Below are positions 1-64,000 of a stretch of DNA of 64,000 nt, in pieces. This DNA comes from Fibrobacter sp. UWR3 (GTDB taxonomy: Bacteria; Fibrobacterota; Fibrobacteria; Fibrobacterales; Fibrobacteraceae). The stretch is from NCBI RefSeq assembly GCF_900143055.1, contig NZ_FRCW01000013.1, positions 1 to 64,000 of the forward strand, given 5' to 3'. Both the position numbers and the translations under genes were made by a program. The notes beneath the pieces were generated by a model, which had not been told where the DNA came from, ran no database searches, and saw only the letters and a list, made by a program, of their open reading frames with translations. The stretch's first letter is position 1. Every line of letters starts with the position of its first letter.

Positions 1-26
1 CCAAGTAGATAAAGGCTTGCGGACGA

Positions 27-91
27 TTTCAGGTACCCAAATGTCATATAATCAAAAAGTACCTGTTTTTCAGGTACCTTTTTGTCATATA
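27..91. repeat. Two 24-bp direct repeats with internal inverted repeat
   Basis: Copies at 27-50 and 68-91 share the frame TTTCAGGTACC, five variable bases, then GTCATATA. Between and overlapping them, AAGTACCTG and CAGGTACCTT can pair, so on the minus strand the segment can fold as a hairpin followed by T-rich sequence. The repeats begin where the reading frame of the small secreted-protein remnant at 85-216 stops. They may be part of a small mobile element, or a terminator that arose by duplication. The left window edge hides the rest. Confidence 0.6.
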
Positions 92-216
92 GACCCGAAA
101 TTCTGGTAACCCAAGCCCAATGTGAGATTCAAGAAGAACCCGTCATGCGTGTGGGGTTGAGAAACAGCGAGTGCCGACGTGGCTAGCGCCGCAAGGGCGA
201 GTACGAACTTTTTCAT
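85..216 (-). pseudogene. Truncated secreted or outer-membrane protein (N-terminal remnant)
   Basis: A strong ribosome site (AAGGAGGAAAT) precedes ATG at 216. The 43-codon frame starts MKKFVLALAALATSALA, a textbook signal peptide. It continues HDGFFLNLTLGLGYQNFGS, which resembles the first strand of an outer-membrane beta-barrel, then meets TGA at 85-87 exactly where the direct repeats begin. No real protein of this kind is so short, so I read it as the 5' end of a barrel gene cut off by rearrangement or insertion. A genuine short secreted peptide cannot be excluded. Its start lies only 21 bp from the divergent acyltransferase start, so its promoter would sit inside that gene's coding region. 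Confidence 0.5.
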
Positions 217-237
217 ATTTCCTCCTTATTGAATGGA

Positions 238-1089
238 ATGATGGCGAAAATTAGCATTTTCCGTTCCCCTTCCGGTCTAAAAAATATACATTATGAGCAG
301 AAATACAACACGGATTGGTTTATGCGCGCAATACTTGCAACCCTTTACTACCTCGTCGTCTTTGTCGGCATGATTATCCTCGGCGTACCCTACATTATTT
401 ACAAAGGATACATTCGCGGACACAAGGAAGAAATCACGAACGTCTGCCAGTTCTTCTTCAAGAACATCGCTTTTAAGTTGTTCCGAATCAAGATAAAGAT
501 AGAAGGCGAAGAGAACATCCCGAAAGGCCGCAAGGGTTTTGTCATCGTGGCGAACCACCAGAGTTTCCTCGACATAAACGTCATCTGGCCCGCGATAGGC
601 AACGCGGCCTTCATGGCGAAGGCAAGCCTCTGGAAGGCACCCGTTTTCGGCTGGGTCATTAGCACCATCGGCTGCATTCCCGTGCACAAGAACCCGCGCA
701 TGAATGCCGGCATGGGAAAGCTTGTCTCGGAACGCATCGCGAAGGGCTACAACTTCGCCGTGTTCCCCGAAGGTCACCGCACCGAAGACGGCCACATGCT
801 CAAGTTCCAGAACGGAATCTTCCGCATGGCGAAGGACCAGAACTTCGACATCTTGCCCATCACGCTCGTGAACACTGGGGAAATTCTCCCGAAGGTCAAG
901 TGGTCCATCCGTGGTGGCGAAGTCAGGATGGTTATCCACCCGATGGTGAAGGCCAGTGACTATGCGGACAAGAGCATGGCAGAACTGCGCGACGAACTGC
1001 ACGATTTGGTGGAGTCGGCGATGCCCTACAAGCAAGCGGAACTTGCACAAGCGAAATTAGATGCCGAAAGCGGCACAAAGGAGGCCTGA
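238..1089 (+). CDS. Lysophospholipid acyltransferase, PlsC-like
   Basis: A membrane acyltransferase of the PlsC/LPLAT family, expected to transfer an acyl chain to 1-acyl-glycerol-3-phosphate in phospholipid synthesis. An N-terminal hydrophobic segment (ATLYYLVVFVGMIILG) is followed by the catalytic NHxxxxD motif (NHQSFLD, near residue 107) and an FPEGHRT motif near residue 176, matching the usual FPEGTRS. The length of about 283 residues is normal. The start is uncertain: TTG 229, ATG 238 or ATG 241 are all in frame with weak ribosome sites, and ATG 322, just before the hydrophobic segment, is also possible. RNase R follows after 1 bp, so the two are probably co-transcribed. Confidence 0.85.
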   Translation: MMAKISIFRSPSGLKNIHYEQKYNTDWFMRAILATLYYLVVFVGMIILGVPYIIYKGYIRGHKEEITNVCQFFFKNIAFKLFRIKIKIEGEENIPKGRKGFVIVANHQSFLDINVIWPAIGNAAFMAKASLWKAPVFGWVISTIGCIPVHKNPRMNAGMGKLVSERIAKGYNFAVFPEGHRTEDGHMLKFQNGIFRMAKDQNFDILPITLVNTGEILPKVKWSIRGGEVRMVIHPMVKASDYADKSMAELRDELHDLVESAMPYKQAELAQAKLDAESGTKEA

Positions 1090-1090
1090 T

Positions 1091-3406
1091 ATGGCACAGC
1101 GTTTACCCAGTGAAGAACAGATTATTGCAATTTTGCGCGACGAGCCGATGGTCGGGAGCCAGCTGCGTGGAGCACTCGGGCTCCCCAAGAAGCAGAAGAT
1201 GGCGTTCAAGCAGATGCTTGCCGACATGGTGGAACGCGGGCTGTTGAAGCGCACGAGCCACAAGGAATACCAGCTCGGCGACGGCGAGAGCCTCGAGGAA
1301 AAGCGCGAGAAGCGCTTCAAGAAGATTGCGGAACAGGGTGCGGAAGACAACCGCAGGCCCGCCGCCCGCAGCCGCAGGCAAAACGACAAGGAAAACGAGA
1401 CCCGCGTGAAGCGCGGCATACTGCACCAGATTGGCGACGAGCAGTGGGAAGTGCACGAACTCGAGACCGGCAAGGTGTACGAGATGTGCCACCGCAGGCA
1501 GGCGCCGGGCAAGGAAGGCGAGACCATCAGCTTTACGCTGTACCCGCACCCGAAACTCAAGCACAGCTACCTCGCGAAGGTGGACCGCAGCGCCGAGGCG
1601 ATGAACATTTCGTGGGATGAAGTCAAGACGAAGTTCATGGAAGAGAACAACCTGCCCAAGGACTTCTCGCCCGCCATCAAGAAGTTCGTGGAAGGCATCA
1701 AGGAACCGGGTCCGAAGGATTTCAAGGGTCGTGTCGACTACCGCAAGCTCGACGTGCTCTGCATCGACCCCGAAGGCGCCATGGACCATGACGACGCCAT
1801 CAGCGTGGAACGCACCGAGAACGGATACAGGCTCGGCGTGCATATCGCCGACGTGAGCTACTATGTACCCGAAGGGAGCGACCTCGACGAGGAAGCGCTT
1901 GAACGCAGCTACACGCAGTACCTGCCGTGGACGGCGGTGCCCATGCTCCCCGAAAAGCTTTCGAGCGGCGTGTGCAGTTTGCACCAAGGCGTGGACCGCT
2001 GCGCATTCACCTGCATGATGGAACTTGACAAGCAGGCGAACGTGCTCAGCAGGGATTTCCACAGGAGTATCGTGAACGTATCGAAGGGCATTACCTACCA
2101 GGAAGCGGTCAAGATGATGGAGGCGGGCGACGATTCCATCAAGGCGCTCGCCGAAGTGACCGCGATGCTCAAGAAGAACCGCACCAAGGAAGGCCTGCTC
2201 GAATTCAAGAGCACCGAATACGGTTGCAAGTTCAACGAGGCAGGCGAACCCGTGCAGATTGTGCCGCGCGAGACCGACGAGAGTAACTCGTGGGTCGAGG
2301 AGTGCATGCTCATCGCGAACAACTGCTGTGCGAAGGAACTTTCCAAGCGCAAGCTGCAGGGCATCTACCGTATCCACGAGGCGCCCGACACCAAGGACAT
2401 CATGGAACTGTACTACATGTACCCCGACCTGTTCAAGGATGCACCCGTGATGCTGCGCGACCTGGGCAAGCCCCGCAGTGGCGATACCAACCTGAACCCG
2501 GTCGCCTTCAAGCTGTACCAGCACCTGGTAAAGCGCGCCGGCGACGACGAGACGCTCATGAACCGTATCCTCCGCAGCATGCAGAAGGCGCACTACGACA
2601 GCAACAGCTTCGGGCACTTTGCATTGAACTGGCAGGACTACAGCCACTTCACCAGCCCTATCCGCCGTTATGCCGACCTCTGGTGCCATCGCGAACTTGC
2701 GCGCAAGGGCAAGGAAATCAACGCCGAGCGCGCGAACAGCGTGATCGAGGTCTGCGACCTGATTTCTGCAAACGAAATCAAGAACATGAAGGTGGAACGC
2801 ATTTCCATCAAGGTGTGCAGCTGCTGGATATTGAAGAACCGCATCGGCGACGACTTCGAAGCAAGCGTCACGGGTATCGAGGAATGGGGAATCTACGTGA
2901 GCATCAAGGACCCCATTGCCGAGGGCCTGGTGCGGTTCCGCGACATCGCGGGTGACGACTTCTACGTGTTCAATCCGGACCAGGGCCTCGCTTTCGGCAA
3001 AAAAAGCGGGCGCACGTTCCGTCGTGGCGACATCGTGAAGGTGCGCCTCCTCCGCGTGGACCCGCTGCGCGGCCAGGCGGACTTCAGCATCCTCGAGAAG
3101 ATTTCGAGCGAACCCAAGAAGCGCCGCCGCCAGGGCGAATCCCGCGACGTGCAGGAACGCGCGGACCGCGCTGCGGCCGCCGAAGCGCTCGGCTACGTGA
3201 GCCAGCCCGACGACTTCGAAGACGATTTTGACAACGGCTACATGCCGCCCCGTGCACGCAATCGCGAGCAGAGGCGCAAGGCGGCCTTTGCCGACAGGGG
3301 CGAGTTCGCCCGTGGAGGTAGGGGCGGTCGCGGAGCCGGCGGCGGCAAGCCGCGGGCACGCAAGACCGACGCACGCGGGGGCCGTGGCAAGCGCGGGAGA
3401 AGGTAA
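1091..3406 (+). CDS. rnr: Ribonuclease R
   Basis: A processive 3'-5' exoribonuclease for structured RNA and mRNA/rRNA quality control in the cytoplasm. An N-terminal winged-helix-like region and cold-shock region precede the RNB domain. The RNB metal-binding motif is near residues 224-237 (CIDPEGAMDHDDAIS), carrying the conserved aspartates. An S1 domain follows at about 590-675 (VTGIEEWGIYVSI). The tail is very basic and rich in Arg, Gly and Lys, as in other RNase R proteins that bind structured RNA. The start at 1091 is fixed by AAAGGAGG at 1077-1085; an upstream in-frame ATG at 1061 has no ribosome site. The gene follows the acyltransferase stop by 1 bp. Confidence 0.95.
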   Translation: MAQRLPSEEQIIAILRDEPMVGSQLRGALGLPKKQKMAFKQMLADMVERGLLKRTSHKEYQLGDGESLEEKREKRFKKIAEQGAEDNRRPAARSRRQNDKENETRVKRGILHQIGDEQWEVHELETGKVYEMCHRRQAPGKEGETISFTLYPHPKLKHSYLAKVDRSAEAMNISWDEVKTKFMEENNLPKDFSPAIKKFVEGIKEPGPKDFKGRVDYRKLDVLCIDPEGAMDHDDAISVERTENGYRLGVHIADVSYYVPEGSDLDEEALERSYTQYLPWTAVPMLPEKLSSGVCSLHQGVDRCAFTCMMELDKQANVLSRDFHRSIVNVSKGITYQEAVKMMEAGDDSIKALAEVTAMLKKNRTKEGLLEFKSTEYGCKFNEAGEPVQIVPRETDESNSWVEECMLIANNCCAKELSKRKLQGIYRIHEAPDTKDIMELYYMYPDLFKDAPVMLRDLGKPRSGDTNLNPVAFKLYQHLVKRAGDDETLMNRILRSMQKAHYDSNSFGHFALNWQDYSHFTSPIRRYADLWCHRELARKGKEINAERANSVIEVCDLISANEIKNMKVERISIKVCSCWILKNRIGDDFEASVTGIEEWGIYVSIKDPIAEGLVRFRDIAGDDFYVFNPDQGLAFGKKSGRTFRRGDIVKVRLLRVDPLRGQADFSILEKISSEPKKRRRQGESRDVQERADRAAAAEALGYVSQPDDFEDDFDNGYMPPRARNREQRRKAAFADRGEFARGGRGGRGAGGGKPRARKTDARGGRGKRGRR

Positions 3407-3418
3407 ACAGGAATAGTT

Positions 3419-4360
3419 ATGGCAGCATACAAGAAAGTCGCGCTCTATGCAAGTTACCAGACCGGGGAAACCCTCCCCGGTTACGTGAGGTTTGCACTCT
3501 CGCACCTTGCACAGACAGACTTTCACGTAGTACTGCTGACGAACGAGCGCCCCCTTTCGGAAGAATCGCTCAAGTTCATCGCCGACAACGATATCGAACT
3601 CTTCCTCACGCAAAACCACGGGTTCGATTTCGGGATGTGGCACCGCTACCTGCAACTCAAGGTACAGAGCCCGGCTTCTAACGGGTCACAGGGCGCCATA
3701 GGAAGCCTCGACCGCCTTCTGGTCCTGAACGACTCCATCGTCTACTTCCAGGACAACTTCGCGAAGTTCTTCGCCGAAGCGGAAAAGCGCGATGCCGACG
3801 TGGTATCGCTCACGCAGAGCGACGAGATTGCGCCGCACCTGCAGTCGTTCTTCCTGTATATGAAGCAGCCCGCACTCGGGGCATTCTTCATGCACCTCTT
3901 CGAGACGCCCGAGCAGGAGGACTTCGAGAGCACGGTAAGGCTCATGGAAGTGGGCCTCAGCGAAAAGTTCGCAGAAGCTGAAGTCAGCATCGACAGCATC
4001 TACCGCACCAAGGATAAACCGCTATTCGCCTCGCAAGAACTTATCGAGCAGGGGGCGGGATTCATCAAGCGGAAACTTTTGCAGCGCCGGTTCACCTTCA
4101 GCGAAAAGAAGCACTTTATCCGCATGGGGTACAAGAAACTGCTCAATGTGGACTATGCCGGCATCATCAAGAGCGCCGGCCTCGCACCCGATTTCGACGA
4201 AACGTGGATTCCTACCCCGATTGATTCAAGCCTGAAGCACGGGGCAGACCTCGTGTGGGAAGGGGCTTTCGACAAGGTCGGGTGGCCGCTGCTCCGCACC
4301 GCCATCAAGGCGAAGTACAAAATGCTCGGCAAAACCCTCGAAGGTGACGAGTACAGATAA
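3419..4360 (+). CDS. RgpF-like (rhamnan synthesis F) family protein
   Basis: A 313-residue soluble protein resembling the RgpF family linked to rhamnose-polysaccharide or LPS side-chain synthesis. The visible family-like parts are the N-terminal VALYASYQTGETLPGYV...HVVLLTN, the FDFGMWHRYL block and LNDSIVYF, where RgpF proteins carry a conserved NDS. No signal peptide or membrane segment is seen, so it probably acts at the cytoplasmic face. It starts 12 bp after rnr with only a weak ribosome site (CAGGAA), so translation may be coupled. Its substrate cannot be told from sequence, and assignment to the family rather than to another glycosyltransferase-like protein is moderately sure. Confidence 0.6.
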   Translation: MAAYKKVALYASYQTGETLPGYVRFALSHLAQTDFHVVLLTNERPLSEESLKFIADNDIELFLTQNHGFDFGMWHRYLQLKVQSPASNGSQGAIGSLDRLLVLNDSIVYFQDNFAKFFAEAEKRDADVVSLTQSDEIAPHLQSFFLYMKQPALGAFFMHLFETPEQEDFESTVRLMEVGLSEKFAEAEVSIDSIYRTKDKPLFASQELIEQGAGFIKRKLLQRRFTFSEKKHFIRMGYKKLLNVDYAGIIKSAGLAPDFDETWIPTPIDSSLKHGADLVWEGAFDKVGWPLLRTAIKAKYKMLGKTLEGDEYR

Positions 4361-4365
4361 GACAA

Positions 4366-4387
4366 GGGAGGGGGTCCACCCCCTCCC
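4366..4387. terminator. GC-rich hairpin after the RgpF-like gene
   Basis: Ten base pairs form between GGGAGGGGGT (4366-4375) and ACCCCCTCCC (4378-4387). No T-run follows on either strand, so this is a weak intrinsic terminator or an mRNA end-protecting hairpin. It sits between the convergent ends of the RgpF-like gene and yidC. A similar GGGAGGGC/GCCCTCCC hairpin lies at 28540-28558 beside the second copy of the repeat listed at 4445. Confidence 0.5.
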
Positions 4388-4406
4388 TAAGACTCTCCCG
4401 GCACTT

Positions 4407-4467
4407 AATAATCCGCATCATTCAAATCATATACCTATGGTATAGCGGATTATTTGCGTGGGCGCCT
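4407..4467. repeat. Dispersed intergenic repeat, copy 1
   Basis: GCGGATTATTTGCGTGGGC followed by GCCT (4445-4467) recurs with one mismatch at 28498-28520. Here the first ten bases also pair with AATAATCCGC at 4407-4416, enclosing a TATACC/GGTATA palindrome at about 4430-4444, so the whole segment can fold as a hairpin. It lies in the convergent gap between the RgpF-like gene and yidC. Confidence 0.6.
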
Positions 4468-4500
4468 AGCGGCGCGGTTTATCGCCGGACTATTGCTTAA

Positions 4501-6369
4501 TTATTTCTTCTTGACGATTTCGGCGTCTTTCACGTCCTTGCCCTTCAGTTTGTCGGAGGTCGCGCCTGCGGGGGCAAGGTTACGGTTGATCAACTTGTAC
4601 TGGACAATGCCCCAGATGTTCGAGACAATCATGTAGATTACAAGGCCCGAGGGCATCACTGCGCTGAACAGGAGCATCATCGCGGGCATCATCCAAATCA
4701 TCATCTTCTGCTGGGCCGGGTCCATCGCGGCATTGCTGCCCATGGTGACCTTCGTCTGGAAGTACATCGTCGCCACCATTATCCACGGGAGAATCGCGAG
4801 GCCCGAGGGCATGATGATAGGAATGGAAATTCCGCTCCACACCACGTCGCTACGGCTCAGGTCCGTCACCCACAGGAACGCATGCTGGCCACGCAGTTCG
4901 ATGGCGCGCCCGAGCACAAAGAAGAGGCCCATGAATATCGGCATCTGAATGAGCATCGGGAGGCAGCCCGTGCAGCTCTGGAGCGGGTTTATGCCGTTCT
5001 TCGCGTAGAGTTCCATCATGGCGGCCTGCTTCTTCTGCGGGTCGCTCCTGTACTTCACGTTAATCTCGTCCATCTGGGGCTTGAGCGCAGCCATGCCACG
5101 GGTCGCCTTCATCTGCTTGAGGGTGAACGGCGTGGTCACCGCACGCACGATAATCGTAAGCAGGATAATCGCCACCGCATAGTTCGGGATAAGCCCGTAG
5201 AGGAAGTTCAGGAGCTTGAGGAGCATCTTGCAAATCCACACGAACCACACGTCGGCACCGCACCACTGCCAGCCCGTCACGATAACCTTTTCGTACTGCT
5301 GGTTCAGCGCGGCAAGTTCATCCCACTTGAGCGGGAGCACCATCACGTTGTAGGCAAGCGTATTGCTTCCGCGCAGATCATCCTTGAGAGAAATCTTGTA
5401 GGTACCCGGGTCGCCCTCGTTGTCCTTCACTTCCATGCGCGTCGCATCGATGACGACAGGCACAGCTTCGTCGAACTGCACCGTCATGGCCACGTACTTG
5501 CGGCGAAGGCCCGCCCAGGCAATCTTGCTCTTTTCCCCGTTGAACCTCTTGAGGGAATCGCGGCTCATTTCGCGTTCCACAGAGTTGTCCGCATTGAAAA
5601 TCACTTCGCTGTAGTAGTACGTTCCGCCGGAACCGATTCCCATGAAGCCCTTGCTCTTCGGGATGGACTCGGTTTCCTTCATGCCGCCGTTCCAGGCGAG
5701 TTCGTACTTCGAGGGGGTAAACCCGACAAACTTGTTTTCCTGGCGCACGGCCGGGCCGTCCTTCGTAAAGCCATAGCTGCGGACAACCTGGCTGCCTTGA
5801 ACGTCGGTAAACGTGAACTGCACGCTGGTATCGCTATCCACCGTAATCCATTCGGGAGCGTCCGTCGCAAACACGGCGTCGCTCAGGTTCGCACCGTCAA
5901 TCGTGAGGTCGAGCGCGCCTTCCGCCGTATCCAGGAAGAGTTCGGGGTAGTTACCCGCGGTATCCTTCAGCGCCTTCACGATGAGGCTCTTGATCTTGCC
6001 GCCCTTGCCGTCGAGGGTCATCACGAACCTGTCGGTCTCGACCGTCACCGTACGGCGTTCGGGCGCCTTCGGGGCAACCGCGGCGGCACTGTCGGCTACG
6101 GCAGAATCGGCAACCGCGGAATCCACGGCAGCGGGCTCGGCAGGCGCCACCGCAGAGAGCACCGGCGCGGCCTTCTCTTCGGGGGCCACATTGGACGGGA
6201 GTACCAGGTTACCGGCGGGCTTGGCGGCCGCTACGGAATCCTGGACGAGGGCCGCGGCCTTCTTCGCCTTTGCCTTCGCCATCGCCTCTTCGTTCGGCTT
6301 GTTCATGTACATCCAGCCGAAGACAATCAGGGCCATCAGGATGGAGCCAATAAGGGTATTCTTGTTCAT
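4501..6369 (-). CDS. yidC: Membrane protein insertase YidC
   Basis: YidC/Oxa1/Alb3 insertase (622 residues), which inserts and folds inner-membrane proteins alone or with SecYEG. The N-terminal anchor ([17 protein letters not shown]) is followed by an Ala/Asp/Ser linker at about residues 30-105 that includes [17 protein letters not shown]. The large periplasmic beta domain comes next, then the C-terminal core of five membrane segments (about 370-600) with [20 protein letters not shown] and the usual [16 protein letters not shown] loop. The ATG overlaps the yidD stop as ATGA (6366-6369), so the two are translationally coupled in rpmH-rnpA-yidD-yidC. The linker is longer than in enterobacterial YidC. 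Confidence 0.97.
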
Positions 6370-6632
6370 TTCTTTTCCTTTCTGGGCGGGACCGGGTCGA
6401 TACCGCCCTTGCAGAAGGGGTTACATCTCAGAATCCTAAAAACCGCAAGATAGAAACCTTTGAAGGGCCCGTGGACCCGGAAAGCCTCTATCGCATACTG
6501 GGAGCATGTCGGGTAGAACCTGCACACTCCCCGAAAAAAATAGGGATGTATCCGCTGGTAAAGCCTTATCGGGAACACCAGCGCCTCCACCACGAAATCC
6601 CTAGCCTTCGACATCCGGAGCTCCCGCGGCAT
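6366..6632 (-). CDS. yidD: Membrane protein insertion efficiency factor YidD
   Basis: A small membrane-associated protein of the YidD (DUF37) family that assists YidC-dependent insertion. The family signature is complete: [31 protein letters not shown], then [29 protein letters not shown]. The conserved cysteines at CRFYPTCS and CNPFC are present. At 88 residues it has the usual length. An internal in-frame ATG at 6614 (MSKARDFV) is an alternative start and fits the family's normal N-terminus slightly better. The 5' end overlaps the 3' end of rnpA, as is common for this gene order. Confidence 0.93.
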
Positions 6633-6972
6633 CGGTCCGCCATTCCATCTTGCGGAAAATCTTGAAGGCGGATTCCCGGAGGCGTTCCGCCGTCATCACG
6701 TCCGAAGGGTCGGTCACGATGACCATCGCCCAGACGGGCTTCTTTATCGAAGGTACCATCCCGAAGAACAGCGGGCGCAAAATCCTGCGGCACTTGTTGC
6801 GGTAGACCGCGTTGCCGTTCTTCTTTTTCGCCAAAAAACAAAAACGACAAAAACCGTCCGGGCTTTCAATCCAACGCATCGAGAGTGATGGCGTGCGGAT
6901 GAACTTTCCCTGGACGGCTACTTGCCGATAAGCCGGCTGACTGGGCAGCCGATAAGAACGCAGAGCGGCCAT
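6601..6972 (-). CDS. rnpA: Ribonuclease P protein component
   Basis: Protein subunit of RNase P, which with the catalytic RNA removes 5' leaders from pre-tRNAs. The family's RNR motif is present as [21 protein letters not shown] (residues about 48-68), with conserved basic residues and the hydrophobic core. The N-terminal [10 protein letters not shown]...[13 protein letters not shown] matches the usual first strand. The length of 123 residues is typical. The gene lies 15 bp after rpmH and overlaps yidD, the classical arrangement. The M1-type RNA gene (rnpB) was not seen in the window. Confidence 0.92.
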
Positions 6973-6987
6973 TAGGCCAACCCCGGC

Positions 6988-7143
6988 TTACTTCTTGTAG
7001 ATGGAATCGCTGATGGTGAGGCGCTTGCGGCCCTTGGCACGACGACGGCTCAAAACGGCACGACCCCAGCGGTCTTCCATACGGGCCATAAAACCGTGCT
7101 TGTTGACGCGCTTACGATTGTGAGGCTGGAATGTTCTTTTCAT
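6988..7143 (-). CDS. rpmH: 50S ribosomal protein L34
   Basis: A 51-residue basic ribosomal protein of the large subunit. The translation begins [20 protein letters not shown] and contains [20 protein letters not shown], the standard L34 core with its RRRAKGR block. The C-terminal [10 protein letters not shown] tail is slightly longer than the 44-46 residues of many bacteria. It is the first gene of the rnpA-yidD-yidC operon. The ribosome site is weak (AAAAGG about 7 bases before the ATG). Confidence 0.97.
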
Positions 7144-7178
7144 GATAAAACCTTTTTAGTGCAAAATTTTGAGTCCCA

Positions 7179-7206
7179 AAAATAGTAAAATACCCGCATA
7201 AATCAA
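7179..7206 (-). promoter_or_regulatory. Candidate promoter of rpmH operon
   Basis: On the minus strand TTGATT (7201-7206) is followed after 16 bp by TATTTT (7179-7184), 36 bp upstream of the rpmH start. The core TACTATT is also found in the tRNA-Val promoter at 28350. Spacing and position suit a housekeeping sigma promoter. This is inferred from sequence only. Confidence 0.5.
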
Positions 7207-7328
7207 GGGGTCGAGAGCCACGAAATGCCCTTTTCGCCACCGAAACGGGGATTACCACAGGGACAGCCCCAACTAATCAACAATTTATCAACATAGAGGA
7301 GGCTTGAAGGCGCAGCCCGCGGCCCCGG

Positions 7329-8420
7329 CTAGCCGACATCCATGAAGATGCGCACCTGGTTCTTGCCGCGCGACTTGAACCCGTCCAGCAGGGCATCGAC
7401 CTTCTTGAGCAGGCGTTCGCGGTCGAACTCGTTCTCGTCGCGGCAAGGCACTATCCCCCCGCTAATCGATATGCGCACATCGGGCGTGTTGTTCCAGATG
7501 AACCCGCTTATCTTCTCGCGGAAGGCATCCGCCCGCATGAAGGCATCCACGTCGGAATCGGCAGCCATAATGAACAGGAAGGTTTCCTCGCCATATCGCG
7601 CACCGCATTCCCCAACGCCCTCGTTTACCGTTTCCCAGAGGGCATGCGCCACGTTGCACACGATACGGTCGGCCACGACATGCCCGAACGAATCGCCCAG
7701 GGCCTTGAGGTCGTCGATCGTGAACATGAACATGTAGTAACGGTCGCGGCTGTGCCACACGATATTCTCGAGGTACTGGATTACAAAGCGGCGGTTGTAG
7801 AGTTCAGTCAGGTCGTCGTGCTTGGAGAGGTAATCGAGCTTGGCCACCAGACGCTCGCGCTGCACGCGTTCACGAACATAGGCATTGATGGCGAAGGAAC
7901 AGATGAAGAAGATTGCTCCACCCACAAGCACGAAGTTGGCCGAGAAGTCCAGGTACACGATTCCCTTGCTCGGGGGCGGCATCAGCAGGTGCGGGAAGAA
8001 CCACGCCAAGACATAGAGAGTCACGCCTACAAGCATGGTCAACACCGCAGACGTGAACCGTATCTTGCGGTTGCTGATAAAGCTGCTCAGGAAAGGGCCC
8101 ACCAGCATGTAATAGGGCATGGCGCTATCGACCCCCGAACAGAGGAAAAACAGGAGAGGTGTCGAAACGGCCGTGTAGAAGAATATCAGCAAGAAAAAGC
8201 CGACCGAATAAAGCGACGTGCGCATCACGAAAAGCGCAACCAGGATGCAGATCACGAAGTCAATGAAGCACATCAGTTCGGCGAGGTTGCTCACATCCTC
8301 GACCACGGTGATGAGTGCGCCCGAAAAAGACACCACCGTAAAGATGACGTGGATAATCCAGAACAGCTTCTGTTCCAGGGTTTCGAGGTTATTCCACTTC
8401 TTTTTCAGAACCGCAATCAT
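7329..8420 (-). CDS. Membrane GGDEF-family protein with degenerate active site
   Basis: A 363-residue inner-membrane protein with about six hydrophobic segments (residues 20-190) and a C-terminal GGDEF fold. The GGDEF domain shows HDDLTELYNRRF and FTIDDLKALGDSFGHVVADRIV, then GARYGEETFLFIM at the signature loop. Active diguanylate cyclases have RYGG(D/E)EF there. Here the second glycine is replaced and a threonine shifts the acidic pair (GEETF), so cyclic-di-GMP synthesis is doubtful and a binding or sensory role is possible. The start at 8420 is chosen from AAAGGAG six bases upstream; an in-frame ATG at 8462 lacks such a site. The gene is monocistronic and divergent from the DivIVA-like gene. 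Confidence 0.8.
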   Translation of the reverse strand: MIAVLKKKWNNLETLEQKLFWIIHVIFTVVSFSGALITVVEDVSNLAELMCFIDFVICILVALFVMRTSLYSVGFFLLIFFYTAVSTPLLFFLCSGVDSAMPYYMLVGPFLSSFISNRKIRFTSAVLTMLVGVTLYVLAWFFPHLLMPPPSKGIVYLDFSANFVLVGGAIFFICSFAINAYVRERVQRERLVAKLDYLSKHDDLTELYNRRFVIQYLENIVWHSRDRYYMFMFTIDDLKALGDSFGHVVADRIVCNVAHALWETVNEGVGECGARYGEETFLFIMAADSDVDAFMRADAFREKISGFIWNNTPDVRISISGGIVPCRDENEFDRERLLKKVDALLDGFKSRGKNQVRIFMDVG

Positions 8421-8530
8421 GGGCCGCTCCTTTCTAACCCCATAATATAACTTGAAAAACATGTAATTGCCATATAAAATCCTGAAAATTTTATATTTTT
8501 CCCTGTAGAAACGAAAAACGGAAGGCTTTC

Positions 8531-9070
8531 ATGGAACTCACACCGCTCGATATCCGCAACCAGACATTCCACAAGAAATCCCTCGGTGGCATCGACGCCG
8601 AAGAAGTCAAAGCATTCCTGGATACGGCAGCCACCGCATTCGAACAGCTGTCGCGCACCCGTACCGACCTGACCGAACGCCTGAAGATAGCCGAAGAACG
8701 CGTGAACTACTACCGCCAAATCGAAAAGACCATCCAGGACGCGGTCATCACGATGCAGCGCACCGTGGACGAGGTAAAGGCCAGCGCCGAGAAGGAAGCG
8801 GAACTCATCATCGCCGAGGCGAAGGCCAGGGCGGTCCGCGAAGTGGAGTCCACCAAGAAGCAGGCTGAAGACCTGCGCGCCGAAATCGAGCAGTTGAAGC
8901 AGCTCCGCAGCAACTACTTTATCCGTTGCAGGGCCCTTATCCGCGGGCAGGAGGAACTCCTCGCCGCCATGGAAAACGACCAGCGCGAATTCCAGGCCCC
9001 CGCACCGCAGCGCAACCAGGGCAGCGAGCCACCCCAGCCGATCGGTTCCATAGGCAACGTGCTCGCCTAA
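8531..9070 (+). CDS. DivIVA-domain protein
   Basis: A 179-residue cytoplasmic coiled-coil protein. The N-terminus has the DivIVA lipid-binding signature LTPLDIRNQTFHKKSLGGIDAEEVKAFLD. It is followed by a heptad-rich helix (about 35-135) and a low-complexity Gln/Pro tail. DivIVA-like proteins recognise curved membrane and place division or pole factors; the partner here is unknown. The ribosome site is GGAAGG. The DUF167 gene follows after 16 bp, and in many genomes YggU/DUF167 genes sit beside DivIVA or YggT genes, so an operon is likely. Confidence 0.85.
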   Translation: MELTPLDIRNQTFHKKSLGGIDAEEVKAFLDTAATAFEQLSRTRTDLTERLKIAEERVNYYRQIEKTIQDAVITMQRTVDEVKASAEKEAELIIAEAKARAVREVESTKKQAEDLRAEIEQLKQLRSNYFIRCRALIRGQEELLAAMENDQREFQAPAPQRNQGSEPPQPIGSIGNVLA

Positions 9071-9086
9071 CGGTCACACGCCACCC

Positions 9087-9311
9087 ATGCGCATAAACAT
9101 CAAGGTACATGCGAGAAGCAAACGGGAGAGCGTAACCGCCCTCCCCGACGGCAGCTACAAGGTCGAAGTGAAGGCGCCCCCGGTCGAAGGGGCGGCGAAC
9201 GAGGCCATCTGCGAACTGCTGGCAGAACACTTCAAGGTGCACAAGCGCGACGTGAAGGTCGTGCTCGGTTCTACGAACAACAAGAAGGTCGTGGAAATTT
9301 CCGGACTCTAG
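9087..9311 (+). CDS. DUF167 / YggU family protein
   Basis: A 74-residue protein covering the DUF167 domain: INIKVHARSKRESV, then YKVEVKAPPVEGAANEAICELLAE, then VKVVLGSTNNKKVVEISG. The PPxxGxANxA block and the LGxTxxxK(V)xxI end are family hallmarks. The biochemical role is not established for the family. It follows the DivIVA-like gene by 16 bp and overlaps the convergent M16 peptidase gene by 4 bp at the stop codons. Confidence 0.88.
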   Translation: MRINIKVHARSKRESVTALPDGSYKVEVKAPPVEGAANEAICELLAEHFKVHKRDVKVVLGSTNNKKVVEISGL

Positions 9312-10786
9312 CGGTTTTTCTTCAAGATGCCGACGACACTGCGGTCGCGGACGAAGGTCGCCTTCGCGACTTCCTGCACCTGCGCGGGAGTCACCTTCTC
9401 GAGGGCGTCAGCCCAATTGAGGAATATGTGGTAGTCGCCGTACATCTCGTACCAGGCAAGCATCGTCGCCACGTTCTCCATGTCGGTAAAGCTGCGGATT
9501 AGCCCCGCGTAGGCGTGGTTCTTCACCTTCTGGAAATCGCGTTCGCTCACGGGTTCGTTCTTAAGCCGTTCAAGTTCTTCCCACACAATCTTCTCGACCT
9601 TCGCGACATCCGCATCGAGTTTCATACTCGCCATCACGGAGAATTCGGAGACATACTTGTTCGGGCTGTTGCCCGCCTTTACGCTCACCGCGAGTTTTTC
9701 CTCTTCCACCAGGCGCTTGTACAGCCTGCCCGAGCGCCCGTTCAGCACGCCTTCCGCGATATCGAGCGCATAGAGACTCGGGTCGCCCACTTCGGCCGTC
9801 TTGAACACGAGCGAATACAGGTTCGGCGCATCGGGGCGCACCTGCGTAAAACGCTTCTCGCCCACCTGTTCCGGGTCACGTACCGTAATCGGCGGGAACG
9901 CCTCGCCCGCAGGGATATTGCCGAAGTACTTCTTCACCATCTCCATCGTGGAGGCAGTATCCAGGTCGCCCGCCAGCACGAGAATCGCGTTGCGCGGCTT
10001 GTAGTACCTGCGGTAATGCTCGTCGGCCATCTCGCGAGTGAGGTTCATGATATCGGACGGCCACCCGATGGTCGGCACGCGGTAGGGGAACGCCTCGTAG
10101 ATAAGCGAATTCATCGTCTCGAAGAAGCGGCCCGTGGGCTTGTCGTCGTAACGCATGCGGCGTTCTTCCCGCACCACGTCGCGCTCGGAATAGAACTCGC
10201 GCAATACCGCGTTCTGCATGCGGTCGGACTCCAGCCACATGAAAAGTTCGATCTTGTCCTTCGGGAGAGTCACGATGTAGGCCGTCATGAGGTCGGTCGT
10301 GAACGCATTGAGGCCCGTTCCGCCCGCGGACTGGTAGGCGCCCCAGAGTTCATCCTTCACAAAGAGCTTGCGCTGTTCATTCAGGAGGGAATCGTGCTCG
10401 GCGGTGAGTTTTTTGACGGTCGCGGTATCGCCCGCGAGCCTTGCCGGACGGATAAGCGCCTGCAGGCTGTCCTCGCGCGCCATGAACGCCGCATCGGCAA
10501 TACTGTCGGTAACGCCCACCTTCTTGGTGCCCTTGAAGAGTTCGTGCTCCAGGATATGCGCGAGGCCCGACTTGCCCGGAACCTCGTGCACCGAGCCCGT
10601 CACATAGAACAGGCGGCAACTCACCGTGGGTGCCTGCCTGTTCGGGTGCAACAGCACCGTAAGCCCGTTGTCGAGAACCTCCTTGTGGACAGGGAGATTC
10701 ACGCCCGCCTGTGCGGGCATTGCAAGCGAAACGACAAGCGCCGGAACCGAGGCGCATTTCAGTGCATATTTCAAGATGGCGTTCAT
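9308..10786 (-). CDS. M16 family zinc metallopeptidase, secreted
   Basis: A 492-residue pitrilysin-family peptidase with an N-terminal signal peptide (VPALVVSLAMPAQA). The inverted zinc motif HxxEH is intact (HILEH, residues 77-81), and the later acidic helix EFYSERDVVREERR is present. The C-terminal M16 domain begins near residue 260. One chain holds one active and one inactive half, as in bacterial PqqL/YmxG-like enzymes. The probable location is periplasm or cell surface, degrading peptides. The ATG lies 6 bases after TAAATT with no ribosome site, so the mRNA may be leaderless. Confidence 0.9.
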   Translation of the reverse strand: MNAILKYALKCASVPALVVSLAMPAQAGVNLPVHKEVLDNGLTVLLHPNRQAPTVSCRLFYVTGSVHEVPGKSGLAHILEHELFKGTKKVGVTDSIADAAFMAREDSLQALIRPARLAGDTATVKKLTAEHDSLLNEQRKLFVKDELWGAYQSAGGTGLNAFTTDLMTAYIVTLPKDKIELFMWLESDRMQNAVLREFYSERDVVREERRMRYDDKPTGRFFETMNSLIYEAFPYRVPTIGWPSDIMNLTREMADEHYRRYYKPRNAILVLAGDLDTASTMEMVKKYFGNIPAGEAFPPITVRDPEQVGEKRFTQVRPDAPNLYSLVFKTAEVGDPSLYALDIAEGVLNGRSGRLYKRLVEEEKLAVSVKAGNSPNKYVSEFSVMASMKLDADVAKVEKIVWEELERLKNEPVSERDFQKVKNHAYAGLIRSFTDMENVATMLAWYEMYGDYHIFLNWADALEKVTPAQVQEVAKATFVRDRSVVGILKKNR

Positions 10787-10822
10787 GCCCTAAATTTACA
10801 CATTTTTTGCAGGGAGCCGGGA

Positions 10823-11224
10823 TTATTCCTCCATGAAAATCCCGATGGAAAGGTTTACCGAGGAATACGCCGAACTCTTGCCGGTAAGGGTCGCGTATAT
10901 GGACTTGCCCGCATCCATCAGATTCGCAAGGACAATGTTGTTCTTGCGCGGGATGTACCCGAGCTTGTTGCCCGCGCCGTCCTTCACCACGATTGCATAC
11001 CTGTCGTAGCGGTTGTCAGGTTCCCGCAACAGGGTAAGGCGGTCGCCCTCGCGCAGTTTTTGTGCAAGGGATTCTATACCCTTCACAAAGAACGTGCCCG
11101 TCACGAAGGAATCCAGAAGGCGTATCGACCTCGCGAAGGGAACCGGAATCGAGAGCCCTCCCTCGCCGTGCAACAAGGCAAGCATGCCGCCCGCCGTACC
11201 CGCATTTACAAGTTCTGTCGTCAT
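10823..11224 (-). CDS. HIRAN-domain protein
   Basis: A 133-residue protein built mainly of one HIRAN domain. The visible landmarks are VKGIESLAQKLREGDRLTLLREPDNRYDRYAIVV, where the DNxxDxxA(I/V) block is the family core, and GNKLGYIPRKNN. HIRAN domains bind DNA ends or damaged DNA in SWI/SNF-type proteins; stand-alone bacterial forms are poorly characterised. The start at 11224 follows AGGAGG by 4 bases; an upstream ATG at 11272 lies inside the preceding gene. It follows the coiled-coil J-like gene by 8 bp and is surely co-transcribed with it. Confidence 0.82.
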   Translation of the reverse strand: MTTELVNAGTAGGMLALLHGEGGLSIPVPFARSIRLLDSFVTGTFFVKGIESLAQKLREGDRLTLLREPDNRYDRYAIVVKDGAGNKLGYIPRKNNIVLANLMDAGKSIYATLTGKSSAYSSVNLSIGIFMEE

Positions 11225-11232
11225 AATGCCTC

Positions 11233-12033
11233 CTATACGGCGCCGTTCAGTTGTTGCAGGTGAATTTCGCACGCGGCGATGCGGTCATCGAGCTTCGTGC
11301 ATTCCTCCTTCAGGTCCTGAATGCGTTTCATCACGTTCTCCGGTTTCGAGAGCAACTCCGCCTGGTCAAACGGGAAGGAGGAACGCACCTTCTTCAACCG
11401 CAGGGCGAGTTTCGAGAGCGTGTCGCGGTACTGTTCGCAACGTTTGCGCAGGGATTCAATGCACGAGGGTTCATCGTTCTTCTTCTCGCCGCATTCCACA
11501 AGCACGGCGATGGCCTCGAGGGTAGCGAGATCGCCCGAGTTGTAGGCCTCCACGGCCTGTTGCAGGCAGGCGATGTCATCGGGAGTCGCACCCGGGTGCA
11601 AATCGGGGTGCAGTGCGCGAACCACCTGCTGGTAGAGTTTCTTGGCGTGTACCGCCTCCTCGTCGCTGTACTCGCGGAATGTCATCTTGGAAGCCCGTTC
11701 CGCATCGGCGGCCTTCCTGCGCAAGACCTGGTTGTACTCTTCCGCCTCGGCATCGAGAATCGCGTCAATCGCCTCCATGTCGGGTTCGGCACCGCGGTTC
11801 AGGTAAGAACGCACCAGGTCAATGCGGCGCCGGAGCAGGCGGAACCTGTAGTACTTGCGCGTCAGTTCCAGTTCGAGCCTACCGAACCGCTTGCCATATT
11901 CTGCCTTCAAAACTTCAGTTTCCACGCCGGTCGCACGGTCCAGCTGCGTACGCACCACGACAATCTCTTCACGGAGGCGGGCAACCTCCGCCCGTAGCGA
12001 TTCATATTCAGGATGTAAAATCAAGTCGTTCAT
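11233..12033 (-). CDS. Coiled-coil protein with J-domain-like segment
   Basis: A 266-residue cytoplasmic protein. N-terminal and C-terminal thirds are strongly charged heptad-like helices. The middle has AKKLYQQVVRALHPDLHPG...LQQAVEAYNSGDLATLEAI, matching helices II-III of a J domain with an intact HPD triad (about residue 138). A J domain would recruit DnaK, but helix I is not obvious, so it is only J-like. It forms a two-gene operon with the HIRAN protein (8-bp gap). No function is known for the pair; a damage-response or proteostasis link is a guess. Confidence 0.6.
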   Translation of the reverse strand: MNDLILHPEYESLRAEVARLREEIVVVRTQLDRATGVETEVLKAEYGKRFGRLELELTRKYYRFRLLRRRIDLVRSYLNRGAEPDMEAIDAILDAEAEEYNQVLRRKAADAERASKMTFREYSDEEAVHAKKLYQQVVRALHPDLHPGATPDDIACLQQAVEAYNSGDLATLEAIAVLVECGEKKNDEPSCIESLRKRCEQYRDTLSKLALRLKKVRSSFPFDQAELLSKPENVMKRIQDLKEECTKLDDRIAACEIHLQQLNGAV

Positions 12034-12190
12034 ACCGGCCTCCTGTTGATTTCTTCATGTTCAAATCTAAAATAATTTAGCGTCATAAAATGTCATTTTG
12101 ATAATTTCCGCAAAATATTTTTCAATACTGGAATCGTAGTACCACATTTTCGAGGGTGACGGGAATATCGAAAACGACGGCCCGCGCGAC

Positions 12191-13120
12191 CTAGCGCTCA
12201 AGCGTCTTGATTTCGCCGCGCCTTACGCGCTCTTCGCTGTACGGGTCTATGTGCACGAGCGCATCCACCACGTTCTCGCCCGCGTCGATGAGCCTACGTT
12301 CCACATCCTCGGCCAAATCGTGCGCCGCAAGGAGGGTCATTTCGGCAGGCACCACCACGTGCAAATCCACATGCAGGTCAGAACCCACGTAGCGCGTGCG
12401 GAACCCGTGTATGCTGATGACGTTCGGGCAGGCAAGCGCCACTTCCTTCAACTTCTGCGCGACCTCCTCGCTCGCGCCCACATCGGCGACGCGGTGAATC
12501 CCGGGCCAGGCAATCTCGTAGCCGGAATGCAGGATAAAGCAAGAAACGATAATCGCGCCGACGGAATCCGCGAACCAGAGCGTCGGGAAAATTATCCCGA
12601 ACAGGACCGCAATCAAAACAGGAATGGAACTGTACGCATCGCTCCGGTGGTGCCAAGCATTCGCTTCCACGGCCTCGCTACGCATGGCACGCCCCTTCGC
12701 CCGCGTATAGCGGAAGAGGGCCTCCTTCACGACGATGGAGACTGCCGCCATCACGGCCGCAATCCACTCGGGGTGCGACTGCTCGCCGTTTACAAGGGCC
12801 ATTACGGCATTGTAGCCGAGCCCGATACCCACCGCGCATACGGCAAGCCCGATACCCACCGAGATGAGCGTCTCGAAACGCCGGTGCCCGTACGGGTGGT
12901 CCGCATCGGGGGGCGCGTTCCAGAACTTGGAACCGATGATTATCGCGATATCGGTAATGAAATCCGATGCACTGTGGATGGCGTCGGCAACAAGCGCCTG
13001 AGAGCCCCCAAAATAGCCCGCGAAGAACTTGCCCACGGAAAGAACCACGTTCCAGGCAAGCCCCACCAGCGTTACGCTGCGGACCTCGGAGCTGTCGTCT
13101 TTCTTTCTGATGCGCGTCAT
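12191..13120 (-). CDS. Cation diffusion facilitator (CDF) metal exporter
   Basis: A 309-residue inner-membrane transporter of the CDF family, exporting Zn2+, Fe2+ or Mn2+ by proton exchange. It has about six membrane helices with the metal-site pattern HSASD (DAIHSASDFITD) and the DADHPYGHRRFE loop. The cytoplasmic C-terminal ferredoxin-like domain has HGFRTRYVGSDLHVDLHVVV and HIDPYSEE. The start at 13120 (MTRIRKK) is preferred; an in-frame ATG at 13204 would add an unrelated basic tail. TATATT ends 7 bases before this ATG, so the message may start at or near the ATG. No metal regulator is adjacent. Confidence 0.88.
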   Translation of the reverse strand: MTRIRKKDDSSEVRSVTLVGLAWNVVLSVGKFFAGYFGGSQALVADAIHSASDFITDIAIIIGSKFWNAPPDADHPYGHRRFETLISVGIGLAVCAVGIGLGYNAVMALVNGEQSHPEWIAAVMAAVSIVVKEALFRYTRAKGRAMRSEAVEANAWHHRSDAYSSIPVLIAVLFGIIFPTLWFADSVGAIIVSCFILHSGYEIAWPGIHRVADVGASEEVAQKLKEVALACPNVISIHGFRTRYVGSDLHVDLHVVVPAEMTLLAAHDLAEDVERRLIDAGENVVDALVHIDPYSEERVRRGEIKTLER

Positions 13121-13250
13121 GCGACCTAATATAAAATTTATTTTATAAGCAAATGAAGGCGTTTTTCGCTTCCCATGCAACCTTTTTGGCCCGCCGGGCA
13201 TCAAAATACCCGGAAAAAGGGCAATACTTTCTATTTTTTAGGCTGCATCT

Positions 13251-14606
13251 ATGAAAATCTTGAAGAAATTGCTGAAAATCGCCATCGTGCTCGCGGTACT
13301 TGCGGGCATCGCCTACGGCGTGAAGTTCTTCTTCTTTACGGAAAAGGCAAGTGACGCCGCGGGCCCGCTCGTGAGCGCGAAGGTCACGCAGACTACGATT
13401 TCGACGACAATTTCGGCAACGGGAACGCTAGAGCCGGTCGACCAGGTGGAAGTGGGTACGCAGGTCTCGGGCGACATCGCGAAAATCTACGTGGATTTCA
13501 ATTCCAAGGTCAAGAAGGGCCAGGTGATAGCCGAACTCGACAAGTCGAAGCTCAAGGCGACACTCACGCAGGCAGAAATCGCCTACCGGAGCGCCGAAAA
13601 CGACTACAAGTACAAGGAATCGACCTACAACCGCGTGAAGAAACTCTCGGAGAGCAATTCCGCGAGCGCCGTGGAACTGGAAACTGCCGAATACAACATG
13701 AACGCGGCAAAGTTCGCCGTGGAACGCAGCAAGAACGAGGTGAACCAGGCAAGGCTCAACCTGAGCTACGCGACCATCAAGAGCCCGATTGACGGCGTGG
13801 TCCTGAAGCGCGCGGTAGAAGTGGGCCAGACGGTGGCCGCCTCCATGAGCACGCCAACCCTGTTCGTCATCGCGAAGGACCTAAGCCAGATGAAGGTGAT
13901 GGCCGCCATCGACGAGGCCGACATTGGCCAGGTGAAGCAGGGCCAGAAGGCGATATTCACCGTCGACGCGTTCCAGGGAGAATCGTTCAACGGCGCGGTA
14001 CAGGAAGTACGCCTGAACCCGACGACCACGAGCAACGTGGTGACATACACGGTGGTGATTACCGCAGAGAACCCGGAACAGAAGCTCTTGCCCGGCATGA
14101 CGGCGACCTGCACCATCGTGACGCAAGAGGTGAAGGACGCCATCGCGATTCCCGTGAAGGCACTCAAGTTTACTCCCGCAGACGGTACCCCGATGGCAGA
14201 CCCGAAGGACATGCCGCGCCCGCCGCGTATGGGCCGCGACTCGCTCGCAGGCGACAGCGCATTTGCGAAGGGAGATTTCCCGCCTCCGCCTCCAGGAGGT
14301 TTCGGCCCGCCGGGTAGCGGTACCGGCGGCTCCGGAAAGTTCGGGCCTCCGGGCAAGACGTTCAAGAAACGCGCCGGAGCGAAGAAACCCGCGGGCGACC
14401 ACGTGTGGGTCAGCATCGACGGGAAGGCGGCCCCCCGCAGGGTCAAGACCGGCATCAGCGACGGCGTGAACATCCAGATTCTGAGGGGGCTATCCGTCGG
14501 CGATTCCGTCGTGGTGAGCCAGGAAAGCGTCAGCGCCGCCAGTACCGAGAAGGCAAAGGCCTCGAACCCGTTCATGCCCACACCGCCGGGCAGGAAGAAG
14601 AAATAA
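13251..14606 (+). CDS. MacA-type periplasmic adaptor subunit
   Basis: A 451-residue membrane-fusion protein for a tripartite efflux pump. An N-terminal anchor (IAIVLAVLAGIAYGVKFFF) is followed by the lipoyl half-motif (GTLEPVDQVEVGTQVSGDI), a coiled-coil hairpin (about 105-175), the second lipoyl half (ATIKSPIDGVVLKRAVEVG) and a beta-barrel domain. Between about residues 320 and 375 there is a Pro/Gly-rich insertion (FPPPPPGGFGPPGSG) not usual in MacA. No MacB ATPase/permease or TolC gene lies next to it, so it is an orphan adaptor here. It is flanked by a divergent CDF gene and a convergent fusion gene. Confidence 0.85.
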   Translation: MKILKKLLKIAIVLAVLAGIAYGVKFFFFTEKASDAAGPLVSAKVTQTTISTTISATGTLEPVDQVEVGTQVSGDIAKIYVDFNSKVKKGQVIAELDKSKLKATLTQAEIAYRSAENDYKYKESTYNRVKKLSESNSASAVELETAEYNMNAAKFAVERSKNEVNQARLNLSYATIKSPIDGVVLKRAVEVGQTVAASMSTPTLFVIAKDLSQMKVMAAIDEADIGQVKQGQKAIFTVDAFQGESFNGAVQEVRLNPTTTSNVVTYTVVITAENPEQKLLPGMTATCTIVTQEVKDAIAIPVKALKFTPADGTPMADPKDMPRPPRMGRDSLAGDSAFAKGDFPPPPPGGFGPPGSGTGGSGKFGPPGKTFKKRAGAKKPAGDHVWVSIDGKAAPRRVKTGISDGVNIQILRGLSVGDSVVVSQESVSAASTEKAKASNPFMPTPPGRKKK

Positions 14607-14694
14607 GGCCGGCGCATCGCCAGTCCCGTCATCCAGATACAAACAAGTCCGCCCGAAGCGGACTGTTTTGTTTATACTGGAATTTTATTGCGGG

Positions 14695-16713
14695 TTACCC
14701 GCGCTCGTACCGCACGTAGGCGAAGCGCCTGCTGTCGGGGGCCCAGGAATTCACGTTAATCGTCCCCTGCCCGCCAAAGAGCTTGAGGATAGTGCGGGGT
14801 TCGCTCCATCCTGTATCATCGCTGCCCGTCATCAGGCGGATTTCCACGTTCTTGTTGGGCACGTGTTCGCCAGGGCGCACGTCGCGCTCGTGGTAGGCAA
14901 GCATCACGACCTTCGTGCGGTCGGGCGAAATATGCGGGAACCAGGTGTTTGAGTGCGCATCGAACGTCATCTGCGTCTGCTCGGAACCGTCAGCCCTCAT
15001 GCGCCAAGCCTGCATGCGGCCCGTGCGTACGGAGTTGAACCAGATGTATTCGCCATCGCAATCGTATTCCGGGCCGTCGTTCAGTCCGAATGCGGTCGTG
15101 AGCTGCGTCTCGTTCCCGCCTGCAGCAGGAATCGTGTAGATGTCATATTCACCTGCACGTTCGGCGCAGTACGCGAGCATCTTTCCATCGGGAGTAACAC
15201 CGTGGAGGTAGCTCGGGGCAAGCGGGGTCACGAGTACCGGCATGCGGCCGTCAAAGAAAATCTTGTAGATGCGCGAAAGGCCGTCTTCCTTGGTGTGGTG
15301 ACTCACGTACAAGCCTTCGCCATCGGGAGAGAGCACGTGGTCGTTGTTGCAGTTGTCAACAAAGTAACTCGGGACCTCGGTAATCGCGCCCGTCTCTATC
15401 TCGTAACGGTAAATGCGGCCTTCGCTATTGTACGTGAGGAACTTCCCGTCGGCGCTCCAGTTGGGCGCCTCGATAACGCAGTCGAATTTCTTGAGCAACT
15501 TGGATTCGCCGGTCTCGATGTCATAAACTTCAAGGAACGACTTGTCGCCACTGCGGTTCCAGACTTCGCCCGGGCTGAGTTCGAACGGGTAGCTTACCCC
15601 CCATGCGGCGCGGAGGTTATCCATCTGCGTCATCATCTGCATGGTCTTGCTGTGGGGCATCTCGGGGCATTCCCTGAGCCCCTTCTCGAGGGCCGCCTTG
15701 CAGCCCAGCACCTCATATTCGTAGCAGTTCTCGATGCGGGGCGGCTTCACCGATTCCACAAGCGTCCCGGCAACATCGAACAGCTGGATTTCCACCATGT
15801 CGTTGAGGTTCTGCACACGGATAAAGCCCGCGGTTCCGTAGATGACGCCCTCGTTCTTGAGCGACGCCACCATCGACGTCTTGAGATGAGCGACCTGCCC
15901 GCCTGCATACACGAGGTCGATCCAGTCCGTCGCATCCACGCCCGTATGGAACTTGACACACTTCGTCTTCGTCTGCACGATATGATTCGCGACGCAGTCC
16001 TCACCCGATGTCATCCCCGCACATTCCGCACCCGATGTCATCCCCGCACATTCCGCACCCGATGTCATGCCCGCGCATTCCGCACCCGACGTCATCCCCG
16101 CGGAGGCGGGGATCTCCCTGCAAATTTCAGGATCAGTTAGGAAGATGTCCGCGAACGTCAAGCTGTAAATACCCAAATCCAGCAGCGCACCGCCCGCAAG
16201 TTCGGGCTTTTGCAGGCGCCCGATATGTGAAAGCGGCATCGAGAAGTCGGCCTCCACGCTTTCCACCTTGCCAATCTTCCCGGCCAGAATCCAGTCCTTC
16301 ACCATCTGCACCGCAGGCAGGAATCGGGTCCACATCGCCTCGCTCATGAACACGTCCTTCTCTTCGGCAAGGGCAATCACTTCGGATGCCATCAGGGCAT
16401 TCGCGGTAAAGGCCTTCTCCACGAGCAGGTTCCTGCCGTGTTCCAGACAAAGTAAAATGTTGTTGTAGTGTTCGGAATGCGGTGTCGCGATGTAGATCAA
16501 GTCCACCGCAGAATCCTGCGCGAGTTCCTCGTAACTGCCGTATGCGCGACCGAACCCGTAATCATCGGCAAACTTTTTTGCCTTGTCAAGCGTGCGCGAA
16601 GCCACCGCGTAGCATTCCACGCCCATACCGCGTTTTTCGAGAGTCTTGACCGCAGCGGCCATCTTCGTGGCGATATGGCCACACCCGAGAATTGCAAATT
16701 TCAGGACCTTCAT
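14695..16713 (-). CDS. Fusion: Gfo/Idh/MocA oxidoreductase + TolB-like propeller
   Basis: A 672-residue protein. Residues 1-390 are a Gfo/Idh/MocA NAD(P)-dependent dehydrogenase: Rossmann start FAILGCGHIATKMA, then LIYIATPHSEHYNN and the EKAFTANA motif that carries the catalytic-site lysine. It ends in the typical MTQMDNLRAAWGVSYPFE. Residues about 400-672 are WD/TolB-like propeller blades (APNWSADGKFLTYNS, LSPDGEGLYVS, ISPDRTKVVMLAY). No signal peptide is present, so it is cytoplasmic. The start at 16713 follows AGAGGAAC. Inside the dehydrogenase half is an in-frame block of 9-residue repeats (AGMTSGAEC) derived from a palindromic element at 16002-16115. The substrate is probably a sugar or uronate, given the adjacent pectin genes (inference). 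Confidence 0.8.
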   Translation of the reverse strand: MKVLKFAILGCGHIATKMAAAVKTLEKRGMGVECYAVASRTLDKAKKFADDYGFGRAYGSYEELAQDSAVDLIYIATPHSEHYNNILLCLEHGRNLLVEKAFTANALMASEVIALAEEKDVFMSEAMWTRFLPAVQMVKDWILAGKIGKVESVEADFSMPLSHIGRLQKPELAGGALLDLGIYSLTFADIFLTDPEICREIPASAGMTSGAECAGMTSGAECAGMTSGAECAGMTSGEDCVANHIVQTKTKCVKFHTGVDATDWIDLVYAGGQVAHLKTSMVASLKNEGVIYGTAGFIRVQNLNDMVEIQLFDVAGTLVESVKPPRIENCYEYEVLGCKAALEKGLRECPEMPHSKTMQMMTQMDNLRAAWGVSYPFELSPGEVWNRSGDKSFLEVYDIETGESKLLKKFDCVIEAPNWSADGKFLTYNSEGRIYRYEIETGAITEVPSYFVDNCNNDHVLSPDGEGLYVSHHTKEDGLSRIYKIFFDGRMPVLVTPLAPSYLHGVTPDGKMLAYCAERAGEYDIYTIPAAGGNETQLTTAFGLNDGPEYDCDGEYIWFNSVRTGRMQAWRMRADGSEQTQMTFDAHSNTWFPHISPDRTKVVMLAYHERDVRPGEHVPNKNVEIRLMTGSDDTGWSEPRTILKLFGGQGTINVNSWAPDSRRFAYVRYERG
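16002..16115 (-). repeat. 27-bp tandem repeat with palindromic element inside coding sequence
   Basis: Units at 16002-16028, 16029-16055 and 16056-16082 are nearly identical 27-mers. A fourth partial unit from 16083 runs into a palindrome at 16091-16115 (GTCATCCCCGC, a GAGG-type loop, GCGGGGATCT). Each unit encodes nine residues, giving repeated AGMTSGAEC after EIPAS. The same palindrome, with a different tandem unit, occurs between genes at 37010-37091. Confidence 0.9.
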
Positions 16714-17006
16714 CTTGTTCCTCTTGGATTCCTTCGCTCCCGACGGGCGCTCCAGAATGACTTTTCGTGTTTCGTTTTGTAAAAATACTCTCTTTAGGCT
16801 AGCGACAGGAGCATTTTTCACATATAAATGGACTCTTGCGTAAACATGGGCAGACGTTCCCAACCCGTTTTTTGGGCAAATTTCGCCATTTCTGGCGTTG
16901 TCTATGGACAACTTGTAAATAAAAATAACGTTCCCCGCAGGCAATTTTGACATATATTATGTTAGATTAACAACGTATTGGTCCCCGCCCGGGACAAGGG
17001 ATGTTT
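16714..17006 (+). promoter_or_regulatory. Divergent control region for pectin genes
   Basis: This 293-bp gap separates the divergent oxidoreductase fusion and pectate lyase. It holds a GTTGTC-TATG-GACAAC inverted repeat at 16897-16912, a plausible operator. TTGACA at 16947-16952 runs straight into TATATTATGTTAGATT, and the exact promoter spacing is unclear. GTCCC/GGGAC (16981-16995) can form a small hairpin directly before the pectate lyase ribosome site AAGGG. No conserved riboswitch was recognised. Confidence 0.4.
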
Positions 17007-18779
17007 ATGGGCATGTCAAGGAAAATCGCAATTACCGGTATCGGACTGAGCGCTGCGTTCGCCTTCGGGGCTAGCTACGAGCCGCCCGCTACCGCCGTTT
17101 CCAAGATTAACAGCTACCGCGGCTATTCGGAGCTGACTTCGGCCGCCTCCGGTATGGATATCGACCAGTACACCTACAACATGACCACGTGGCAGATCAG
17201 CAACGGCGGTTTTTACAAGGCGATGGCCGACAAGTACAAGAGCGCATACACGAGCGGCAACAAGTCGGAATGGCGTTCCAAGGACGGCGGTGACCTCGGC
17301 ACCATCGACAACAACGCGACCATCCAGGAAATGCGTCTGCTGGCGGTGCGCTACAAGGAAACAACGAACAGCAATTACAAGGCGACGTTCAAGTCGAGTT
17401 TCAACAAGGCCCTGAACTTTATCCTCACCATGCAGCGATCCACGGGCGGCCTCCCGCAGGTTTGGCCCAAGCGCGGCAACTACAGCGACCACGTGACGCT
17501 CAACGACAACGCGATGGTGCGTGCGATGGTCACGATGATGGATATCGCGAACAGGACTTCGCCCTTCGATAGCGACATCATCGACGACGCGACCCGGAAC
17601 AAGATGAAGTCCGCCCTCGACAAGGCCATAGACTACCTGCTCAAGGCACAGATTGTGAACAACGGAAACTTGACGGTATGGTGCGCCCAGCACGATACGG
17701 CAAACTACGCACCGCGCCCCGCACGTGCCTACGAACTGGAATCCAAGTCGGGCAGCGAATCCGCCGGCGTGGTATGGTTCCTGATGAACTGGCCCGAACA
17801 GACCGAAGCCATCCAGAAGGCGGTCAAGGGCGCAATCGCCTGGTACAAGAAGACCCGCGTCGTCGGGCTGTACTTCAACAAGAAGGCGGGGACTTTCGAG
17901 CAGCGCGACGGAAATGTGCTGTGGTACCGCTTCTACGAGGTGAACAACGACGACTACTTTTTCTGCGACCGCGACGGCGCAAGCACCAAGACGCAGGACT
18001 TCATGAAAATCAGCGAGGAACGCCGCACGGGTTACCAGTGGGCGGGAGATTACGGCTCCGCAATCCTGAGCGCGGAATCGGCGTACCTTGCGGCGCTCGA
18101 GAAGGTGGCGGGCACCTACGTGGAACCTCCCCCGCCGGCAGCCATGTGCGGGAGCGATTCCTGCAAGATGTTTATCGACGGCGTGAACTTTGTTGAAATT
18201 GACGGCGTGAAGGAAGCGACCAATACCGGGTTCGTGGGCGAAGGCTACGCGAACGTGGCCAACGCGACGGGGAGCTTCGTGACCTACGGCGTGACAGCAA
18301 AGACCGAAGGCAAGTACACGCTCTACATCAGCTTTGCGAACGGCGGGAACGCGGAACGCGGTTTCAGCGTTACTGCCGGCGACAGGACGCTCATCGAAAG
18401 CGGGAGCATGGAATCGACCGGCGGCTGGACCACCTGGAAGACGCAATCCGTCGAAGTGGAACTGCCCGCGGGCTACAGCGAACTCAAGTTCACGAGCCTC
18501 TCAAAAGACGGCATGGCGAATATCGATTACATTGGCTGGATGAGCGAGAACCTGCTCGCGGGCAAGGTTGATGTGGGCGATACCGGCACGACTCCGGGCG
18601 ACTCGGGCACGACAGCTATCGGCGTGCGGGATGTCCGCGCGGCAAGACCGGCGAGAACGGCAGACCGCTACTACGTGGACTTCGGCATCCACGGCAACAG
18701 CGCGGGCGTGTTCCTTAGGCGCGGCAACGGCAAGGTGTTCCGCGTAAACGGCAGCAGCCATTCCGGAGCACAGCGATAG
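17007..18779 (+). CDS. Secreted pectate lyase (PL10-like) with CBM
   Basis: An extracellular pectate lyase that cleaves polygalacturonate by beta-elimination. A signal peptide (IAITGIGLSAAFAFGA) leads into a helical-toroid catalytic domain like family PL10 (about 45-370), with the blocks QRSTGGLPQVWPKRGNYSDHVTLND and GNLTVWCAQHD. A CBM35/CBM6-type beta-sandwich follows at about 390-510 (EGYANVANATGSFVTYGV, ANIDYIGWM), then a Gly/Thr linker and a short basic C-terminal segment. ATG 17007 is preferred because AAGGG lies 6 bases upstream; ATG 17001 and 17013 are also in frame. It faces the oxidoreductase fusion and precedes the pectinesterase by 27 bp, so the two pectin enzymes form an operon. 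Confidence 0.85.
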   Translation: MGMSRKIAITGIGLSAAFAFGASYEPPATAVSKINSYRGYSELTSAASGMDIDQYTYNMTTWQISNGGFYKAMADKYKSAYTSGNKSEWRSKDGGDLGTIDNNATIQEMRLLAVRYKETTNSNYKATFKSSFNKALNFILTMQRSTGGLPQVWPKRGNYSDHVTLNDNAMVRAMVTMMDIANRTSPFDSDIIDDATRNKMKSALDKAIDYLLKAQIVNNGNLTVWCAQHDTANYAPRPARAYELESKSGSESAGVVWFLMNWPEQTEAIQKAVKGAIAWYKKTRVVGLYFNKKAGTFEQRDGNVLWYRFYEVNNDDYFFCDRDGASTKTQDFMKISEERRTGYQWAGDYGSAILSAESAYLAALEKVAGTYVEPPPPAAMCGSDSCKMFIDGVNFVEIDGVKEATNTGFVGEGYANVANATGSFVTYGVTAKTEGKYTLYISFANGGNAERGFSVTAGDRTLIESGSMESTGGWTTWKTQSVEVELPAGYSELKFTSLSKDGMANIDYIGWMSENLLAGKVDVGDTGTTPGDSGTTAIGVRDVRAARPARTADRYYVDFGIHGNSAGVFLRRGNGKVFRVNGSSHSGAQR

Positions 18780-18806
18780 AATTCAAGACGACAAGGGAAA
18801 AGAAAT

Positions 18807-20942
18807 ATGCAGAACAACTGGACATCCAAATTTCTTTTAGCGATGCTCGCTTTCACGGTGAGCGCATCCGCGGTCGAGAAAAAGAAAATCGATTTCGTCG
18901 TCGGCGTGGACGGTGACTTCAAGGCGGCCATGAATGCGGCCAAGTCCGCAGGCGCAAGCGAATCGAGCCACTACGTCATATTCTTCCCCGATGGCGAATA
19001 CAACATCGGGAGCCTTACCGGCGACAATAACCAGATGACAACCTTCACGGCATCTAACACTTCGCTCGTGGGCCAGAGCGCCGACAAGACGGTACTCTAC
19101 AACAAATCCATCAACGAGGGCATCAGCGTTACGGCGACACTCAAGGTAAGCGCGAACGGCGTCTACATGCAAGACATCACGCTCTACAACAAGGCAAATT
19201 ACGGCAACGAGAACAATTGCGGTAGCGCCTGCAGGCACGATGCCTTGATGACTGTGGGCGACAAACTTGTCTACAAGAACGTAAAGCTTCTAAGCACCCA
19301 GGACACCTACTACACCAAGTTGAACGGAGGCAAGGGCCGTAGCTACTGGGAAGGCGGGCAAATCGAAGGCACGGTAGACTTTATCTGCGGTGACGGCGAC
19401 GTGTTCTTTGAAGGCACGAACCTGGTGATGCGCCGTAGCGGTGGCTACATTACCGCTTCGCAGAACAATACCGAATGGGGTTACGTATTCAACAATGCAA
19501 CAATTACCGTAACGAACAACAGTTTCAACGGGACATTCTATCTCGGGCGTTCGTGGGGTGCTGCAAAGACGGTATTCCTGAACACGAAGATGATTGCGCA
19601 GCCTAAGGCCGAAGGCTGGGGGCCCGACATGAATTCCGCCCCGCAGGTCTTTGGCGAATACAACAGCAAGGACGGTAACGGCAATGCGGTGAACACGAGC
19701 CAGCGCAAGACTAGGTTTCAGGGTACGAAAAATGGAACAAACTGGGATGTGACTCTCAAGACGGTGTGGAACGCAAGCGATGCCGCCAAGTACACTCTCG
19801 CAAACGTGCTCAAGGGTAACGACAGCTGGGACCCGACCAAGTTGACCGCGCAGGTGAGCGCCCCGAAAATTGCACAGGAAGGCGCCGAAATTACCTGGGC
19901 CGACGACAACAACGCCCGCGCCTGGGTAATCTTCGTGAACGGCAAGTACAAGGCGAACGTGATTACGCCGAGTTTCTCGCTCGAAGGCGTTGCGGTGGGC
20001 TCCAAGATTACGGTGCGCGCCGCCAACAGCATGGGCGGTCTCGGCGCATACTCCAACGAGGTTACGACCATTGACGCGAACGCCACCTACTACAAGGTGA
20101 CGCTTGGCGAAGCCATCGGTGGAACCGTCATTTCTAACATCGCTGGCGACAAGGTCATGGAAGGCAAGAAGGCGACATTCACCGCCACTCCCAACTCCGG
20201 CTGGAAATTCGCCGGCTGGAGCGGCAAGAGCGCCGCGGGTATCGACGCGAGCAAACCGCAGGCTAGCATTACTGCGGCAGGTGATATCGAACTCGCCCCC
20301 TCGTTCGCCGGCGATGGCTCGGGCAAGTTCCAGGCCGAAGAAGGCGCCATCGAGAACGGCATCAACGAGAGCAGCAACGCAGGTTTCGCAGGTGCGGGCT
20401 ACGTGAACTTCAACGCAGGAACATCAAGCGTGCAGGTGCCCGTGTATGCCGATGCGGAAGGCGAATACAAGCTCACCCTGACGTACGCGAACGGGAGCAA
20501 GAGCACGCGCAGTCTCTCCATCAAGGGTGAAGCCGGCGAATCGCAAGAAGTTGCATTCGAGGCGACGGAAAGCTGGACCACCTACGTGACGAAGGAAGTC
20601 TCCATCACGCTACCTCAGGGCGCGAGCACCATCACGTTCGCGACCATCGGGGGCAACGACGGCCCGAACCTCGACCAGCTGGAACTGACCGCAGTGAAAG
20701 TGACGCAGCCCGAGCCCCCCGACTCTACGACTGCAATCGGCGGGCTCGCCAGCGGCCTCGCGGATCCCCATCTGGAATACTCGCCCGCAACCCGCGTGCA
20801 AGTTTTCAGTGCGACCGGCAAGCTGGTGCGTGAAAGCATCGGCAACGCGGCAATCAGCACGAAAGGCCTTCCCCGCGGGATATACATCCTGAGGGTGCAC
20901 GACGGCTCGCGCAACATGCAAAAAACGATCCGCGTGAAATAA
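18807..20942 (+). CDS. Secreted pectinesterase (CE8) with CBM and sorting domain
   Basis: A 711-residue extracellular pectin methylesterase. The signal peptide (LLAMLAFTVSASA) is followed by the CE8 right-handed beta-helix, with STQDTYY (near residue 165), GTVDFICGDGDVFFE (near 190, holding the catalytic aspartate) and YLGRSWG (near 249). After about residue 340 come a fibronectin-like module, an InlB-B-type repeat (GWKFAGWSG), a CBM35/6-like module (about 505-625) and a C-terminal type IX-like sorting domain (VQVFSATGKLV ... GLPRGIYILRVHDG). The last suggests export through a type IX system. It demethylates pectin for the pectate lyase encoded just upstream. Confidence 0.9.
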   Translation: MQNNWTSKFLLAMLAFTVSASAVEKKKIDFVVGVDGDFKAAMNAAKSAGASESSHYVIFFPDGEYNIGSLTGDNNQMTTFTASNTSLVGQSADKTVLYNKSINEGISVTATLKVSANGVYMQDITLYNKANYGNENNCGSACRHDALMTVGDKLVYKNVKLLSTQDTYYTKLNGGKGRSYWEGGQIEGTVDFICGDGDVFFEGTNLVMRRSGGYITASQNNTEWGYVFNNATITVTNNSFNGTFYLGRSWGAAKTVFLNTKMIAQPKAEGWGPDMNSAPQVFGEYNSKDGNGNAVNTSQRKTRFQGTKNGTNWDVTLKTVWNASDAAKYTLANVLKGNDSWDPTKLTAQVSAPKIAQEGAEITWADDNNARAWVIFVNGKYKANVITPSFSLEGVAVGSKITVRAANSMGGLGAYSNEVTTIDANATYYKVTLGEAIGGTVISNIAGDKVMEGKKATFTATPNSGWKFAGWSGKSAAGIDASKPQASITAAGDIELAPSFAGDGSGKFQAEEGAIENGINESSNAGFAGAGYVNFNAGTSSVQVPVYADAEGEYKLTLTYANGSKSTRSLSIKGEAGESQEVAFEATESWTTYVTKEVSITLPQGASTITFATIGGNDGPNLDQLELTAVKVTQPEPPDSTTAIGGLASGLADPHLEYSPATRVQVFSATGKLVRESIGNAAISTKGLPRGIYILRVHDGSRNMQKTIRVK

Positions 20943-20983
20943 TATTCCCGAAAACAGAATTTCCCGAAATTGGCAAAATCGCC

Positions 20984-21892
20984 TTATTCGCCGAAAACGA
21001 ACTTTACGTACAAGTTAAATAACTGCTCACCCCACAGGTACATGAGCGGCGCCGCCACCGCAAGGAACGGCCCGAAGGGAATCTGGCCCGAGGTCTCGGC
21101 AGCATCCTGGCCAGCGACATCCTGGCCAGCGGCATCCTGGCCAGCGGCATTGCGACGAGCGGCAATCTTGCCATAGGGCACCATCACGACAATCCCGAGA
21201 ATAGCGGCCACAATCAGCGTCTCGACCGCGCCCGTCACGCCCATCAAGGCACCATAACCCGCAAGGAGCTTCACGTCGCCGAACCCCATGGCATCCTTCT
21301 TCAGGAGCTTTGTCGCAGTCCAGCCCACCAGGTAGAGCCCGCCACCCGCAACAACCGCCCCGAGCAGGCTCTGGAACGGAGTGACACCGCCGGGAATAAT
21401 CGAAATCAGGAGGCCCGCAACAATCCCGCCCACCGAGATGGAATCGGGAATCAACTTGTACTTGCAATCGATGGCGCATACCGGGTATGCCCCGAGCAAA
21501 AGCCAGAACATCGCGATCGCCGACGCCCACACCGCGGGCTCAGTGACCGGCGCCGTGAAAAATGCGGCCGACACGGGCACGCCGCCTATCACCGCGACAG
21601 CCGCAAACAGCGCAACCGCCCCAAGCAAACCGCAGAGAGCCTCCCCAATCGGGTAAATCACGCTGATGGGTTGCTTGCAGCAGGCGCTCTTCCCGCGGAG
21701 CCATAGCCACCCCACGATAGGAAGATTGTAACGGATAGGGATATGCTTCTTGCACAGCGGGCAGTGGCTCGGCGGGTTTATGAGCGAAATCCCGCGAGGC
21801 ATGCGGTAAACAATCACGTTGTAGAAGCTCCCGACGCACGCGCCGAGGGCAAAAAACACCAAAAGCCAGTACCAGAGGGGGATTTCCTGCAT
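20984..21892 (-). CDS. Prepilin peptidase (A24A)
   Basis: A membrane aspartic peptidase that cleaves and N-methylates type IV pilin or pseudopilin precursors. It has the N-terminal zinc-site cysteines (CPLC ... CCK), several membrane helices, and both catalytic aspartates: DCKYKLIPD and the GFGDVKLL (GxGD) motif. Near residue 235-260 is a repeated pentapeptide AGQDA/AGQDV encoded by three 15-bp repeats at 21102-21146, in a loop before the last helix. The start at 21892 follows TGAGG by 6 bases; an upstream ATG at 21910 has no site. No pilin or secretion genes are adjacent. Confidence 0.9.
   Translation of the reverse strand: MQEIPLWYWLLVFFALGACVGSFYNVIVYRMPRGISLINPPSHCPLCKKHIPIRYNLPIVGWLWLRGKSACCKQPISVIYPIGEALCGLLGAVALFAAVAVIGGVPVSAAFFTAPVTEPAVWASAIAMFWLLLGAYPVCAIDCKYKLIPDSISVGGIVAGLLISIIPGGVTPFQSLLGAVVAGGGLYLVGWTATKLLKKDAMGFGDVKLLAGYGALMGVTGAVETLIVAAILGIVVMVPYGKIAARRNAAGQDAAGQDVAGQDAAETSGQIPFGPFLAVAAPLMYLWGEQLFNLYVKFVFGE
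21102..21146 (-). repeat. Three 15-bp in-frame repeats in prepilin peptidase
   Basis: Units at 21102-21116, 21117-21131 and 21132-21146 share CATCCTGGCCAGCG and differ only in the first base. On the coding strand they give AGQDA/AGQDV/AGQDA. They extend a cytoplasmic or periplasmic loop by 15 residues without breaking the frame. Confidence 0.9.
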
Positions 21893-22032
21893 AAAAAACC
21901 TCAAAAACAATACATACTAGAATATATAAACAAAGTCGGGTGTTTGTTTTTCCGAATTAAAAAGATAAATTTAAAAATGCAGGACGCTCCCCCGAGCGCC
22001 CCGTTGTTTCGTGTTTAAAAAAGGAATCCTAT

Positions 22033-25000
22033 ATGCGTTTGAGAATTTCTTGTCTGATTCTTGCCCTGGCAGCATGCATCGCCGTCCTCTACGGCTGTTC
22101 AAGAGAATCCTCCATCGTGGAAAATCCCCGCCTCAGGAACAATCATTCCATAGTATTCGCTTTCGACAAGCCCTTCGATAACGCCGAGGCTTTCGCGGAT
22201 TCCATCAGGCACGCAGACATGCCCGCCGACTCTATCGCCGATACCATCACCGTCACCGTGAACGACTCCGTCTACTTCATGGGCTTCCTGCCGCTCTATG
22301 CCGAAAAGATCTACCGTTTCGAATGGATCTTTGGCGACACCGTCATCACAAGCGAAAACACCCGCGTGCAAAGCTGGTCCTACGACAGCGCGGGCGTGTA
22401 CTTCCCCATCTTCCGTGCCGTAGACGGTAACAACGCCATCGATACCGCCGGCATCCACCGCCGCCCGCTCTACATCCGCGTCATCGACACGCCTCCCCTG
22501 CTCGACGTCCCGCGCGATACCGTAAGGGCCCGCCACAAGAAGCCAGCCACGTTCACCGTACGCGCCATCGACACCTGCGGCACCATCGAGAAATTCAAGG
22601 TGGACCTCGACGCGAAGGGCAAGGACACCGCGAAGGTCTGGAAGGCCGAAAAGATTGAAGGCACGGACAGCCTCACGATTACCATTCCCTATGTCGAAGG
22701 CGACGTGGATTCCCTCGGGAACCAGACCATCTTTGTAATCGCCATCGACGACGACGGCAACGAGACCCTCGACACCGTGTACCTGCACTTCAACCAGCCC
22801 CCCACCATCGAGATGCTGCAGCCGGTCGACAACGCCTCGCTCAGCAACAAGAAGCGCCAGGCGCTCTACTACCGCGCCGAAGACAAGGACAACCCGGGTT
22901 CGCTGCGCTACTTCATCCGCATGGCAAAGAGCCCCGACGGCCGTAATCCGCCTATCTTTACCGACCCCGAAGAAAGCCTCATCGCCGCAAACATCGTCGA
23001 GAAGAGTTTCGAGATTATCGAAATTACGCCGGATTCCCTCGTTCGCAACAAAGTCAACCTCGCGGGCATCATCTACTGGGATGTGTGGGTGACCGACGGC
23101 TACGACACCGTGTACGCAAAGCACGTCAAGGACGGCGACAAGGAACGCCCCTGGAAGTTCTACCTGGGCGAGACCAGCGGCAACGCGAACCTCGAGGATA
23201 TCGACGGCAACATCTGGGGCTACGCCAAGTACCAGGGATGGACCGGACGCCACTCCACCATCCGCATCACTGCCGAAGACACCCTCGGTAACAAGTTCTA
23301 CACGCACACGAACGAGAGGGGCGTGTACGACATCAACCTTAAGCCGGGCATATACAACGTCCTTGCGACCGACACCTCGGGCTACCGCTTCGCCGACACG
23401 CTGCTCAAAAAGCGCCAGGTGTTCCCCGACGACACGGTATTCCTCGACACCTTGGTCCTCCGCGACACATCAAAACCCATCATCACATTCGACCCGATAG
23501 ACACGCTGAATGTCCGCGACTTCCAGTTCGCCTTCAAGCTCTACGACTTCGGTTCGCAGGTGGCTAGCGCAACAGCATGGCTCGACGGCAAAGAGGTCGA
23601 ACCCTCGTACTTCACCACCAACAGCTGGAGCAGGAACCACACCGGGCTCCTTGACGGGAACCACGCATTCAAGCTGGTCGTGAAGGACAGCGCGGGCCTC
23701 GTTTCCGATACCGCAAGAATGAACTTCCGTGTAGACGCATCGCTGATTACACTTTCCATCGACGGCAAGACATCGAAGATGGTGAATTCCACCCAGGCAA
23801 TCACGTTCACCGCAAAGGTCGAGAACGCCATCCCGATGCCGGATTCCTTGAACTGGATGAGCAACATCGAAAATGGCCCGACCTTCCGCAGCGAGGTGAA
23901 CCCGACCGATAGCACCGCAACACTCGTGATAGACCTGTCGATGATGCCCTCAGGCTTCGAGCAGGGAACATTCTACGAGATGGTCGCGAAGACAGACGAC
24001 AACATCCAGACAAACAAGGTTCGTTTCGGCTTCTTCGATAACGGCCCGATTGTCTACTTTGAATCGCCGACAAACGATACATCCGTTTCCATCAACGACT
24101 CGATCAGTTACACCCTATTCGCATTCGGCAACAACAGCGATCCCGACGTCCAAACATTCTCCCTTGCCTGGACATGTGACAGCGGGACGCCCTGCCCGAC
24201 AGACAACTCGACGGAAGGCAAAATTTCCTGGAGCACTACGGGCCAGAAAAAACTGATTGTCGAAATAACCAACGCCGATTCCGAACACAAGAAGGACACG
24301 CTCCTCGTGAACGTAATCCCCGACCCGCCCACCATCCGCGTAAAGCAGGAAAGCAACGACGACCGCCACAAGATCAATTCCTACGCAGACGTTACCGTAA
24401 GCGCAAGCGACAAGTACGGCACCATCACAAAGATTGACTGGGGCTGCACCAACGGCACCATGTTCACCTTCGACGAGGAAAAGCAAATCGACCCGCCCGC
24501 AAAGAGCATCACCGACGTCCCGGTAAAGCTCCTCATGTCGGGCACGGCGACAAACAACTTCCGCTGCATAGTCCGCGTGACCGACGATGACGGCGAAACC
24601 GCAAGCGACACGCTTACCTTCAGGGTGCTTCAGGACCTGCCGTTCATCTCGATAAACCAGAAGAACAAGACGCTCACCATCAAGGACCAGACGCAAATCA
24701 GTTTCGTTGCGGTCGATACCCTCGGGCAACTTGTAGGCTACGAGCTCGCCTGTGACAGCGTCAAGAGCAACCTGAAGAACAACTGGACCGATATCTCGGC
24801 GAGCGCGCCCACCGTCACCATGCCGCCCGAAGCCTGCACGTGGTACTGCGCCATCCAGGTAACCGACGACGACGGCAACAAGGCCCGCGACACGGCGACG
24901 TTCACCGTGCTGCAGGACCCGCCGACGGTCCAGGTGCTCGGGAACTACACCGTCACCATCAAGGATACCATCAGGCTCGACGCCATCGCGAACGACCGCT

Positions 25001-27303
25001 ACGGCGAAATCGCGCTATACGAATGGGGCTGCGGTTCTGCCGGGGCAAGCAACATCGGGTTCACCTACTCGAGCCCGAACTCTCCCAGCTTCTCCGCGGT
25101 AATGCCCGCAACGGCTCAGGATAACTACCGCTGCATTATCCGCGTGACCGACGATGACGGCAACACCGCCCGCGATACCACGCTTATCAACATCATCCAG
25201 GCGCCGCCCACGGTCATTGTCGCGAACGAGTCGGCAATCGTGCGCGAAGGCTACAACATCGTGCTGAACGCGACCGCCTACGACTACCCCGACTATCCGG
25301 GCGAAATCGTGAAGCGCGAATGGAGCTGCGGCGCACCCGCCGAAATCGCGAACCGCTGGAAAACCGTCTCGCAGTTCGATACCGTCTGGAAGGCACCCGC
25401 CGCCGTAGCCACGTTCTACTGCATCGCCCGCGCGACCGACAACGACGGCAACACCGCGATGGACACCATGAACATCAACTTCTCCACCGAACTGCCCATC
25501 ATCAACGTGAAGGACGAAGAAATCTTCATTACCGCGGGCGAACAGTTCGAGCTCAACGCATCCGTCAACAACGTGTGGCAGGGAATCAGCTGGTTCACCT
25601 GGGAATGCTTCGACAAGGCAACCAAGAAGACTCTCGAGTCGAAGGTCACCAAGTACGACTACTACGCGAACGGTTCAAGTTTCTACGACTACCGCGAAGG
25701 CAGCTTCACGATAGACGGCAAGGACATATACTGCGTGGTCACCGCCGAAGAATCGAGCACCAAGGCTGAATTCAGCGACACGACCTTCATCAACATCATC
25801 AAGGTTTCTCCCGTGGGCGTGATTACCGCGGCCGATACCGTTTACCTGTGGAGCGGTGACGAATCTTTCGACAAGGGCGAGCCCTACTACTTCTACACCT
25901 CCGAATGGGGCGGACAGAACTCCACGCTCGGGACCATCGGCAACGCAAGCATGCAGGATTTCTGGTGGAATTTCAGCAACGTAGACGGCAACTACTACCA
26001 GGGTAACCGCGACGGTTCTCTCGATACCAGCACGCTCGAGTTCAACTCCGCGTTTATCCGCAGCACCCGCGAGAACTCCATGACCATCTGCCTCGACTAC
26101 CGAGACAGTTCCGCGGAATACGTGACGCAGGCGTTCTACGCAAGGCACCGCGCCGAAGAAGTCTGCCGCAAGGTATACTTCCGCAAGGCATGGCGCAACC
26201 TCGCCACCAGCGACACCGTGCTCGAGACGGCCAAGATGACGACGCCACCGGTTCTCGAAACCATAGGGAACAAGCCCGTCATCGCCTACCTCAAGAACAG
26301 CACGACCGTCGTGACCAAATACCTGGATGGTTCTACCTGGAATGCGCTCAGCACAAGCGGGATTACCGCAGCCGATTCCATTTCCGCAATCAAGATGGCA
26401 AGCGATGGTTCGAACCTCTACCTCGCCGTACTCACCAGCGCCGGCAAGCTCAACGTGTACAAGTCCGCCAGCGGCACATCCGCATGGGCCAGCGTTGGTA
26501 GCACAGTTACCGAAAATGCGGCGAGCGTGAGCCTTGTATGCAAGCCCGGTGTAACGGACCGTCCGGTCGTAAGCTACATCCTGAAGAACAAGCAACCCAA
26601 ATTCGGCCACTGGAACGGGACCACATGGACCGAGGTGAGCATCCCGACCAGGAACTCCATCAAGGTCCGCGAACTGCAAGCGGCCTTCACGGAAAACGGT
26701 GCGCTTACAGCAATCTATGTCGACACCACCTCCAGTTACAAGGCTTACTACGTGATGTTCGGCAATGACTACAGCGTGAAGAAAAAGGATTCCGAAATTT
26801 CGAGCAACGTAAATGGCGTGAACCTCGCCGTTTCGGGCAACACGCTCTACATGGGATTCCTGAACCGCGATACTGAACACTACGGCCCGTATGTGTACAA
26901 GGGAAGCGTAGGCACCAATTCCATCACGTGGGACAAGTCGGGCGTATTCGGGGCATCCATCCACGAAGGCCTGCTCGCCTACCACATCAGCATCAACACC
27001 TTCGACGGCAAGCTATACGCCATCGTCGATGACAAGGGCAAGCCCTCGCTCGCACAGAGCCACGTGTTCAAGCTCGAAGGGAACACCTGGAAACTCATGG
27101 GCGAAAACGAGCTCCCGTACTTCAAGGCCGTGTTCTACAACAACAATAACTACTACCTGAGAGGCTCTGTCCCAAGCATCGCAGTCGCAGGCAACGGAGG
27201 CGTGTACATCTCGATGCTCGCCTGGGAAAACGCGGGCGGCAGCGGTAAGAACTTCGGGCCCATCGTCATGAAGTACGTGGCAGATTCCTGGACGGTTCAC
27301 TAG
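22033..27303 (+). CDS. Giant repeat-bearing surface lipoprotein
   Basis: A 1756-residue lipoprotein. The signal peptide and lipobox LYGC put the lipidated Cys at residue 22. After a PKD-like N-terminal region (FEWIFGDTVITSEN) come many Ig-like/PKD-like domains. The last four share TDDDGN or TDNDGN ends near residues 849, 943, 1039 and 1135, a period of about 95 residues. Each of these has one Cys after an aromatic (W-G-C type) and one before the TDDDGN strand (FRCIV, WYCAI, YRCII, FYCIA), which predicts one disulfide per domain. A carboxypeptidase-regulatory-like segment lies near 400-440. The last 350 residues form a separate repeated, propeller-like part. The role is probably adhesion or cell-surface structure; no enzyme motif is seen. 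The ribosome site is AAGGA. Confidence 0.75.
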   Translation: MRLRISCLILALAACIAVLYGCSRESSIVENPRLRNNHSIVFAFDKPFDNAEAFADSIRHADMPADSIADTITVTVNDSVYFMGFLPLYAEKIYRFEWIFGDTVITSENTRVQSWSYDSAGVYFPIFRAVDGNNAIDTAGIHRRPLYIRVIDTPPLLDVPRDTVRARHKKPATFTVRAIDTCGTIEKFKVDLDAKGKDTAKVWKAEKIEGTDSLTITIPYVEGDVDSLGNQTIFVIAIDDDGNETLDTVYLHFNQPPTIEMLQPVDNASLSNKKRQALYYRAEDKDNPGSLRYFIRMAKSPDGRNPPIFTDPEESLIAANIVEKSFEIIEITPDSLVRNKVNLAGIIYWDVWVTDGYDTVYAKHVKDGDKERPWKFYLGETSGNANLEDIDGNIWGYAKYQGWTGRHSTIRITAEDTLGNKFYTHTNERGVYDINLKPGIYNVLATDTSGYRFADTLLKKRQVFPDDTVFLDTLVLRDTSKPIITFDPIDTLNVRDFQFAFKLYDFGSQVASATAWLDGKEVEPSYFTTNSWSRNHTGLLDGNHAFKLVVKDSAGLVSDTARMNFRVDASLITLSIDGKTSKMVNSTQAITFTAKVENAIPMPDSLNWMSNIENGPTFRSEVNPTDSTATLVIDLSMMPSGFEQGTFYEMVAKTDDNIQTNKVRFGFFDNGPIVYFESPTNDTSVSINDSISYTLFAFGNNSDPDVQTFSLAWTCDSGTPCPTDNSTEGKISWSTTGQKKLIVEITNADSEHKKDTLLVNVIPDPPTIRVKQESNDDRHKINSYADVTVSASDKYGTITKIDWGCTNGTMFTFDEEKQIDPPAKSITDVPVKLLMSGTATNNFRCIVRVTDDDGETASDTLTFRVLQDLPFISINQKNKTLTIKDQTQISFVAVDTLGQLVGYELACDSVKSNLKNNWTDISASAPTVTMPPEACTWYCAIQVTDDDGNKARDTATFTVLQDPPTVQVLGNYTVTIKDTIRLDAIANDRYGEIALYEWGCGSAGASNIGFTYSSPNSPSFSAVMPATAQDNYRCIIRVTDDDGNTARDTTLINIIQAPPTVIVANESAIVREGYNIVLNATAYDYPDYPGEIVKREWSCGAPAEIANRWKTVSQFDTVWKAPAAVATFYCIARATDNDGNTAMDTMNINFSTELPIINVKDEEIFITAGEQFELNASVNNVWQGISWFTWECFDKATKKTLESKVTKYDYYANGSSFYDYREGSFTIDGKDIYCVVTAEESSTKAEFSDTTFINIIKVSPVGVITAADTVYLWSGDESFDKGEPYYFYTSEWGGQNSTLGTIGNASMQDFWWNFSNVDGNYYQGNRDGSLDTSTLEFNSAFIRSTRENSMTICLDYRDSSAEYVTQAFYARHRAEEVCRKVYFRKAWRNLATSDTVLETAKMTTPPVLETIGNKPVIAYLKNSTTVVTKYLDGSTWNALSTSGITAADSISAIKMASDGSNLYLAVLTSAGKLNVYKSASGTSAWASVGSTVTENAASVSLVCKPGVTDRPVVSYILKNKQPKFGHWNGTTWTEVSIPTRNSIKVRELQAAFTENGALTAIYVDTTSSYKAYYVMFGNDYSVKKKDSEISSNVNGVNLAVSGNTLYMGFLNRDTEHYGPYVYKGSVGTNSITWDKSGVFGASIHEGLLAYHISINTFDGKLYAIVDDKGKPSLAQSHVFKLEGNTWKLMGENELPYFKAVFYNNNNYYLRGSVPSIAVAGNGGVYISMLAWENAGGSGKNFGPIVMKYVADSWTVH

Positions 27304-27328
27304 AAACATTTAAATATCGGAGATTTTA

Positions 27329-27775
27329 ATGAATATCGAAATTGCAGCGATTTGTGATGCGGCCACCGCGAACGGCATTGGCGGAAGGCTCAATATACTG
27401 GGCGCATTCGACAGGGTGTTCCCCGCAAAGTTCCCCTTCGTGATACCGCAGTGCGCGGCGGCCTTCCGCATCCGCTACCAGCGTGCCGAAACAGGCACGC
27501 ACAAATTGGCGCTCTCCATCGAAGATGTTTGCGGGCACCCCATCGTGCCGGTAATGGAATCGAACATTCCCTTCGAGCCGGTCGCCACCGGGCTCGATAC
27601 CGCGGCAATCAACCTGGTGCTCAACATGCAGCGCCTGCAGATTACCCGCCCCGACAAGTACATCGTGCGGCTCATCGTCGACGACGAGGAACTCATATTC
27701 CTGCCGCTCTACATTCTCGAGGACCCGCGCGCAAAGCAGGCCAACCCGCCCGCCGATGGCGAGGTAAGGAACTAG
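27329..27775 (+). CDS. DUF6941-like small protein
   Basis: A 148-residue soluble protein beginning MNIEIAAICDAATANGIGGRLNILGAFD. This pattern (xxCDxAxxxxGxLxIxGAFD) I associate with DUF6941 proteins of unknown function. The rest is beta-rich (FRIRYQRAETGTHKLALSIED; DKYIVRLIVDDEEL), like an immunoglobulin-type sandwich. There is no signal peptide. The start follows CGGAG by 7 bases. It lies 25 bp after the giant lipoprotein and 7 bp before a small lipoprotein, so the three may be one transcript. Confidence 0.65.
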   Translation: MNIEIAAICDAATANGIGGRLNILGAFDRVFPAKFPFVIPQCAAAFRIRYQRAETGTHKLALSIEDVCGHPIVPVMESNIPFEPVATGLDTAAINLVLNMQRLQITRPDKYIVRLIVDDEELIFLPLYILEDPRAKQANPPADGEVRN

Positions 27776-27782
27776 GCAGGCG

Positions 27783-28298
27783 ATGCTCCCGCAAATCCGT
27801 TCACGGCTAGCGGCATTTTCCCTGATGGCGGGGGCGTTCACGCTCCTTGCCTGCAGCAGTATAAACGACAGCTGGGAGGTGAAGGGCGGAGGCTACATTA
27901 AGTATAAAGTAAATGACGGCGAGAGCCACACCATCGAGCTCGGTCCGGACGATGTGGAAATACCCTTTATCCGAAACAGCCACCATTACCTGTACGTAAA
28001 GACGCAACTCGAGGAAAGCAGTCGCGGGGACCAGATTGCCTTCATGGTGAACAACCCCAAGTTGGGCAACAACGCTCCCGTGCAGGAATATTCGTGGTTT
28101 AGCATGGAATTTTCCGAGCAGGGGCGCATTTTCGCCGAAAACAGCACCGTGCACATTGACCAGAAGGACGATTCCACCTGGACCGCCGACCTGGAACTCT
28201 ACACAGCGGACTGCCGGAACGGTCACTGCATCGACACGCTCCCCAAGTTGAAAATCACCGGCCGATTCCGCTACTGGATACCCGAAGAATACCGCTAG
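27783..28298 (+). CDS. Small lipoprotein, function unknown
   Basis: A 171-residue protein with a lipoprotein signal (MAGAFTLLACSS, lipobox LLAC). The mature part is predicted to be beta-rich, with SHHYLYVKTQLEESSRGD and YSWFSMEFSEQGRIF. It somewhat resembles GldH-type lipoproteins of gliding/type IX systems in size and in ending with a strand-rich WxxxxELYTxDC region, but I cannot support that name. The ribosome site GGCAGG precedes the ATG by 3 bases. The last gene before the tRNA, it is followed by a CCCC/GGGG mini-hairpin without a T-run. Confidence 0.6.
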   Translation: MLPQIRSRLAAFSLMAGAFTLLACSSINDSWEVKGGGYIKYKVNDGESHTIELGPDDVEIPFIRNSHHYLYVKTQLEESSRGDQIAFMVNNPKLGNNAPVQEYSWFSMEFSEQGRIFAENSTVHIDQKDDSTWTADLELYTADCRNGHCIDTLPKLKITGRFRYWIPEEYR

Positions 28299-28326
28299 AC
28301 CCCCGAAAAAGGGGTAAAATCGCCCC

Positions 28327-28355
28327 TTGACAAAACGGGTACAAGTTTCTACTAT
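28327..28355 (+). promoter_or_regulatory. Canonical sigma-70-type promoter of tRNA-Val
   Basis: TTGACA at 28327-28332, a 17-bp spacer, then TACTAT at 28350-28355, ending 14 bp before the tRNA 5' end. This is the best consensus promoter seen in the window. It shows that the housekeeping sigma factor reads the usual -35/-10 pair. Confidence 0.85.
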
Positions 28356-28369
28356 TGGGCTACCTTAAT

Positions 28370-28443
28370 GGTCGATTAGCTCAGTTGGTTAGAGCGCCAC
28401 CTTGACATGGTGGAGGTCACAGATTCGAGTTCTGTATCGACCA
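28370..28443 (+). tRNA. tRNA-Val (anticodon GAC)
   Basis: A complete cloverleaf of 74 nt: acceptor stem GGTCGAT/ATCGACC, D arm GCTC-AGTTGGTTA-GAGC, anticodon arm CCACC-TTGACAT-GGTGG with GAC at 28404-28406, and T arm ACAGA-TTCGAGT-TCTGT. The discriminator base is A. The 3' CCA is not encoded (ACT follows), so it must be added by the nucleotidyltransferase. It reads GUC and GUU valine codons. A consensus promoter and an intrinsic terminator flank it closely, so it is transcribed alone. Confidence 0.97.
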
Positions 28444-28447
28444 CTGC

Positions 28448-28477
28448 AAAAGACCCTGCAAAGCAGGGTCTTTTTTT
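28448..28477 (+). terminator. Intrinsic terminator of tRNA-Val
   Basis: AAAAGACCCTGC pairs with GCAGGGTCTTTT around an AAA loop, followed by a run of seven T. It begins 5 nt after the tRNA. Confidence 0.92.
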
Positions 28478-28497
28478 ATAGTGAAGTTAAGATCTGC

Positions 28498-28558
28498 GCG
28501 GATTATTTGCGTGGGCACCTGCGGTACGTTTACGACTAGGGAGGGCTTCGCCCTCCCT
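28498..28558. repeat. Dispersed intergenic repeat, copy 2
   Basis: 28498-28520 matches 4445-4467 at 22 of 23 positions (core GCGGATTATTTGCGTGGGC). It is followed at 28540-28558 by a GGGAGGGC-TTC-GCCCTCCC hairpin, the same kind of GC-rich stem found near copy 1. It lies between the tRNA terminator and the convergent HU gene. Confidence 0.65.
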
Positions 28559-28564
28559 AATCTC

Positions 28565-28594
28565 AAAAAAAAAGAAACCGCTCGGAGAGCGGTC
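28565..28594 (-). terminator. Intrinsic terminator of HU gene
   Basis: On the minus strand ACCGCTC-TCC-GAGCGGT is followed by TTC and a nine-base T run, 30 bp after the HU stop codon. Confidence 0.9.
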
Positions 28595-28623
28595 CCTTGA
28601 ATTGCTTTTAAGGCAAACTAAGA

Positions 28624-28923
28624 TTACTTCTTAGCCTTGCTCTTGGCAGCGTCAGCCTTGAGAGCAGCACCGGCCTTGAAGCCGACGGTCTTGGAGGCCT
28701 TGATCTTGATGGTGGCGCCAGTCTGCGGGTTGCGGCCGGTACGGGCAGCGCGAGCCTTGACAGCGAAAGTGCCGAAGCCGATCAGCTGGACGTTGCCGTC
28801 CTTCTTGATGCCAGCGGCGATGCCGTCGAGCACAGCGTCGAGAGCGCGAGCAGCAGCAGCCTTGGATTCAATACCAGCTTCCTTGTTGGCGAGGATGGCG
28901 TCGATGAGTTCTTGTTTGTTCAT
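28624..28923 (-). CDS. DNA-binding protein HU
   Basis: A 99-residue HU/IHF-family nucleoid protein that bends DNA as a dimer. It has the usual start MNKQELIDAILANKEAG, the core VQLIGFGTFAVKARAARTGRNPQTG (HU signature with the Pro-bearing arm) and a Lys/Ala-rich tail (ADAAKSKAKK). The length and lysine-rich tail are ordinary. It is monocistronic, with its own intrinsic terminator and the ribosome site AAGGAGTT (7 bases before the ATG). Confidence 0.96.
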   Translation of the reverse strand: MNKQELIDAILANKEAGIESKAAAARALDAVLDGIAAGIKKDGNVQLIGFGTFAVKARAARTGRNPQTGATIKIKASKTVGFKAGAALKADAAKSKAKK

Positions 28924-29034
28924 TTTTTAACTCCTTGAGTTGTTGAGATTAATTGTATGGTGATATTATACCTTTTTTTTAAGCATGTGGAATACTTTTT
29001 TTAAAAAAAGTGTCTTTTTCTGAGCCCTTTAAAA

Positions 29035-30162
29035 TCAAGCCTCGGGCGGTGGTCCGACCTCCGTAGACTCCGCTTCGGCAGCGTGTTCGTGGAACCTCTT
29101 GAGGTACACCAGGCATATGCAGGTGAAGGGTATGGCAACAAGTAAACCTAAGAAGCCCAACAACTTACCCCATATAGAAAGCGACAGGAGAATGCCCACC
29201 GGAGGCAGGTCCATGGAGCCTCCGACAATGCGCGGCACAAGGAAAAAATCCTGGATAACCTGCACCACCAGGTAAATGGAGCAGATGATGAGCGCAACTT
29301 CCCAGAACGGCAGTCCGGTGTTGAGAGCGTGGACGACCGCCAGTAGTAGTGCGAGCGGGATGGTCGTGAGCTGCATGTACGGTATCATGTTGAGTGCTCC
29401 GGAGAAAAGCCCGAATGCGACCCCCATAGGCAGTCCCATCACGCCAAAGCCAATGGCGTAAAGGATTCCGACGATAAGTGCAACCAGCGCCTGAGCTCGG
29501 AAGTAGTTACCCATGAATTTGTCTGTATCCATTGCAAACAAACTAGCCTTACGGCGGAAACGCACCGGGAACGCATTCAGGATGCCGTTACGAATCTTGT
29601 GCATGTCGAGCATGATGAACACGAGATACATGAATATAATCGCAGCACTCGAGAACCACACGGCAACCGTACCCGTGTACGAGAGCACGCCCCACGCGCC
29701 GGGCAACACCTTCGAGGCGATATTCTGCACTTCGCTCCAGAAATCCATGTGCTGCATGGCGGCTGCTAGTTTGTCCCAAGAAACCATCTCGCGGACCGTT
29801 TCCCACAGGTTGGCGGGCAGGAACTCGTTCAGTCGCGAAGACCATTCAGAGTCGGTGAACATCCTTGCAATCAAAACGCCAAGCGTCTGGACTTCGTGCA
29901 CGATTTGTGGAATAAACAACTTGCCTACGCCGAAAAGTATCAAAGCAAACGCAAGCAGCACGATAATAACGGCAATCACGCGCTTTTTTACCAGCGTCTG
30001 CAGCTTGTTCACAATCGGGTCGACAATGTAGGCGATAAGGAACGCGGCAAAGAACGGGAACAGCACTCCGCGCAGGTAGTACACGAGCGCAAGCGAAATC
30101 CCGAGGCCGACCGTCCACAATATAAACCGCATAACGCGATCGAGCGTCCAGTGCTTAGACAT
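29035..30162 (-). CDS. AI-2E family (YdgH/TqsA-like) transporter
   Basis: A 375-residue polytopic inner-membrane protein of the AI-2E transporter family (PF01594), which includes permeases and exporters of uncertain substrate. It has a helix pair near the N-terminus (ISLALVYYLRGVLFPFFAAFLIAYIVDPIV), the family DPIV/KL motif, a long periplasmic segment, then helices with QALVALIVGILYAIGFGVMGLPMGVAFGLFSG. The start at 30162 follows GGGAGGAAAG, and an upstream ATG at 30192 does not. It overlaps the preceding gene by 8 bp, so it is the last gene of the 32136-to-29035 operon. Confidence 0.9.
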   Translation of the reverse strand: MSKHWTLDRVMRFILWTVGLGISLALVYYLRGVLFPFFAAFLIAYIVDPIVNKLQTLVKKRVIAVIIVLLAFALILFGVGKLFIPQIVHEVQTLGVLIARMFTDSEWSSRLNEFLPANLWETVREMVSWDKLAAAMQHMDFWSEVQNIASKVLPGAWGVLSYTGTVAVWFSSAAIIFMYLVFIMLDMHKIRNGILNAFPVRFRRKASLFAMDTDKFMGNYFRAQALVALIVGILYAIGFGVMGLPMGVAFGLFSGALNMIPYMQLTTIPLALLLAVVHALNTGLPFWEVALIICSIYLVVQVIQDFFLVPRIVGGSMDLPPVGILLSLSIWGKLLGFLGLLVAIPFTCICLVYLKRFHEHAAEAESTEVGPPPEA

Positions 30163-30919
30163 CTTTCCTCCCGTTTTTCGCGGGGCGTCCAATCACCCCG
30201 AAAAATTTCAGTTCAAGAACCACGAATACGGCAACCATCAGGGCAAGCACAATAAACATGGCACGTTCAAAATTCCGGTCGATTCCCCACGCACGAACCG
30301 ACTTCACCTCGATTTCGTCGGGAATCCCGCGCATTACCCCGTCGCCGTTCACCACCTCGAGCGAAAGCGCGCGGTGCAGGTACGTGCGACCGTCATCCTC
30401 TTCCATGCCCATGGCCGAAATCCACCACACGGCGGTCCTGAACTTGTTTATTGCAAAGCGCTCGCTGGTAAATGAACGCGAAGCCGGGACGCTCATGACC
30501 ACAGGGCGCAAGGTTTCGCGGAAGCCTTCCTTAGTATATACCGGGTCGTCCGTCAGGATACGCACCGTAACGGAACGCATATACTTTGTAGCGAACACGA
30601 CTTCCATGGAATCGAACCGCGAAAAGTCGAAATGCCCTACGGGGCGGCTGTTCACCGAATTGAGGTTGAACCCGACACCCACCGCCGGGTACGCGACACC
30701 CGAGCGCACGTTAATGTTTACGCCGAGCAGCGAATCGCCCGCAACCACATCGCAGGTGGAGGTGCCGCCGAAGGCGGAATCGTCAAGCGGATAGAGCGGA
30801 TACGCTCCATAGGGGAAGAACGTGCACCCCATCTGCCGGAATGCGCCGAACGCCCACGCCCACACGCCGAGCGCTACCAGAAAAACAGCAAGTAAGACAA
30901 CCTTACTTCTTAGATTCAT
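30155..30919 (-). CDS. Membrane-anchored protein, paralogue-like pair member 2
   Basis: A 254-residue protein of unknown function with one N-terminal (VVLLAVFLVALGVWAWAFGAF) and one C-terminal (AMFIVLALMVAVFVVLELKFF) membrane helix around a beta-rich extracytoplasmic domain (FDSMEVVFATKYMRSVTVRILTDDP). It is built like the gene just upstream (N-helix, beta sandwich, C-helix), suggesting ancient duplication or a two-part complex. The start at 30919 overlaps the upstream gene by 17 bp. It overlaps the AI-2E transporter start by 8 bp. This tight coupling suggests the products act together. Confidence 0.6.
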   Translation of the reverse strand: MNLRSKVVLLAVFLVALGVWAWAFGAFRQMGCTFFPYGAYPLYPLDDSAFGGTSTCDVVAGDSLLGVNINVRSGVAYPAVGVGFNLNSVNSRPVGHFDFSRFDSMEVVFATKYMRSVTVRILTDDPVYTKEGFRETLRPVVMSVPASRSFTSERFAINKFRTAVWWISAMGMEEDDGRTYLHRALSLEVVNGDGVMRGIPDEIEVKSVRAWGIDRNFERAMFIVLALMVAVFVVLELKFFGVIGRPAKNGRKDV

Positions 30920-31634
30920 CGTTCCCCGTCTTGTGGCGAAGCCCCACGGCAGCAATAGTCAGCAAGATAAACGAGACAAGCACTATGCCGAAATACAGGT
31001 TGCTTATCCCCCAGAAAGAAACTTCATATAACTTAAGCGTAAACTTTTTCCCGCGGGGGTGATTCCAGCCCGGCACAATCTCGACGCGCGCGACCTTTTC
31101 CTGGTGGCGCTTGTTGTATTCCTTCGACACCTGGGCGGTCTCGTACCAGAAATCGGGCGTATAGAATTCTTCCATCGGGACGGCCACGCGCTGCCTGCCC
31201 TCCTTCACGGGAACTTCCTTCAGCAAAAGCTTGAACGTCGCGGGCTTCTCGATGTCGGTCACGTCCGGGTCGAACGTCCACACCTTCACGATGACTTCGC
31301 TTATGCCCCGGGCCTCCACGTCCACGAAAACGGTATCCACGAAGGTCCAGTTCCGGTAATCCTTTTTACCCTGCGGGTCAAGGTTCCACAGGAGCCCGCA
31401 CCACGCGAACTTCACGGAGTCGGCCCCGAGCATGCACGAGAATTCGGCTTCACCGCCATTCACACTGAGGCTCGCTTCCGATGCCCCTCCATCGGAGCGG
31501 TCGTCATAACCATCGAGCGTTACGCCTTCGGGCACGGGCAACAGGTCTTCCTTGAACGAACGATCAGGGAGCAATGCGTAGGCGACAAGTATCGCAATAG
31601 CGATAAGCGCTAGAACCGCGTATGTCTTTTTCAT
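30903..31634 (-). CDS. Membrane-anchored protein, paralogue-like pair member 1
   Basis: A 243-residue protein of unknown function. It has an N-terminal helix (YAVLALIAIAILVAYALL), an extracytoplasmic beta-sandwich (SLSVNGGEAEFSCMLGADSVKFAWCGLLWNL; VDVEARGISEVIVKVWTFDP), and a C-terminal helix (LYFGIVLVSFILLTIAAVGL) with a short charged tail. The sandwich shows features of carbohydrate-binding folds, but no family can be named. Its start codon lies 1 bp after the zinc-ribbon gene stop, and it overlaps the next gene by 17 bp. Confidence 0.6.
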   Translation of the reverse strand: MKKTYAVLALIAIAILVAYALLPDRSFKEDLLPVPEGVTLDGYDDRSDGGASEASLSVNGGEAEFSCMLGADSVKFAWCGLLWNLDPQGKKDYRNWTFVDTVFVDVEARGISEVIVKVWTFDPDVTDIEKPATFKLLLKEVPVKEGRQRVAVPMEEFYTPDFWYETAQVSKEYNKRHQEKVARVEIVPGWNHPRGKKFTLKLYEVSFWGISNLYFGIVLVSFILLTIAAVGLRHKTGNDESKK

Positions 31635-31635
31635 C

Positions 31636-32136
31636 TTATTCGAATATCTTCTTCAGGTGGAGGTTGTACTGTATCTCGTCCAAGGGGTCGACCTCGGGCA
31701 TTTTTTCTCCAAACCACTTGTTTACCAGCGCATCGATTGCACGGATAAAGAAGAAATGATGCTTCCCGCTGCTCGGTTTCTGGAATGGCGAATCCAGCGT
31801 ACGCTTCAGAATCGCAAGCATCTGCGAGGGCGGCAGGTGGAACATCTTGCAACAGGTCGTCACCTTGCCGGGAATCCCGTAGTCGGGAATATTGCCGTCC
31901 ACAAGAGGCTCGCCGTGGTCTATGCAGCAGGCCCCAGCCATGTCGGGATCGGGCGCGTTTTTTGCCTTGAGGGCATTATACCACATCTCGCGGGAACGGT
32001 CGGGAATGTCGCCACGCAGCGCCATCGTCTGGTCGCACGGGAAAAACGTCGAGAAGCACTTGGGGCAAATGCGCAGGTCCAGATGGCCTATCTTCGACGC
32101 CACCACCTCTGTTTTGCAAAACGGACAATTACTCAT
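31636..32136 (-). CDS. Zinc-ribbon protein, function unknown
   Basis: A 166-residue cytoplasmic protein. The N-terminus has a zinc-ribbon (CPFCKTEVV ... LRICPKCFSTFFPC), and further cysteines and histidines (ACCIDHGEP; VTTCCKMFHL) suggest a second metal site. The rest is helical. TATATT ends 7 bases before the ATG and no ribosome site is visible, suggesting a leaderless message. It heads an operon with the two membrane-anchored proteins and the AI-2E transporter. Confidence 0.6.
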   Translation of the reverse strand: MSNCPFCKTEVVASKIGHLDLRICPKCFSTFFPCDQTMALRGDIPDRSREMWYNALKAKNAPDPDMAGACCIDHGEPLVDGNIPDYGIPGKVTTCCKMFHLPPSQMLAILKRTLDSPFQKPSSGKHHFFFIRAIDALVNKWFGEKMPEVDPLDEIQYNLHLKKIFE

Positions 32137-32184
32137 GTAAGGGAATATAGCAAATATGTAGCATAACCGCCCGCAACTAATATT

Positions 32185-32196
32185 TATATTTATCGT
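32185..32196 (+). promoter_or_regulatory. -10 element ending 6 nt before the malQ ATG
   Basis: TATATT at 32185-32190 is followed by TATCGT and the ATG at 32197, with no ribosome site. If this is the -10 box, transcription starts at the ATG. The divergent zinc-ribbon gene has the same arrangement (TATATT, 7 nt, ATG). No clear -35 box is seen. Confidence 0.45.
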
Positions 32197-34170
32197 ATGC
32201 GTTACGGTGACATTTCTACATTCCAGAGTGGCGTTGCCATCCCCCTGTTTAGCCTTCGCAGCAAGTCCGGGGTCGGCATCGGCGAATATCTAGACCTTAT
32301 CCCGTTTGCCAAGTGGTGCAAACTGTGCGATTTCAACATTATCCAGCTTTTGCCGGTAAACGATACCGGAGCGGAGGCAAGCCCCTACAGCGCACGCAGC
32401 GCGTTCGCCCTGAACCCCGTGTTCATCAACATACAGGCGGTGAGCGGCTCCAGCGAGTTCGAAGACGAAATCGAGCAGGCGAAAGACGAATTCGACAACC
32501 AGGAACGGATAGACTACTACAAGATTTCTACCTGGAAGCGCAACATCCTCAAGAAGATTTTCAACAACCGCTACGACCAGCTGAAAAAGGACAAGGAACT
32601 CCAGAAGTGGATTGACGCGAACGCCTGGGCAAAGGGGTACTGCGCGTATGCCATGCTCAAGGCGCAGAACGGAGAATCGAGCTGGAAGGACTGGAAAAAA
32701 TACCAGAACCCGACCGCCGAAGACATCGAGAAACTCTGGAGCAAGAACCAGAAAGAGATGCTCTACCAGGCATGGATGCAGTTTATCGCCGAAATGCAGT
32801 TTACCGCCGCGGTAAACGAAATCTCGAAGCTCGGCATCCACGTGAAGGGCGACATTCCTATCCTCATCAACGAGGACAGCGCCGACGTGTGGGCCAACCG
32901 CAACTACTTCTCGCTCGACGACCGCGCGGGCGCACCTCCCGACATGTTCAGCTACAGCGGGCAGAACTGGGGATTCCCCACCTACCGCTGGGACGTGCTC
33001 GAGAAGGACGGATTCCGCTGGTGGAAGGACCGCCTCGCACAGGCAAGCAAGTTCTACCATGCCTACCGCATTGACCACGTGCTCGGTTTCTTCCGCATCT
33101 GGTCAATCCCGCAGCGCGAAGTTACAGGCATCCTCGGCAGGTTCAACCCGTGCATCCCGCTTACCTGGGATCTGCTCCACAGCGCGGGCTTCAGCCGCGA
33201 GACCCTCGAATACCTGCGCCGCCCGAACTACTCCGTAGACCAGCTGCGCGAATTCCTGGGCGACGAGACCGAGAACCTCATTTCCGTGTACTTCGAGAAC
33301 CTCCCGAACGAGGCGACCCGCTTCGTGTTCAAGCCCGAGTTCTACAGCGAGCGCGCCATTACCAGCCTCGACGAACCGCAGAGCGTGAAGGATGCGCTTC
33401 TGAAGGTCTACTGGAACCGCATATTTATCCCGGCGGGCGACGAGAACACGTTCTACCCGTTCTGGTACTGGTACAACCAGCCCGTGCTCGCCACGCTCCC
33501 GCAGAACGAGCAGGAAACCCTCAAGCGCCTCATTCACGAGAACGAAGCCGCGCAGGAAGGCCTGTGGGAACAGAACGCCACCAAGCTGCTCTCCGTACTC
33601 GCGAACGAGACCGACATGCTCGTATGCGCCGAAGACCTCGGTGCCGTACCGCACTGCGTTCCGGTGGTGCTCAAGAAGCTCAATATTCTTTCGCTGCGTA
33701 TTGAACGCTGGGCCCGCAACTGGGATGCACCGTACAGCCCGTACTACGACATGGCGGAATACCCGCGACTCTCCGTGTGCACCACGAGCTGCCACGATAC
33801 CTCGAGCCTGCGCGGGCTCTGGACGGAGCCCGATTTTGACCGTGACCTCTACTGGTCGCACGCGCAGCTTTCCGGCACCGCGCCCGAAACGCTCACGCCT
33901 CCGGTGGTCCGCGACATCCTCGCGCACGTGTTCTCCACGAACAGCCTGTTCTGCATTTTGCCCGTACAGGACTACTTCGCGCTTTCCTCGACACTTTCCG
34001 AAGTGCCCGCCGAAGAGGAACGCGTGAACATCCCGGGTACCGTTGGCGGCAAGAACTGGACGTACAGGATTCCCGTAACCGTCGAGGAACTCGAGTCGAA
34101 CAACTCGCTCAATTCCGAAATCCGCAAGCTGGTCGACACCCGCAGGCGCCGCCCCATGTGGAAAATCTAA
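32197..34170 (+). CDS. malQ: 4-alpha-glucanotransferase (GH77)
   Basis: A 657-residue cytoplasmic amylomaltase/disproportionating enzyme that transfers alpha-1,4-glucan segments between maltodextrins. GH77 landmarks are all present: the start GVAIPLFSLRSKSGVGIGEYLDL, the nucleophile region YRIDHVLGFFRIW (near residue 291), the acid/base VCAEDLGAVPHC (near 477) and SCHDTSSLRGLW (near 532). The FFRIW wording and overall layout are closer to plant DPE2-type enzymes than to E. coli MalQ; no starch-binding module precedes it. The GH13 gene starts 13 bp after the stop, so the two form an alpha-glucan operon. Confidence 0.92.
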   Translation: MRYGDISTFQSGVAIPLFSLRSKSGVGIGEYLDLIPFAKWCKLCDFNIIQLLPVNDTGAEASPYSARSAFALNPVFINIQAVSGSSEFEDEIEQAKDEFDNQERIDYYKISTWKRNILKKIFNNRYDQLKKDKELQKWIDANAWAKGYCAYAMLKAQNGESSWKDWKKYQNPTAEDIEKLWSKNQKEMLYQAWMQFIAEMQFTAAVNEISKLGIHVKGDIPILINEDSADVWANRNYFSLDDRAGAPPDMFSYSGQNWGFPTYRWDVLEKDGFRWWKDRLAQASKFYHAYRIDHVLGFFRIWSIPQREVTGILGRFNPCIPLTWDLLHSAGFSRETLEYLRRPNYSVDQLREFLGDETENLISVYFENLPNEATRFVFKPEFYSERAITSLDEPQSVKDALLKVYWNRIFIPAGDENTFYPFWYWYNQPVLATLPQNEQETLKRLIHENEAAQEGLWEQNATKLLSVLANETDMLVCAEDLGAVPHCVPVVLKKLNILSLRIERWARNWDAPYSPYYDMAEYPRLSVCTTSCHDTSSLRGLWTEPDFDRDLYWSHAQLSGTAPETLTPPVVRDILAHVFSTNSLFCILPVQDYFALSSTLSEVPAEEERVNIPGTVGGKNWTYRIPVTVEELESNNSLNSEIRKLVDTRRRRPMWKI

Positions 34171-34183
34171 TCCCGCGCCGCCC

Positions 34184-35443
34184 ATGAACGTTCCTGCCTG
34201 GGTCAAAGACGCTATCTTCTATCAGATTTTCCCTGATAGGTTCTGTCGTAGCCCCAAATACAGTGCCGTAGGCAAGTTCGTGCAATGGGACAGCAAGCCC
34301 ACACGCACGAACATGTTCGGCGGGAACCTCGCGGGCATTACCGACAAACTAAAGTACATCGCAGATCTCGGCGCGACGGCGATTTACCTGTGCCCGATTT
34401 TCAAGAGCAATTCCAACCACCGCTACCATACGGTGGACTACTTTGAGATAGACCCGGTCCTCGGCACGCTCAAGGATTTCGACAACCTTGTAAAGAAGGC
34501 GCACGCCCTCGGGCTCCGTGTCATCCTGGACGGAGTGTTCAACCATTGCTCCCGCGGGTTCTTCCAGTTCAACAGCCTCATGGAACTCGGGGAAGACTCC
34601 CCCTACGTCGACTGGTTCCACGTGCACAGCTGGCCCATACACGCCTACTCGGGCAAGCCGAATTACGAATGCTGGTGGAACTACCCCGCCCTCCCGAAAT
34701 TCAATACGGACTGCGCGGACGTGCGCGAATACCTGTTCAGCGTCGCCGAATACTGGACAAAGCGCGGCATAGACGGCTGGCGGCTCGACGTACCGAACGA
34801 AATCGACGACGATAGTTTTTGGCAGGAATTCCGCAGGCGCGTGAAGGCGATAAACCCAGAGGCCTACATCGTGGGCGAAATCTGGGACAATCCCGAGCGC
34901 TGGCTCAAAGGCGACCAGTTCGACGGCGTCATGAACTACCCGTTCCGCAAGGCGGTAATGCAGTACCTCTTCGACGAGAATCCCATTTCCACAGGGGAAT
35001 TCTGCGAGAAGGTGCGCAGCGCGTTCCCCGAGAACCGCTTCGGTACCCCGATGAACCTGCTCGGGAGCCACGACACCACCCGCATCGCATCGCAACCCCG
35101 CACGAGCCCCGAACGCATTAGGCTCGCGCTCGCCCTGCTGTTCTTTATGCCCGGAGCCCCCTGCATCTACTACGGCGACGAAATCGGCATGGAAGGCGGC
35201 AAGGACCCCGACTGCAGGCGAGCATTCCCGTGGGACCAGCTGAAGGCCCGCAAGGCGCTGCCCATCTACAAGTTTATCCGCGAGCTCACCCGCATGCGCC
35301 GCGAAAACCCCGTACTCCGCGACGGGAAGGTGCAAATCGAGAGCGACAAGGCGGGCTTTACCGTCACGCGCACCCTCGGCAAAAAGAAGATGGCGCTAGC
35401 CGTAACGCTCACCGGGAGCGAGCCCAAATTTAAGATAAAGTAA
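34184..35443 (+). CDS. Alpha-amylase family (GH13) neopullulanase-like enzyme
   Basis: A 419-residue alpha-glucan hydrolase without a signal peptide, so cytoplasmic. The four GH13 regions are visible: DGVFNHCS, GWRLDVPNE (nucleophile Asp, near residue 200), VGEIWDNPE (acid Glu, near 230) and LLGSHDTTR (near 293). The start WVKDAIFYQIFPDRF and MFGGNLAGITDKLKYIADLG are typical of the cyclomaltodextrinase/neopullulanase subgroups, although the N-terminal domain of those enzymes is missing. It is co-transcribed with malQ, and the pair would degrade and rearrange maltodextrins or stored glycogen. Confidence 0.88.
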   Translation: MNVPAWVKDAIFYQIFPDRFCRSPKYSAVGKFVQWDSKPTRTNMFGGNLAGITDKLKYIADLGATAIYLCPIFKSNSNHRYHTVDYFEIDPVLGTLKDFDNLVKKAHALGLRVILDGVFNHCSRGFFQFNSLMELGEDSPYVDWFHVHSWPIHAYSGKPNYECWWNYPALPKFNTDCADVREYLFSVAEYWTKRGIDGWRLDVPNEIDDDSFWQEFRRRVKAINPEAYIVGEIWDNPERWLKGDQFDGVMNYPFRKAVMQYLFDENPISTGEFCEKVRSAFPENRFGTPMNLLGSHDTTRIASQPRTSPERIRLALALLFFMPGAPCIYYGDEIGMEGGKDPDCRRAFPWDQLKARKALPIYKFIRELTRMRRENPVLRDGKVQIESDKAGFTVTRTLGKKKMALAVTLTGSEPKFKIK

Positions 35444-35466
35444 TATTAGCATTGAGGAATAGGAGT

Positions 35467-36483
35467 ATGACAATCAACAAACAATCTCTTGCCGGCATCC
35501 TGCTTTTGACCATGGCATTTGCACTTGCCGCCTGCGGCGACGACGACAGCAGTTTCGCCCCGCGTGACGAGGAGTCGTCTAGTAGCAGTTCCGCGCAGTC
35601 GTCATCCTCGGCTCCGGTCGAGGATCTGTCGAGTAGCAGCGTGCGCTCGTCATCCTCGGCTCCGGTCGAGGATCTATCCAGCAGCTCCGTCAAGTCCTCT
35701 TCCAGCGTTGCGTCTAGTAGTTCTGCGAAATCTTCGTCTAGTGCAAAGTCTAGTTCGTCTTTTGTACTTGATACTGCGAGACTTTGTACTCCAGGATATG
35801 CTTATTGCAATCGGTCTCTTGGTGCTGATAGTTTACAAGCGGGCGCCTATAGAAAGTTTACGGACAGAAGAAACGGACGCTCTTACTTTTATTTGACCAT
35901 CAATGGAACAAATAAGGACGGTGAAGCCGCTTCTGTAACGGTAATGGTGGAAAATCTGAACATCGGGGAAATGGTCTCTGGAGACAAGGACCAATCAAAT
36001 GACTCCAAGATTGAACGCTATTGCTATGAAAATGATGAATCAAATTGTGAGGAATATGGTGGCCTCTACCAGTGGGCGGAGGCGATGCAACTGCCGAGCG
36101 AATGCAACACCAAGAGCTGCGTTGACCAGATTAAGCCGAACCACCGGGGAATCTGCCCGGAAGGCTGGCGTTTGCTGACTTACGATGATTTTTACATTGT
36201 AGTTCATGCAGATGGAAATAGGCATGGGGTTGAGGATGTGCGTGCCATGGGATTTGGCGGGTACAACTATAGCGGATACAGCTTGATTGGGGCTGGATAC
36301 AATTGGGGTTATAAGTTTACAAGTGTAGAAGAATCTACATATTGGTTTTATCCAGAAGAGTCGTTTGATTATCCTGATGAGGGCGCTTTCGCTGGATCTC
36401 AAGGAAAGTCCTCTGCGGGATTTTCTATGGAAAATCAGTATAAAACTTATGGTTTCTCTGTTCGTTGCGTGATGGTTGAATAA
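35467..36483 (+). CDS. FISUMP-domain lipoprotein with serine-rich linker
   Basis: A 338-residue lipoprotein. Signal peptide and lipobox (FALAACGD) are followed by a Ser-rich linker (about residues 37-100, blocks of SSSS with APVEDLSS). The C-terminal domain matches the Fibrobacter succinogenes major paralogous family: YFYLTINGT, VMVENLNIG, YGGLYQWAEAMQLP, HRGICPEGWRLLTYDDF and a final FSVRCVMVE. Such proteins are surface-exposed, but their function is unknown. The start at 35467 follows GAGG by 10 bases. The domain half is AT-richer than its neighbours. The linker holds two copies of a palindromic element (35601, 35649) that is intergenic elsewhere. Confidence 0.85.
   Translation: MTINKQSLAGILLLTMAFALAACGDDDSSFAPRDEESSSSSSAQSSSSAPVEDLSSSSVRSSSSAPVEDLSSSSVKSSSSVASSSSAKSSSSAKSSSSFVLDTARLCTPGYAYCNRSLGADSLQAGAYRKFTDRRNGRSYFYLTINGTNKDGEAASVTVMVENLNIGEMVSGDKDQSNDSKIERYCYENDESNCEEYGGLYQWAEAMQLPSECNTKSCVDQIKPNHRGICPEGWRLLTYDDFYIVVHADGNRHGVEDVRAMGFGGYNYSGYSLIGAGYNWGYKFTSVEESTYWFYPEESFDYPDEGAFAGSQGKSSAGFSMENQYKTYGFSVRCVMVE
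35601..35675 (+). repeat. Two palindromic elements inside the serine linker
   Basis: Copies at 35601-35627 and 35649-35675 read GTCATCCTCG, GCTCCGGT, CGAGGATCT, with a 7-bp stem ATCCTCG/CGAGGAT. They are translated as SSSAPVEDL. The same ends occur in the intergenic element at 39877-39925. Confidence 0.75.
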
Positions 36484-36520
36484 CCGTTAATCTAAACAAA
36501 ATTTTTAACAAATAAACAAG

Positions 36521-36537
36521 GCTGTCTTGAACAGCCC
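36521..36537 (+). promoter_or_regulatory. Leader hairpin before the LEPR mini-ORF
   Basis: GGCTGT and ACAGCC pair around a CTTGA loop, ending 12 bases before the ATG at 36550; GGGG lies just after the stem. It resembles the leader hairpins before the genes at 17007 and 53419. Confidence 0.4.
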
Positions 36538-36549
36538 ATTGGGGTTCGT

Positions 36550-36636
36550 ATGTCCAAAAAGGTCAACAAGAAAAAAAACACTCGTAACAACTACAAAATC
36601 GAATCGCTTGAACCGCGCCTGATGATGGATGCCTAG
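36550..36636 (+). pseudogene. 28-codon LEPR-motif mini-ORF (exoprotein N-terminus remnant)
   Basis: The frame reads MSKKVNKKKNTRNNYKIESL then EPRLMMDA and stops at TAG (36634-36636). A basic start followed by KIESLEPRxxxDA is the N-terminal signature seen on some very large bacterial exoproteins (LEPR...LDA type leaders). Here the signature is followed at once by a stop codon and then repeat-filled, non-coding DNA, so it is probably the stub of a deleted giant surface-protein gene. A genuine short leader peptide is the alternative. The ribosome site GGGG is 6 bases upstream. Confidence 0.5.
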
Positions 36637-37009
36637 AAACATCTCCTTGCAGTTTAATAAGATACCCGCGGTTCGCGAAGGCCGCAGTGATTAACAATCA
36701 CAAGGCTTTCGCAGCGCCTGATTCTTGCATGTTCCTGCAATAAGCGGTCCCGTTCCAAAAACACACTCGTGTTTTTTTGCGGAGAGAGGGCGTTTTGCAA
36801 AGCAAACAATGGAACGAAGTGATTTTGTTTGCGTGCGAAATGCCCCTCGAAGCAAACAATATTCACTTACGGGGGGTTGCAGAACCCCCGTGCGTTCGGC
36901 CATAGCCAATTGCACAAGTGCATTGGCTGCGGCACTCACTTCTGGGGGTTTTAGGGGGTGGAACCCCTTAGGCGAGGGGGCACTGGAAGACGACTTGGAC
37001 GCGTTGAAA

Positions 37010-37110
37010 AGATCCCCGCCTGCGCGGGGATGACGAGAAGGGTCGCGGGGATGACGAGATGGGTCCCGGGGATGACGAGAAGGGTCGCGGGGGAGGCCTC
37101 CCCCCCCCCC
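37010..37110 (-). repeat. Palindromic element, 21-bp tandem units and C11 tract
   Basis: 37010-37034 is the palindrome AGATCCCCGC-CTGC-GCGGGGAT-GAC, on the minus strand GTCATCCCCGC...GCGGGGATCT. Its right end is repeated as 21-bp units at 37029-37049, 37050-37070 and 37071-37091 (GATGACGAGAAGGGTCGCGGG with few changes). A run of 11 C (37100-37110) follows. Confidence 0.85.
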
Positions 37111-37133
37111 TTTTACTCTATAATAGCATACTT

Positions 37134-37158
37134 TTCTAAGTTCTAAGTTCTAAGTTCT
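37134..37158. repeat. TTCTAAG heptamer repeat
   Basis: Three perfect tandem copies of TTCTAAG at 37134-37154 plus a partial TTCT, 67 bp before the secDF start. Confidence 0.85.
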
Positions 37159-37224
37159 GCCTACTATTTTTCTACATTTGACCCGCAACTAAATGCGTAT
37201 TAATGCCTTATTAAGGGATTACAG

Positions 37225-39867
37225 ATGAACAAACATAAATTCGGCATGCGAGAATTCTTCATTCTCCTCGTCATTGCACTCTCGGCCTACACGGTTTGGC
37301 CCTCTATTCAGGTTCACTCCAAGAAGGGTGACGAAAAGAAGGCCTTCCTCAAGGAAAATCCGAAACTTTCTTCCAGGTCCATCAATTTCGGCCTCGACCT
37401 CGCCGGCGGTACGAGCATTACGCTCCAGATCGACAAGTCCGGTCTCAAGGAAGACGACGATATCCAGGACATCCAGAAGCAGTCCCTCGAAATCATCCGT
37501 AACCGCGTTGACCAGTACGGTCTTTCCGAACCGCAGATTTCGCCCTCCGGCGACGACCGTATTTTGGTCGAACTTGCCGGCGTAGACGATTCTACCGCAA
37601 AGGCCCTCGTGGGTTCCACCGCAAAGCTTGAATTCAAGATTCTCGCCGAGGCGGAAAAGTTCAATACGGTAACGACGCTCCTGAACCAGTACCTGACCCG
37701 CCAGACCACCGACGTGGCCAGCGATTCTACGGTTGCCGACTCCGCCGCCGCGGATTCTACGGTCGCCAAGGTCGATTCTGCCAAGGATACCGCCAAGGCC
37801 CTCTCCGACGAAGAACTGCTCGGCGGTTCCGTCCAGACGGCAAAGGCTGAAGATTCCACCGTTTCTGACTCCGCCGCCGAAACCGTACCGGCATCCGAGG
37901 TCGGCAAGGCTTTCAGCGATTACTACCTCCAGTTCGGCAACGGCGGGTTCATCGCCGAAGAGAACATCGAGAAGGTCAAGAAGATTCTTGAACTCGAAGG
38001 CGTCAAGAAGCTCATCCCGCGTGACGTCGCCTTTGCCTTCGGTAGCGGCCTCGAAAAGATTAACCGCGATTCCCCGGTCAAGGCCAAGCGCCTCTACCTC
38101 CTCAAGCGTCGTGCAGAAATGGGTGGCGACGACATCGTCGATGCCCGCCCGGAACGTGTTGCTGACGGTGTGAGCGCCGGTGAAGTTGCCGTCAAGCTCC
38201 GCTTCGGCGGCATCGGCCCCAAGAAGTTCTCCGCCGTTACGGCCGCGAACATCAACAAGCAGATGGCCATCGTGCTCGACAACCAGGTCATTAGCGCCCC
38301 GGTCATCAGGGATCGCATCCCGAACGGCGACGCCCAGATTACCGGCCTCGACGACATGGCCGAAGCCAACCGCCTCGCCGTCGTGCTCCGCGCGGGTGCC
38401 CTCAAGGCCCCGATGAAGATTATCGAAAGCCGCAGCGTGGGTGCCACCCTCGGTGAAGAGAACATCTCCCAGGGCTTCGGTTCCGGCGCTATCGGTCTCA
38501 TCATCTGCTTGCTCTTCATGGTGGCCTACTACCGCCTGGGCGGCCTTATCGCAAGCCTCGGTATGATTATCAACACGCTCGTGACCGCCGCCGTGATGTC
38601 GCTCTTCAACGCGACCCTCACGCTCCCCGGTATCGCAGGCTTCATCCTCGTCGTGGGTATGTCTCTCGACGCGAACGTGATTATCTACGAACGCATCCGT
38701 GAAGAACTCAAGAACGGCCTTACCGCCCGCGCTGCCGTGGCGAAGGGTTACGAACGTGCATTTACCGCGATTCTCGACTCCAACCTCACCACCGTGCTTA
38801 CCGGCCTTATCCTCTACAAGATTGGTACCGGCTCCGTGAAGGGTTTCGGTCTTACGCTTACTATCGGTATCCTCACCTCGCTCTTCTGCGCCATCACCGT
38901 GACCCGTGCAGTGCTCGACTGGAAACTCGCCAAGCGCGACGCCACCACGCTCTCCATCGGTAACGGCATCAAGGCCATCAACGAGGCGAACCTCCAGATT
39001 ATCCCGCACCGCAAGCGTTTCGGCCTCATTTCGACCATTCTCATCATCGCTTCCATCGCATGCATCGCCATCAAGGGATTCGACTTCAGCATCGACTTCA
39101 CCGGCGGCCAGGTCTACACCATCCAGTACCAGGACAACGCCAAGCACGAGACCGACCTGAACAAGGCCCTCTCCGCGGCAGGCATCTCCGGCACGAAGGT
39201 CCGTTCTCTGGGCGGTACTTCCGCGAACTCCTACCAGGTGAGCCTCCGTACCGACGACGCTAACTTCGAAACCACCATGGCCAAGGCCTTCGAGGCCGCC
39301 GGCCAGAAGTGCGAAATCGTTGCCAAGGACACCGTGGGTCCGACCATCGGTGCAGAACTCCGCTTCAACGCTATCTTGTCCGTAATCCTCGCCTGGCTCG
39401 GAATCCTGCTCTACGTGTGGTTCCGTTTCGGCAAGTTCGGTCTTGGCTTCGGCGTGGCCGCAGTGCTCGGCCTCGTGCACGATACCATCATCACGCTCGG
39501 CTTCATCTCGGCATTCAGCCTCTCCTTCGACGGCGCCCTCATCGCATCGCTCCTGACAATGATTGGTTACTCCGTGAACGATACCATCGTGAACTTCGAC
39601 CGTATCCGTGAAAACACGAGCGTCTACGGTTCCGCGAACTTCGGCGAAACCATCAACCGCTCCTTGAACCAGTGCTTCAGCCGTACCATGGTGACCTCCC
39701 TCACGACTTTGTTCGTGTGCGTGATCCTCGCCGTGATGGGCGGTTCCTCCATCCGCGACTTCGGCCTCGTGCAGTGCTTCGGTATCCTCATCGGTACCTA
39801 CTCCTCCGTGTGCATCTGCTCTCCGATTGTTCTGTGGTGGTCCAACCGCTTCAAGAAGGGCGTGTAA
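37225..39867 (+). CDS. secDF: SecDF fused protein translocase subunit
   Basis: An 880-residue inner-membrane protein joining SecD and SecF, which uses the proton gradient to drive late steps of Sec export. The SecD part has NFGLDLAGGTSITLQID, the P1 periplasmic domain and VGATLGEENISQGFGSGAIG, and ends in VGMSLDANVIIYERIREEL. The SecF part starts near residue 590 with DFSIDFTGGQVYTIQYQ and ends in GYSVNDTIVNFDRIREN. In the periplasmic region, about residues 155-235, is an Ala/Asp/Ser/Thr insertion (DSTVADSAAADSTVAKVDSA) like the linker in YidC. Codon choice (CGT, GGT, ATC) suggests strong expression. A terminator follows at 39931. Confidence 0.96.
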   Translation: MNKHKFGMREFFILLVIALSAYTVWPSIQVHSKKGDEKKAFLKENPKLSSRSINFGLDLAGGTSITLQIDKSGLKEDDDIQDIQKQSLEIIRNRVDQYGLSEPQISPSGDDRILVELAGVDDSTAKALVGSTAKLEFKILAEAEKFNTVTTLLNQYLTRQTTDVASDSTVADSAAADSTVAKVDSAKDTAKALSDEELLGGSVQTAKAEDSTVSDSAAETVPASEVGKAFSDYYLQFGNGGFIAEENIEKVKKILELEGVKKLIPRDVAFAFGSGLEKINRDSPVKAKRLYLLKRRAEMGGDDIVDARPERVADGVSAGEVAVKLRFGGIGPKKFSAVTAANINKQMAIVLDNQVISAPVIRDRIPNGDAQITGLDDMAEANRLAVVLRAGALKAPMKIIESRSVGATLGEENISQGFGSGAIGLIICLLFMVAYYRLGGLIASLGMIINTLVTAAVMSLFNATLTLPGIAGFILVVGMSLDANVIIYERIREELKNGLTARAAVAKGYERAFTAILDSNLTTVLTGLILYKIGTGSVKGFGLTLTIGILTSLFCAITVTRAVLDWKLAKRDATTLSIGNGIKAINEANLQIIPHRKRFGLISTILIIASIACIAIKGFDFSIDFTGGQVYTIQYQDNAKHETDLNKALSAAGISGTKVRSLGGTSANSYQVSLRTDDANFETTMAKAFEAAGQKCEIVAKDTVGPTIGAELRFNAILSVILAWLGILLYVWFRFGKFGLGFGVAAVLGLVHDTIITLGFISAFSLSFDGALIASLLTMIGYSVNDTIVNFDRIRENTSVYGSANFGETINRSLNQCFSRTMVTSLTTLFVCVILAVMGGSSIRDFGLVQCFGILIGTYSSVCICSPIVLWWSNRFKKGV

Positions 39868-39876
39868 TACCCGATT

Positions 39877-39925
39877 GTCATCCTCGCGACCTGTGGTGAG
39901 CGTAGTCGAACCAAGGCGAGGATCT
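39877..39925 (+). repeat. Palindromic element between secDF and corA
   Basis: Begins GTCATCCTCG and ends CGAGGATCT, with a 7-bp terminal stem (ATCCTCG/CGAGGAT) and a 27-nt interior. It shares both ends with copies at 16091, 35601, 35649, 37010 and 59380. Confidence 0.75.
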
Positions 39926-39930
39926 AAAAA

Positions 39931-39957
39931 ACCTCGGCACCATGCCGGGGCTTTTTT
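39931..39957 (+). terminator. Intrinsic terminator of secDF
   Basis: CCTCGGCA (39932-39939) pairs with TGCCGGGG (39943-39950) around CCA, followed by CTTTTTT. Confidence 0.88.
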
Positions 39958-39971
39958 CTTTATTACAAAAC

Positions 39972-40000
39972 TTGCGGTTTCCGCGAGTTTTTTCTATATT
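39972..40000 (+). promoter_or_regulatory. Promoter of corA
   Basis: TTGCGG (39972-39977), a 17-bp spacer and TATATT (39995-40000), followed by a 27-nt leader that carries the ribosome site AAAGGGGG. It shows TATATT as a -10 box with a good -35 partner. Confidence 0.7.
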
Positions 40001-40027
40001 GGCGTGCGTTCGATCAAAGGGGGCGGT

Positions 40028-40960
40028 ATGCTCAAGTATTACAAAATCGAATCGGGCCGCATTGTTGGCGCCCCGAACGAAGATGCGGCTGACATCGTCA
40101 TCATGGGCTCCCTCAGCCAGGAACAGCGCAGCGTCCTGGTCAAGGAATACGAGATAACCGAGCATACCATCGCCTCCGCATTCGACTCCGACGAGCTTTC
40201 CCGTATCGAGTACGACGACGACTTCACGACCATCGTGTTCAAGAAGCCGAAGAACTATTCCGCCGAGGACAACTTTCAGTTCCGCGTGGAATCCTTCGGC
40301 ATATTCATCTTCAAGGACTGGGTGCTGCTCCTTACCGACAGCGACATCCCCGTGATGGACGAACGCCGCTTCTCGAAAATCGACAGCCTCAACACGTTCG
40401 TGCTCCGCGTACTGAGTTTCGCGATATCTCACTTTAACGAACACCTGCGCATTATCAACCGCATCAACGACGATTTGGAACTGCGCCTCAACACCTCGAT
40501 GGAAAACAAGTACCTGCTCAGCATGTTCAGCCTGAACAAGGGCTTGATTTACTACGTGAGCGCACTCAACAGCAACGACACGCTCCTGAAGAAACTCCAG
40601 ATGGGCAGGAGCCTCAACTGGACCGAAGCCGAACGTGAGCTGCTCGAAGATATCCAGATTGAGAACGGCCAGAGCCTGCAGCAGGCAAACATCTACGCAA
40701 ACATCTTGACATCCATGATGGATGCGCGCGCAAGCGTCATCAACAACAACGTGAACCAGCTGATGAAGAACTTGACCATCGTGACGATCTCGATATCGCT
40801 CCCGACGTTCTTCGCTAGTTTGTTCGGAATGAACGTGAAGTTGCCCTTCGGCATGAACGGCGACGCGCTCACCGGCTCGGGCATAGCCTTCTGGGGCATC
40901 ATCGCCGTCTGTATCCTTTCTGTGATTGTGTTCCTCGCCTTCTGGATGCGCAGAAAATAA
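40028..40960 (+). CDS. corA: CorA-family magnesium/divalent cation transporter
   Basis: A 310-residue CorA channel-type transporter. The cytoplasmic N-terminal alpha/beta domain (about 1-240) is followed by a long stalk helix and two C-terminal membrane helices. The family GMN signature is at SLFGMNVKLPFGMNG, the loop at the pore mouth. The C-terminus ends in basic MRRK. The start at 40028 is set by AAAGGGGG four bases upstream; longer upstream frames run through the secDF terminator and are not used. It is transcribed alone from the promoter at 39972. The metal could be Mg2+, Co2+ or Zn2+. Confidence 0.93.
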   Translation: MLKYYKIESGRIVGAPNEDAADIVIMGSLSQEQRSVLVKEYEITEHTIASAFDSDELSRIEYDDDFTTIVFKKPKNYSAEDNFQFRVESFGIFIFKDWVLLLTDSDIPVMDERRFSKIDSLNTFVLRVLSFAISHFNEHLRIINRINDDLELRLNTSMENKYLLSMFSLNKGLIYYVSALNSNDTLLKKLQMGRSLNWTEAERELLEDIQIENGQSLQQANIYANILTSMMDARASVINNNVNQLMKNLTIVTISISLPTFFASLFGMNVKLPFGMNGDALTGSGIAFWGIIAVCILSVIVFLAFWMRRK

Positions 40961-41018
40961 TGTGAAATGTGGAATGTGTAATGTGAAATGAACAATCTCT
41001 CATTTCACACTTCACATC
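40959..41018. repeat. AATGTG-type minisatellite hairpin, copy 1
   Basis: AATGTGAAATGTGGAATGTG runs on as TAATGTGAAATG (40959-40990). After a 10-nt loop, CATTTCACACTTCACAT (41001-41017) pairs with it. It lies after corA, before the convergent polyprenyl synthase end. The same sequence family is at 58759-58832. Confidence 0.8.
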
Positions 41019-41063
41019 AAGCGCGCCTTATCTACAATGTTTCACTAATTGCGCCGCAGGCGC

Positions 41064-44031
<2,968 letters not shown>

Positions 44032-44058
44032 TCACAGGAGCGAGCCTCGGGAGCCGGT

Positions 44059-44379
44059 TCAAACGAAGCGAATCGCCTTAACCACAGGCTTTCCGAGCAG
44101 CGCATTGCACCTGTCAATAATAGCATTTTTTTGCATGAAAAGTTCGCTTTTCCAGGCCGCAGAAGCCGCTTTCAGCACAAGCGTATGCTTGTCCAATTTC
44201 ACGGGTTGCACGTGCGCGCAAACAGCCTTCCCGACCACTTCCTCAAAGCGGTCCGAAAGGGTCTTGAAGTCCATACTTTCGGAGACATGCGCCTTGTCGA
44301 GAACCTTCGCAATGAGCACGCTGATATCGACAGCGCCCTCTCCCGTCACACCCTTTTTTCTACGGACAAACGGTGGCAT
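44059..44379 (-). CDS. dciA: DUF721 protein, DciA-like helicase-loader candidate
   Basis: A 106-residue basic protein with the DUF721 core: FEEVVGKAVCAHVQPVKLDKHTLVLKAASAAWKSELFMQKNAII and KPVVKAIRF. DUF721/DciA proteins assist loading of the DnaB replicative helicase in bacteria lacking DnaC/DnaI. Its place directly before gyrB agrees with the common dciA-gyrB association. The start ATG is 5 bp after the mlaE stop; only a weak AGGTC precedes it. The name is by family and context, not by experiment. Confidence 0.82.
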   Translation of the reverse strand: MPPFVRRKKGVTGEGAVDISVLIAKVLDKAHVSESMDFKTLSDRFEEVVGKAVCAHVQPVKLDKHTLVLKAASAAWKSELFMQKNAIIDRCNALLGKPVVKAIRFV

Positions 44380-44384
44380 TTGAC

Positions 44385-45167
44385 CTACACGAGCAACAGC
44401 TTAGAAAGCGTGAAACCGCCGATGAGGATGCTTGTCATGCCGGCCACCACGGTGGCCTTGGTGCTCTTGCCCACGCCCTCGGCACCGCTATGGGTGAAGA
44501 ACCCGAAAAAGCATGCGTAGCTTGCAATAAAGTAGCCGTAGAGTGTAGCCTTGATAAGGCCCACGACAAGGTCCCAGTTGTGGTAGAACATGCGCACGCC
44601 GTAAAAGAACACCGACCACGAGACTTCCTTGTACAGGTGGGCCACCTCGTAGCCGCCGGCGATGCCGATAAAGATGCTTATCACGGTAAGCGTCGGGAGC
44701 ATGATGACCGTCGCGATAAGGCGCGGCGCAAGCAGGAACTTGTAGGGGCTCAGGCCCAATACTTTATACGCATCGAGCTGTTCGGTCACCGCCATCGTGC
44801 CGAGTTCCGAACACATGGAGGCGCCAATGCGGCCAGCAAGCACCATCGCGGTAAGGATGGGGCAGAGTTCCACCATCACGGACTTGCCCACGGCCATGCC
44901 CACGAACATCATCGGGATCATGTCACCGAACTGGTAGGCAAGCTGCCACGACATGATGGCGCCCGTAGCCATCGACGCAGCAAACACCACGGGCAAGCTC
45001 GTGACGCCCACGCGATGCATCTGCTCCACGGTCGTATGGAAGTTCGTGAACGCGCCGGGAATGTTCTTGAACAGTTCCCACACGAACTTGAAGTAATTCA
45101 GCACGGTCCGCAGGAACCTACGAACAAACCTACCGAGCGCTTCCGCTATGCCGTTCAGCAATCCCAC
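44385..45167 (-). CDS. MlaE-type ABC transporter permease
   Basis: A 260-residue permease of the MlaE/YrbE family, part of phospholipid or lipid transport between the membranes. It has about five hydrophobic helices with PVVFAASMATGAIMSWQLAYQFGD, the family core CPILTAMVLAGRIGASMCSELGTMAVTEQLDA, and LLAPRLIATVIMLPTLTVIS. The start is GTG at 45167, 7 bp after the ctpA stop. The usual MlaF ATPase and MlaD substrate-binding genes are not adjacent, so they must be encoded elsewhere. Confidence 0.9.
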   Translation of the reverse strand: MGLLNGIAEALGRFVRRFLRTVLNYFKFVWELFKNIPGAFTNFHTTVEQMHRVGVTSLPVVFAASMATGAIMSWQLAYQFGDMIPMMFVGMAVGKSVMVELCPILTAMVLAGRIGASMCSELGTMAVTEQLDAYKVLGLSPYKFLLAPRLIATVIMLPTLTVISIFIGIAGGYEVAHLYKEVSWSVFFYGVRMFYHNWDLVVGLIKATLYGYFIASYACFFGFFTHSGAEGVGKSTKATVVAGMTSILIGGFTLSKLLLV

Positions 45168-45174
45168 CTAAGGC

Positions 45175-46950
45175 CTACTTCTTCTTCTGCTTGGGCTTGT
45201 CGGCGGGGCGCTTGCCCGGGCCCGAAATGGTCTTCTTGTAGAGGCCCGTATCGGAGAGGTACTTGATGGCTTCCTTCAGCTGCTCGTCGCGCTTGAGCGA
45301 GAACGCCGTGCTCACGGAGTCGTTCACCATCGCGGTCAAGAGTTCACGCTTGATGCCGTCCTTGATGTAGTCCTTGTTCTCGTCGAACTGCGCGTCGCGC
45401 TTTGCCTCGAGGGCCTTGCGCATGTCGGCAAGCCTGTTCGCAAGCGTCGTATCCGTCACGGTCTTAGAGCTGTCGCCCATGTAGTTCTGCTCATGCACGA
45501 TGCTCTTCTCGAGCTGGTCCACGCCCACGAGAGCATTGCTCTTCACCTTCACGAAGTTCGTGTCCTTCATGCAGAATTCCTTGAACTGCGTGTACAGGGA
45601 ATCGGGCACCACCCAGTTCGCGTCAATCTTCACGTTGGCGGCATCGAGCGAGGGGCGCACCTTCACGGCGAACTTGAAGTACATCGCCATGCGTTCCTGC
45701 ACCTGCACCACCCAGGGCATCGGGGAAAGTTCCACGTCAACGTCGGGCGTAATGCCGCCACCGCCGAACATCATGCGGCCGTTGTTCGTGTAGAACGTGT
45801 CACGCACCACGGAATCCTTCTTCACGGTATCGGCGGCTGCGCCCTCCTCTTCTTCGGAGGCGGCCTCCTCTTCTTGCAGCTTGAGGCCCTTGATGCCGTT
45901 TTCGGGCTTGTTGATGCAGCGGCCGAAGGGCAGGTAGTAGAATGCGGTAGTGAGCTTGAGGGCGTTGCCCTGGTTGTCGAGCGGGAAAATCGTCTGCACG
46001 GAGCCCTTGCCGAAGCTCGTCTTGCCGACCACGAGGGCGCGGTCCCAGTCCTGCAATGCGCCCGAGACGATTTCGGCGGCACTCGCGGAACCCTGGTTCA
46101 CGAGCACGGCCATCGGCACGTCGGCGCCAAGGATGCCGTCACGGCGGGCACGGCTTTCGGTCCGCTGGGTGCGGCCGAGCGTCGATACAATCACGTTCCC
46201 CTGCTTGAGGAACAGTTCGCTAATCTCGATAGCCTGGTTCAGGAGTCCGCCCGGGTTGTAGCGCATGTCGAGGATAAGCTTCTTCATGCCCTGCTTCTTG
46301 AGCCCGCGGATGGCGTTCTCCACGTCGCTCCTGGTCTTGTCGCTGAAGGTGGCGAGCTTGATGTAGCCGATATCCTTCGAGACCATCCCGAAGTAAGGCA
46401 CGGCGTGCACCACGATTTCGGCACGCGTAATCGTGAACTCCATCAGGTCGGCAACGCCTTCGCGCTCGATGGAAACGGTAACATCGGTCCCGATCTTGCC
46501 GCGCAGCTTGCTCACGGCATCGTCGAGCGAAAGGCCCTTCGTGTCCTTGCCGTCAATCTTCCTGATTCGGTCGCCCGCACGGATACCGAGCCTGAACGCC
46601 GGAGTGCCGGAAAGCGGGGAAATAACCGTGAGGATATTGTCACGCAGGCTAATCGTAATGCCCACGCCGCCGAACTTGCCCTCCATCGAGACCTTGAGGC
46701 CCTCGTAGTCCTTCGGGGTAAACACCGTCGTGTGCGGGTCGAGGATATCGCGGATGCCGTTCAGGGCGGCATCGGTCAGTTCCGTGGGGTTCACATCCTC
46801 CACGTACTTGCGGTTCACTTCAGAGAGCACCTTGTTGAGGCGGGAAACTTCATCGTAAAAATCCCCGGGAGGGGTCTTGGTATCGCCCGCGGCAAACGAG
46901 AGCGACATCGCCGACAGGGCGACCATAAAGGAATTGCGGAAAAACTTCAT
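45175..46950 (-). CDS. ctpA: C-terminal processing peptidase (S41, CtpA/Prc-like)
   Basis: A 591-residue secreted or periplasmic serine protease. It has a signal peptide (FMVALSAMSLSFAAG), a tail-binding region, a PDZ domain (GGVGITISLRDNILTVISPLSGTPAFRLGIRAGDRI) and the S41 core with the catalytic Ser at VNQGSASAAEIVSGAL and Lys at VGKTSFGKGSVQ. An acidic insertion (LQEEEAASEEEEGAAAD) lies near residue 375. The C-terminal 200 residues are an extra helical region. The start is ATG 46950 or 46962; neither has a ribosome site. It heads the ctpA-mlaE-dciA-gyrB operon. Confidence 0.92.
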   Translation of the reverse strand: MKFFRNSFMVALSAMSLSFAAGDTKTPPGDFYDEVSRLNKVLSEVNRKYVEDVNPTELTDAALNGIRDILDPHTTVFTPKDYEGLKVSMEGKFGGVGITISLRDNILTVISPLSGTPAFRLGIRAGDRIRKIDGKDTKGLSLDDAVSKLRGKIGTDVTVSIEREGVADLMEFTITRAEIVVHAVPYFGMVSKDIGYIKLATFSDKTRSDVENAIRGLKKQGMKKLILDMRYNPGGLLNQAIEISELFLKQGNVIVSTLGRTQRTESRARRDGILGADVPMAVLVNQGSASAAEIVSGALQDWDRALVVGKTSFGKGSVQTIFPLDNQGNALKLTTAFYYLPFGRCINKPENGIKGLKLQEEEAASEEEEGAAADTVKKDSVVRDTFYTNNGRMMFGGGGITPDVDVELSPMPWVVQVQERMAMYFKFAVKVRPSLDAANVKIDANWVVPDSLYTQFKEFCMKDTNFVKVKSNALVGVDQLEKSIVHEQNYMGDSSKTVTDTTLANRLADMRKALEAKRDAQFDENKDYIKDGIKRELLTAMVNDSVSTAFSLKRDEQLKEAIKYLSDTGLYKKTISGPGKRPADKPKQKKK

Positions 46951-47010
46951 ATTAAAATCCATATAGCGAAAAGATACAATTTCACGGCGGGCGCGAGGGC
47001 TCAAAAACGG

Positions 47011-47043
47011 AAAAAACCGGCCCAAACAGGCCGGTTTCAAAAA
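47011..47043 (-). terminator. Terminator after the sigma factor gene
   Basis: AAACCGGCC and GGCCGGTTT pair around a 6-nt loop. On the minus strand a run of T (TTTTTT) follows the stem, and an A run lies on the other side, so it could work in both directions. It separates the sigma gene from ctpA. Confidence 0.88.
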
Positions 47044-47065
47044 AAAGGAGAGAGAGAATGAAAAA

Positions 47066-47929
47066 TCAGGCGGCTTCAGTCAAGATTCGGTGAATCTGGT
47101 CGTTCTTGAGCTTAGCCAAAGCGGATTCCTTGAGCTGGCGGACGCGTTCCTTGGAGAACCCGACCATCGGGGCGACTTCCTTCAGGTTGAGGTCGGCGTC
47201 CATCGAAAGCCCAAAGTAGAGCTTGACGACGTCCAGTTCCTGCTCGCTGAGATTGTCGCGGAGCACCTTCTCGAAGATGTCCTTGCGCTCGTTATCGCAG
47301 GCAACGTTGTCCGTCGCGGGAGTATCGGATGCGAGAGTATCGCCAAGGGTCATTTCGCCGGATTCGCCCACGGGAGCATCGAGCGAAGAGGCACGGTTGT
47401 CCATCATGAGCACCTTCTCGATGGCGTCGCCCTTGTACTTGGAAACCCCGGCAAGGCTTTCGGTATCGAGAACGTAGGTACCGCCCACCACCTGGCGGAA
47501 CTTGCCCCCCTTCTTGTTGAAGCGGCGGAGCACGAGTTCCTTCTCGGCGCTGATGCGGACCATACGGCCCTTCTCGGCAATGGCGCGGGTGATGTTCTGG
47601 CGGACCCACCACACGGCATAGCTGATGAACTTGATTTTCTGGTTCTGGTCAAAGCGACGTGCAGCCTCCATGAGGCCCATGTTGCCCTCGCTGATGAGCT
47701 CGCACACGTCGAGCCCCTGACCCTTGTACAGATTGGCGATGTTCACCACGAAGCGGAGGTTCGACTTCACGAGCAAATCCATCGCTTCACGGCTTCCCTG
47801 CCTGATCTTCTTCAGCAGAAGCGTTTCCTGTTCCCGAGAGAGAAGCGGGTACTTGGAAATATCGTTCAGGTACTGGAAGTAGACATCCCTTTCATTCGAG
47901 CGAGCGGTTGTGTAAGCGTTGTTAGTCAT
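47066..47929 (-). CDS. RpoD/SigA-family sigma factor, short form
   Basis: A 287-residue sigma-70 family factor without region 1.1. Region 1.2/2 reads YLNDISKYPLLSREQE, LVKSNLRFVVNIANLYKGQGLDVCELISEGNMGLMEAARRFD and FISYAVWWVRQNITRAIAEKGRMVR. Region 4.2 is LKEVAPMVGFSKERVRQLKESALAKLK. Size and wording resemble the short primary sigma of Bacteroidota. Between regions 2 and 3 there is a Lys/Gly-rich stretch (RRFNKKGGKFRQVVGG) and a long region 3-4 linker, and VRQLKESAL differs from the usual IRQIE. It could be the primary sigma or a group 2 paralogue; the sequence alone does not decide. Confidence 0.85.
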   Translation of the reverse strand: MTNNAYTTARSNERDVYFQYLNDISKYPLLSREQETLLLKKIRQGSREAMDLLVKSNLRFVVNIANLYKGQGLDVCELISEGNMGLMEAARRFDQNQKIKFISYAVWWVRQNITRAIAEKGRMVRISAEKELVLRRFNKKGGKFRQVVGGTYVLDTESLAGVSKYKGDAIEKVLMMDNRASSLDAPVGESGEMTLGDTLASDTPATDNVACDNERKDIFEKVLRDNLSEQELDVVKLYFGLSMDADLNLKEVAPMVGFSKERVRQLKESALAKLKNDQIHRILTEAA

Positions 47930-48120
47930 GATGAACCTCGTTGTTCGTGTCCTATCTCTTTACATCTTCAAATTTACCTCCGATTCCTCTTTACTGTGTC
48001 ATTATCGGGAAAGCCCTTCGCAAAAGTTAAATCGGCTTTCTGTCGTTTTTTTCTGCATTTTCGTCATGAAATTGTCACAGAGGGGGTGCAAAAAGCCCAA
48101 ATTTGACTTAATTTTACCTT

Positions 48121-49323
48121 ATGACCGTAAAAAAGACGAAAAAAGCCGTTACAAAGTTCTTCGAAACCAAGCGAGAAACGTTCGAGGAAATCCAGGAAGC
48201 CAGTTTCCAGCGCAGCGAAAAACTCCTCGTCGACGTGCTGAAGGAAAAGGTAGGGACCATCAACTACCCGTTCCCGCCTTTCGTGCCCATAGCCCTCGCC
48301 TGGATATTCATTATCCTGTTCCCGCTCGCGTTCATCCTGGACCCGTCATTCACCACCTCGCTCGACATGAGCTCCCGGAAGATTATCGGGTTCTACCTCC
48401 CGCTGCTCGCGACGGCCCTCATCTTCTTCATCAACCAAAAAGCCCTCGTACGCAGCTGCATCTTCAAGAAGCACTATGTTCGTTACTTTATCTATAACAG
48501 TTTCCTGCTTATCGCCCTGCTCCTGTTGCGCGAGGTGGCGCTATTCCTGACCGACCGTTCTGCAGGCGAAGGCATCGCGGAGTTCTTCTCGACATACTGC
48601 TTCTCCACCATCAAGGGGCACTTTAGCATCCGCACCGTCATCTCGTTCGCATTGATGGTTTCGTTTGTCTGCGTCACGAGCGTTTTCTACAACATCATCT
48701 TACGCCAGACACTCAAGGCGTTCTTGCAGCGCGAAAAGAAGAACGTGGAACTGCAGTACGAACTGGACTTCCTCAAGAACCAGCTGAGTCCGCACTTCCT
48801 CTTCAACACGCTGAACAACATATCGGCGCTCATCACCATCGACCCGAAACGTGCCGAAGAATCGATGGCGAAACTCTCGAAACTCCTGCGCGTGATGCTC
48901 TACCAGACAAGCGACGCGACCATAACCATCAAGGAAGACATCGACATCTTGCAGAAATATGCGGAACTCGAAAAACTCAGGCTCGACGAAAGCTACGACC
49001 TGAAATTCAACATAAATCTCGAAGACGAAAACTTCCAGATTGCACCGCTTATCGCCATGCCGCTTGTGGAAAACGCCATCAAGCACAGCGTAAACCCGGA
49101 CGGCAAGAGTTTCGCACACATTTCGATTACCCAGACGGGGAACAAGATTACCTTCGAGACGGAGAACTCCAACTACCCGCGGAAGGCGAAATCGAACGCG
49201 GGCGGGCTCGGGCTCGCGACCTTCAAGAAGCGCCTTGACCTGCTCTACACCTTGCGATACACCTACGAAACGGGTGTTGAAGGCGACATCTACAGAGCAA
49301 AACTCGAGATAATCACCGATTAA
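48121..49323 (+). CDS. LytS/YehU-like sensor histidine kinase
   Basis: A 400-residue membrane histidine kinase. About four hydrophobic segments (residues 55-200) lead through a coiled coil to the His_kinase motif SPHFLFNTLNNIS (phospho-acceptor His near residue 223), then the N-box-like MPLVENAIKHSVN and the glycine box GGLGLATFKKRL. Such kinases normally pair with a LytTR response regulator, but none is next to it. No ribosome site precedes the ATG (TTTTACCTT). An intrinsic terminator follows at 49385. Confidence 0.88.
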   Translation: MTVKKTKKAVTKFFETKRETFEEIQEASFQRSEKLLVDVLKEKVGTINYPFPPFVPIALAWIFIILFPLAFILDPSFTTSLDMSSRKIIGFYLPLLATALIFFINQKALVRSCIFKKHYVRYFIYNSFLLIALLLLREVALFLTDRSAGEGIAEFFSTYCFSTIKGHFSIRTVISFALMVSFVCVTSVFYNIILRQTLKAFLQREKKNVELQYELDFLKNQLSPHFLFNTLNNISALITIDPKRAEESMAKLSKLLRVMLYQTSDATITIKEDIDILQKYAELEKLRLDESYDLKFNINLEDENFQIAPLIAMPLVENAIKHSVNPDGKSFAHISITQTGNKITFETENSNYPRKAKSNAGGLGLATFKKRLDLLYTLRYTYETGVEGDIYRAKLEIITD

Positions 49324-49384
49324 TCATTCTAGCCACGCGATTAATCGCAAATTACGACATTTTTTCTAAAAAAATTTTTGAAAG

Positions 49385-49407
49385 ACTCCTTTACAGGAGT
49401 TTTTTGT
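49385..49407 (+). terminator. Intrinsic terminator after the histidine kinase
   Basis: ACTCCT pairs with AGGAGT around TTAC, followed by six T. Confidence 0.85.
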
Positions 49408-49535
49408 TTATGTAGTTTTTTTGACCCAACAATGAGGCACGGCGGATTAACGCGAATAGGAAACGTTTCTGCCGGGGCTTAGGCTGTGGCCCTCGGGCCA
49501 TTTACTTTATATACATCGACGATGGGAGCTATCCT

Positions 49536-50804
49536 ATGAAGAATAGGACTCTGAAGGGCATTGCTATCGCAGGGCTGTGTATGGCTATCTGCGGGCATGC
49601 CGAAAACTGCAAGGAAACCGTACTCTACGACGGCTCCGGTGCAAACGGGCGGATGGAAGAAACCGGCCGCACGTTCCCCGAGGCGCCCGAATGGAACGCG
49701 AACTGGGGAAACCTCGACAACATGAACCCGCCCTACATCAGGCTTTCGGGCCAGAAGGGCGCGAAGGCCGATTGGACGGGAAACCTCGTGTTCGACAAGC
49801 TGCCGCTCCGCCTGAACGGCGGTTCGCTCAAGATTACGGCACGCGCGACGCAGAACGTGAAATTCGGAATCTGGCTTACCGGAAATTCCGGGAGCGGAAA
49901 CGTCGCGTTCTACAACCTGCAGGCAAACAGCACGAAGGCAATCGAGGTGCCCGTGGCAAGCCTGCTCGGCGCGGGCGACGTTACCGCAAGCAAGGTGGGC
50001 ATCGGGCTGTTCGGTGTACCCGCATACCAGTACACCACGCTGTTTATCGACAACGTAAAATTCACCTGCGCTGCGGGTAATGCGGGGAGCGGCTCCGGCG
50101 CCACCTCGGCGGATACCGACGGCGAAAACACCCCCTACTACTTCCGCGACGTGGTGCCGAATTCGCCCGCACGCGAATTCAGCGGTGACCCGCTGGCCGC
50201 CCCCGCAGGCGCGTACACCGCGGGCGAACGCAGCGCCCTCCGGCAAAAAACGCAAAGCCTGTTCGTACTCGGCGAGCAGGAACACCGCCAGATTGTGCGC
50301 TTCCAGGAATCGAAGGCGCTTACCGCAAAGCAGTCCCGCGACGGCTGGTACAACAGCATGTTCCTCGTGGAGCGCAACCGCCTGAAGGACAGCGTAATCG
50401 CAAGCCCCAAGAACCTCTTCCTCGAAGCAGGCGAAATCGCAGCCGCCAGCGGGAACAGGAGCATCCCGCTGCTCGTTGCCGACCTGGATTATGCCATCAA
50501 GTACTTTACCGACTCGACCCTCGTGAACTACAGGCTCCAGGATTACCACCTGCTGCTCGCCGGCCTCCCCGTTACCGAAGTGCGCTCGTCGAAGGTAAAG
50601 GTTGCCTACGACCCGTTCTTCACGGCAACTACCCGCAACACGCTCCCGAGCGTCGAGATTTGCGCCGCGGGCAAGTGCAACGCGGTACAGCCCGGCAGCG
50701 AAACCGAAATCGAATTCGCCACGGCGGGCATGCAAGAAATCACGGTAAAGATGCGTTCCGGAAACCTGAACGTAAACCAGACTCTCAAACTGGAGGTAAA
50801 GTAA
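49536..50804 (+). CDS. Secreted protein with CBM-like N-domain, unknown function
   Basis: A 422-residue exported protein. The signal peptide (LKGIAIAGLCMAICGHA) is followed by a beta-sandwich like a carbohydrate-binding module (about 30-175: LKITARATQNVKFGIWLTG ... TTLFIDNVKFTC), a Ser/Gly linker, then an alpha-helical part (AGERSALRQKTQSLFVLGEQEHRQIVRFQ) and a C-terminal beta domain. No catalytic motif is recognised. Its stop is 1 bp before the lipase-like gene start, so the two are one operon and probably one functional unit. A GGCC/GGGCC hairpin lies about 35 bp before the ATG. Confidence 0.65.
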   Translation: MKNRTLKGIAIAGLCMAICGHAENCKETVLYDGSGANGRMEETGRTFPEAPEWNANWGNLDNMNPPYIRLSGQKGAKADWTGNLVFDKLPLRLNGGSLKITARATQNVKFGIWLTGNSGSGNVAFYNLQANSTKAIEVPVASLLGAGDVTASKVGIGLFGVPAYQYTTLFIDNVKFTCAAGNAGSGSGATSADTDGENTPYYFRDVVPNSPAREFSGDPLAAPAGAYTAGERSALRQKTQSLFVLGEQEHRQIVRFQESKALTAKQSRDGWYNSMFLVERNRLKDSVIASPKNLFLEAGEIAAASGNRSIPLLVADLDYAIKYFTDSTLVNYRLQDYHLLLAGLPVTEVRSSKVKVAYDPFFTATTRNTLPSVEICAAGKCNAVQPGSETEIEFATAGMQEITVKMRSGNLNVNQTLKLEVK

Positions 50805-50805
50805 C

Positions 50806-53328
50806 ATGAACAAGCTCTACCGCATCGCATCTGCAATCGCCTTCGCGCTTGCCTCCGCAGGCACCGCCAGCGCAACGCACACGGATTTTCACTTCTTTGA
50901 AAAGGCCTCCGGCAATTGCATTTCGAAGTCGCCCTCGCCCGTATTCTCGAAGTGCTACGATTCCGCTGGCGAGAAGGTTTCCACCAACACGGTCCCGATG
51001 GTGCGCTTCCGCGTCATCGACCCGGTCGTCGACGAGTCGGCCCGCTTCAAGATTGCGCTCAGCCGCCCGTTCTTCATTATCGACGGCATCCACCTGAGTA
51101 CCGACGAGGCACGCACCCTCGACCAGCTGCACGAAGAGACCGAGGCGTTCGGCATTCCGGGAATCCTCACTGCACTCGGCTACACGCCCGTACTGGTTCA
51201 GTTCCAGGAGACGGTGCGCGCGCCGCTCCAGACGAACGCGACCTTCCTCGCCGACCTCTTCGGCTACCTGAACAGCAACGCGAACATTCCCTTCTTGAAC
51301 AAGACCGAGGACGGATTCATCGTGCTCGGGATTAGCCAGGGCGGAATCCTCGGGCGCTACGCTTCGTACCTGTACGATTCCAGGCGCAAGCCGGGCGATG
51401 CACCCGTGCGCCTGTACGCCTCGCTCGATTCGCCCCACCAGGGTGCGGTAATGCCCCGCGGGCTCATCTCCACGCTCGACTTCTGGGCGAACAAGGCGGC
51501 CGTGCCTGCGGCAGAGGCGTTCAACGACCTCATTACCTCGCCGGGCGCGCGCGACCTGCTGCTCTACGATACCGAAGCGGGCAACGGCACCTACGAGGTA
51601 AAGACGAGCACGGACAGGTTCCTGTTCGGCGAATACCGCAAGGCGGCAAACTACAAGGGGTTCCCCGCGGTACTCATCGCGCAGGGGCAAATGAAGGGCA
51701 AGTCGCCCGAGCACGCAAAAACGTACTACAGCCTCAACAGGGCCGCAAAGAGGGGCAGCGAGCCCTGGGGCAGGGCAGAAAGCCGCATGATGGCCAGCAC
51801 CTCCGAAAGCGAGGAATTCTCGCACAATCACGTGTACAAATTCCTTGACCAGAACAAGACGGCAGGCCCGAAGGGAACCGCGAGCCACGACTTTATCCAG
51901 GGCAGCACCTACCCCTTCGCGCGCACCATCTACAAGGCGCTCCGCGAAGGCATGCTGGATGCCATTCCCGACGACATGAAATTCACCATAGGCATATCCA
52001 ACATCGGGTATACCATCGAGTTCGACAACGTGTGGGATGCCGACACGCTCTACCAGGCGAGCAGCACGTTTATCCCGACGGCGAGCGCCATCGACCTGCA
52101 ATGCGACGGCGACCTTGCCATCCGCAGCGACTGCGCGTTCAGCAAGTCGCATGAAGGTTTCCCGTTCGAGGCGCCCGGAGCACAGTCCACCGCCGGTTCC
52201 GTGTACGCGGTAGATGCAAGCCACCCGCGGTTTGGCGAGCCCATCAGCGGGCGCCATATTGAGCCGCCGGTAAATTCGGACGGCAAGATTGACAGCACCG
52301 TGCTCAAGGGAATGCAGACCGACGTGTGGCGCCTGCTCTGCGAGGTGGCAAAACTCGACTACGACACCACGCAAAAGCAGTTCCGCAACGCGAAACTCAC
52401 CGGAATCTTCTCGCCCGCTACAAGCTGCATGGACAATTCCAAGATGCCCGAGATTATCGCGAACGGTGGAATTCTGCAGACAAAGCGGTTCGGCTACATG
52501 CGATACGACTACAACGCCGATGCCACCGAGAGCGACGAGGAAGTACAGTTCCGGCTCCCCTCCGGCTGGCAGCGGGTAATGACCATCGACAATGCGAAGG
52601 ACGTACCCGAGGGGGCGATCTTCGAGGTCGAAATCAGGGTGAATAACCCGAAGAGCAACTGGATGAAGGCGGAACTTTTGCTGACACCGAACAAGAGCGG
52701 CGGTGGACAGGTGCAACTCGACGAACTGAATGTAAAGCAGGACGGCAACTTCCACGCGATTCGCTGGCAGATGCCTACCGCAAAGGGCGCGATGGCAAAG
52801 TACCGCTGGTTTCGCCTGGTGCTCAACAGCAACGGGGGCGATGTTACCCTCAGGAACGCAAGGCTGATTACCTCGGCCAGGGTGTTTGGCGAAAAGCCTG
52901 CGGCAATCAGGGGCGCCGACATGTTCCCGGCAATCTACCCGCTCGTGAACTGGAACGAATCTACCGGCATCGAGACCGGCAAGGTCCTGAACGTCGACGC
53001 AACGACATTTACCTTCAAGGAACGCTACGCAGGCATCCATCTTGATTTCGGTGGAACGTTCTCGTTTGACAACTACAAGGAACTGAGCGTCGAGTACCTG
53101 GGCGGCACCTGCCAGAACAGCGAGGTCTATTTCGGTACAAATTCGCACGGAAAGGCGAATCTTGGTAACAACTCGGTGCAAAATGCGTTTGTTACCAAAG
53201 TTTTACCCCTACCTGAAATCGTCAACACGCGCGTTACCGCAGGTAACGGCTATTCCGCGTCGCGCTTGACCTTGCAAGCCCTGAGGGCGAACGAGACCTG
53301 CGTCATCCGCGCCATAAAACTGCAATAA
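50806..53328 (+). CDS. Secreted alpha/beta-hydrolase (lipase/esterase-like) with CBM-like modules
   Basis: An 840-residue exported enzyme. The signal peptide (IASAIAFALASAGTASA) is followed by an alpha/beta-hydrolase region with the nucleophile elbow GISQGG (near residue 175), the oxyanion-side block PFFIIDGIHLS and the preceding FIVLGISQGGILGRYASYLYDS, like PGAP1/lipase-class proteins. SLDSPHQGAVMP is typical of lipases that act on esters with large acyl groups. The last 330 residues form two beta-sandwich modules of CBM type (RLPSGWQRVMTIDNA; FRLVLNSNGGDVTLRNARL). The substrate is unknown; an acetyl- or feruloyl-ester of plant polymer or a lipid is equally open. Confidence 0.75.
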   Translation: MNKLYRIASAIAFALASAGTASATHTDFHFFEKASGNCISKSPSPVFSKCYDSAGEKVSTNTVPMVRFRVIDPVVDESARFKIALSRPFFIIDGIHLSTDEARTLDQLHEETEAFGIPGILTALGYTPVLVQFQETVRAPLQTNATFLADLFGYLNSNANIPFLNKTEDGFIVLGISQGGILGRYASYLYDSRRKPGDAPVRLYASLDSPHQGAVMPRGLISTLDFWANKAAVPAAEAFNDLITSPGARDLLLYDTEAGNGTYEVKTSTDRFLFGEYRKAANYKGFPAVLIAQGQMKGKSPEHAKTYYSLNRAAKRGSEPWGRAESRMMASTSESEEFSHNHVYKFLDQNKTAGPKGTASHDFIQGSTYPFARTIYKALREGMLDAIPDDMKFTIGISNIGYTIEFDNVWDADTLYQASSTFIPTASAIDLQCDGDLAIRSDCAFSKSHEGFPFEAPGAQSTAGSVYAVDASHPRFGEPISGRHIEPPVNSDGKIDSTVLKGMQTDVWRLLCEVAKLDYDTTQKQFRNAKLTGIFSPATSCMDNSKMPEIIANGGILQTKRFGYMRYDYNADATESDEEVQFRLPSGWQRVMTIDNAKDVPEGAIFEVEIRVNNPKSNWMKAELLLTPNKSGGGQVQLDELNVKQDGNFHAIRWQMPTAKGAMAKYRWFRLVLNSNGGDVTLRNARLITSARVFGEKPAAIRGADMFPAIYPLVNWNESTGIETGKVLNVDATTFTFKERYAGIHLDFGGTFSFDNYKELSVEYLGGTCQNSEVYFGTNSHGKANLGNNSVQNAFVTKVLPLPEIVNTRVTAGNGYSASRLTLQALRANETCVIRAIKLQ

Positions 53329-53386
53329 GCGGCTATTGACGAGTAACATCAAATAAGATAACTTTCAGAAAACACATACATACAGC

Positions 53387-53418
53387 GCCGGGGGCGACCC
53401 CGGCCAAGGGATGTTACA
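53387..53418 (+). promoter_or_regulatory. Leader hairpin and ribosome site of the OM lipoprotein gene
   Basis: GCCGGGG-GCGA-CCCCGGC forms a strong stem just before AAGGGATGTTACA-ATG. The pectate lyase leader has a very similar layout: GTCCC/GGGAC, then AAGGGATGTTT-ATG. A stem this close to the ribosome site could modulate translation or protect the 5' end. Confidence 0.45.
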
Positions 53419-54219
53419 ATGAGAACAAACAAGACATTCATGCTTGCGGCAAGCAAACTCGCGGCAGGTATCGCCGCCGCCTTCGCGCTGACCGGGTGCA
53501 TTCCGCCCCAGATGCAGTCGATGGGGGCAGCGCCGCTCCCCGCATACCACCAGCCGAAATCCACTCCGGATGGCGAAAAGCAGATTACCCTTTCTGCCGA
53601 CGCCTACGGGACCTTCGCGGCTTCCGGATTCAACGTGGAGCAGGTGAACGCGGGCGGCGGAGCGCTCAGCTTCGAGTTCCACCCCGCGGGGGCGATTTCC
53701 CCGCTGTTCGTGAACGCGAGCGTCGCGGGAATCGCGGGCACGCTCCAGTTCGGGTGCAACGACGTTCCCTGCAACTTTGACGGCTACAACGCCTGGCTCG
53801 ATTCCAAGGACGGCGACGAGGACTATACGTTCTGGAACCTGCAGGAACGCATTGTCGCGGGTGCAGAATTCAACCTCGGGAACCACCTGTTCCTGGGAGC
53901 CGCGGGCGGTATCCAGTTCTACCAGGGCGGAGGCGATTACGAAAGCAAGCGCGAACGCCTGGAAGACGCAAGGCTCGTGGAAAACCTGGACGAGAGGGCC
54001 GACTGGAGGCCCACCGCTTCCCTGTGGTTCGGCCCGCGCCTCGGTGAAAGCGCAGGCTCGCTCGCCATCGAGTACGGCGTCACCTTCGCGGACAAGGTGA
54101 AGGAATGGAACACGACGCTCGGAATCTCGTATTTCCACCCGAGCGGATTCCACGGCACCGTCTACACGAACACCAACACCTCCTTCGCGGTATCGCTCGG
54201 GAAGTCGTTCCAGTTCTAG
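53419..54219 (+). CDS. Outer-membrane-type lipoprotein with barrel-like strands
   Basis: A 266-residue lipoprotein. The signal peptide carries the lipobox LTGC (GIAAAFALTGCIPP). The mature part is made of alternating strands ending in aromatic residues (QITLSADAYGTFAASGF, GIAGTLQFG, HLFLGAAGGIQFY, TTLGISYFHP) and finishes in SVSL-GKSFQF-like sequence; the terminal Phe is typical of beta-barrel proteins. The lipid anchor plus a barrel of about 10 strands suggests an outer-membrane protein. No specific family is recognised. It has its own leader hairpin and a bidirectional terminator. Confidence 0.6.
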   Translation: MRTNKTFMLAASKLAAGIAAAFALTGCIPPQMQSMGAAPLPAYHQPKSTPDGEKQITLSADAYGTFAASGFNVEQVNAGGGALSFEFHPAGAISPLFVNASVAGIAGTLQFGCNDVPCNFDGYNAWLDSKDGDEDYTFWNLQERIVAGAEFNLGNHLFLGAAGGIQFYQGGGDYESKRERLEDARLVENLDERADWRPTASLWFGPRLGESAGSLAIEYGVTFADKVKEWNTTLGISYFHPSGFHGTVYTNTNTSFAVSLGKSFQF

Positions 54220-54236
54220 AATCACTCCTACAAAAC

Positions 54237-54271
54237 AAAAAAACTGCATGGTTTGTACCGTGCAGTTTTTT
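54237..54271. terminator. Bidirectional intrinsic terminator
   Basis: ACTGCATGG (54243-54251) and CCGTGCAGT (54258-54266) pair around TTTGTA, with A-runs before and T-runs after. It serves both the OM lipoprotein gene and the convergent thioesterase gene. Confidence 0.92.
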
Positions 54272-54287
54272 CATATCATCAAGTCAA

Positions 54288-55043
54288 TTACTTCATCTTG
54301 ATTTTCATCTCGAAGACCTGGCGGCCTTCATCGTCCTCAATCTTCATGTAGGTCGCACCCATCTTGTCGGCACGGAAAATGCGCACTTCCTGACCCTCGT
54401 GCGTCTCTCCCATAAAGTGCACCTCGAGCATCGAAGGAATGCAGAGTTCCAGATCTTCCGAAGAGAACACGTTCAGCGCGAGCTTTACGTACTCGATGTT
54501 GTTCATGTGGTGCGACATGTCGATATGCTGGGGCAGCACCTTCTGGCGGTAAACCTCCACGTATTCCGCGGGTTCCACCGGGAACTTCGTGAACTTGTTG
54601 TCCATGAACGGCTCCGGGGCGCCTTCCGTCGGGAAACCGACCGCAGAAAGTTTCACGGGGCGGTGGCGCTGCAAATCCAGGCAGCACGCTTCCTGCACGG
54701 CGAGGATAATCGGTTCGCCTTCCAGCGTGGTAATGGCCGTATTCTCGTATGTGCGGATAGGCGCGTTATCGGCGGGGAACGACGTGGTAACCACCTTGTC
54801 GCGCCAGAACGGGCGCTGGAAGAACTTGAATTTCGCCTTGTAGATAACCCAGTAGGCGCCCTTCTCGTGAACACAGAAGTTATCCTGCCTGATGGCGCCG
54901 AAATTCTCGGTGAAGTTGTCCTGCACCATGAGCACCGTCTGCGCGATGCCCATCTTGCCCGAGACGTCGATGTATGCCGACGTGATAGTGCGCTGTTTCT
55001 GGAAAACCAGCGGATTCTTTGCAAGTGCGTAAATATCAATCAT
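54288..55043 (-). CDS. Acyl-ACP thioesterase
   Basis: A 251-residue double-hotdog thioesterase of the acyl-ACP family (PF01643), releasing fatty acids from acyl carrier protein. Landmarks: ITSAYIDVSGKMGIAQTVLMVQDN in the first hotdog, FWRDKVVTTSFPAD and NTAITTLEG, then the second hotdog with VLPQHIDMSHHMNNIEYVKLAL, where the DxxxHxNN-type residues form the active site. The start at 55043 is preferred: TATATT ends 6 bases before it, with no ribosome site, which suggests a leaderless message. It follows the glgE terminator. Confidence 0.85.
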   Translation of the reverse strand: MIDIYALAKNPLVFQKQRTITSAYIDVSGKMGIAQTVLMVQDNFTENFGAIRQDNFCVHEKGAYWVIYKAKFKFFQRPFWRDKVVTTSFPADNAPIRTYENTAITTLEGEPIILAVQEACCLDLQRHRPVKLSAVGFPTEGAPEPFMDNKFTKFPVEPAEYVEVYRQKVLPQHIDMSHHMNNIEYVKLALNVFSSEDLELCIPSMLEVHFMGETHEGQEVRIFRADKMGATYMKIEDDEGRQVFEMKIKMK

Positions 55044-55049
55044 ATCTTG

Positions 55050-55090
55050 AATATATAAAATAAAGCCCGAGCGCAACGGCACGCGGGCTT
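55050..55090 (-). terminator. glgE terminator overlapping the thioesterase promoter
   Basis: AAGCCCG (55063-55069) pairs with CGGGCTT (55084-55090) around 14 nt. On the minus strand the tail is TATTTTATATATT, which both ends the glgE message and contains the TATATT used as the -10 box of the thioesterase gene. Confidence 0.65.
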
Positions 55091-55133
55091 ACTTTACGTG
55101 ACCTTGGACCTCGCAATAACACGCAAATTTACG

Positions 55134-56864
55134 CTAGATTTTCTTGAGCACGAGCAGGTGGCCGGGCGCCTTCGCGGGGTCAAGACGCACGAAGTTCCTG
55201 TTGCCGCGCCATACGAAGCTCTCGTCGGTAATCAGGTCCTTCAAGAAGAAGAACGAATCCTGCGAAAGACCGAGCTTTGCCATGTCGAGTTCCACCATGC
55301 CTTCCTGCGCGTTGTCCATGTCCATGTTGCATACGCACAAGATAACGTCGTCACCAGTCTTCTTGGAATAGACCATCAGCTGGTCGTTCGCGCAGTAGTG
55401 GAAGTCCAGGTTGTCGTATTCCTGCAGGGCAACGTGTTCCTGGCGGGCGGTGTTCACGCGGCGCACAAAGTCCTGGATACCCGGGCCCTTCCAGTTGTGG
55501 ACCTTGTACTGGTACTTTTCGCTGTCGGCAAGTTCTTCCTTGACCGGCGAGGGGATGTTTTCGCACAGCTCGTAGCCGTTGTACATGCCGGTGAGGCTCG
55601 AAAGCGTACCCGCGAGGAAATAGCGCTGCTTGAACGCGTTCGGACCCTTGTACGCGAGGTACTTCGGGAAAATATCCGGCGTCGTCGGGAAGAAGATTCC
55701 GCGCATGTATTCCTTCGCATCGCTCTGCGTGAGTTCCTTGAGGTACTGCTCGAATTCCCACTTGGCGCTACGCCAGGCGAAATACGTGTAGCTCATGTCG
55801 AAACCCGACTTTGCAAGGCGGTGCATCATCTTCGGGCGGGTAAAGGCCTCGGCGAGGAAAACGAGTTCCGGGCGCTTTTCCTTCACGTCGGCGATGAGCC
55901 ATTCCCAGAACGGGAACGGCTTGGTGTGCGGGTTGTCGATACGGAAAATCTCGATGCCCTTGTCGGCCCAGAACAAGATAATGTTCTCGATTTCCTGCCA
56001 CAGCGCCTTGTAGTTGTCGTTGTAGTAGTCGAACGGGTAGATGTCCTCGTACTTCTTGGGCGGGTTTTCCGCAAACTTGATGCTGCCGTCCGGTTCGTGG
56101 TAGAACCATTCCGGGTGGCTCTTCACATACGGGTGGTCGGGGCTGCAGTTGAGCGCAATGTCGAGCGCGAGGCGGAGTCCCTTGCTGCGGGCGGTCTTCG
56201 CGAAATGCTCGAAGTCCTTCATGCTGCCGAGTTCCGGGTCCACGTCGTAGTGGCCGCCGTTCTTGTTACCCACGGCATACGGGCATCCCGGTTCAATCGG
56301 CTTACCCTTCTTGTCGGTCTTTGCATGCAGGGCGTTGTTCGCACCCTTGCGGTTCGTGACGCCAATCGGGTGGATAGGAACTAGATAAACGGTATCGAAC
56401 CCGAGACCCGCGATGTAGTCGAGTTGCTTTTCGCAGTCCTTCCAGGTGGCACTCTTCTTGGGGTCGGTGCCCTGGCTCTTGGGCCACATCTCGTACCACG
56501 TGCCGATGCGGCTGTAGGTCGGGTCCACGCGGAGCATCATCACCGGGCTTTCGGTCGGCACGTCCTTCGGGGCTATTGTCCACGCGCAAATCTTGTATTC
56601 GTAGTAGCCGATGTTGTTGACCGTGAAGGAGCCTTCCCACTGGTCGTTGTCCACGAAGTGCATGGGAGCCTTCTCCCACTTCTTCTTGCTCACGTGGCGG
56701 TAGAAAATCGCGGCGTCGTACTTTTCGTGACTGTGGCGGAAGATGTCCGCGGTGAGCGTGACGGTATCGCCCGGTTCACGCTTGAGCATAAAACGCCCAC
56801 CTTCAATCTGGGGGCGGATGTTTTCAATGACGAGATTGTCTTTACGTGTAGGGATTGTAGCCAT
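55134..56864 (-). CDS. glgE: Maltosyltransferase GlgE (GH13_3)
   Basis: Alpha-1,4-glucan:maltose-1-phosphate maltosyltransferase, which extends alpha-glucan from maltose-1-phosphate. The N-terminal signature is VIENIRPQIEGGRFMLKREPGDTV, followed by ADIFRHSHEKYDAAIFYR. The catalytic domain has VYLVPIHPIGVTNRKG, LALDIALNCSPDHPYVKSHPEWF, IFRIDNPHTKPFPFWEWL (nucleophile Asp near residue 307) and VFLAEAFTRP (acid Glu near 336). At 576 residues it is shorter than the actinobacterial enzyme (about 660-700). There are no other GlgE-pathway genes next to it. The gene is isolated between terminators. Confidence 0.9.
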   Translation of the reverse strand: MATIPTRKDNLVIENIRPQIEGGRFMLKREPGDTVTLTADIFRHSHEKYDAAIFYRHVSKKKWEKAPMHFVDNDQWEGSFTVNNIGYYEYKICAWTIAPKDVPTESPVMMLRVDPTYSRIGTWYEMWPKSQGTDPKKSATWKDCEKQLDYIAGLGFDTVYLVPIHPIGVTNRKGANNALHAKTDKKGKPIEPGCPYAVGNKNGGHYDVDPELGSMKDFEHFAKTARSKGLRLALDIALNCSPDHPYVKSHPEWFYHEPDGSIKFAENPPKKYEDIYPFDYYNDNYKALWQEIENIILFWADKGIEIFRIDNPHTKPFPFWEWLIADVKEKRPELVFLAEAFTRPKMMHRLAKSGFDMSYTYFAWRSAKWEFEQYLKELTQSDAKEYMRGIFFPTTPDIFPKYLAYKGPNAFKQRYFLAGTLSSLTGMYNGYELCENIPSPVKEELADSEKYQYKVHNWKGPGIQDFVRRVNTARQEHVALQEYDNLDFHYCANDQLMVYSKKTGDDVILCVCNMDMDNAQEGMVELDMAKLGLSQDSFFFLKDLITDESFVWRGNRNFVRLDPAKAPGHLLVLKKI

Positions 56865-56884
56865 AGTGAGTGAAAAAATAGCAA

Positions 56885-56910
56885 TAAAAAAGGGCCGCGA
56901 GTGCGGTCCC
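56885..56910 (-). terminator. Terminator downstream of the barrel protein gene
   Basis: On the minus strand GGGACCGC-ACTC-GCGGCCC is followed by six T, 28 bp after the stop codon. Confidence 0.88.
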
Positions 56911-56935
56911 TTGAAAATCCGGTTTCATGCCACGA

Positions 56936-57859
56936 TTAACGGCGGGAAGCGCGTTCGCGTTCCTTCTCGCGTTGGCGGCGACGCTTTTCGGTATCGTCCG
57001 GGAAAAATTCCGGCAGGGCATAACCGATGGCAATGCCGAACACGATACCCGTCTTGTTCATACCGTCCTCGTTAACGACGGAAGAGATAATCTTCGAACT
57101 ACCCGCAGACTGGTAGCGCAGGCTCGGGTTTTCTTCCGGAGTATCCTTCGCGAGTTCCGGAGCGTAGTACATACCCACGGAGAACTGCAGGTAGTACCAT
57201 TCGTTCGTGAGGTAGGTAATCAGGACATCGAACTGGAAACCGTTGACCGTGATAATCGGGCGAACGCCATCGGCATCCGGTTCCACGCTGTGGTCGAAGT
57301 AGACCGTACCGTAGGAGGCGGAAACACCCAGGTGAAGCGGGTTCTTGGGGAACAGGTAGTAGTTGAGACCCACCTTGTAGCCGTAACCACCTTCGAGTTC
57401 AATGCCCTCGAAGTCGTTGTCGTCACCCTTGAAAAGCATACCGCCCGAACCATAGAGAGCAAGTCCCCAGCGGGTAATGTACTCGGCACCGATACCGAAG
57501 CCCATGCCCATACCGGTTTCACCCATGAACGGGTAGCGGGAACCCATACCGACCTGGAAAACCAAGCGGTCCTTGAGCCAGTTACGACGGCGGAGCGAGT
57601 TCGCGTATTCGTCCTGGCGCTGTTCCTCTTCGAACTTCTTGCGGGCTTCCATGTCCTGCTTCTGCGCAGCAGTGAGGGAAGGGCCTTCAGCATCTTCAAA
57701 GTCGCTGTCGTCGTCAGACGCCATGGCAGCACCCGAACCACCCTCTTCGGATGCAGCAGCGGGAGCAGACTCAAAGTCGCTATCATCAAATTCATCGTCA
57801 TCCTGCGCCCAGGCAAGGAACGCGGAAAGACACAGAGTCAAACACAGTTTCTTAAACAT
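56936..57859 (-). CDS. Outer-membrane beta-barrel protein with acidic N-terminus
   Basis: A 307-residue exported protein. The signal peptide (LCLTLCLSAFLAWA) is followed by a very acidic low-complexity stretch (DDDEFDDSDFESAPAAASEEGG), a charged helix (AAQKQDMEARKKFEEEQRQDEY), then a Gly/aromatic beta-barrel (VFQVGMGSRYPFMGETGMGMGFGIGAEY, WYYLQFSVGMYY). It ends in a basic Arg/Lys/Glu tail. The barrel is OmpW/OmpA-like in size but belongs to no family I can name. The ribosome site AGAGGC precedes the ATG, and TATATT lies about 35 bp upstream. Confidence 0.6.
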   Translation of the reverse strand: MFKKLCLTLCLSAFLAWAQDDDEFDDSDFESAPAAASEEGGSGAAMASDDDSDFEDAEGPSLTAAQKQDMEARKKFEEEQRQDEYANSLRRRNWLKDRLVFQVGMGSRYPFMGETGMGMGFGIGAEYITRWGLALYGSGGMLFKGDDNDFEGIELEGGYGYKVGLNYYLFPKNPLHLGVSASYGTVYFDHSVEPDADGVRPIITVNGFQFDVLITYLTNEWYYLQFSVGMYYAPELAKDTPEENPSLRYQSAGSSKIISSVVNEDGMNKTGIVFGIAIGYALPEFFPDDTEKRRRQREKERERASRR

Positions 57860-57973
57860 TAAAAGCCTCTGATTATAGAATCACTTTTGGAATATAACTT
57901 ATTATCCGGTTTTTATTCACGCCAAACCTTGTAAAAGTTGCTTAAACTTGCAGAAAATCAACCAAAAACGCCC

Positions 57974-58753
57974 CTATTCCGCCTTGATGAGCTTCGCCTT
58001 GATGCTCCCGAGAGCGATTTCGCACTCCATGAGCACCGGAATCCGGCGGTCGTCGTCCGTGAGCCAGATGAAGATGCGGCCATTGGAATTGAAGATGCCG
58101 TCACCGTCGAGCACGGGTTCCACCTTGACCGTGTTCACCGTGCCGATGGATGTCTTAAGCGACTCGCGCCCGTGGACCAGCACCTTCAGTTCGTAACGCT
58201 TCTTGCCGCTCACCGCCGAAAAGCGCGATGTGTCCCCGACGGTCAGGGGCATCGTCCGCACGTAGTAGAACGCCGACATGATGCTGTGTTCCATGCCCTG
58301 GATAGCGACCGCGGTATCGGCGGAGCGCTTGACCTTGCGGGTCTTCATGTCGGTAAACACCGTGTCGGAGAGCCACGCCTTCTCGCCCTTGCGGTCGAAC
58401 CGGATGACGGAAGTATTGTGGAACGTGCCCTCGTGGAGGTTCTTGCGGAAGACCTCCGTCATGAGCCCCTTGTTGCGCACGCGGGTATAGACCGTATCGT
58501 ACACGGGGTAGATGCGCGTGATGGCGCTGTTGCCCTGCGCAAACGAGAGGAACTCCGTCTTGCCTCCGGGGAGCGGCTTCACCTCGAGGGTCGCCGTGCC
58601 GGCCGTAATCGGGCCCCAACCGAGACTGAAGGTCAAGCGTTCTCCCTTCATCCACGGGGCCTGGACCTCCGGCAGGTTCGGTTCGCCGGCGAAACAGAAC
58701 GCGGCAAAGAACACCGTTAGTAAGACGAATTCACGTAAAGAACAAAAGCGCAT
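57974..58753 (-). CDS. DUF3108 domain exported protein
   Basis: A 259-residue exported protein covering DUF3108, a family found in Bacteroidota and Proteobacteria and predicted to be a periplasmic beta-rich protein. Visible: signal peptide (LLTVFFAAFCFAG), the family start PWMKGERLTFSLGWGPITAGTATLEV and VYDTVYTRVRNKGLMTEVFRKN. Further along are FYYVRTMPLTVGDTSRF and VEPVLDGDGIFNSNGRIFIWLTDDDRRIPVLMECEIALGSI. The function is unknown. It lies upstream of the barrel protein gene on the same strand. Confidence 0.85.
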   Translation of the reverse strand: MRFCSLREFVLLTVFFAAFCFAGEPNLPEVQAPWMKGERLTFSLGWGPITAGTATLEVKPLPGGKTEFLSFAQGNSAITRIYPVYDTVYTRVRNKGLMTEVFRKNLHEGTFHNTSVIRFDRKGEKAWLSDTVFTDMKTRKVKRSADTAVAIQGMEHSIMSAFYYVRTMPLTVGDTSRFSAVSGKKRYELKVLVHGRESLKTSIGTVNTVKVEPVLDGDGIFNSNGRIFIWLTDDDRRIPVLMECEIALGSIKAKLIKAE

Positions 58754-58758
58754 AAACG

Positions 58759-58832
58759 AATGTGTGATGTGTAATGTGTGATGTGTGATGCGAAATATCT
58801 AATTCCACATTTCACATTACACATTCCACATT
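58759..58832. repeat. AATGTG-type minisatellite hairpin, copy 2
   Basis: Left arm AATGTGTGATGTGTAATGTG and following units (58759-58795) face right arm ATTCCACATTTCACATTACA and following (58802-58832). The right arm is the reverse complement of the copy 1 arm at 40959. It lies between DUF3108 and purE. Confidence 0.8.
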
Positions 58833-58835
58833 GTG

Positions 58836-59315
58836 TTACCCTTCAATATCTCCGAGGCTCTTGCGGTAAGCAATAAGCTTCTCGCGAACTGCGGGGTCTG
58901 CGATGGCGACGATGTGGGCGGCGAGGTAACCGGCGTTCTTGCCGTTGCCGATGCCGACCGTTGCCACCGGGATTCCCGGGGGCATCTGCACGATAGAGTG
59001 CAGGGCATCGACGCCGTTGAGCGGGCCGCCGGCGCAGGGCAAGCCAATGACCGGAAGAATCGTGTGCCCTGCGAGCACGCCCGGGAGGGCTGCAGCGAGG
59101 CCTGCGACACCGATGAGGACCTGGAGGCCTCGCCCGGCGGCTTCGCGAGCATACTTCGCGGTGGCGTTCGGGGTGCGGTGTGCGGAGAGGATGTTGTATT
59201 CCCACACGATGCCGAAGCTGTCGAGCACCGCAGTGATTTTATCTACAGTTTCCTGGTCGGACTTGCTACCCGCAACGATACCGACCTTTGCATTAGGAAC
59301 TTCGTTAATCTGCAT
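58836..59315 (-). CDS. purE: N5-carboxyaminoimidazole ribonucleotide mutase
   Basis: A 159-residue PurE enzyme, converting N5-CAIR to CAIR in purine synthesis. It has KVGIVAGSKSDQETVDK (nucleotide-binding start), NILSAHRTPNATAKYA (catalytic His), LIGVAGLAAALPGVLAGHT and GLPCAGGPLNGVDALHSIVQMPPGIPVATVGIG. Length and motifs are typical of class I PurE. The start at 59315 follows GGAAAT; a longer frame to 59396 runs into repeat DNA. purD lies upstream on the same strand, separated by a palindromic repeat. Confidence 0.95.
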   Translation of the reverse strand: MQINEVPNAKVGIVAGSKSDQETVDKITAVLDSFGIVWEYNILSAHRTPNATAKYAREAAGRGLQVLIGVAGLAAALPGVLAGHTILPVIGLPCAGGPLNGVDALHSIVQMPPGIPVATVGIGNGKNAGYLAAHIVAIADPAVREKLIAYRKSLGDIEG

Positions 59316-59379
59316 TTTTATTTCCTTGTTCAAATCATACAACAGAGCGCTTTCGATAAGCAAAACGTCCTTAAGCAAG

Positions 59380-59416
59380 AGATCCTTCGACTTCACTTCG
59401 TTTCGCTCAGGATGAC
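59380..59416 (-). repeat. Palindromic element between purD and purE
   Basis: On the minus strand it begins GTCATCCTGAGCG and ends GAAGGATCT, with a terminal ATCCT/AGGAT stem. It matches the ends of the other family members in this window. Confidence 0.75.
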
Positions 59417-59432
59417 ACGTTTGGGGATTTTC

Positions 59433-60719
59433 TTACTTTTTCGCCAGTCGGGCGAGGCCCTTCTTACCGATGTCCTTGCGGTAGAACTTGCCTTCGAACT
59501 GAACCTTCTCGGCGGCTTCGTAAGCAATGTCGAGAGCGGCCTGGAGCGTTTCGCCATGGCCCACCACACCGAACACGCGACCACCGTTAGTGACCAGCTT
59601 GCCGTCCACCATTTTGGTACCGGCATGGAGCACCTGGGCGCCGTTCTTTTCGGCTTCTTCGATACCCGTCACGACCTTGCCCTTTTCGTAGGAGCCCGGA
59701 TAACCGGCGCTTGCAAGCACCACGATTGCGGAACTGCCCTTCGGAGCCTTCGGGGCACCAAGCTTGGCAAGTTCGCCCTTTTCGGCAGCGTCGAACAAGG
59801 CGAGCACATCGCCGTCGTAGAGCGGGAGCACAATCTGGCATTCAGGGTCGCCGAGGCGGCAGTTGTATTCCACGACCTTCGGGCCCTTCGCAGTCACCAT
59901 GATGCCCACGTAGAGCACGCCCGTGTAAGGCTTGCCTTCGGCGGCCATGCCCTTGAGCGTCGGTTCGATAATCGTCTTCTTCACTTCGTCGAGGAGAGCG
60001 TCCGTGACTACCGGAGCCGGGCTGTAAGCGCCCATGCCACCCGTGTTCGGGCCCTTGTCGTCGTCAAAGACGCGCTTGTGGTCCTGGGCAGAAGAGAGGA
60101 TCACGTAGTCCTTGCCGTCGCAAACCACGAAGATGGAGGCTTCTTCGCCGTCCATGAATTCTTCAATCACGACCGTCTTGCCGGATTCGCCAAAGACGGC
60201 CTTGTCGCCGAGCATTTCTTCCACAGCGTCGTTCGCTTCCTTGTCGGTCATGCAGACGATGGCGCCCTTGCCCGCAGCGAGGCCCGACGCCTTCACCACG
60301 ATCGGAGCCGGGTGTTCGGCAAGGAACTTCTTCGCGGAGGCGAGATCGGTGAAGGTCTCGAAGGCTGCCGTCGGCACGCCATACTTCTTCATGATATCCT
60401 TGCTGAAGGCCTTGGAGCCTTCGAGCGCGGCAGCAGCCGCAGTCGGGCCGAAAGCACGCAGCCCGCGACGACGGAATTCGTCCACCACGCCCGCGACCAG
60501 CGGAATTTCGGGGCCGATGACCGCGAGGTCAATCTTTTCGGCCACGGCGAGGTCGGCGATAGCCTTCGGGTCGGCCACATCGACCGGCACGCACTTGCCG
60601 AGGTTTGCCATGCCCGGATTGCCCGGAGCGCACACGAGATTGTCGCACAGCGGCGACTTCTTGACTGCAAGAGCGATGGCATGTTCGCGACCACCGCTAC
60701 CAACGACGAGAATGTTCAT
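59433..60719 (-). CDS. purD: Phosphoribosylamine-glycine ligase
   Basis: A 428-residue GAR synthetase, joining phosphoribosylamine and glycine with ATP. The N-terminal domain starts MNILVVGSGGREHAIALAV and includes CAPGNPGMANLG. The ATP-grasp domain has GPTAAAAALEGSKAFSKDIMKKYGVPTA, PIVVKASGLAAGKGAIV and EYNCRLGDPECQIVLPL (metal-binding Glu/Asn/Arg). The start at 60719 follows AAGGA by 7 bases; an ATG at 60761 does not. It is the first gene of the purD-purE pair. Confidence 0.96.
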   Translation of the reverse strand: MNILVVGSGGREHAIALAVKKSPLCDNLVCAPGNPGMANLGKCVPVDVADPKAIADLAVAEKIDLAVIGPEIPLVAGVVDEFRRRGLRAFGPTAAAAALEGSKAFSKDIMKKYGVPTAAFETFTDLASAKKFLAEHPAPIVVKASGLAAGKGAIVCMTDKEANDAVEEMLGDKAVFGESGKTVVIEEFMDGEEASIFVVCDGKDYVILSSAQDHKRVFDDDKGPNTGGMGAYSPAPVVTDALLDEVKKTIIEPTLKGMAAEGKPYTGVLYVGIMVTAKGPKVVEYNCRLGDPECQIVLPLYDGDVLALFDAAEKGELAKLGAPKAPKGSSAIVVLASAGYPGSYEKGKVVTGIEEAEKNGAQVLHAGTKMVDGKLVTNGGRVFGVVGHGETLQAALDIAYEAAEKVQFEGKFYRKDIGKKGLARLAKK

Positions 60720-60842
60720 AAGCGAGTCCTTATCTTTTGGGAAAAATGTAGAAAAATGCATTATAAGAAATCTGCCAACATACGGAATAATGTATAATTA
60801 GAGTTATCCAAGCCCCTCAACACGTCATCTCTGGAGGAAAAT

Positions 60843-61367
60843 ATGAAAAGAACCCGCTACTGGGCAGTTACAATCTTAGGCATTATCACCTTATCAATAT
60901 GCGGTTGTGCAACGGCAAAAGGCTATCATGCACTACCCAGCATTTCCCAAAAAGCAACTTCAGCCCCCGAAGCTTGTATTTTCCTTGCCGTTGACGACAC
61001 AGCACATTATGAAGGCATTCACAACGCTATAGGCATCAATAATGACAGTTTGTATTTTGAATACAACATCTACAAGAAAACAGATGCCGACCAAGAATAT
61101 CAAATGTACGAAACCATTCACATTTCCAAAAAGCCACATGACTTGAAAGCGATGTTTTTCCCATACCGAGACAAGAACGGCACTATCAATGACTGCTATA
61201 TAATAAAGCCGATTTCCAACAACGAAGAGTTAGACGCAATTCCTTTAACATACTACACAACCGATTCAACCTACTTCACACAAATTGAACATCGTTCAAT
61301 GGAATCGTCCAAAGCAGATACACGGCTTTACAATCTAATTCTTTACGTCGAAAACGTTTCAAAATAG
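60843..61367 (+). CDS. Small lipoprotein, unknown function
   Basis: A 174-residue lipoprotein with signal peptide and lipobox (IITLSICGCAT). The mature part is beta-rich (YHALPSISQKATSAPEACIFLAVDDTAHYEGIHNAIGINNDSLYFEY) and without repeats. No family is recognised. Its codons are AT-richer than those of purD, so it may be a recent acquisition. The ribosome site GGAGGAAAAT is strong. Its own terminator follows at 61371. Confidence 0.6.
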   Translation: MKRTRYWAVTILGIITLSICGCATAKGYHALPSISQKATSAPEACIFLAVDDTAHYEGIHNAIGINNDSLYFEYNIYKKTDADQEYQMYETIHISKKPHDLKAMFFPYRDKNGTINDCYIIKPISNNEELDAIPLTYYTTDSTYFTQIEHRSMESSKADTRLYNLILYVENVSK

Positions 61368-61370
61368 ATA

Positions 61371-61395
61371 GTGCAGCGTTCCGCTGCATTTTTTT
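61371..61395 (+). terminator. Intrinsic terminator of the small lipoprotein gene
   Basis: TGCAGCG-TTC-CGCTGCA followed by seven T. Confidence 0.9.
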
Positions 61396-61730
61396 CAAAA
61401 TGCCCAGTATAGACCCAGGCCCCCTAAAGCAGTTATACCTAGGCCACCACCAAGCATCGCACCTCCGTTATCGCCCCCGTCCTTGAGTTCCGCTGCCCCC
61501 ATCACACCCCAAGAAAACCCGAAAATAACAAGCATAAACGAAATCACGCCTACAAAGGGCTTAAACACGCTAAGATCAGCCTCCGATCTCTCGTTATAGT
61601 CAAAATCGTCAGAGGACATAGTCCCTTCATATTCCTGCACCGATAGAACCAGCGGAGGGTTCAGCGACACAGCAAAAGAACTTGTCGCCACCAACGAAAG
61701 AGCCAAAAAGAATACTGCTAAAAATTTCAT
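61395..61730 (-). CDS. Small membrane protein, unknown function
   Basis: A 111-residue exported or membrane protein. An N-terminal signal sequence (FLAVFFLALSLVATSSFA) is followed by a Glu/Asp-rich stretch (YEGTMSSDDFDYNERSEAD) and two C-terminal hydrophobic helices rich in glycine (FVGVISFMLVIFGFSWGVMGAA; LGGGLGITALGGLGLYWAF). No family is recognised. It is convergent with the lipoprotein gene, sharing a 1-bp overlap with its terminator. Confidence 0.5.
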   Translation of the reverse strand: MKFLAVFFLALSLVATSSFAVSLNPPLVLSVQEYEGTMSSDDFDYNERSEADLSVFKPFVGVISFMLVIFGFSWGVMGAAELKDGGDNGGAMLGGGLGITALGGLGLYWAF

Positions 61731-61950
61731 TTAGTTTCTACCTTCTCCATAAAATCCACGAGACTCCAGTTGTCGATTTTACGTTGAATCATCAGTTTTT
61801 CCGTTTATCCAACCTTAAAACAACTAATTTTGTCCGTTTTTCCAACTATTTTTACGACATTTTTGCCCATTTTTCCAATTTTAGCAAAAATCCATGTTTT
61901 TAATGACATAAACATTTTGCCGACGTCGGCAAAATGGGAGCCGTAGTTTT
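61731..61950 (-). other. AT-rich gap with palindrome and T-rich repeats
   Basis: No convincing gene. On the minus strand two 21-22-codon frames (about 61860-61795 and 61797-61732; the second reads MIQRKIDNWSLVDFMEKVET) look like decayed coding DNA. TTTTTCC(A/G) motifs occur three times at about 61796-61880. A perfect 24-nt palindrome, CATTTTGCCGAC and its complement, sits at 61913-61936 just past the dinD remnant. Confidence 0.5.
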
Positions 61951-62595
61951 TCATTTCTTCGCAACGGCTTTTTTACGTTCCTGCTTCAACTTTTTGGCAC
62001 TGATTTTGGGCGTGGGGAGATTTTCGGGCATTGTTCCGCCAAGTTCGGCAATCGTCTGGCGAACCTTCTTGCCTACGGCATAATGGGTTTCGTTTGCCTG
62101 CTCCTTCCCCTTGATGTTTTCACGACGGAGTTTGTCGTCAGTCTGGGTAATGCGGAACAGGTTCGCCGCAAGCTCGGTAGCACCCATGTGGTCCAGGATC
62201 TGTTCGTTTTTCTTGAGCCCCTAAATTTCATTCTGCCGGGTTTTAACAGCAAAATATGTTTGACCCAGGGCAATCACTTCTTTGCGGGGGTCTCCGTTCA
62301 TCACAATCAGGTAACAAGCGTAACGGGAAAGCTTGTAGCTATCCATTTTTCTTTCTGCACCACTTCCGATATTGACCATCTCGCTCACGTGGGCGAAATG
62401 GTTTCCTTCATCAAAGCCGGTTTTCCGACATGCTTCGATAGCCTTTTTTATCACGGGTAAGAACTTGCCATATTCGGTATATTCTAAGGCTTTTTGCAAT
62501 TCCCTTGCATACCAGAATTCAGTTCCATTTTCGTCGGTGTGCTTGATATTCTCGAACGTCTGCTGAGAATAAGTGATAACCTCTTTTTTAGCCAT
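61951..62595 (-). pseudogene. dinD: dinD-like gene with internal deletion and stop
   Basis: A DinD (DNA-damage-inducible protein D, BRO-N type) gene in two in-frame pieces. The first 124 residues begin MAKKEVITYSQQTFENIKHTDENGTEFWYARELQKALEYTEYGKF and end KTRQNEI, followed by TAG at 62223-62221. The same frame resumes at once as GLKKNEQILDHMGATELAANLFRITQTDDKLR and ends at 61951. Intact DinD proteins are about 270-285 residues; here some 65 residues between KTRQ and KGL are missing, and the stop sits at the junction. A deletion explains both. The ribosome site AGGAGG at the start is intact. Confidence 0.75.
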
Positions 62596-62767
62596 AGGGC
62601 CTCCTGCGTTTATTGTTTTTACTAGGAACGCCCTCGCATTACGGCAAAGCCAGATAAAGCAAAAGCGCATCATTCCTTTCTAGGGAATGACGCGCTGGGA
62701 TGTAATGTACCTAATATTTGAAAAACTGGCAAGAGGGGCAAGAAAATTTTACATTAGGTTGAGCCGC

Positions 62768-62792
62768 AGTTGTTCGGAAATTCCGAACAGCT
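62768..62792. promoter_or_regulatory. Near-perfect palindrome TGTTCGGAA-A-TTCCGAACA
   Basis: Arms of 12 bp (62768-62779 and 62781-62792) with one G-T wobble. It lies 7 bp after the stop of the right-end gene and 170 bp before dinD. No T-run follows, so a protein-binding site or mRNA end hairpin fits better than a terminator. Confidence 0.45.
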
Positions 62793-62799
62793 GACGAGA

Positions 62800-64000
62800 C
62801 TAAATTTTTTCCAGTTCGTCTCTCATGGCGGGACGATTCTTGAACCGCGACAGCCATGATATTTTCAGGCGATTGACTTCCGGGAGGCCGCCTTCGTACT
62901 TGAGCAGCTCACCCGCTTCACGGACAACATTCCTGTATTCCTTACGGTTGCTAGCATGTTCCATTGCACCATCCAGATATTCCACGAACATCTTGACAAA
63001 TTTTGCATTGTACTTGGGGCACAGCGCCTTTCCGTAACGCTTGAAATAAAAAAAGCTCGGCCCAATCGAAAACACCCTGCAAAAAGACGCATAGAGTTCA
63101 TCCGTCATGTTTTCGTACGCAAGGACATCCATCCGAAAATCCCATTTGGTAATCGAATTCAATAATTCAACCAGAGCGACTTTCCACTGTTGCTTTGGAA
63201 CAAAGTCCTTGTACTCCTTGTAAAAATCCATTCTGGATTGCGTAACAACCATCGTTTTCAGCATGTCGCCGAACTTTTCTGTTTGGCCTGTCGCACGGTA
63301 CATTTCTTTCAACTTGGCATGGACCTTTTCTGCAAGCCCCGACCAGTTTTTATGCGTGTCCAGCAAGTGCTTTAGGCATTTCTCGGCTTCTTCGAATTTC
63401 GATTCTTCCACCAAAATATCGAACAGCAAAAAGGCGGAATCCGTAAAATTCGCGTAGTCGGCAAGATACTTCTTGACTTCGGAATTGTCCATTTTCAGTT
63501 TACGCATTACGGTAGCGCGTGAACGGGCCCAGCCCCCTATGCGGTACGAGCGGATACTGTCACTCTGTTTTTCGCTTTCGATAATCTTGTCGAAATACCT
63601 GAGTTTCGCCTTCAGGTCGGCCACACTGTTGAACGCCTCGTTGTACGCGCCCCACAGTTCGTCTTCCACAAGCCACATTTCCGTCTTCAGGATGTTGTTC
63701 TCTATCCACTTGCGGCATTCCGTAACGACATCGGCCGACGCCGAATTCAGGAAAAGCATCCAAAGATTCTTGAACTCCGGCAGGAGAATCGACATTTCGC
63801 CGTTCGAGTCGTCAATGTTCAGGTTCCCGAGCTTTTTCGTGAAATGGACCAGGACCTTCTTGGCTCCGTCGTTGTTTACAAACAGGCGTTGCCTTTCGAT
63901 TCGCTCGAAAAGATTCAGCATGTCGTTCATGAAATAGCGCGCGTCGCGGTAAGCGATAAGGCCACCGTCGCGATACCTGCGGACGATGCTATCGAACTGG
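62800..64000 (-). CDS. C-terminal part of a large helical protein, runs off the window
   Basis: An open frame continues without a stop to the right edge, so the ATG at 63930 is probably internal. The 400 visible codons are mainly helical: DSIVRRYRDGGLIAYRDARYFMND, then IERQRLFVNNDGAKK and pairs of helices rich in Lys/Glu/Trp (DILVEESKFEEAEKCLKHLLDTHKNW) resembling TPR-like repeats. The layout is reminiscent of C-terminal parts of SWIM zinc-finger proteins, but the zinc-finger part would lie outside the window, so I do not name it. It is AT-richer at its 3' end. Confidence 0.6.
   Translation of the reverse strand, partial: QFDSIVRRYRDGGLIAYRDARYFMNDMLNLFERIERQRLFVNNDGAKKVLVHFTKKLGNLNIDDSNGEMSILLPEFKNLWMLFLNSASADVVTECRKWIENNILKTEMWLVEDELWGAYNEAFNSVADLKAKLRYFDKIIESEKQSDSIRSYRIGGWARSRATVMRKLKMDNSEVKKYLADYANFTDSAFLLFDILVEESKFEEAEKCLKHLLDTHKNWSGLAEKVHAKLKEMYRATGQTEKFGDMLKTMVVTQSRMDFYKEYKDFVPKQQWKVALVELLNSITKWDFRMDVLAYENMTDELYASFCRVFSIGPSFFYFKRYGKALCPKYNAKFVKMFVEYLDGAMEHASNRKEYRNVVREAGELLKYEGGLPEVNRLKISWLSRFKNRPAMRDELEKI

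Follow-up and report, generated by a model that had tools for sequence, protein, structure and literature searches.

How does a palindromic repeat of the intergenic kind come to be translated inside a folded oxidoreductase, and does the enzyme survive it? Both questions are raised by a gene of Fibrobacter sp. UWR3 located in the window, that is, the whole stretch of 64,000 nucleotides analysed here, which belongs to a genome of 3.55 Mb (20 contigs, 100% complete). In the encoded fusion protein, Pfam places GFO_IDH_MocA at residues 4-124, GFO_IDH_MocA_C3 at 135-298 and PD40/TolB-like matches at the C-terminus; PF01408 and PF22725, both above cut-off, indicate the Rossmann and the C-terminal α/β domains of a Gfo/Idh/MocA oxidoreductase. 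The repeat (REP) and its tandem units fall inside the second of these domains. The fold of the N-terminal half resembles that of dimeric dihydrodiol dehydrogenase 2o48 (Foldseek TM 0.85, by target length) and the fold of the C-terminal half that of the putative TolB 2ojh. These two are separate proteins without the insert, whereas the host protein carries both halves fused, and 2o48 has a short connection at the site of the insert. Full-length named orthologues of the fusion all come from Fibrobacter or Fibrobacterales. The oxidoreductase-propeller fusion is shared among Fibrobacter, with matches in Clostridia, Bacteroides and Paenibacillus spanning the propeller half only; in some congeners (G004, G027 and G035) just the oxidoreductase half is seen, in a short open frame. 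The features of the locus, and of a related one in the window, are as follows.

14695-16713, minus strand: Gfo/Idh/MocA plus TolB-like fusion gene (P0001), 672 amino acids; N-terminal half oxidoreductase, C-terminal half beta-propeller.
16091-16114, minus strand: complete REP, CGTC-1-type in sequence form, GATCCCCGCCTCCGCGGGGATGAC (reverse complement GTCATCCCCGC GGAG GCGGGGATC), read as IPASAGMT.
16064-16090, minus strand: first 27-bp half-REP unit, spacer plus GCGGGCATGAC, 9 codons.
16037-16063, minus strand: second 27-bp half-REP unit, spacer plus GCGGGGATGAC.
16010-16036, minus strand: third 27-bp half-REP unit, spacer plus GCGGGGATGAC.
15994-16113, minus strand: low-confidence loop, predicted as disordered by AlphaFold, residues 201-240, between helix 170-198 and strand 245-254.
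Peptide stretch of the repeat-bearing loop in the host protein: IPASAGMTSGAEC.
37011-37034, plus strand: intergenic REP of the same family, core 37012-37031, in the gap before an ORF at 37225.
37035-37092, plus strand: half-REP units of 21 bp next to the tag of the intergenic REP, two complete, the third ending in GCGGGG of the flank.

An earlier note on this DNA had placed three 27-bp units and a palindrome inside the dehydrogenase half, in an open frame, and this was borne out. Tandem Repeats Finder reports period 27 at 15998-16101 (3.9 copies, 93% matches), the palindrome core ATCCCCGCGGAGGCGGGGAT occupies 16094-16113, and the minus-strand frame runs through REP and units with no stop, giving EIPASAGMTSGAEC-AGMTSGAEC-AGMTSGAEC-AGMTSGEDC. 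The 27-bp unit is not unrelated DNA: it consists of the REP's own tag-side arm, GCGGGGATGAC, and a 16-nt spacer. The addition had been put at about 40 residues; the net gain is about 41 over short-loop forms and about 32 over the nearest REP-free relative, L135. The same palindrome had also been reported between genes near 37010 with different units, and it is indeed present there, followed by units of 21 bp. The window holds four palindrome matches (up to 3 mismatches) against 0.59 expected, and four were reached in no shuffle. Other tandem repeats of the window are heptameric (TTCTAAG, AATGTGA and ATGTGTG, at 37134-37158, 40959-40990 and 58760-58790) or of 15 bp (GCATCCTGGCCAGCG, 3.3 copies, 21102-21164, within a listed minus-strand ORF).

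Genome-wide, the pattern GATCCCCGC-CTNC-GCGGGGATGAC is matched at least 111 times when up to 3 mismatches are allowed and its reversed control not once, and the copies lie mostly between genes. On the other strand the element reads as a TGTC or CGTC tag, an 8-bp stem starting with AT and a 4-nt GNAG loop (ATCCCCGC-GNAG-GCGGGGAT). Among 100 copies the tag is TGTC in 66, CGTC in 32 (the form of both compared window copies, 16091 and 37011) and AGTC in 2, and compensated stem pairs are found (CCCC 64, CCTC 19, GCCC 8, TCCC 5, others). The CGTC-1 class described by Di Nocera et al. 2013 (PMC3733652), a paper whose main text makes no mention of Fibrobacter, has dRS3 from Neisseria and RPE-6 from Rickettsia conorii among its members and is marked by the same unpaired C/TGTC tag and 8-bp stem with initial AT and 4-nt loop; by tag, stem and loop, and as judged from its letters, the repeat is a CGTC-1-type REP. 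The post-stem tail is C-TCC in 32/100 and C-TTT in 24/100 of the Fibrobacter copies, that of CGTC-1 being mostly CCA. CGTC-1 REPs occur mainly as HH dimers (PMC3733652), an arrangement that does not prevail among the Fibrobacter copies, with arms in opposite orientation within 70 nt on the tag side in 4/100 and on the tail side in 8/100.

The states of the site were compared in orthologues of the fusion drawn from genomes of the same genus, most of them metagenome assemblies, and from named GTDB records. The variable site is flanked by the conserved LLDLGIYSLTFAD helix and the strand that follows it. In REP-free close relatives the loop is either short, with 25-26 residues, or of the 'IC' kind, with 33-42. 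The loop measures 40 residues with a bare REP (L162, L052), 49 with REP and one unit (L137, L048), 58 with two units (L136, L138) and 67 with the three units of the window gene, so that the length of REP-bearing loops follows 40+9n, with n from 0 to 3. The frame is unbroken in all REP-bearing orthologues inspected, and in L047 and L153 another palindrome occupies the place of the REP centre. A gene tree built without the loop has no root and is weak in places. It groups the REP alleles within a single sub-clade of 20 rows (support 96/90), where they require at least 4 changes; the tree is compatible with one gain and several losses, with interspecies recombination or with repeated gain, which it does not tell apart. 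The REP-free 'IC' loops (L135, L143), close in length to the bare-REP form, might be eroded REPs instead of the state before insertion. No target duplication was found at the REP insertion.

The occurrence of orthologues without REP, with a bare REP and with one to three units upholds the proposal of a repeat from between genes that invaded a folded enzyme and was amplified there. Very probably, then, a CGTC-1-type REP was inserted in frame into a surface loop of the Gfo/Idh/MocA-TolB fusion in one branch of Fibrobacter. In the mechanism that we propose, the REP would have entered the loop by some copying event, and slippage of the replication machinery between the direct copies of the arm, perhaps aided by the hairpin, would add and remove 27-bp units. 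The alleles now seen would be the survivors, namely in-frame events (steps in multiples of three) within a disordered loop.

Whether the enzyme tolerates its insert or was killed by it had been left undecided, and the first alternative is the one supported. Some 30-40 extra residues might damage a folded domain, and the gene might be a decaying pseudogene. Against this, the frame is intact in the REP-bearing orthologues, and dN/dS on both sides of the loop is 0.039-0.122 for pairs with REP-bearing genes vs 0.059-0.089 for REP-free pairs; because these values stay at about 0.04-0.12 before and after the loop, the host gene behaves as functional. The insert also sits where AlphaFold (33 sequences, mean pLDDT 80) predicts disorder, with pLDDT of 24-34 over residues 201-240 in surroundings that are mostly confident, the helix continuing to residue 198 and the strand starting at 245. 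The sequence match to 2o48 is interrupted at the same loop, between chain residues 187 and 203. Inactivation is accordingly given very little weight, and structure prediction together with dN/dS supports a tolerated, predicted disordered loop. The inserted peptide probably does nothing by itself.

Also very improbable is the idea that selection maintains the block as a conserved part of the domain, such as a binding loop, which resembles a REP by convergence. Cysteines do recur at the unit ends (AEC, GDC, EDC) and the loop is kept in several species. However, the loop DNA is a perfect copy of the dispersed palindrome, silent positions included, near relatives have from 0 to 3 units, and the relative represented by L047/L153 has exchanged the palindrome centre for another palindrome; nor do distant genera keep the insert as a domain element, an outcome named beforehand as refuting. 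An assembly artefact or a collapsed repeat is very improbable too: tandem units can be miscounted in short-read assemblies, but several separate assemblies have a REP at the same site, with unit numbers that differ and point differences peculiar to single units, which speaks against it.

The growth of the element on one side is not peculiar to this gene. Direct half-REP repeats, composed of the tag-side arm and a spacer of 4-18 nt, occur in 29/61 Fibrobacter genomes, while the mirror-image arrangement beside the tail of the REP occurs in 1/61. A period of 20-22 bp is given by 96 of the 115 distinct half-REP spacers; the 27-bp period is found in the Gfo/Idh fusion gene and in the L006 gene (weak MA_2-peptidase and PD40 matches), and a 21-bp period in the L093 glycosyltransferase gene, where it is read as CHPREFN-type repeats. 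A complete REP adjoins 45 of 51 half-REP arrays. The units multiply in place, because spacers are 80% identical between neighbours in one array and 34% identical across arrays. Duplication of the arm with its following flank was considered as the origin of the arrays; it suits the window gene, where final flank and spacer are 81% alike, but fails at the majority of loci, the flank-spacer likeness over array loci averaging 47% vs 31% for random flanks. One-sided and evenly spaced half-REP arrays limit the models by which CGTC REPs can be thought to spread.

Other genes of the host genome are affected as well, 15 of 100 sampled REP copies being intragenic. This is far rarer than under random placement (p ~1e-62, with an assumed coding fraction of 0.88), and intragenic copies were called by open frames together with Pfam, codon scoring alone being too weak. 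Among the REP-bearing genes are those for HrpA (three elements), TilS, UvrB (two), a biotin/lipoate ligase-family protein, a tetrapyrrole methylase/HemD fusion, a U32 peptidase-family protein, a THUMP-like methyltransferase, the L006 protein (two) and a GT2 glycosyltransferase (L093:1329-2285), in which one REP has three 21-bp half-REP units and a second lies near the C-terminus. The REP can be read without a stop in five of its six frames, and four of these are found in genes. When TilS and HrpA are matched by sequence to homologues of solved structure, the match is gapped or broken at most REP segments. In other Fibrobacter species the HrpA and TilS loops contain REPs in other frames, RRETKDERRE heptamer arrays and other dispersed repeats; heptamer arrays, for instance of GACGAAA, are translated in HrpA, TilS and UvrB loops of the genus.

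Dispersed repeats are clearly enriched in the variable loops of TilS, where they make up 28% of the bases, vs 1.4% in shuffled sequence and 3.3% in the core (22/27 rows, p=0.0015). In aggregate they make up 15% of HrpA loops (1.4% shuffled, 4.5% core) and 17% of the Gfo fusion loop (0.7% shuffled, 3.2% core), the per-row test being not significant in either; an earlier run without shuffles had given 31-35% for HrpA and TilS. All these values were obtained with a repeat database that favours REPs because it was drawn around REP copies. There is about an even chance, in our judgement, that a few disordered loops of conserved enzymes (HrpA, TilS, UvrB and the Gfo/Idh fusion) are genus-wide sinks for several kinds of intergenic repeat with no kinship to each other, among them CGTC REPs, heptamer arrays and the ATCCTTCGACT..CTCAGGATGAC family, repeatedly entered and translated with a peptide that differs per species, and that REPs also grow one-sidedly, only the tag-side arm being copied at about two helical turns.

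What placed the REPs is a separate matter. For GTAG REPs placement by a Y1/RAYT transposase has been proposed, RAYTs are tied to other REP classes (PMC3733652), and some Fibrobacter genomes encode a full-length PF01797 protein. A search for PF01797 in the 100%-complete host genome, the REP-richest among those searched, nevertheless found none, and PF01797-bearing congeners are not richer in REPs, with 3 in G005, 1 in G009 and 0 in G021. The element does not conform to the GTAG REP/REPIN-RAYT type, its tag being GTC and the Y1 genes of congeners having other hairpins; at the four Y1 transposase loci inspected in Fibrobacter (L131-L134), the nearby hairpins are unrelated to the GTC-tag REP. Such a transposase is thus an unlikely agent, while a past one, since lost, is a possible source of the REP placement. 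CGTC REPs have been described as having no dedicated transposase, and intragenic REPs as occurring (PMC3733652).

Compared with known systems, the Fibrobacter element resembles CGTC-1 REPs (PMC3733652) in its C/TGTC tag, 8-bp AT-stem, 4-nt loop and dispersed high copy number, perhaps in its short tail, and in being mostly intergenic, sometimes intragenic and without a dedicated transposase. It differs from the CGTC-1 HH dimers in having few opposite partners and direct tag-side half-REP arrays with a 20-22 bp period. Inside ORFs of Rickettsia, Ogata et al. 2000 reported palindromic elements (RPEs), according to the summary in PMC10969869. Since intragenic REPs (PMC3733652) and RPEs (in that summary) have been described, the kind of event is already known. 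Among open-access papers, none on Fibrobacter REPs was found, and as far as that literature goes three things are new: the allelic ladder, the tag-sided half-REP arrays and the filling of the same loops with different repeats. Because the genus has one gene in empty, bare and stepwise-expanded forms, both the fitness effect of the REP and the process of its growth are directly testable. As the summary in PMC10969869 presents them, RPEs are likewise palindromic repeats set in frame in unrelated housekeeping genes, to which they add peptides; they are about 150 bp long and belong to an obligate intracellular genus, in contrast to the Fibrobacter element of 24 bp with its 27-bp units, and a ladder of unit numbers between species distinguishes Fibrobacter from the RPEs described there. 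Whether intergenic repeats, selfish or passive, supply proteins with new sequence has so far been argued mostly from Rickettsia, and Fibrobacter allows the question to be asked in bacteria without an obligate intracellular life.
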